From a virus, in IMG/VR virus record IMGVR_UViG_3300025669_001092, positions 1 to 21,394 of that record: a DNA stretch of 21,394 nt. One strand, written 5' to 3'. Positions 1 through 21,394 of this stretch are shown here, in pieces; within the stretch, counting starts at the first letter, position 1; every line of letters starts with the position of its first letter. A model generated the notes under the pieces. That model ran no database searches. It was not told the DNA's origin and saw only the letters and a list, made by a program, of their open reading frames with translations. The position numbers and the translations under genes were made by a program.

Positions 1-1070
1 CGTTTCAATTCTGTTGTATTACATATAAAAGGAGTACCAAACCAACACGTACTTGCCTCCTGCAATTCCTTTACTCCTCTAATCCCTGATATATTACGAG
101 TAACTATCGCTTCTATTGTCGTTTTAGCTATTCTCCTATTGAAATCAATCTTATTAAACTTCTCTAACTGTACCGATCCGATTGCTCCCTGTAAATCTAA
201 CGGCTTTACATTGTAACCCATACTAGAAAATACATATTTATGATCCACCACTCCATCGTATTTGTCTAACCATTTGGCAAATCTATGTTTGCATTTTCCT
301 TCCGGCAATAAGCTATCTGTACCAATGCAATAACAATCCCTTCCCCAATTGACTAGACTCCGCATCAGTTTCATTAACGGTTGATTATCCGAACAAACCA
401 TTCCTCCCTCTCCAGTAGAAATATGATGAGCCGGATAAAATGAATTTGAATATGCTATGCTATATTCGTTCAAATATTTTTCACCCCACTTAGAACCTAA
501 ACTATCACAGTTATCAAGTATTAATTTTAAACTATATTTTTCACAGATATCAATAAGTTTGTTCATGTTAGGAGGATTACCCAATACCGGAGCTAAAAAT
601 ATTCCTTTTGTCCGTTCAGTTATCTTCTCCTCTATTTTACTTAAATCAAAATTTAAAGTTTCCCACTCAATATCTACGAACACAGGTTTTAACCTATTCT
701 GATGTAATACTGAAATTGTAGTGGGAAAAGCTGCTGGAGAAACTATAATCTCATCCTCATCCTGCCATTCATAATACTGTTTCAAACCAGCAATCAATAT
801 CAAATTAGCAGAAGATCCTGAATTAGTCATTAATGAATGCTTTGTATGGAACATCTCACTAAACTTCTTTTCAAACGCACTAACATTCTTATCAACCGTA
901 ACCCACTTACCATTTAACAAAACACTGATAGCAGCTACCATTTCCTTGTCATCCCAATAAGGACCAGAATAGTAGATAGGAGTTTCCCCTGGTATAAAAT
1001 TATCAGTATTATATACGTAAGGAACTTTATGATCCTTTACCAAAGTTTGTATGATGTCTTCTACAATCAT
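1..1070 (-). CDS. rfbH: RfbH/E1-like CDP-4-keto-6-deoxyglucose-3-dehydrase, partial (C-terminus beyond window)
   Basis: PLP-dependent fold-type I enzyme of the DegT/DnrJ/EryC1/StrS family; 356 residues are visible and the family is usually about 430-440 long. Seen: GSSAN (85-89) for PLP phosphate binding, LILDNCD with Asp187, and FYPAHH (211-216), where His replaces the Schiff-base Lys of the aminotransferases. That replacement is the hallmark of the E1/ColD 3-dehydrases. Cysteines 188, 246, 248 and 260 give C-X57-C-X1-C-X11-C, almost the E1 [2Fe-2S] pattern (C-X57-C-X1-C-X7-C), so E1 is preferred over cluster-free ColD. DHKYVFSSMGYN and LQGAIGSVQLEK also follow RfbH. In the known pathway E1 works with a flavin/Fe-S reductase (E3) to remove the 3-OH of CDP-4-keto-6-deoxyglucose, leading to 3,6-dideoxyhexoses of O-antigens; no E3 is in view. 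The ATG overlaps the upstream GT10 stop as ATGA, implying coupled translation. Confidence 0.88.
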   Translation of the reverse strand, partial: MIVEDIIQTLVKDHKVPYVYNTDNFIPGETPIYYSGPYWDDKEMVAAISVLLNGKWVTVDKNVSAFEKKFSEMFHTKHSLMTNSGSSANLILIAGLKQYYEWQDEDEIIVSPAAFPTTISVLHQNRLKPVFVDIEWETLNFDLSKIEEKITERTKGIFLAPVLGNPPNMNKLIDICEKYSLKLILDNCDSLGSKWGEKYLNEYSIAYSNSFYPAHHISTGEGGMVCSDNQPLMKLMRSLVNWGRDCYCIGTDSLLPEGKCKHRFAKWLDKYDGVVDHKYVFSSMGYNVKPLDLQGAIGSVQLEKFNKIDFNRRIAKTTIEAIVTRNISGIRGVKELQEASTCWFGTPFICNTTELK

Positions 1071-1870
1071 TTTATTTCTTTTAATAGATTAACTATTGCT
1101 GTTTTTATTTGCTCATTATGATCACACCATTTTTCCGACCTCTTGAAATTATCCTGCATTGCCGGCAACATTCTTTCATATTGCTCTATTGTAACGTTAT
1201 TACAAGCTTCCACCATTTCATCTACGCTATTTACTTGAATTATTCCATCAGCATTAAAAAACTCCCCTATATTATCAGCTCCGTAGTATATAGGTACGGT
1301 CAATGTTTGAAAACAATCAATCAACTTCTCAGTAAAGTAATTGTTCATTGATGTGTTCTCGATTGCTATGTGATATTGGGAATCAAATAACGGAGTTTTA
1401 GAAGCTCCCAAAACAAGCTCATTATTATAATTGGCTCCTTTCCACTTATAATGCCCACTCAAATAAAATTTTCTTACTATTTCAATCCTACCTCTTTTTT
1501 TCCACAACTCATGCCGTACTCTATATCCTTCCATAGTTCTATTCGCTTTCCCTCCAACGACCGTAGATACTGAAAACCTTTTCCAGGGCGAAACATATCC
1601 TTTTGCCCAAGTATCTATGCAATGAAAAAACCTTGCTTTAGTATTAGTTTCAAGTAAGCTCTCCCGATAAGTTAATACGTAATTATAATTTTTTGGGAAT
1701 CTATTAACCAACAACACTAAATCATCCCTACAAGCCTCCTCCAAAATTATAATACGAATACTTCCAGCTGGAATTACTTTCACAGGAAACCGATCAATAT
1801 AAACCTTCACATCCTTGTCGGTATCTATATCTATGTTAAGTAAATGATTATAATAAAATTTAACCTTCAT
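1067..1870 (-). CDS. GT10 family fucosyltransferase-like glycosyltransferase
   Basis: 267 residues. The C-terminal half carries the GT10 donor-binding signature at residues 166-211: an AIENT core, then YFTEKL, then VPIYYG and a following NADGII. In known alpha-1,3/1,4-fucosyltransferases this region binds GDP-fucose. The N-terminal half (1-130) is poorly conserved, as expected for the acceptor-side domain. There is no signal peptide or membrane anchor, so it is likely cytosolic and would modify lipid-linked sugars, nucleotide-activated intermediates or phage proteins. It starts 11 nt inside the end of the GT11-GT2 gene and overlaps the dehydrase by ATGA, so it sits in a tightly coupled sugar operon. 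The family is clear; the acceptor and linkage cannot be read from sequence. Confidence 0.87.
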   Translation of the reverse strand: MKVKFYYNHLLNIDIDTDKDVKVYIDRFPVKVIPAGSIRIIILEEACRDDLVLLVNRFPKNYNYVLTYRESLLETNTKARFFHCIDTWAKGYVSPWKRFSVSTVVGGKANRTMEGYRVRHELWKKRGRIEIVRKFYLSGHYKWKGANYNNELVLGASKTPLFDSQYHIAIENTSMNNYFTEKLIDCFQTLTVPIYYGADNIGEFFNADGIIQVNSVDEMVEACNNVTIEQYERMLPAMQDNFKRSEKWCDHNEQIKTAIVNLLKEIK

Positions 1871-3392
1871 AATCTGGAGTTACTAAATGTACTGCTCTAT
1901 ATTTATTTTTCGTTAATTTCAATAACCTATGATATAAATTATGATTCTTATTTGTTGCTCCTTTAGCCTTATTGGTTATAGGGTGCCATTGATGAAACAC
2001 AAAAGGATCTGCCGTTATTTCAAGTTTCAATCCTAATGTTTTAACTTGGTGCAGAAAATAATTATCTTCATAAGCATTCCCATCTTTAAACCGTTCATCA
2101 AATCCATTCAACTGTATTAGATTTTTAGTTGTTATTGCTGAACAAAAATTATATCCTACTGGTCTATGTACTGGATGATTATGCCATCCACTTTCCTTTC
2201 TTGATACTTTAGGCTTATTATTAATAATCACAGTTTCTGGAACCTCCCCTTCAGACAAACAGTAACAACCAAAAGAAATATACTCCTCATCCGTCATTTG
2301 CTTGGCTCTCTCCAGTATGTTACCTTGATGATAACATTCACTATGCTGTATGATTATACTCTTGGGAGAACCCTTTAAAGCCTCTAAAATACCAGTATTA
2401 AGAGCAACAACAGGATTGGACCACCCTTCATTTTTTATTTTGAGTACTTTAACCTCATAAGGCAGAGCAAAAATAAAGGCTTCATTTATGCTTCCGTTAT
2501 CATCTACAATTATTACATTGAAATCTTTTGTGTCGTATTGTTTAAATGATTCTAGGGTTCGTGTCAACTGCTTTTGCCGATCACGGAAATGAGTCATGAC
2601 AATCGTTACCATTTCTTTTCCTGTACCAATTCCCCACCCTGGAGGAGATACCACTATCTTCTCTGGATTATCATTTAAGTAAGCTGCCCACCGACTGAAT
2701 GAACTATTTGCTGTAATATTATGATCACACAATTTCATTAATTCAAAATCCAAGTAATCCTCCAAATGAACGAATGTAATTTTACGGGAAAAGTATTCCT
2801 CCTTAAAATGCTCCTTACTCCACTTCATCCCATTACCAAATACATATATATCTCCTTCTGTATGGCGTAAAGCTTCCATGTAATAGCTTAACGGTAATAG
2901 GTAAAACCCTTTCCTACCAATATAGTCTTCTCTTCTTACATGGACGGATACTGACGGATTTTCAGTGATTTGTTTTTTCAATCTCAAATACTCATCTGTA
3001 TAATACTTCTTCTGTACACAAAACTCCTTACGAAGTCTTGGTAATATACTTTCATAATACTTAAAATCATTCCAGTAACCTAAAAAGTTATTATTATCCA
3101 TCTGTAATAAATCGGGATTATAACCAGTATCTTTAACAGGCTTTTTATCCAAAAATGAATGTATTTTTACTTCTGTATTAAACATTCCTAAACGATAATA
3201 ACGAGGAGAATCTTCCCACCTAAAAAATACACCATCTGTCCACTCTCCTTTTCCATTCTTAATACCACGAGCTCTACGCTCATACCAACCAGTAGCATAC
3301 CTCACATCAATTCCATTCTCTGCCTGAGCTTGACCAAAGGCATACTGTGATAATTGATTTCCTAACCCTGCATATATTCGTACTACATTCAC
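1860..3392 (-). CDS. GT11 (alpha-1,2-fucosyltransferase-like) fused to GT2 glycosyltransferase
   Basis: 510 residues with two catalytic units. Residues 1 to about 255 are GT11-like: GLGNQ near the N-terminus (9-13), HVRREDY (151-157) matching the HxRRxDY donor-binding motif, and LCDHNITANSSFSRWAAYLN (221-240), the usual C-terminal GT11 motif. Residues 261 to about 500 are a GT2/GT-A domain: VTIVMTHFRDR at the start, VDDNG (296-300) in the nucleotide-sugar/metal-binding position, and an acidic ED pair near 442 in the place of the catalytic base. The start is GTG and overlaps the upstream Fcl stop as GTGA. GT11 enzymes transfer fucose from GDP-fucose; the GT2 donor is unknown. The fusion suggests two successive additions to the same glycan. 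Confidence 0.88.
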   Translation of the reverse strand: MNVVRIYAGLGNQLSQYAFGQAQAENGIDVRYATGWYERRARGIKNGKGEWTDGVFFRWEDSPRYYRLGMFNTEVKIHSFLDKKPVKDTGYNPDLLQMDNNNFLGYWNDFKYYESILPRLRKEFCVQKKYYTDEYLRLKKQITENPSVSVHVRREDYIGRKGFYLLPLSYYMEALRHTEGDIYVFGNGMKWSKEHFKEEYFSRKITFVHLEDYLDFELMKLCDHNITANSSFSRWAAYLNDNPEKIVVSPPGWGIGTGKEMVTIVMTHFRDRQKQLTRTLESFKQYDTKDFNVIIVDDNGSINEAFIFALPYEVKVLKIKNEGWSNPVVALNTGILEALKGSPKSIIIQHSECYHQGNILERAKQMTDEEYISFGCYCLSEGEVPETVIINNKPKVSRKESGWHNHPVHRPVGYNFCSAITTKNLIQLNGFDERFKDGNAYEDNYFLHQVKTLGLKLEITADPFVFHQWHPITNKAKGATNKNHNLYHRLLKLTKNKYRAVHLVTPDYEG

Positions 3393-3970
3393 GCCGCTAA
3401 TATTTTATCTTTCCAGATTGCCGGCAATACATGACAGTTAGATAAATGAAAATTATCACGAATCCCGTATAAATTAGTTGGCATCGCTGATATAAAATTA
3501 CAACCATACTGTTTCCTATAAGCATCACATGTTATAAGACCAGCAATCTTTGCAATAGCATAACCTATATTAGACGACTCCAATGAATCCGTCAACAAAT
3601 ACTCTTCCCGTATTGGTTGTTTGCATAACTTCGGATAGATACAAGCTGATCCCAAAAATATTAACTTTTCAACTCCAGATAATCTAGCAGCTTCTATAAC
3701 GTTTGTTTGAACTAAAAGATTTTCCCTTATAAAGTCTCCAGGGCAAGTCATATTGGCATTAATACCACCAACTCTAGCAGCTGCCAAAAATACATACTCT
3801 GGTCTATCCGTACTGAATATCCACTTGACTACATTTGGATCTGCTAAATCACAATTTTTGTGTGGGTAGGTAATAAGATTATAATACCCTTGGTTTTGTA
3901 AAGCTCTGACAATAGCTGATCCAACCAACCCGGTATGTCCTGCTACATATATTTTACTTGTCTTCTCCAT
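3389..3970 (-). CDS. fcl: Truncated GDP-L-fucose synthase (NAD(P)-dependent epimerase/reductase)
   Basis: 193 residues against about 310-320 for the family. Full-length Fcl/WcaG converts GDP-4-keto-6-deoxymannose to GDP-L-fucose. Seen: the NADP-binding GHTGLVG (11-17), and every catalytic residue known from E. coli Fcl at a +1 offset: Ser108 and Cys110 (GSACIYP), Tyr137 and Lys141 (YAIAK), and His180 (NCHVLP). The protein stops about 13 residues after His180, so the C-terminal GDP-sugar binding domain is absent. The following bases belong to the next gene, with a GTGA overlap, so this is a deletion rather than a simple frameshift. Its start overlaps the upstream gene by 17 nt. It may be a decaying gene, or it may have a different role. 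No Gmd (GDP-mannose dehydratase) gene is in view. Confidence 0.85.
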   Translation of the reverse strand: MEKTSKIYVAGHTGLVGSAIVRALQNQGYYNLITYPHKNCDLADPNVVKWIFSTDRPEYVFLAAARVGGINANMTCPGDFIRENLLVQTNVIEAARLSGVEKLIFLGSACIYPKLCKQPIREEYLLTDSLESSNIGYAIAKIAGLITCDAYRKQYGCNFISAMPTNLYGIRDNFHLSNCHVLPAIWKDKILAA

Positions 3971-4667
3971 TTAGAATCTCTTTAACAGTTGACTTTCTAA
4001 ATATTTTAATCGTACTATCCGGACAGGCATTAATTATTTCCACTCCTCTAAGTAAAGCATCTCTTTGAATAGCGGGAAAACCACGGGAATGCCTTTCAAA
4101 TGGTAATCCCTTTACTTCTCCTGGTTTTCTATTAGCTGTTCCATATAATCCATGCCAATGTTGTTTATGCTCTTTATCCAACTTCATATCAAATCCAAGT
4201 AGGATAATTTTAGAAACTCCCGAATTTACTGCTACACTTATTGCAGCTGATCCACTATTGCCATTCCAACAAACCTTACTATAATCAGGACTAATTCCTT
4301 GGCCATGTTTTCCATTCCGATTTAATACCTTAATATGCTCCGTATCATTTTTCAATAAACTAGCATGACAAGATACTTTCATTCCAATAAATTCAGCTAG
4401 TAGTTCCCTATTTTCAAGATACCAACGTTTATCACCAAAAAATACCATGTCAATCCAATCTCCAATTAAAAACGCTGAATTAACTCCTATTACATGCTTT
4501 CCATGTATTGCTTTCATGTAAGGAGAATAAGCCCTAGGTGGTAACTTACCACTTAGTACCTGTTGAATAATATCATCAGGAACATCAAACTGCCTTGGAA
4601 CAGATGGACCTCCACCGATAATCCAACATTCTCCATCTGTCCACATTCTTGGAACTGTCCATCTCAT
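3954..4667 (-). CDS. GGGPS-motif Rossmann protein, DUF115/sialyltransferase-like (function unproven)
   Basis: 237 residues, no signal peptide. A nucleotide-binding-like loop GGGPS (18-22) follows a hydrophobic strand (CWII). Further conserved-looking blocks are HVIGVNSAF, GDWIDMVFFGD, NSGSAAISVAVNSGV, IILLGFDM, HWHG and an H-x-x-GFPAI block near the C-terminus. A GxGPS loop followed by VN-A/S-F resembles the Rossmann core of DUF115/Maf and GT42 sialyltransferase-like proteins, and very similar unannotated proteins are common in tailed phages. It lies between a capsid-proximal gene and clear sugar genes, 5 nt after the 108-residue ORF and overlapping Fcl by 17 nt. A nucleotide-sugar role is therefore plausible but inferred. 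A GGAG lies just upstream of the start. Confidence 0.6.
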   Translation of the reverse strand: MRWTVPRMWTDGECWIIGGGPSVPRQFDVPDDIIQQVLSGKLPPRAYSPYMKAIHGKHVIGVNSAFLIGDWIDMVFFGDKRWYLENRELLAEFIGMKVSCHASLLKNDTEHIKVLNRNGKHGQGISPDYSKVCWNGNSGSAAISVAVNSGVSKIILLGFDMKLDKEHKQHWHGLYGTANRKPGEVKGLPFERHSRGFPAIQRDALLRGVEIINACPDSTIKIFRKSTVKEILNGEDK

Positions 4668-4672
4668 TTCTC

Positions 4673-4999
4673 CTACAATAGTTTAATCAACTCCAAAGCA
4701 CTCTCACGAGTCATTGCTTTTTCATTTAGTACCTTCCCATTAGAATTAACAACATCATACCACTTACCGCTACGATGTTTTATACTATAAATAGCCTGAA
4801 CAACTTTAATATCTTCCTTCATGCCTTCTGGTAATTTATCAATAGGAGCTATAATATCTTCACACCCTTTCGGAATGTCCATTAAACGAGCAGAAAATAC
4901 TTGTCCAGGTTTAATGATTTTATTTCCCATACGAAAACTACCTCTACCAAGTTTCTTCCACCTGATTAACTCATTTTTATTTTTCTTTGTACGTTCCAT
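4673..4999 (-). CDS. Hypothetical phage protein, 108 aa
   Basis: Not recognised. The N-terminus is very basic (several Lys/Arg in the first 20 residues), followed by a hydrophilic body, with a short C-terminal block (ALELIKLL) predicted helical. It is the first gene after the capsid gene and lies just downstream of the capsid terminator-like hairpin. Its start has only an A/T-rich leader without SD. Being next to the capsid gene suggests a head-related accessory role, but nothing in the sequence shows this. Confidence 0.6.
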   Translation of the reverse strand: MERTKKNKNELIRWKKLGRGSFRMGNKIIKPGQVFSARLMDIPKGCEDIIAPIDKLPEGMKEDIKVVQAIYSIKHRSGKWYDVVNSNGKVLNEKAMTRESALELIKLL

Positions 5000-5018
5000 T
5001 TTATTATTATTTAAAATT

Positions 5019-5038
5019 AAAAATCACTTGATTAGTGA
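5019..5038 (-). terminator. Weak intrinsic terminator-like hairpin after the capsid gene
   Basis: Read on the minus strand, TCACT-AATCA-AGTGA (5038 to 5024) forms a 5-bp stem with a 5-nt loop, followed at once by TTTTT and a further AT-rich run. It begins about 10 nt after the capsid TAG codon. The short stem suggests partial termination, which would lower expression of the glycosylation genes relative to the capsid. Confidence 0.45.
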
Positions 5039-5047
5039 ATATCTTAA

Positions 5048-6130
5048 CTATGACAAACGAGTTATTCCGCTGTTCCCATCTTGATCACTACGGATCTGAG
5101 GAACTTGGATAGTCAATACCTTATACTTGGTAATGAATTTTCCTTCTGTTTGCCATTGTACATTGGTAATTCCCATACCACGTACTAAACGTACTACATC
5201 ACTAGTCATTTGAATTAGTAATACATTATCAGCCGTCAAAGTATCAATTACCTTGATTCCTTTGATACCACCAACTTTCAGGATACGATCCCTGATAGTG
5301 GTTCCCGGAGTTACAGTGTCATAATCTTGATCCAATACAGTTTCATAAGCTGTAGGAATATATATCATCCAAGGACCATAATGCTTAGCATCAATACTAG
5401 CTTGCTTCATACTAATTACATCATTCAACAGATCAGCAGCAGATTTGGCTGAATCATCCCAGTCAGTACTCAACCTCACTGTATTCCTGTCTCCATGATT
5501 CAGATAACTCTTTATAGTACCTCCACCATAGGTGTATTCAGTATCTGTAAAGAGCATTGTTTCCAATTTCTCATTTACTTTACGGGCTGCTCTTTCCGCA
5601 GAAGTAGTATCCAGTGGATTACCTAACTTCCGACTTGCTGCCAATACTCTGGAGTTGATTTCATAATCAACGTGAATAATTGGAATTGGTAAGTAATTAG
5701 TTCCAAACTTCGGACGATCTCCTCTACTACGAGTCACTCCATCCATTGTCAGGTCTGCTTCCATTGCATCACTTACGTCATGGTATTCAAGTACCGTAGT
5801 ACCCATTGCATTACCAAGATTGTAAACTAAACCGTTATCAACCAAATCCTGTACTCCACCAAGCCTTTGTCTAGAAATTTCCAATAAAGCCTCATCTAAT
5901 CTTTTCCACTCATCCCTACGAAGTGTACCAGTATTGTCATTAATAGGACTCGTTTGATAGTTACTTACTTTACTTGGATCACCTCCGCGATAAATAGTAA
6001 CATAAGTTCTTCCATCAGTACCAACGAATGGTCTCATTGCTCCCGGATCCATTTTACCTTGTTCTAACATATAACCAGCTACAGAACCTTCTGCACCTTT
6101 AGGACTCATAAAATCTACATTTGTTTTCAT
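5048..6130 (-). CDS. Major capsid protein (HK97-fold type)
   Basis: 360 residues. No short signature motif decides this; the call rests on length, composition and position. It has an early region rich in Gly/Asp, a middle with a helix-rich segment (EWKRLDEALLEISRQRLGGV), an extended strand region (LPIPIIHVDYEINSRVL) and a C-terminal part resembling the A/P-domain strands of encapsulin-like HK97 capsid proteins (PWMIYIPTAYETVL, GIKGIKVIDTL, NVLLIQMTSDVVRLV). It follows protease/scaffold and decoration genes, the standard head-gene order. The start is preceded by a strong SD, AAAGGAGGT, six bases before the ATG, fitting very high expression. A terminator-like hairpin follows the stop. No N-terminal delta domain is obvious; a separate scaffold could come from the protease ORF upstream. 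Confidence 0.85.
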   Translation of the reverse strand: MKTNVDFMSPKGAEGSVAGYMLEQGKMDPGAMRPFVGTDGRTYVTIYRGGDPSKVSNYQTSPINDNTGTLRRDEWKRLDEALLEISRQRLGGVQDLVDNGLVYNLGNAMGTTVLEYHDVSDAMEADLTMDGVTRSRGDRPKFGTNYLPIPIIHVDYEINSRVLAASRKLGNPLDTTSAERAARKVNEKLETMLFTDTEYTYGGGTIKSYLNHGDRNTVRLSTDWDDSAKSAADLLNDVISMKQASIDAKHYGPWMIYIPTAYETVLDQDYDTVTPGTTIRDRILKVGGIKGIKVIDTLTADNVLLIQMTSDVVRLVRGMGITNVQWQTEGKFITKYKVLTIQVPQIRSDQDGNSGITRLS

Positions 6131-6135
6131 TTTTT

Positions 6136-6144
6136 ACCTCCTTT
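6136..6144 (-). promoter_or_regulatory. Strong Shine-Dalgarno of the capsid gene
   Basis: AAAGGAGGT on the minus strand ends 5 nt before the capsid ATG. The same sequence and spacing recurs before the decoration gene (6675-6683). These contrast with the SD-less A/T leaders of most other genes in the operon. Confidence 0.8.
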
Positions 6145-6150
6145 CTGTTT

Positions 6151-6669
6151 TTAAATTATTCTTACTTTGATTCTCCTGTTATACGCAATCAGTGCAACAC
6201 TCTCCTCAGAGCCTACTCCACTTGAACCAGACAGGTTGGCTGCTTCTAAACATACACCAACAATCTGATTAGTATAAACATTCATATCAGTTACGGATTC
6301 TAAACTAGAACCACCAACTGCAATATCCGGTACATGAACTTTTAAATATCCATCTCCGTTAGATTCAAGAAAATCACCGATTGCGGCGTTTTGTCCATCT
6401 GCAAGTATAGCATATACCTGATCACCACGACCGGGAATCCATACTTGTATTGGTACACTTACAGCATAGGCTGTATCAATACCATTACCTTGCATTTCAT
6501 CTTCAAGTGCAAACATCTGAAGAGCATTTCGCCCAGCATTTGAATGTGCTTGTACAGTATCAGCTGAAGTAAGTTCCACCAACATACCCGGATAGATTGC
6601 TACCGCAGTTGCTGTGAGTTCTTCTACTACATCTGAATATTTTTTGATCTTAATCGTATTATATGACAT
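6151..6669 (-). CDS. Putative head decoration/stabilisation protein
   Basis: 172 residues, mainly beta-predicted, with Gly/Asp turns. VAIYPGMLVELT near the N-terminus and ADGQNAAIGDFLESNGDGYL in the middle are typical of small beta-barrel capsid cement proteins encoded directly before the capsid gene. A Gly/Ser stretch (SGSSGVGSEES) precedes a basic C-terminus. It shares the strong SD AAAGGAGGT with the capsid gene, implying a high-copy virion component. The family is not certain; the assignment comes from position, size and SD strength. Confidence 0.6.
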   Translation of the reverse strand: MSYNTIKIKKYSDVVEELTATAVAIYPGMLVELTSADTVQAHSNAGRNALQMFALEDEMQGNGIDTAYAVSVPIQVWIPGRGDQVYAILADGQNAAIGDFLESNGDGYLKVHVPDIAVGGSSLESVTDMNVYTNQIVGVCLEAANLSGSSGVGSEESVALIAYNRRIKVRII

Positions 6670-6685
6670 TTTTTACCTCCTTTCG

Positions 6686-7186
6686 TTAATTTTTAGCTTC
6701 TTCCTTGATTTCAATTCCAGGGAGAAACAATGGTTCTTCTTCATTATCCTTAATCTTGGAGCGTTCTGTATTTCCTCCAAGTAGAGAAAAATCGGTATCG
6801 TCTTTCAATGTAGACTTATATAATTTTTCAAGGGCATCCATCGACATTTCTTTAAAATCGACATCTGTGTATATATCTCCAGTATTCACTAAAATACTTT
6901 TTGACATTTTCGCTCGTTGTGCATTATATGTTCTTTCACCATACGCATACACTTCCGGATTAACAGTTGGTTGAGACTTTTTATAATCTTCAATCACTTG
7001 CAATTTTGCAGCCTCATTCAGTTGAGGAGCTTCTTCTTTGACCGGCTCATTAGGAAACATCTTTTCAATTACGTCTGCCTCCTGAGTCAGTAACCACTCT
7101 TTGTCCTTTTCAGTATATTTACTTAACACATTTGCGATAAGTTCATTTACCCTATCTGGACAAGGAGCTTTCTTTAATTCACTCAT
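6686..7186 (-). CDS. Nested scaffold-like protein from an internal start in the protease ORF
   Basis: 166 residues, same frame and stop as the protease ORF, beginning MSELKKAPCP. AAGGAGGT lies 7-8 nt before this ATG and is encoded by the KKEVKT codons of the longer ORF. The product is acidic/charged and mostly helical (ELIANVLSKY, DYKKSQ, MDALEKLYKSTL), as expected for a scaffold. A scaffold made from an in-frame internal start of a protease gene is known in lambda (C/Nu3). Internal initiation is inferred from the SD, its spacing and the composition change. Confidence 0.55.
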   Translation of the reverse strand: MSELKKAPCPDRVNELIANVLSKYTEKDKEWLLTQEADVIEKMFPNEPVKEEAPQLNEAAKLQVIEDYKKSQPTVNPEVYAYGERTYNAQRAKMSKSILVNTGDIYTDVDFKEMSMDALEKLYKSTLKDDTDFSLLGGNTERSKIKDNEEEPLFLPGIEIKEEAKN

Positions 7187-8170
7187 TGTTTTAACCTCCT
7201 TTTTAGGTTTATTACTTACTTTTGTTCTTTTAAAGGATCGCTCCTCCAAGGCCACAAAATTAACCTCCCTTTGTACTTCAACAGGATCACCTACGAATTC
7301 TACTTCATCATTTCCTGACAATGCATAATTTTGTTGGTAATACGTTGTGCCTTCTCCCTGCATACGAACCTCATAAACCAGTTCGTTGTCATACAGTTCT
7401 ACAAGATAATGATACTTCACTTGAGTATCTTTCGCATCCAATTCCGATTGTACTAACTGTAATTTCTCACGGTAACCATTTTCGTTATCCGTAATATGAT
7501 CAACAATAGCATTTTTAGAATCAAACACCTTTACCTGTTGTAAATCTAATTTTACTTTTTTCACATCTTTTCCTCCTTTCTTATTAACTCTGATTCCACA
7601 ACCATCCGTCCAAGAACAAGCACCTGTCCCGCCGGGCAGGAGAGCCAAATGATCTGGTCTGTGATTTCTGGCTATTGATTCATATGATTCTCCATGCCAT
7701 TCACCTGACACGTTTTCCTCCTCTGTAAACACCCCAACACTCACCTGTAATTCCTGTTGTGCTCTGATAGCCTGTAAAGCTATATCGCTTACCTCCTGCA
7801 AACGCTTCTCATCCAACCAGGCTTCCGCCTTCAACTTATTATCATCCATGTGAGTATTAAATATTCTCCCTACCTTTACCTTTGCTAACATCGCAGGTGA
7901 ATTGGCAGAAACATTACCTCCATCAACCGTTGGGTGTTGTACGGTTACTGGAATACCATCCCAAGACTCAGGAAATTTACCTAAATCCTCTGTTAAATGT
8001 AGTAATGGACCTTGTGATCCGTTATGCACTCCTTCAACCATCATTACAACAGGTACTACAATGTGAGTCCTGCCTTCATAAACATCTGAACGAATTACAT
8101 ATTCCCCATTTACTTGTATAATATATTTTATCATATTATTTGTATTATTTCTTTTTAAATACAATTTCAT
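6686..8170 (-). CDS. Prohead protease (DUF2213-type) fused in frame to scaffold-like regions
   Basis: 494 residues. Residues 1 to about 195 are a DUF2213/HK97-type prohead protease: VTVQHP with His79, QVSVGV with Ser144, then RPDHLALLPG (171-180) and GACSWTDGCGIRVN (183-196). His79 and Ser144 are the likely catalytic pair. Such proteases cleave scaffold and capsid inside the prohead. Residues 203-328 form an unrecognised middle region. Residues 329-494 are charged and helix-rich, scaffold-like. Codons 203 (GTG) and 329 (ATG) are each preceded by a strong in-frame SD, so shorter products from internal starts are likely. The start at 8170 overlaps the upstream gene by 26 nt; Met13 (8134) would avoid the overlap. 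Neither start has a good SD. Confidence 0.85.
   Translation of the reverse strand: MKLYLKRNNTNNMIKYIIQVNGEYVIRSDVYEGRTHIVVPVVMMVEGVHNGSQGPLLHLTEDLGKFPESWDGIPVTVQHPTVDGGNVSANSPAMLAKVKVGRIFNTHMDDNKLKAEAWLDEKRLQEVSDIALQAIRAQQELQVSVGVFTEEENVSGEWHGESYESIARNHRPDHLALLPGGTGACSWTDGCGIRVNKKGGKDVKKVKLDLQQVKVFDSKNAIVDHITDNENGYREKLQLVQSELDAKDTQVKYHYLVELYDNELVYEVRMQGEGTTYYQQNYALSGNDEVEFVGDPVEVQREVNFVALEERSFKRTKVSNKPKKEVKTMSELKKAPCPDRVNELIANVLSKYTEKDKEWLLTQEADVIEKMFPNEPVKEEAPQLNEAAKLQVIEDYKKSQPTVNPEVYAYGERTYNAQRAKMSKSILVNTGDIYTDVDFKEMSMDALEKLYKSTLKDDTDFSLLGGNTERSKIKDNEEEPLFLPGIEIKEEAKN
7562..7580 (-). promoter_or_regulatory. Second internal SD plus GTG start in the protease ORF
   Basis: On the minus strand AAAGGAGG is followed by 7 nt and then GTG at 7564. 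In frame it encodes the low-complexity KKGGKD directly after the protease core ends. Initiation here would give a 292-residue protein (MKKVKLDLQQ...) sharing the scaffold C-terminus. It may instead be a relic of a stop codon lost between two formerly separate genes. Confidence 0.5.
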
Positions 8171-8345
8171 TATCCTGATCTTTTCTTACTTTAAAATGCT
8201 TATCATCTCCATAAGCAATATCATTAGGAATACCATCAGGATATGCTTCACATACTACTCTTTCCGACATTTCAGTATTGTCGGGTTGTTTAACGCCAAT
8301 AAAGTATTTACATTTTCTTTTATTACAATTTGGTACTAGCAACAT
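8145..8345 (-). CDS. Small Cys-containing phage protein, 66 aa
   Basis: Three cysteines: Cys7, Cys12 (NCNKRKC) and Cys32 (VVCEAYPDGIP), with a late His in GDDKHF. The C-CEA-P-GIP-I-G-H pattern recurs in small proteins encoded beside portal/MuF genes in many phages, often annotated hypothetical. The Cys/His set may bind a metal. It lies between the MuF gene and the protease gene and overlaps the latter by 26 nt if the long protease start is used. Its biochemical role is unknown. Confidence 0.65.
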   Translation of the reverse strand: MLLVPNCNKRKCKYFIGVKQPDNTEMSERVVCEAYPDGIPNDIAYGDDKHFKVRKDQDNEIVFKKK

Positions 8346-8352
8346 ATTTTTA

Positions 8353-9939
8353 TTATTTTAAAAATCCATCTAATAAATCAATAATTTCTTTTGGTAAAGA
8401 TTTTTTTACTCCATGTAAAGGAGATGTATATGCTGAAAAACATTCTGCAAAAGCTTCCTGAGTATTACTTGCTCCATATTTACTTATATATTTTTTAAAA
8501 TATGCCCTACCTTTATCTTTATAAAAGGTTCTCCATTTTCCCCAGTCATTTGATTTCAAATACTTATACCATACATGATGTCCATATTCATGTCTAAAAA
8601 CACTCCCAAAATCAGATCCTACATTAAATACATTTTCTCCTAAAGTTAAAACAGGTGCTTTTAGTTTAGCAGAAGTCGCCATTCTAATTTTTCCTGTTGT
8701 AACATTATAATCAGCATAAGACTTTTGATTTCTCCCAATTCCAAATGCCTTTTCAAAAAGAACATCCCCATTTTTTACTTTTTCCCAATTTTGTACATTC
8801 TCTAATTTAATAAATTTCCTATAAACATTTTCAGTCAATTCTTTTCCTATTGCATTTGCTTTTTTTATTTCCTCAACAGTTAAAACACCTTCTTTTGTAA
8901 TAGGATTAATTTGATGTATATTAACTAAAGCTTTTTTTACTTTTTCTGCATCTGATATATTTTTCCAAACTTCTACATCTTCCTCAACAACTCGGCTTAC
9001 ATCCTTCCCTTTAAACGGCAATGCAATACAACGACAATTTGGATGTAAAGGAATCATCCCCTCAATCCTATCCAATGTAAACACTTCCCTTTCCAAAGCA
9101 TTACAACGATCACAAACCCGGTCATCACCTGCAGTAACCCATTCCGCTTTCACTTTAACTCCTTCAACTCCCCAATTCCTGTATTCCTGAATAGTTGCAT
9201 TATGATGAGCCCTTATAATTTCAGTTCTTGCTAAAGTCTCCGCCCTACGAGCAGCCGGAACAAATCTTCCCAACGTATCAGTCAATCCCAATTCTCCCAT
9301 CCCGCTACCATTAATTGTACTAACTAATTTCCGAGCTAAAAGCCTTGGACCATCTCCGTCAGCCATTCCCTGAGCCAGGACTCTACTTATTTGGGTGTCC
9401 ATCTGTGCTGTAATGCCTTTTAAGCCACTAAACGTTCTACTATATAGTAATCCCACCCTATCTAAATGAAACGGCGTAGAGAGGCTTATTTCGATTCCTC
9501 CAGTCTGACCAATTGTCGGAACATCAAACCCAGCTTTCTGTAATTCGTACCTTGCTCTAATTACTCCCCGCTTGTAACTGTCCTGAATATACTTATTTGT
9601 CCAAGCCGATTCAATACCAGTTCCTATTTGTTGAAATTCACTTACTTCTAATATTCCTCTTTCCACCTGACGGTTTAACCACTCCATAAAAGCATTTACC
9701 TTATCAACTGAACGTGGAAATACAAATGCCTGCCTGCCTGGAGGTGTCATTTGATAGAACCCGGCCTGCATTCCAAAACAATCCTCCTCCACAATAGCTT
9801 TCCTTATTACCGTAGCTAATTCTCCAAACCGTCTACGCATATCCCTGGCAAACGTATTTCGTAGAACAGTTGTACGAGTTGGATCGTAACTGTTTACTTG
9901 AATACTTGTAGAATGCGTATGTATTAATGTTTCTGTCAT
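8353..9939 (-). CDS. MuF/SPP1 gp7-family head protein fused to an HExxH metallopeptidase domain
   Basis: 528 residues from the ATG at 9939, chosen because it forms TAATG with the upstream stop; an in-frame TTG at 9948 is possible. The N-terminal ~310 residues are the minor head protein: ARTEIIRAHHNATIQEYRNW followed by the Cys pairs VCDRC (276, 279) and HPNCRC (302, 304), the classic Mu F/SPP1 gp7 motif. This part binds the portal and is packaged in the virion. The remaining ~215 residues form an added domain with HEYGH (450-454), an HExxH zincin motif, and a downstream QEAFAECFS in which Glu495 or Glu499 could be the third ligand. Known MuF proteins often carry C-terminal toxin or enzyme domains. 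The region is notably Lys- and AT-rich compared with the MuF part, suggesting separate acquisition. Confidence 0.87.
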   Translation of the reverse strand: MTETLIHTHSTSIQVNSYDPTRTTVLRNTFARDMRRRFGELATVIRKAIVEEDCFGMQAGFYQMTPPGRQAFVFPRSVDKVNAFMEWLNRQVERGILEVSEFQQIGTGIESAWTNKYIQDSYKRGVIRARYELQKAGFDVPTIGQTGGIEISLSTPFHLDRVGLLYSRTFSGLKGITAQMDTQISRVLAQGMADGDGPRLLARKLVSTINGSGMGELGLTDTLGRFVPAARRAETLARTEIIRAHHNATIQEYRNWGVEGVKVKAEWVTAGDDRVCDRCNALEREVFTLDRIEGMIPLHPNCRCIALPFKGKDVSRVVEEDVEVWKNISDAEKVKKALVNIHQINPITKEGVLTVEEIKKANAIGKELTENVYRKFIKLENVQNWEKVKNGDVLFEKAFGIGRNQKSYADYNVTTGKIRMATSAKLKAPVLTLGENVFNVGSDFGSVFRHEYGHHVWYKYLKSNDWGKWRTFYKDKGRAYFKKYISKYGASNTQEAFAECFSAYTSPLHGVKKSLPKEIIDLLDGFLK

Positions 9940-10151
9940 TATTCCCAACTAAAAACTGTTCCTTTTTTATATTTTTTCACAAGTGTTATATTATCTACCC
10001 TAGTACTATTCAAATCAAACTCAACAGCATCATGCACCTTAATTGTTTTACTTGTCAATTCACTACGGTCAAAATACCGATCCACTCCGTTCTGATCTAC
10101 TAATCTACTCGTATGCTGTAATGGTGATATGAATTGTATTACTCCTTGCAT
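9939..10151 (-). CDS. Small cold-shock/OB-fold-like protein, 70 aa
   Basis: The pattern GVIQFISP...DQNGVDRYFDRSEL...VHDAVEFDL parallels the cold-shock domain order: start strand G-x-I-x-F, then D-G-D-x-F-F-H-R-S-E-L, then V-x-F. The aromatic RNP residues are only partly kept (RYFD in place of VFFH), so nucleic-acid binding is uncertain. It overlaps both neighbours by TAATG. It sits between portal and MuF genes, an unusual place for an RNA-binding protein; a structural OB-fold role is an alternative. Confidence 0.55.
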   Translation of the reverse strand: MQGVIQFISPLQHTSRLVDQNGVDRYFDRSELTSKTIKVHDAVEFDLNSTRVDNITLVKKYKKGTVFSWE

Positions 10152-10411
10152 TATTCCTTTTCTGTTAATTCATCTTTTGGAAAATCCTCAATTTCTTTCA
10201 AACAATATTTTTTCAATTCTGTTTTAATATCCTTTCCATCCTCAGTTAAAACCAACTCATTATTTCGTTTAGTAGCAAAACGAGTTATATCAATTCTTAT
10301 AAGATCATTAATCTTAATATGAATATGAGCTTCTACGATATGGGAATCTGTTACTCCTAAAAGTTTCAATATTTCCCATCCTATTTGATCACTTACTACC
10401 GCTGTTGCCAT
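10151..10411 (-). CDS. Hypothetical protein, 86 aa, downstream of portal
   Basis: Not assigned to a named family. It has an N-terminal helix (GWEILKLLGV), a strand-rich middle (VEAHIHIKINDLIRIDITRFA) and an acidic Lys/Glu-rich tail. A strong SD, AAGGAGG (10420-10426), is formed by the last Lys-Glu-Glu codons of the portal gene, 8 nt before the ATG. It joins the next gene by TAATG. A head-completion or portal accessory role is possible from location only. Confidence 0.65.
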   Translation of the reverse strand: MATAVVSDQIGWEILKLLGVTDSHIVEAHIHIKINDLIRIDITRFATKRNNELVLTEDGKDIKTELKKYCLKEIEDFPKDELTEKE

Positions 10412-10414
10412 AAT

Positions 10415-11815
10415 TTATTCCTCCTTAGTTTGTTGTTGATTCTGTCTTTCTAATGCTTCCTCCGCTGGTGTTAATACCCTTTCTTGCTCTTCCTTAATAT
10501 GAGCCTCACGGGCTTCTATGATTAGTTCAATCTGATCCTTTTCTAATCCCAAGAAATATTCTAAAAATACATCAGGTGGAATTGTCATCTCTGCCATCGG
10601 TGAACTTGCATATTTACTCAAAGCCTCTGAACGTTTTACTCCAATTTCAACCTTTTCCTGTTCACTCTGAGCAAACAGATCCTGCCATGTTACATTATAT
10701 TTATCTTTTGCCTCTGGTAATACCTTATAGCCAATACAACGATCAACAAACGGACGCACTATGTTTGGTCCAGCAAATTCCTCTCTACGACTCTTTACAA
10801 ATGTTAACCATTCTGCCTTATCCTGGTTGCTGGACAACTCCCCACGTTCCGACCCTGTTAATATTCGTTTTGGTATTCCTGTTACTGCTGATATCATTTG
10901 AAATTGAACATCTACGTGATCACCTGGATCAGAAACCTGTGAAGCCAAAGCCTCTAAATTAATTCCCTCACTTACAAATATTCTCCGTAGGTTGTGTTCA
11001 TATTCATCTACTTGATCCTGTAAATCAGTCTTTGTATCCGGAGTCATTGTATAATCCTTATCCAATTTACCTTGAAAACCAGGACGAGCCCCACGCCAAA
11101 ACATTTCAGCGCTTCCACCAACTAACTTTTCCAAATCCATTAGTCTGTTATATACTACTTCCAGACGTGGAGTACCTTTAACATCAGATTCTAACTTTTC
11201 ATCTGTAATATGCAAAATCCTACTATGATGTACTATTACCGGCTTGCTTTCTCCACCTGGATTACTGATTTCAATAGTATATTCCAAAGGCAAACCGTAT
11301 CTAGAATTTCTAGCATACGTTTCCCATTTAGAAATAGTCGTATTCCCTTGTGAATATGGTTTGGTGTACATTAATTTCCTTTTTCCCGGAGCTACTGGCA
11401 TAGCAAAATCCTCCTGCTTCTTTACATCATCCAACCCAAGTAACAATATACCATATTCTCCAATACCAGTAAGTTTATCTAATCTTGTAAACTGAGATTT
11501 TAAATGTAATCTATCCCTTAACTCAACCCAATCTTTTTCCAAGGCTGTTTCATTATCATCATCCGCTTCAATTATTTCCAAATCTCCTTGCCATGTAACT
11601 TTAATCGGTCGGTCAATGATCGCCTTTGCTATGTCCTGCCGTAAGTATCTACTAGCATAATCAGCATACTTTATATCCAACGGGTATCCTAACGCCTCAT
11701 ATATATTCCTATCAGTCCCGTATTGCTGTCCTAGCTTAGCTGCTAACTCTGCCCTACCAACTAACTGGCTTGTCAGTGCTTGTATTTGTCCTGTAGATAG
11801 TTTAGTTCTATTCAT
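10415..11815 (-). CDS. Portal protein (DUF1073-like)
   Basis: 466 residues. The N-terminal region (YASRYLRQDIAKAIIDRPIK, then WQGDLEI) and the following GEYGILLLGLDD are typical of DUF1073-type phage portals. RILHITDEKL, GTPRLEVVYNRLMDLEKL and a later ISAVTGIPKRILTGSERGELSS correspond to the stem/clip and crown-proximal helices common to portals. The C-terminus is acidic and Gln/Glu-rich. The portal forms the dodecameric ring through which terminase packages DNA. It is followed by small genes and then MuF, the standard order. No SD is visible at its ATG, which is 2 nt after the peptidase stop, so coupling is likely. Confidence 0.88.
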   Translation of the reverse strand: MNRTKLSTGQIQALTSQLVGRAELAAKLGQQYGTDRNIYEALGYPLDIKYADYASRYLRQDIAKAIIDRPIKVTWQGDLEIIEADDDNETALEKDWVELRDRLHLKSQFTRLDKLTGIGEYGILLLGLDDVKKQEDFAMPVAPGKRKLMYTKPYSQGNTTISKWETYARNSRYGLPLEYTIEISNPGGESKPVIVHHSRILHITDEKLESDVKGTPRLEVVYNRLMDLEKLVGGSAEMFWRGARPGFQGKLDKDYTMTPDTKTDLQDQVDEYEHNLRRIFVSEGINLEALASQVSDPGDHVDVQFQMISAVTGIPKRILTGSERGELSSNQDKAEWLTFVKSRREEFAGPNIVRPFVDRCIGYKVLPEAKDKYNVTWQDLFAQSEQEKVEIGVKRSEALSKYASSPMAEMTIPPDVFLEYFLGLEKDQIELIIEAREAHIKEEQERVLTPAEEALERQNQQQTKEE

Positions 11816-11817
11816 AA

Positions 11818-12282
11818 TTATCTTTTTATCTGATAATGAGCAAAATCATTAAATGTTTGATCAGTCAAAATAGTATCATCATCCCAATCCCTTCCAGAAA
11901 CTATCTTACTGTCTATTGCACCGTAATCATAAAGCATTTGAGCTACTCCTTTTACATAACCAATAAAAAACAACATCCTCCTTGTATTCTCCCATTGTAT
12001 AGGATAAGGTATTACATCTATTGCCCTGGAAGGGTTAAATCTATGCTCACTCTTTTTCTTATACCCATCACAATAAGTAATAATCTCCTTTTTATTTTCA
12101 ATCATCCAAACACCCCTAATCTTTTTTCTACCTTTCTGAAAAAGCTCAAATTGTAAATTAGTTCCACGATGTCCATAAATCACTTTGCAATCAAAATACT
12201 TAATCACATAATGAAACAATGTTTGAATGTCTGGATGACATGTTTCTAATTTATTGTTCGATGATTTACTAAAAGCTGGCAT
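11818..12282 (-). CDS. M15-type peptidoglycan peptidase (endolysin)
   Basis: 154 residues, single catalytic domain, no signal peptide. Zinc site: SEHRFNPSRAIDVIPYPI (78-95) gives His80 and Asp89 in the H-x8-D form common in phage M15 (VanY-like/L-Ala-D-Glu) peptidases, and FAHYQI supplies His149 near the C-terminus. An early CHPDIQTLFHYVI resembles the family's N-terminal helix. It likely cleaves the peptide stem or crossbridge of peptidoglycan for lysis. It overlaps the putative holin gene by TAATG, supporting a lysis pair. Its place immediately upstream of the portal gene is less usual than an end-of-operon position. Confidence 0.85.
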   Translation of the reverse strand: MPAFSKSSNNKLETCHPDIQTLFHYVIKYFDCKVIYGHRGTNLQFELFQKGRKKIRGVWMIENKKEIITYCDGYKKKSEHRFNPSRAIDVIPYPIQWENTRRMLFFIGYVKGVAQMLYDYGAIDSKIVSGRDWDDDTILTDQTFNDFAHYQIKR

Positions 12283-12470
12283 TACTCTGCAAAAAAGTCA
12301 GTTAAAAATTTACCAATAACTCCAAAACCAAGTGCAATATAACTTATAACTTCGGCGTCTTTAGCTATTGAAGCTGCTACTATTGTAGCCATAATTCCTA
12401 AAAACCCATCACCTAATTTCCTTAAATTCTTAGGTGTTGGTTGCATGTACGATCTGTGTGAAAATTTCAT
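12282..12470 (-). CDS. Putative holin (small membrane protein, 62 aa)
   Basis: Two hydrophobic segments, about residues 21-36 (GFLGIMATIVAASIA) and 41-58 (VISYIALGFGVIGKFL), separated by a short charged turn (KDAE). The basic N-terminus includes PKNLRKLGDG, a pattern found in small holin-like proteins of Bacteroidota phages. It is encoded directly before and overlaps the M15 peptidase. Size, two membrane segments and partner gene support a holin that permeabilises the inner membrane; no specific holin family is claimed. Confidence 0.65.
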   Translation of the reverse strand: MKFSHRSYMQPTPKNLRKLGDGFLGIMATIVAASIAKDAEVISYIALGFGVIGKFLTDFFAE

Positions 12471-12482
12471 AATAAAATATTG

Positions 12483-12905
12483 TTAGTTAATACTTGTTAA
12501 TTTAGGTGCTAATGATTTTTTAACATCCCGCCCCTCTGTTGGGGATATACTCGACCTTGTTTTGAAATATGTTTCATATATCTGATCCCTAAACTTAATA
12601 AACTCATTATATGCTTTTTCAGCTTCTTCTCTTTGTCCATTTAATAAACTTAAAGTGTAACGATTTTGTAAATCAAACGAATGAATAACTGAAAGAAATA
12701 ATGGTCCGGGGACATACCCTTTAGAGATCAGTTCTGTTTTAACTTGTAACCCTCCCATGATTTTTGCATTAACAAATCCAGATGTTATTAATGCGAGGAT
12801 AATAAATACAATTAATGTAGCTGTCCACTGTTGTCGGTTACGGTGTTTAGCTTCGAGCTTGTCGAATTTTGCGTCCATGTATTCTTTGATCTCGATGTCT
12901 TTCAT
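12483..12905 (-). CDS. Single-span membrane protein, 140 aa, unknown (possible lysis accessory)
   Basis: A charged helical N-terminus (KEYMDAKFDKLEAKHRNRQQ) precedes one membrane segment at about 28-47 (TATLIVFIILALITSGF), then a mostly helical soluble part with charged stretches (REEAEKAYNEFIKFRDQIYE). The basic cytoplasmic side suggests N-in topology, with the C-terminus in the periplasm. Placed next to holin and peptidase it could be a spanin-like or lysis-regulating protein, but no spanin lipobox is seen. No family is recognised. Confidence 0.6.
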   Translation of the reverse strand: MKDIEIKEYMDAKFDKLEAKHRNRQQWTATLIVFIILALITSGFVNAKIMGGLQVKTELISKGYVPGPLFLSVIHSFDLQNRYTLSLLNGQREEAEKAYNEFIKFRDQIYETYFKTRSSISPTEGRDVKKSLAPKLTSIN

Positions 12906-12917
12906 TATATTGTTTTT

Positions 12918-13712
12918 TTAATCCTGTCTTAATACATACCCTTTAAAATCCGTTGTTGCTGTTATTGACCACTTATCTGCTAAGTACCCTGTAATCTTAT
13001 CCCTGTCAACATCTGAAATATCTGCATTATAGACTATGACTTCGCAGATTTCGACATCTGAAAAATAATTATCAATACCATAATAACTACCTAAGGTTAT
13101 TCCACTAAGTTGATCAGCTCCAGCGTTTCCACTTACAACCGAAATGCCATTAATCCAATATTCTGAAGTGGCTCCATTGAATAATGCAGTATGAATATTA
13201 TCATTATTATCATTAGCTCCATCTCTTAATTCAGCGTCCGATCTAATTCTAAAAGTATTTTGATAATAAAAAGTATTTCTATTTGCTGCATTAAGACCCT
13301 CAAATACAAATTCAAGAGTACCTAATGTACCTGTAATCTTATAAACTATAAAAATAGTATTCGGTTGTGTCAAAGCACTTGCAAAAGCAGCACTCTGCAA
13401 GAACGTGCTATTACCATCTATAAAAGTAACCCTCCCTGTGTTACTATCATATGTCGGTCTGGTAGTGTTATCGTTTGTATTGACTACATGAACTCCTAAA
13501 CTACCCTTCCCTATCCAGTCATCGACATAGGTACCGTCTAAAGTGAACTGACCGGCATCCTTACCGTCTAACCAGACTTCGCAGGTTGTTTCAATATTTA
13601 ATGGTTGTTGATTATCGTAAACCTTTAAAACAGTCGAACCACTTGTTAATACAGTCTGCCCAAATCCCTGTAATGAGATTAATAACGCTAAAAATATAAG
13701 TAACTTTTTCAT
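12918..13712 (-). CDS. Exported LamG/concanavalin-like jelly-roll protein
   Basis: 264 residues. A Sec signal peptide is clear: MKKLL start, hydrophobic core LIFLALLISL, and probable cleavage after GFGQ (19). The mature part is beta-rich. Residues about 85-250 match the LamG/ConA-like lectin pattern: NTIFIVYKI, FVFEGLNAANRNTFYY, HTALFNGATSEYWINGISV, LGSYYGIDNYFSDVEICEVIVYN, and IDVDRDKI-like SDVDRDKITGYLADKW at the end. Such domains bind glycans. It is 2 nt from the preceding fibre-like gene, which also has a signal peptide. It may be a receptor-binding or host-surface-acting protein. The signal peptide is odd for a virion protein assembled in the cytoplasm. Confidence 0.75.
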   Translation of the reverse strand: MKKLLIFLALLISLQGFGQTVLTSGSTVLKVYDNQQPLNIETTCEVWLDGKDAGQFTLDGTYVDDWIGKGSLGVHVVNTNDNTTRPTYDSNTGRVTFIDGNSTFLQSAAFASALTQPNTIFIVYKITGTLGTLEFVFEGLNAANRNTFYYQNTFRIRSDAELRDGANDNNDNIHTALFNGATSEYWINGISVVSGNAGADQLSGITLGSYYGIDNYFSDVEICEVIVYNADISDVDRDKITGYLADKWSITATTDFKGYVLRQD

Positions 13713-13714
13713 AT

Positions 13715-14683
13715 CTAATGTTGTGAGATTACCATTGATCCGCCGAGTACCGTGAATTCATCTGCATTTACATCACTCGTTCCATGTAGCTCTACATATT
13801 CGTTTGTTGCCATTTCGACAAGCCACGTGAATCCTATACTGTCATCTGTATCCACCGCTGTAAAATCATGTTGATCATTTGTGGCTGCAATTAACGCCCC
13901 GTCTTGATAAAGCTGAATGGCAACTCTTTGATTATCCTCTTCGCCCTCAATATTGATACGAACGTTTATTGTAAAATGCTTTGTGTTTGTTCCGGTATAT
14001 GTCAACCGCCCGTCACTATGTGTGAAATCATGCAAGTGTAAGCCTGTATAAGCTATTGCACCCTCGTTTAATCTCTCAAATGTCCCACCTGTTCCGATTG
14101 TCATAAGTCCCTCTGTTGATACATAAGTCATCGCTCCTGATAGTGTAAATGCTATGTCTCCGATGTCATCTGTTTCCAAAGTGTCAACATTGCCTGCGCT
14201 TGTTGGAGTTAATACCGTTGTTGTAGATGTTTTTAGATCAATAACATTTAATATCCCATCTACCTGTACAACTGTTTCCGCTAAAGTTAATGTATCGGTA
14301 TCATCGTTTTGTATATCTCCTCCAGCTGTCCAAGTTATATTCTGATCTAACATATTCAAACCCGCCCTAGCCTTAATACTTCCAAAAGCATGAAAAATAC
14401 CATCCGCTTTTATAACCTTCTCCTCTAAGTCTAAAGTATCAGTTTCGGAGTTGGCAATCGTTGCTGAATTTGTCCAAGTTATATTTTGATCGAGCATATT
14501 TAATGTAACCGGAACCGTCTTAAAAAAGTTTGTTATACTTATTCCACTCGTAGCTGCCGTCTTATCAATAATCAATAAATCAGTAGCTGCTAAACTTGTT
14601 GCAGTAGGTAAGTCGGCGATCTTCTGACCCCACAATGCCAACCCTCCTACAAGCAACATTAATATTAAAATTAATTTTTTCAT
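13715..14683 (-). CDS. Exported fibre-like protein with tandem repeats and C1q/TNF-like C-terminus
   Basis: 322 residues. Signal peptide: MKKLILILML core, probable cleavage after LWGQ (20). Residues 21-58 (IADLPTATSLAATDLLIID) match the short 'ADLP-AT-L-TD-L-vid' module found at N-termini of many phage fibres. Residues 61-108 and 109-152 are two copies of a 48-residue repeat beginning LNMLDQNITWT. Residues about 205-322 look like a C1q/TNF-type jelly roll (HFTINVRINIEG, VAIQLYQDGALIAAT, NEYVELHGTSD). It likely forms a trimeric receptor- or glycan-binding fibre. The combination of fibre modules with a Sec signal is unusual. Confidence 0.72.
   Translation of the reverse strand: MKKLILILMLLVGGLALWGQKIADLPTATSLAATDLLIIDKTAATSGISITNFFKTVPVTLNMLDQNITWTNSATIANSETDTLDLEEKVIKADGIFHAFGSIKARAGLNMLDQNITWTAGGDIQNDDTDTLTLAETVVQVDGILNVIDLKTSTTTVLTPTSAGNVDTLETDDIGDIAFTLSGAMTYVSTEGLMTIGTGGTFERLNEGAIAYTGLHLHDFTHSDGRLTYTGTNTKHFTINVRINIEGEEDNQRVAIQLYQDGALIAATNDQHDFTAVDTDDSIGFTWLVEMATNEYVELHGTSDVNADEFTVLGGSMVISQH
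14228..14503 (-). repeat. Two tandem 48-codon repeats in the fibre-like gene
   Basis: Unit 1 spans 14503-14360 and unit 2 starts at 14359. They share about 30 nt of near-identical DNA at their heads (LNMLDQNITW codons), while the rest is diverged but keeps TDTL and DGI patterns. The 144-nt offset is visible directly. Confidence 0.8.
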
Positions 14684-14690
14684 ATCTTTA

Positions 14691-14849
14691 TTATTTCGTT
14701 AAAATAAATTTCCCATCTTTAGTTAATATAGCCTTTCCGTCCTTGGCTAATATTGCATCTCCAGGAACTCCATGTGGATTCAATACCGTAGTTACAACAT
14801 CAGTCACCACATTCCTGGTTACATTTCGTATTAATGGTTTACGTTTCAT
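14691..14849 (-). CDS. Small phage protein, 52 aa, with KDGK repeats
   Basis: ATG at 14849 overlaps the upstream TAA as TAATG; TAA at 14691. The basic N-terminus (MKRKPLIRNVTRNVV) is followed by a C-terminus of short repeats built on I-L-x-K-D-G-K (ILAKDGKAILTKDGK). Small proteins with such 'xILxxDGxxIL' tails are often found near fibre genes of phages. It fills the gap between a structural-type gene and the fibre-like gene and has clean stop-start coupling, so it is probably real. Confidence 0.7.
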   Translation of the reverse strand: MKRKPLIRNVTRNVVTDVVTTVLNPHGVPGDAILAKDGKAILTKDGKFILTK

Positions 14850-15208
14850 TACCAATCAAATCCAAAAGTGAATTCTCCTGAAGTATAATTCTGAGTTGCT
14901 ACCCCACTTGAATCATCTGACTTTACTCCAGCTCTCCATTGTACGCCTGCTGCTCCTCCTTCAATCACCTTACGACACTCTTCATCATATGTATCATAAT
15001 CAGTCCAGGCATCATCCCCTGTACATCTAAATTGTAAGGTTATTGTCATTACTCCTGCCGCCGAGCCTGTTTCCCGTACTGAAAAGAATATATGTTCCAA
15101 ATCCTTATCCCGAATGAATACGGTATTAGTATAATACCCTGTTCCGGCTGGTTCTGCATTCACCGTAACATATTCCCGATACGGTGCACTATCTCTACTA
15201 TTTGCCAT
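14849..15208 (-). CDS. Structural-type hypothetical protein, 119 aa
   Basis: Beta-rich, no signal peptide: EYVTVNAEPAGTGYYTNTVFIRDKD, HIFFSVRETGSAAGVMTITLQF, then CTGDDAWTDYDTYDEECRK and a final SGEFTFGFDW. Gly- and Thr-containing alternating strands suggest a small beta-sandwich virion protein. The two cysteines flanking WTDYDTYDEE may pair. It lies between two other small late genes. No family is claimed. Confidence 0.6.
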   Translation of the reverse strand: MANSRDSAPYREYVTVNAEPAGTGYYTNTVFIRDKDLEHIFFSVRETGSAAGVMTITLQFRCTGDDAWTDYDTYDEECRKVIEGGAAGVQWRAGVKSDDSSGVATQNYTSGEFTFGFDW

Positions 15209-15220
15209 TTGCTTATTGTT

Positions 15221-15535
15221 TTAAGTCATAAATTTTTCATACAACGTACCAATGTTAGCAGTAATCTTTTTCTCCTCATCCAACTTCTTTAATACCTCAC
15301 GGATTATTTCCAGGGCGGACACTCCAAAAGTAATATCTGTTTCACCATTCTCTTTCCAGTTTACTTGCCCATCACCTTTGTCATTTACTGTTTCTGCTAT
15401 TCCATAATCCTTCCTTTCATCCTCACTGAACGAAAGTTGTTGTTTCAACCCAGTAATAATCTTATACTGTGAGAAATTGGTTTCCGGTGGTAAGATACTA
15501 CCTAACATTACACGTTCTAATACATTTAATTTCAT
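15221..15535 (-). CDS. Hypothetical phage protein, 104 aa
   Basis: MKLNVLERVMLGSILPPETNF, then LSFSEDERKDYGI, a short WKENGE strand region and a C-terminal helical part (ALEIIREVLKKLDEEKKI). The layout 'MKLNVLER..LL..ILP.E.NF....FSEDE' recurs in phages of low-GC and Bacteroidota hosts as a conserved hypothetical. Function unknown. No SD; the A/T-rich leader is typical of the operon. Confidence 0.65.
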   Translation of the reverse strand: MKLNVLERVMLGSILPPETNFSQYKIITGLKQQLSFSEDERKDYGIAETVNDKGDGQVNWKENGETDITFGVSALEIIREVLKKLDEEKKITANIGTLYEKFMT

Positions 15536-15579
15536 AATTATAAATTTTTAAGTTTGATTAACTAAAAACTATTTATTCT

Positions 15580-16878
15580 TTAAGATACTATCGAATCAAA
15601 AAATGGAATATAATAAGGTGTTCCACCTATATCAATCTGAAGAGTTCCTGTTGCTCCTAATCCACCTCCACTTGGAACTTCCTCTGGATCCGCATCGGCT
15701 GTTGTTAAACATCCTGACAAAGCATCGAACTTAACAAAATTAGTTACACTTACTGCTGCTGCAATTTCCAGGAAGTTAGTTACCGTACCAGATAAGAGTT
15801 TAAATCCACTTGTTACATTTCCCGATACATTTACTCCTGCATCTACTCCTGTCATACCTACTACATCTATTCCATAAACCTCAGCTGCCGATGAAAGAGT
15901 CATTCCAGATATATCAATATGTAATGCTCTGAAATCTGCTCCACTGTCATTAAGTACGGTAGTAGATGATAATGTTAATAGTGTTGGATCACCTCCTAAA
16001 GAACCTCCATTACCATAAGTACCGTTCCAACAAAACTCTGCTAACTTAAATCCTGCTGCTGCTGTTCCGTTAGTCATTGTTCCTGTCCAGATCCTACGAA
16101 TCATTCTCAATGTATCAGCAGTTGCTCCATCATGAGCACATGAACAACTAAAATCATCAACCAAAGTATCCCCGGTTAAAGTAGAAGTTGTTAATGATCC
16201 ATTAAATAGATATCCACTTACTTTTCCTACAATAGCTACATAATCTATTAACGATCCTGTAGTTACACTTGCTGGTCCAAAGTCTATACAAGCCGCACTA
16301 CAAACTCCAGTAATACTAATCGCTGTTCCTATTGCAGTTGCATCAAATAATATTCCAGTTGTATAAGTCCCAGCTCCACTAAATGACATTCCTGTGGTTA
16401 CTGTTTTGGCTGTTGCCACTGTTACTGCAAATACTTCTGTTGCTGAATTAGAATAAGAAATTGAAATAGCAGTAGTAATTGTTCCAGTCGTAGTACATGC
16501 CATTAATATTCCAGCAGTCATTGTAATACCAGCATCCACTGCAAATGATAATCCTGCTGCCAGGGCTGCATCTACATCAACCAATACTGCCGTAGCTTGA
16601 TCGCCACTGATATGAAGGGCACTTGTCGTATTGGATCCGCTAATGTGAATTGCATCACCACAAACTGATGTTATACTTATTCCATCTGTGGCCGCACCGG
16701 AAACCAATAAACCGGTCGTAGTTGCTCCTGATACGGTAATAGCTGTAGTTACGTCTCCATCATGGTCAACGGCTACTGCTACTCCATTAGAGAACAGATC
16801 GGATTTAAAAATTGTAAATTGGGCTTCAATGGAATTTCCTTTAATCCCGTAAAGCCTTCTTGGTACTAAACGTTTCAT
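15580..16878 (-). CDS. Gly/Ala/Thr/Ser-rich repetitive fibre-like protein
   Basis: 432 residues. After a basic N-terminus (MKRLVPRRLYGIKGN), most of the chain consists of degenerate short repeats alternating I/V with G/S/T/A (for example TGISIT, GDAIHISG, SALHISGD, TGMSFSG, TGILFDA), as in beta-solenoid fibres. The end (GTLQIDIGGTPYYIPFFDSI) matches a C-terminal motif of phage structural proteins. Several cysteines occur in the middle (FSCSCAHD, CIDFG). The start has an SD-like AAAGGAAG. It is the first large gene after terminase, so a head or neck fibre or another repetitive virion protein is likely. Confidence 0.65.
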   Translation of the reverse strand: MKRLVPRRLYGIKGNSIEAQFTIFKSDLFSNGVAVAVDHDGDVTTAITVSGATTTGLLVSGAATDGISITSVCGDAIHISGSNTTSALHISGDQATAVLVDVDAALAAGLSFAVDAGITMTAGILMACTTTGTITTAISISYSNSATEVFAVTVATAKTVTTGMSFSGAGTYTTGILFDATAIGTAISITGVCSAACIDFGPASVTTGSLIDYVAIVGKVSGYLFNGSLTTSTLTGDTLVDDFSCSCAHDGATADTLRMIRRIWTGTMTNGTAAAGFKLAEFCWNGTYGNGGSLGGDPTLLTLSSTTVLNDSGADFRALHIDISGMTLSSAAEVYGIDVVGMTGVDAGVNVSGNVTSGFKLLSGTVTNFLEIAAAVSVTNFVKFDALSGCLTTADADPEEVPSGGGLGATGTLQIDIGGTPYYIPFFDSIVS

Positions 16879-16956
16879 CGTTTTCTTCCTTTCTTTAATT
16901 AATTAATAATTCATTTCTAACTTTATATAAAAACGATGTGTGATTAACATCTTATA

Positions 16957-17037
16957 TTACTTCTTATCTGCTGGTATAAATATAAATATTATAGCCGTTA
17001 TAATAAATATAATTATCGGTATCCAATAAATACTCAT
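16957..17037 (-). CDS. 26-residue membrane peptide overlapping terminase
   Basis: MSIYWIP followed by an almost pure Ile/Phe membrane segment and an ADKK end. The start overlaps the terminase stop as ATGA. AAGGAGGG, encoded by the last Arg-Arg codons of terminase, lies 5 nt before the ATG, one of the best SDs in the window. The strong SD, coupling and single membrane segment argue for a real small protein. Role unknown; lysis timing or membrane anchoring are guesses. Confidence 0.6.
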   Translation of the reverse strand: MSIYWIPIIIFIITAIIFIFIPADKK

Positions 17038-18599
17038 ATTACCCTCCTTGCTATTCTTTTTCCTGTTAGTTTATGAAATGCCCCACTCGATGCATCCACC
17101 TGATCCTTAAAAGTACTAAATGGAAAGTTTTGTAACTCATCAGTATATATATGATTCCAGTCTGCTGTCAACAACTGTACATTCCCATTATTAACCTGTA
17201 CCGAATATGGATCTGCTCTAAATACTTTATCTCCTGTAGGACGTTCCAGGAAACAGCTAAACCCGGCCAGGTTTCGGATAGTTGATTCTGCACTTTCCTT
17301 ACCGCCTGATCCGGGTTCTTGTTCTATGCCGATTTCTACACCTCTACCATCGGCTACGGCTGTTTGTTTTATAATAGCTTCCCTTTTCTCTGAAGCCCAT
17401 TGCCCACGCTTTACATCCTCTACTATATATATACCATGAGCTAACTTTGACATCTTTACTCCTACTGTAAATGCTCCTTTACCATCTGATCCTGCCTTAT
17501 CCCAATACCTAACTGTATGTATGTAGTCTACCGGATAAGGTAAACGCTGTACCTTAGTGAAATGATCTATCTTGAACATCCCTCCTCCTGGTGGAGTTGG
17601 TTTCTGTCCTATTTGACCAGCATATCCGTATTGTCCCATATCCGCCTCCAAATCCTTTAATACATCCCATGACATACGCTTAGTATCCAGTAATCCGTCT
17701 TTACTATAATATTTAATAAGTGTATCTGGTTTTACCTCATCCCTGTAGTTCTGTATTTCACCAGGTAAAGATATATGATATACATTCTTTTTCTTTTTAC
17801 TGAGTATATGTCCGGTTGGATCGTTTTGGTGCAAACGCTGCATTACAAGTATTGTAACGGAATTGGCTTTATCTGTTTTCCGGGTAGGTAATGTATGGTC
17901 CATCCAATGCAAGGCGTTCTCTAATTCTTTTTCTGATACGGCTTGTTTTGGGTTCAACGGATCATCAACAATTAATATATGTCCATGGTAGCCTGTTAAT
18001 GTTCCACCTACTGAAGTTGAATACCTGTTACCACCAAGTTGAATGCGCTCTGTATATCCTGGAGATAAGGCATTAGATTTTTTAACAACCTTAAAGTTTG
18101 ACTTGGTATCTTTGTCATCTTTAATGGCTATTTCAGGGTATAATTGCTTAAACTTCTCACTCCTTATTAAGTCCCTACTATACTCTGCCGACTCTAATGA
18201 AAGATCCTTACTATACGAAGATGTAATAAACCTTAGCTTATACCATCTAGTCCAACACCATGCTGGGAACATTATACTAACTGTTATTGTTTTGGTTGTA
18301 CCTGGTGGAATGTTTATTATCAGATCATGTATCTTTGGTTTATTTTCTGCTACTCTATTTGCTACCTTTTCCAATTCTTTACACAAATACTTTATATGCC
18401 AGTTTTCCTTAAACGCATCTGTACTTACTTCATCCCAAAAGTATTTAATAAATTGAAATAAGGAACTGTTGTCTTTTTCTTTTAGGTCTGGAGTGTCTAT
18501 CAAATATCTTTGTCCAATGTAGGGATTCTCTATTATCCATTTGGCTTTTTGATTGGAAGATAATAAAGTACGTTTTATTTGCTTTGTATCTGTTTCCAT
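17034..18599 (-). CDS. terL: Terminase large subunit
   Basis: 521 residues. ATPase: a P-loop-like IPPGTTKT (97-104) after IIN, in place of the more usual PPRHGKS, and Walker B ILIVDDP (208-214), then a coupling-type LVMQRLHQNDPTG (251-263). Nuclease: RYWDKAG with Asp367, GIEQEPG with Glu426/Glu428, and the C-terminal FKDQVDASS (497-505) with Asp499/Asp502, consistent with the RNase H-like metal site. It powers DNA translocation into proheads and cuts concatemers. The ATG follows the small-subunit TAA with no gap. Its last codons carry the SD for the 26-residue peptide. Confidence 0.93.
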   Translation of the reverse strand: METDTKQIKRTLLSSNQKAKWIIENPYIGQRYLIDTPDLKEKDNSSLFQFIKYFWDEVSTDAFKENWHIKYLCKELEKVANRVAENKPKIHDLIINIPPGTTKTITVSIMFPAWCWTRWYKLRFITSSYSKDLSLESAEYSRDLIRSEKFKQLYPEIAIKDDKDTKSNFKVVKKSNALSPGYTERIQLGGNRYSTSVGGTLTGYHGHILIVDDPLNPKQAVSEKELENALHWMDHTLPTRKTDKANSVTILVMQRLHQNDPTGHILSKKKKNVYHISLPGEIQNYRDEVKPDTLIKYYSKDGLLDTKRMSWDVLKDLEADMGQYGYAGQIGQKPTPPGGGMFKIDHFTKVQRLPYPVDYIHTVRYWDKAGSDGKGAFTVGVKMSKLAHGIYIVEDVKRGQWASEKREAIIKQTAVADGRGVEIGIEQEPGSGGKESAESTIRNLAGFSCFLERPTGDKVFRADPYSVQVNNGNVQLLTADWNHIYTDELQNFPFSTFKDQVDASSGAFHKLTGKRIARRVI

Positions 18600-19124
18600 T
18601 TACTCCTGATGTTCTGGTAATAGTTTTAATCCCACAGATGTCATTAACTCTACTTGTTCTCTTGTAAATTCAGTCAGGTCTATATGTTGATGATTAATAT
18701 CTATTTGTGATTTTTGTACATCTGCCCATCTTTGTCTCTGACGATTCTTTAACCAGAATATACAGGCTACCTCACTTGGTGGATAATGTTTTGTTATATT
18801 GGTAGTTGTTATTTCTCCCTGAAAGTTTGAAATATGTACGTCTGGATGACTATACCCTGTTGCTCTTTCAAATAATGATCGCTCTACTTGTTCATCCTTT
18901 GTTAGTTTCCCTTTGTTTAATGCTTCCAGGAATTCTGGTTTTGTACGTTTCCAATATGTAATAGTATGCTCACTCACATCCATTACCTGAGCTATCTGAG
19001 TATCGGTGGCTCCAAACAATGATGCTAGTAAAAATGCCTGCCTAATACGATCTCCATTCCACTTTACAGGCTTCTTGGTCCGCTTTACTACTTTTTTGAC
19101 ATTGGAAAATCGGGTGTGAGTCAT
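18600..19124 (-). CDS. terS: Terminase small subunit
   Basis: 174 residues. HTH at about 26-60 (GDRIRQAFLLASLFGATDTQ, then VSEHTITYWKR), an oligomerisation helix (KLTKDEQVERSLFERATGY, 74-91) and the family block KHYPPSEVACIFWLKNRQRQ (112-131). It recognises packaging sites and directs the large subunit. First gene of the minus-strand late operon; the start has no SD and is preceded by an AT-rich intergenic region. Confidence 0.88.
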   Translation of the reverse strand: MTHTRFSNVKKVVKRTKKPVKWNGDRIRQAFLLASLFGATDTQIAQVMDVSEHTITYWKRTKPEFLEALNKGKLTKDEQVERSLFERATGYSHPDVHISNFQGEITTTNITKHYPPSEVACIFWLKNRQRQRWADVQKSQIDINHQHIDLTEFTREQVELMTSVGLKLLPEHQE

Positions 19125-19342
19125 AAAATCGAGGTTTTATTACTGATATAATAATAATAAAAGGATTTCTAATAAAAAAATTTAATTTTATTTATTTTTT
19201 AACTCTTTGATTGTTAATATATTAAAGGCATTTAAAATTTAGTTTAAAAAATAGCTTTAAAAGCATTAGGTTATTAAAATTATTCTTTTTATCTTTACTG
19301 AGTCAAAAAGTTCTAAATATGGTTTACTTCAAAAAAACAAAT
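19125..19342. promoter_or_regulatory. AT-rich divergent intergenic region
   Basis: Between the late operon (minus) and the nuclease/helicase genes (plus). Very AT-rich with A/T runs and TAATAATAATAA; it must hold the late promoter. I found no convincing Bacteroidota-type TAnnTTTG element or sigma70 pair on either strand, so the promoter type is unresolved. Confidence 0.4.
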
Positions 19343-19413
19343 CCAGCATCAGAGTTCCATTTATGGAAGCGGTTTTTCATATTTATCGTTGACAGCTTTG
19401 GTGCTGGTTTTTT
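19343..19413 (+). ncRNA. Three-way-junction RNA with terminator-like U6 tail before the nuclease gene
   Basis: Read as plus-strand RNA, CCAGCATCAGAG (19343-19354) pairs over 12 continuous positions with CTTTGGTGCTGG (19396-19407), including two G-U wobbles. Inside are hairpin TTCCAT-TT-ATGGAA (19355-19368) and a weaker helix GCGGT/ATCGT (19369-19373 with 19385-19389). Six T residues (19408-19413) follow. The nuclease ATG is at 19419. The G-U pairs hold only in plus-strand RNA, giving a strand assignment. It may be a 5' leader attenuator/riboswitch-like element, or a small RNA ending here. No known RNA family was recognised. Confidence 0.55.
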
Positions 19414-19418
19414 AAATA

Positions 19419-20135
19419 ATGAGAAAGTATAAAAATAATCAAGGGGTATATCAAATAAAATCTGAAAAAACTAATAGGATTTATATTGGGAGTACTATTA
19501 ATTTTAAAAAAAGGGAATATGCTCATTATCAAAATTTAGAAAAAGGAAGACATATAAACTCTCGTTTACAAAGATATTATAATAGATATGGAAAAGAAGA
19601 TTTGGTGTTCTCTATATTAGAAATAACTTCAATAGGAATTAATCAAAAAAAATTGTTTGCAAGAGAACAATATTATATTGATAAATTAAAACCTACATTT
19701 AATCTATGTATAAATGCCGGATCATTACGAGGAGTTACTCGAATAAGAAAAAAACAACAAGCACTATATTATGATAATATAATAGAAATAAAAAGACTTC
19801 CTCATTTAAAAATGATAAGAAGAAGATTCAAGTGGAGTCAAACAATTTTAGCAGAAAAAGCAAAGGTATCCTTTGTAAATATTTCTACATTAGAAACCCA
19901 AAGATCAGCGTCTCCTCATGCAAACACTAGACGCGATATTGAATTAGCATTTAAACAACGTATTGATTGGATTAAAACATTAGGTATGGCAAATGGAGAA
20001 GAAGAAAGTTGGGAAGACTTAGAAAACGATTTACGTACAGTAATAACAAATGCTTCCTGTCTTCCCAACAAACAGAAAAAACAATTTATTGATGTAATTT
20101 ACAGATATGTAGAACATTTAGAAGATTCATACTAA
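19419..20135 (+). CDS. GIY-YIG nuclease with XRE-like helix-turn-helix
   Basis: 238 residues. The GIY-YIG domain is at 9-95: GVY (9-11), RIYIGST (20-26), a following Lys/Arg-rich helix, and Glu83 in REQYYIDKLKPTFN, the usual metal-binding Glu. An N-x-x-x-x-A-G-S linker (95-102) is typical of homing-type GIY-YIG proteins. Residues about 130-185 look like an XRE/Cro HTH: RRFKWSQTILAEKAKVSFVN, then STLET and a basic RRDIELAF block. This suggests a free-standing site-specific nuclease or a nuclease-regulator. The gene is more AT-rich than the helicase after it. It lies 5 nt after the U-tract of the RNA structure, has no SD, and its stop is 10 nt before the helicase ATG. Confidence 0.83.
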   Translation: MRKYKNNQGVYQIKSEKTNRIYIGSTINFKKREYAHYQNLEKGRHINSRLQRYYNRYGKEDLVFSILEITSIGINQKKLFAREQYYIDKLKPTFNLCINAGSLRGVTRIRKKQQALYYDNIIEIKRLPHLKMIRRRFKWSQTILAEKAKVSFVNISTLETQRSASPHANTRRDIELAFKQRIDWIKTLGMANGEEESWEDLENDLRTVITNASCLPNKQKKQFIDVIYRYVEHLEDSY

Positions 20136-20145
20136 AAGCCTCAAA

Positions 20146-21394
20146 ATGAAACCCCTCTTAGCCACACTAACCGCAATCGGGCAATCTCAACAGCCTAAAA
20201 TTAAGGTCTCGTTTCCTTTTTCATACGATACTTTAGAAAAGGTTAGAACTCTACCCAGCCGTCAATATCACCAGGAAGGTAAGTTTTGGTCATGTCCTTT
20301 ATCCATTGATGCTGTAGAAATGTTAATGGAATGGAAATTCACGGTTGATCCTCAACTGTTATCCTTCCTACATAAAAGCAAGGTTCATGTTGACGATATA
20401 GAAAGTATTGCTGTACCTGGATTGAAAGGTAAGTTATACCCATTCCAAGAGTTTGGTGTTGGTTACATAGAAGCTAAACGTGGTAGAGCTTTGATTGCTG
20501 ATGAGATGGGTTTGGGTAAAACCATTCAGGCATTGGCTTGGTTACAATTACATCCTGAGTTAAGACCTGTTGTAATTGTTGTTCCTGCCTCTTTAAAACT
20601 TAATTGGGAAAAGGAAATTATGGATTGGATGACCAAAGCCGGAACAATTAAAATACTATCCGGTACTACTCCTACTAGACTTACTAAAGATATTATTATA
20701 ATCAATTATGATATTATTTTTGCCTGGGTAAATGAAATAAAACGCTTACGCCCACAAGTATTAATCCTGGATGAAGTTCATTACACTAAAAATAACCAAG
20801 CTAAACGAACCAAAGCTGTTAAACGATTAGGTAAATTTATTCCTCATGTTATTGGCTTATCTGGTACTCCTATTGTAAACCGTCCTATTGAGATATACAA
20901 CGCTGTTAATATAATTGACCGTACTATATTCCCTTCACAATGGGATTATACCGAGAAGTATTGTGCTCGTAAATATAATGGATTTGGTTGGGATGTTAGT
21001 GGAGCTAGTAATACAGAAGAATTGAATTACAAACTTACCAATACCATTATGCTCCGTCGTTTAAAGAAAGATGTCCTACCTGATTTACCTGATAAAGTCC
21101 ATAGCTATATTCCTATTGAATTGGATAACGTGGAGGAATATAACTTTGCTGAGAATAACTTCATTTCATTTGTTAAACAATATAAAGGTAAAGAGGCTGC
21201 CATAAGAGCTAGCAACGCTCAGGCACTGGCAGAAATTGAAGGTCTGAAACAGTTAGCCGTTAAAGGTAAACTAAAACAATGTATTAATTGGATCCGGGAC
21301 TTCTTGGAATCAGATGAAAAGCTGGTTGTCTTTGCCACCCATAAATTTGTTATTGAGGCGTTGATGAAAGCATTTCCAAAGATAGCAGTTAAAG
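20146..21394 (+). CDS. SNF2/SMARCAL1-like helicase, partial (C-terminus beyond window)
   Basis: 416 residues visible from ATG 20146, reading open to the window edge. An N-terminal HARP-like part (KIKVSFPFSYDTLEKVRTLP, then FWSCPLSIDAVEML) precedes the SF2 ATPase: Q-motif-like LYPFQEFGV (97-105), Walker A DEMGLGKT (119-126), VVPASLKLNW (145-154), Walker B DEVH (209-212), motif III SGTP (239-242) and RRLKKDV (304-310). VFATHK (395-400) begins the second RecA domain. SMARCAL1-like enzymes anneal or remodel DNA at replication forks; phage versions likely act in replication or recombination. It is cotranscribed with the nuclease. No SD is evident. Confidence 0.9.
   Translation, partial: MKPLLATLTAIGQSQQPKIKVSFPFSYDTLEKVRTLPSRQYHQEGKFWSCPLSIDAVEMLMEWKFTVDPQLLSFLHKSKVHVDDIESIAVPGLKGKLYPFQEFGVGYIEAKRGRALIADEMGLGKTIQALAWLQLHPELRPVVIVVPASLKLNWEKEIMDWMTKAGTIKILSGTTPTRLTKDIIIINYDIIFAWVNEIKRLRPQVLILDEVHYTKNNQAKRTKAVKRLGKFIPHVIGLSGTPIVNRPIEIYNAVNIIDRTIFPSQWDYTEKYCARKYNGFGWDVSGASNTEELNYKLTNTIMLRRLKKDVLPDLPDKVHSYIPIELDNVEEYNFAENNFISFVKQYKGKEAAIRASNAQALAEIEGLKQLAVKGKLKQCINWIRDFLESDEKLVVFATHKFVIEALMKAFPKIAVK

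Follow-up and report, generated by a model that had tools for sequence, protein, structure and literature searches.

A conserved structured RNA at the predicted early promoter of phages that likely infect Bacteroidota

Introduction

In Bacteroides, GibS and the small RNAs derived from 5′ UTRs combine a Bacteroidota-type promoter, a conserved single-stranded 5′ region, hairpins and a Rho-independent terminator (PMC7366714). Transcripts that arise by partial termination are a recognized class in Flavobacterium psychrophilum (PMC9723704). Among phages, the put RNAs of HK022 are about 70 nt long, form two stem-loops and lie downstream of the early promoters (PMC9378689). T4-type homing endonucleases such as mobE, segF and seg43(25) are free-standing, intergenic genes with structured RNA beside their starts; in seg43(25) of Aeromonas phage 25, a stable hairpin sits just upstream of the ribosome-binding site (PMC2988022). 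For phages of Bacteroidota, small RNAs and the control of early transcripts seem little described, and a literature search for small RNAs encoded by these phages returned nothing relevant.

Here, we describe a structured RNA in a 21.4-kb IMG/VR virus record, which was analyzed over its whole length of 21,394 nucleotides and is called the window below. The RNA resembles GibS and its Bacteroides counterparts in architecture, but it is phage-borne, its putative terminator helix encloses the other hairpins, and it contains a candidate pseudoknot. In position and fold it is similar to HK022 put RNA, as a predicted promoter-proximal RNA with two hairpins that opens a phage early operon. However, it ends in a terminator-like helix and U-tract and comes from a phage of a different host phylum. 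Unlike the hairpins and terminators of the T4-type endonucleases, it also exists without an endonuclease and precedes different genes.

Results

In the window, the late genes run leftwards on the minus strand from the terminase small subunit gene (18600-19124), and the plus strand carries genes for a GIY-YIG nuclease and an SNF2 helicase. The closest named relatives of its terminase large subunit (TerL) belong to Cellulophaga phages (about 39% identity) and Croceibacter phages, so the host is likely a member of the Bacteroidota. Relatives of the locus were gathered by TerL and GIY-YIG searches and with DNA patterns. They provide three distinct versions of the element, all within one terminase clade: that of the window, that of L003 (the same in L004 and L096) and that of L007 (the same in L095). 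L007 is a locus of a 55.8-kb contig from a related phage, in which about 33 kb of plus-strand genes extend beyond the same divergent region; this region is therefore probably the early/late switch point. The late region of the window also holds a glycan gene cluster (3-4667, minus strand) with GT10 and GT11 fucosyltransferase-type genes and a GT2 domain (Pfam), as well as a sugar epimerase-like and an aminotransferase-like ORF, both judged by sequence alone. The features of the plus-strand locus are as follows.

19267-19297, plus strand: predicted early promoter (TAG-N20-TATCTTTA), with a -33-like TAG at 19267-19269, a 20-nt spacer and the -7 box at 19290-19297
19302-19413, plus strand: conserved RNA block running from the predicted +1 through the U-tract; the three phages share 92-94% identity here and 73-76% in the flank upstream
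19315-19322, plus strand: 5′-tail strand of the putative pseudoknot (AAAUAUGG); all 8 bp persist across the three sequences, with a single A-U/G-U change
19343-19354, plus strand: 5′ arm of closing helix P1, from sequence, fold and three-sequence comparison
19355-19368, plus strand: hairpin P2; four of five pairs invariant and the fifth lost in L003; its apical part is the most variable stretch (5 of 6 positions vary)
19369-19389, plus strand: hairpin P3, whose loop contains the candidate pseudoknot strand 19377-19384; two G-U to A-U changes in L007 keep the pairing
19396-19407, plus strand: 3′ arm of P1; one G-U/G-C change, pairing kept
19408-19413, plus strand: U-tract of a likely intrinsic terminator; U-rich in all three versions despite unrelated DNA beyond
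19419-20135, plus strand: GIY-YIG nuclease gene, not part of the RNA element (Pfam PF01541, E = 3e-10)
20146-21393, plus strand: SNF2-family helicase gene (Pfam PF00176, E = 2.8e-34), which runs off the window, starts the conserved early operon and follows the RNA in all carriers

The initial annotation had placed a structured element at 19343-19413. The element is present at these coordinates, and it is the 3′ part of a conserved unit of 112 nt that already begins at 19302; in the L007 contig, the corresponding ends would lie at 21114 and about 21224. Identity among the three phages is 73-76% over 19125-19301, jumps at G19302 and stays at its higher level to 19413. Between the same three phages, fourfold-degenerate sites of the adjacent helicase gene differ by 33-59%. 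At the level of sequence, the block is under strong constraint, and its single-stranded 5′ tail is conserved to the same degree as the helices. One length difference falls within this otherwise conserved tail, where the A-run at 19331-19337 has seven A in the window and six in L003 and L007. Recent exchange of the block between the phages appears unlikely because the apical loop of P2 has diverged while the rest stayed the same.

The conserved block begins where an early promoter would place its transcription start. In Flavobacterium, the -7 box TAnnTTTG spans positions -12 to -5 (PMC9723704, PMC6847099). By this spacing, the -7 boxes TATCTTTA in the window, TATTTTTA in L003 and TATCTTTC in L007 put +1 exactly on the equivalent of G19302 in all three versions, from which we infer a promoter and a start at 19302. 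The plus strand of the intergenic region in the window holds no other match of this kind. Among 33 non-redundant relatives, six have the motif T[T/A]G-N20-TAnnTTT[A/C] at 120-157 nt from the terS start, compared with a shuffle mean of 1.1 (1 of 100 shuffle sets reached six); because the motif was defined after inspection of the sequences, this count is support for the promoter rather than proof. Three of the relatives, L067, L009 and L079, have the same promoter motif in the same place without the RNA block. The stricter pattern TTG-N18-21-TAnnTTT was not enriched over shuffles, and a scan with the sigma-70 consensus was uninformative (7 sites against 7.7 expected). The initial annotation had reported no promoter, but a candidate is present under the Bacteroidota consensus rather than that of sigma-70.

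On the plus strand, 19343-19413 folds with a minimum free energy (MFE) of -25.6 kcal/mol (z = -4.8), and 0 of 200 dinucleotide shuffles were as stable. The minus strand of this stretch has no special stability (z about -0.6), so the structure is specific to the plus strand. A folded, strand-specific RNA had been proposed from inspection of the letters, and the analysis bears out both this proposal and the layout that came with it: a 12-bp closing helix (P1) in which 19343-19354 pairs with 19396-19407, as checked against the letters, two enclosed hairpins, U6 at 19408-19413 and the ATG of the nuclease gene at 19419. P1 and the second hairpin, P3 (19369-19373/19385-19389), are firm. The first hairpin, P2 (19355-19359/19364-19368), has a competing alternative pairing in the MFE structure of the window, and its 4-bp core is retained in all three sequences. 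The full 112-nt block folds well in every version (z = -3.0, -3.6 and -4.2). By sequence and fold, all three versions have the stable helix and U-tract of an intrinsic terminator, and P1 with the U-tract is likely to be one. Counting against this assignment, a 12-bp helix that closes a 41-nt inner region is unlike a textbook terminator.

A pseudoknot that the initial annotation had missed may connect the 5′ tail to this core. The tail at 19315-19322 (AAAUAUGR) is complementary over 8 bp to the P3 loop at 19377-19384 (UCAUAUUU), and dinucleotide-shuffled tails equaled this complementarity in 0, 4 and 10 of 1000 cases for the three sequences. With linkers of 3 nt and 0 nt on the two sides, the geometry of an H-type pseudoknot is plausible.

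Across the 112 positions there are ten substituted columns and one indel. Five of the columns are in apical P2, one is in the U-tract, and four are in P1, P3 and the pseudoknot. All four of the last group leave a standard pair intact; if every change is a transition, the chance of this outcome is about 0.10. As a check of the structure, the initial annotation had suggested looking for compensatory changes in the 12-bp helix; the three sequences show one G-C/G-U change in P1 instead. Because no double-sided compensatory change occurs among the three distinct sequences, the covariation is only suggestive, and with this number of sequences pairing did not differ significantly from shuffle controls.

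Searches of Rfam, another of the suggested checks, gave no match at the gathering cut-off over the whole window, nor up to E = 5 for 19120-19430. A covariance model applied to 95 sources (689 kb), including 14 loci with other GIY-YIG genes, and to 16 whole records detected no other clear copies. The pattern of the closing helix matched four viral contigs, among them L096 with its copy of the L003 version, and the exact helix pattern was absent from 84,980 prokaryote genomes. When searched against phages and plasmids, the block returned chance short matches only. One candidate homologue, L105:1501-1624 (from the L022 phage contig), scored 23.1 bits (E = 0.011 for 74 kb), which is not significant given the number of records searched, and we regard it as no more than a lead. 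Lying directly behind a sigma-like gene, that sequence has a different 12-bp closing helix round two hairpins and a U-containing tail, possibly by chance.

Downstream of the U-tract, the three versions differ completely, and the U-tract is kept at three different junctions. L003 has another GIY-YIG gene at the same junction, with 44% identity over 101 aa to that of the window. In L007, the element is followed by a tRNA-like sequence and then the helicase gene, and a nuclease gene is missing from this site. L067 has the upstream region in common and small ORFs in place of the element. A covariance search of related GIY-YIG loci had also been suggested, and the element is absent at the 14 other loci of this kind. 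Its presence without a GIY-YIG gene in L007 and its absence from those loci associate the element with the early-promoter position rather than with the nuclease. The GIY-YIG gene is probably a later arrival in a slot behind the terminator, which holds different GIY-YIG genes or a tRNA-like sequence.

Discussion

We propose, with moderate confidence, that the element forms the terminator end of a structured RNA of 112 nt, the first product of a phage early promoter. RNA polymerase would start at about 19302 and make the 41-nt A-rich 5′ tail first, followed by P2 and P3 inside P1, and the tail could form a pseudoknot with the P3 loop. P1 and the U-tract would then halt most transcripts at about 19413 and release a small RNA, while the remaining transcripts would continue into the slot with the GIY-YIG gene or tRNA-like sequence and on into the early operon headed by the helicase gene. 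The sharp boundaries of the block, its structure, its U-tract and its independence from the nuclease can be read from the aligned sequences; actual termination, its efficiency, the pseudoknot and any activity of the released RNA are inferred. There is good support for an earlier suggestion that the element is the 3′ end of a phage small RNA, as the conserved block runs exactly from the predicted +1 to the U-tract. Overall, this appears to be a real conserved RNA at the head of an early operon, probably non-coding, new to Rfam and of a general kind that is known. As a conserved RNA with sharp bounds that begins at an early operon's predicted +1, it is a concrete candidate that can be tested.

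Selection may instead keep the 112-nt product and not termination, if the RNA acts in trans and its single-stranded 5′ tail pairs with host or phage mRNAs. We regard this as a tentative possibility. Conservation of the tail equals that of the helices, the unit closes with the U-tract, and the architecture resembles that of GibS (PMC7366714). However, the pseudoknot would also explain conservation of the tail, and a target search among the translation starts of the L007 phage found complementarity no better than that of shuffled tails.

A regulated attenuator in cis seems somewhat more doubtful. Here, a ligand, a protein or the 5′ tail would switch a leader terminator that gates the early operon, and the released RNA would have no function. 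The initial annotation had suggested an attenuator for a nuclease-helicase operon; a specific link to the nuclease is not supported, an attenuator may still be present since no other good promoter was found upstream of the operon, and no regulated switch emerged from the analysis. The element does sit between that promoter candidate and the early operon, and the 5′ tail could serve as the switch by pairing with 19377-19393 before the 3′ arm of P1 is made. Folding of growing prefixes is consistent with this order of events: a tail helix (GUCAA/UUGAC plus UAAAUAUGG/UCAUAUUUA) forms first, and P1 takes over at 105 nt. However, the tail helix leaves the arms of P1 free, so no true antiterminator is seen, and the extended pairing between the tail and the inner region is marginally above shuffles (75, 31 and 49 of 1000). 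Furthermore, in the sister phage L067 the promoter and operon are the same but the element is missing, and no known riboswitch in Rfam matches it. In a more elaborate form, which we consider rather unlikely, this would be a leader RNA of flavobacterial phages in which the tail/loop pseudoknot decides whether P1 forms in time, conditionally terminating or releasing the early replication operon and also yielding a small RNA. If true, such a pseudoknot-timed leader would be previously undescribed and would control about 33 kb of genes in L007.

It is unlikely that the block encodes a leader peptide or small protein whose translation influences termination. According to this model, ribosomes would translate an ORF from AUG 19320 across the hairpin, in coupling with the next gene, and would thereby prevent termination. 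In all three phages, such an ORF does pass the hairpin and overlap the next start codon, by ATGA in L003 and L007 and by 17 nt with the GIY-YIG start in the window. However, the reading frames through the block are inconsistent among the three versions. One extra A in the window (seven against six) shifts the frame there beyond codon six, from which point the peptides diverge; between L003 and L007, all changes in the frame of AUG 19320 alter an amino acid. Two changes between L003 and L007 are silent in another frame (MSKSSKYDLL...), but this frame has no start codon and is shifted in the window. The peptides have no match in Pfam above the cut-off, in PHROGs or in phage records, and on this basis we discarded the possibility that a known protein gene has its 5′ end in the block.

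Our preferred reading, a terminator-capped early RNA, also differs from put-like antitermination, in which the nascent RNA would bind RNA polymerase after the early promoter so that later terminators are ignored, as with putL of HK022. The predicted promoter and fold fit a position like that of put RNA, at the head of an early transcript, and a core of two hairpins. However, a third helix encloses these hairpins and is closed off by a conserved U-tract, a sign of termination, and we consider a put-like function very improbable.

A regulatory hairpin of a homing endonuclease, like those upstream of several T4-type endonuclease genes, would fit the abutting start codon and the precedent of seg43(25) (PMC2988022), but this explanation is largely refuted by L007, where the element stands without a nuclease before an unrelated junction, and by its absence at the 14 other GIY-YIG loci.

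The nucleases themselves show signs of movement: a GIY-YIG gene 56% identical over 126 aa to that of L003 lies elsewhere in the L007 genome (L112:3509-4192, contig positions 43509-44192). The tRNA-like sequence of L007 (3041-3118, minus strand) scored only 16.7 bits against the Rfam tRNA model and was not called by ARAGORN. Similar sequences occur on the minus strand in the early regions of L067 (about 1980-2060), L013 (about 656) and L031 (about 1054); in all four, L007 included, the T-arm is well formed (GGTTCGAATCC or GGTTCGATTCC) and the middle is odd. The early operon of L007 also contains a G-rich degenerate repeat of about 270 nt with GGTNAGGT-like units (L111:3530-3795, about 23530-23795 of the contig), which sits in a 340-nt intergenic gap behind a sigma-like gene.
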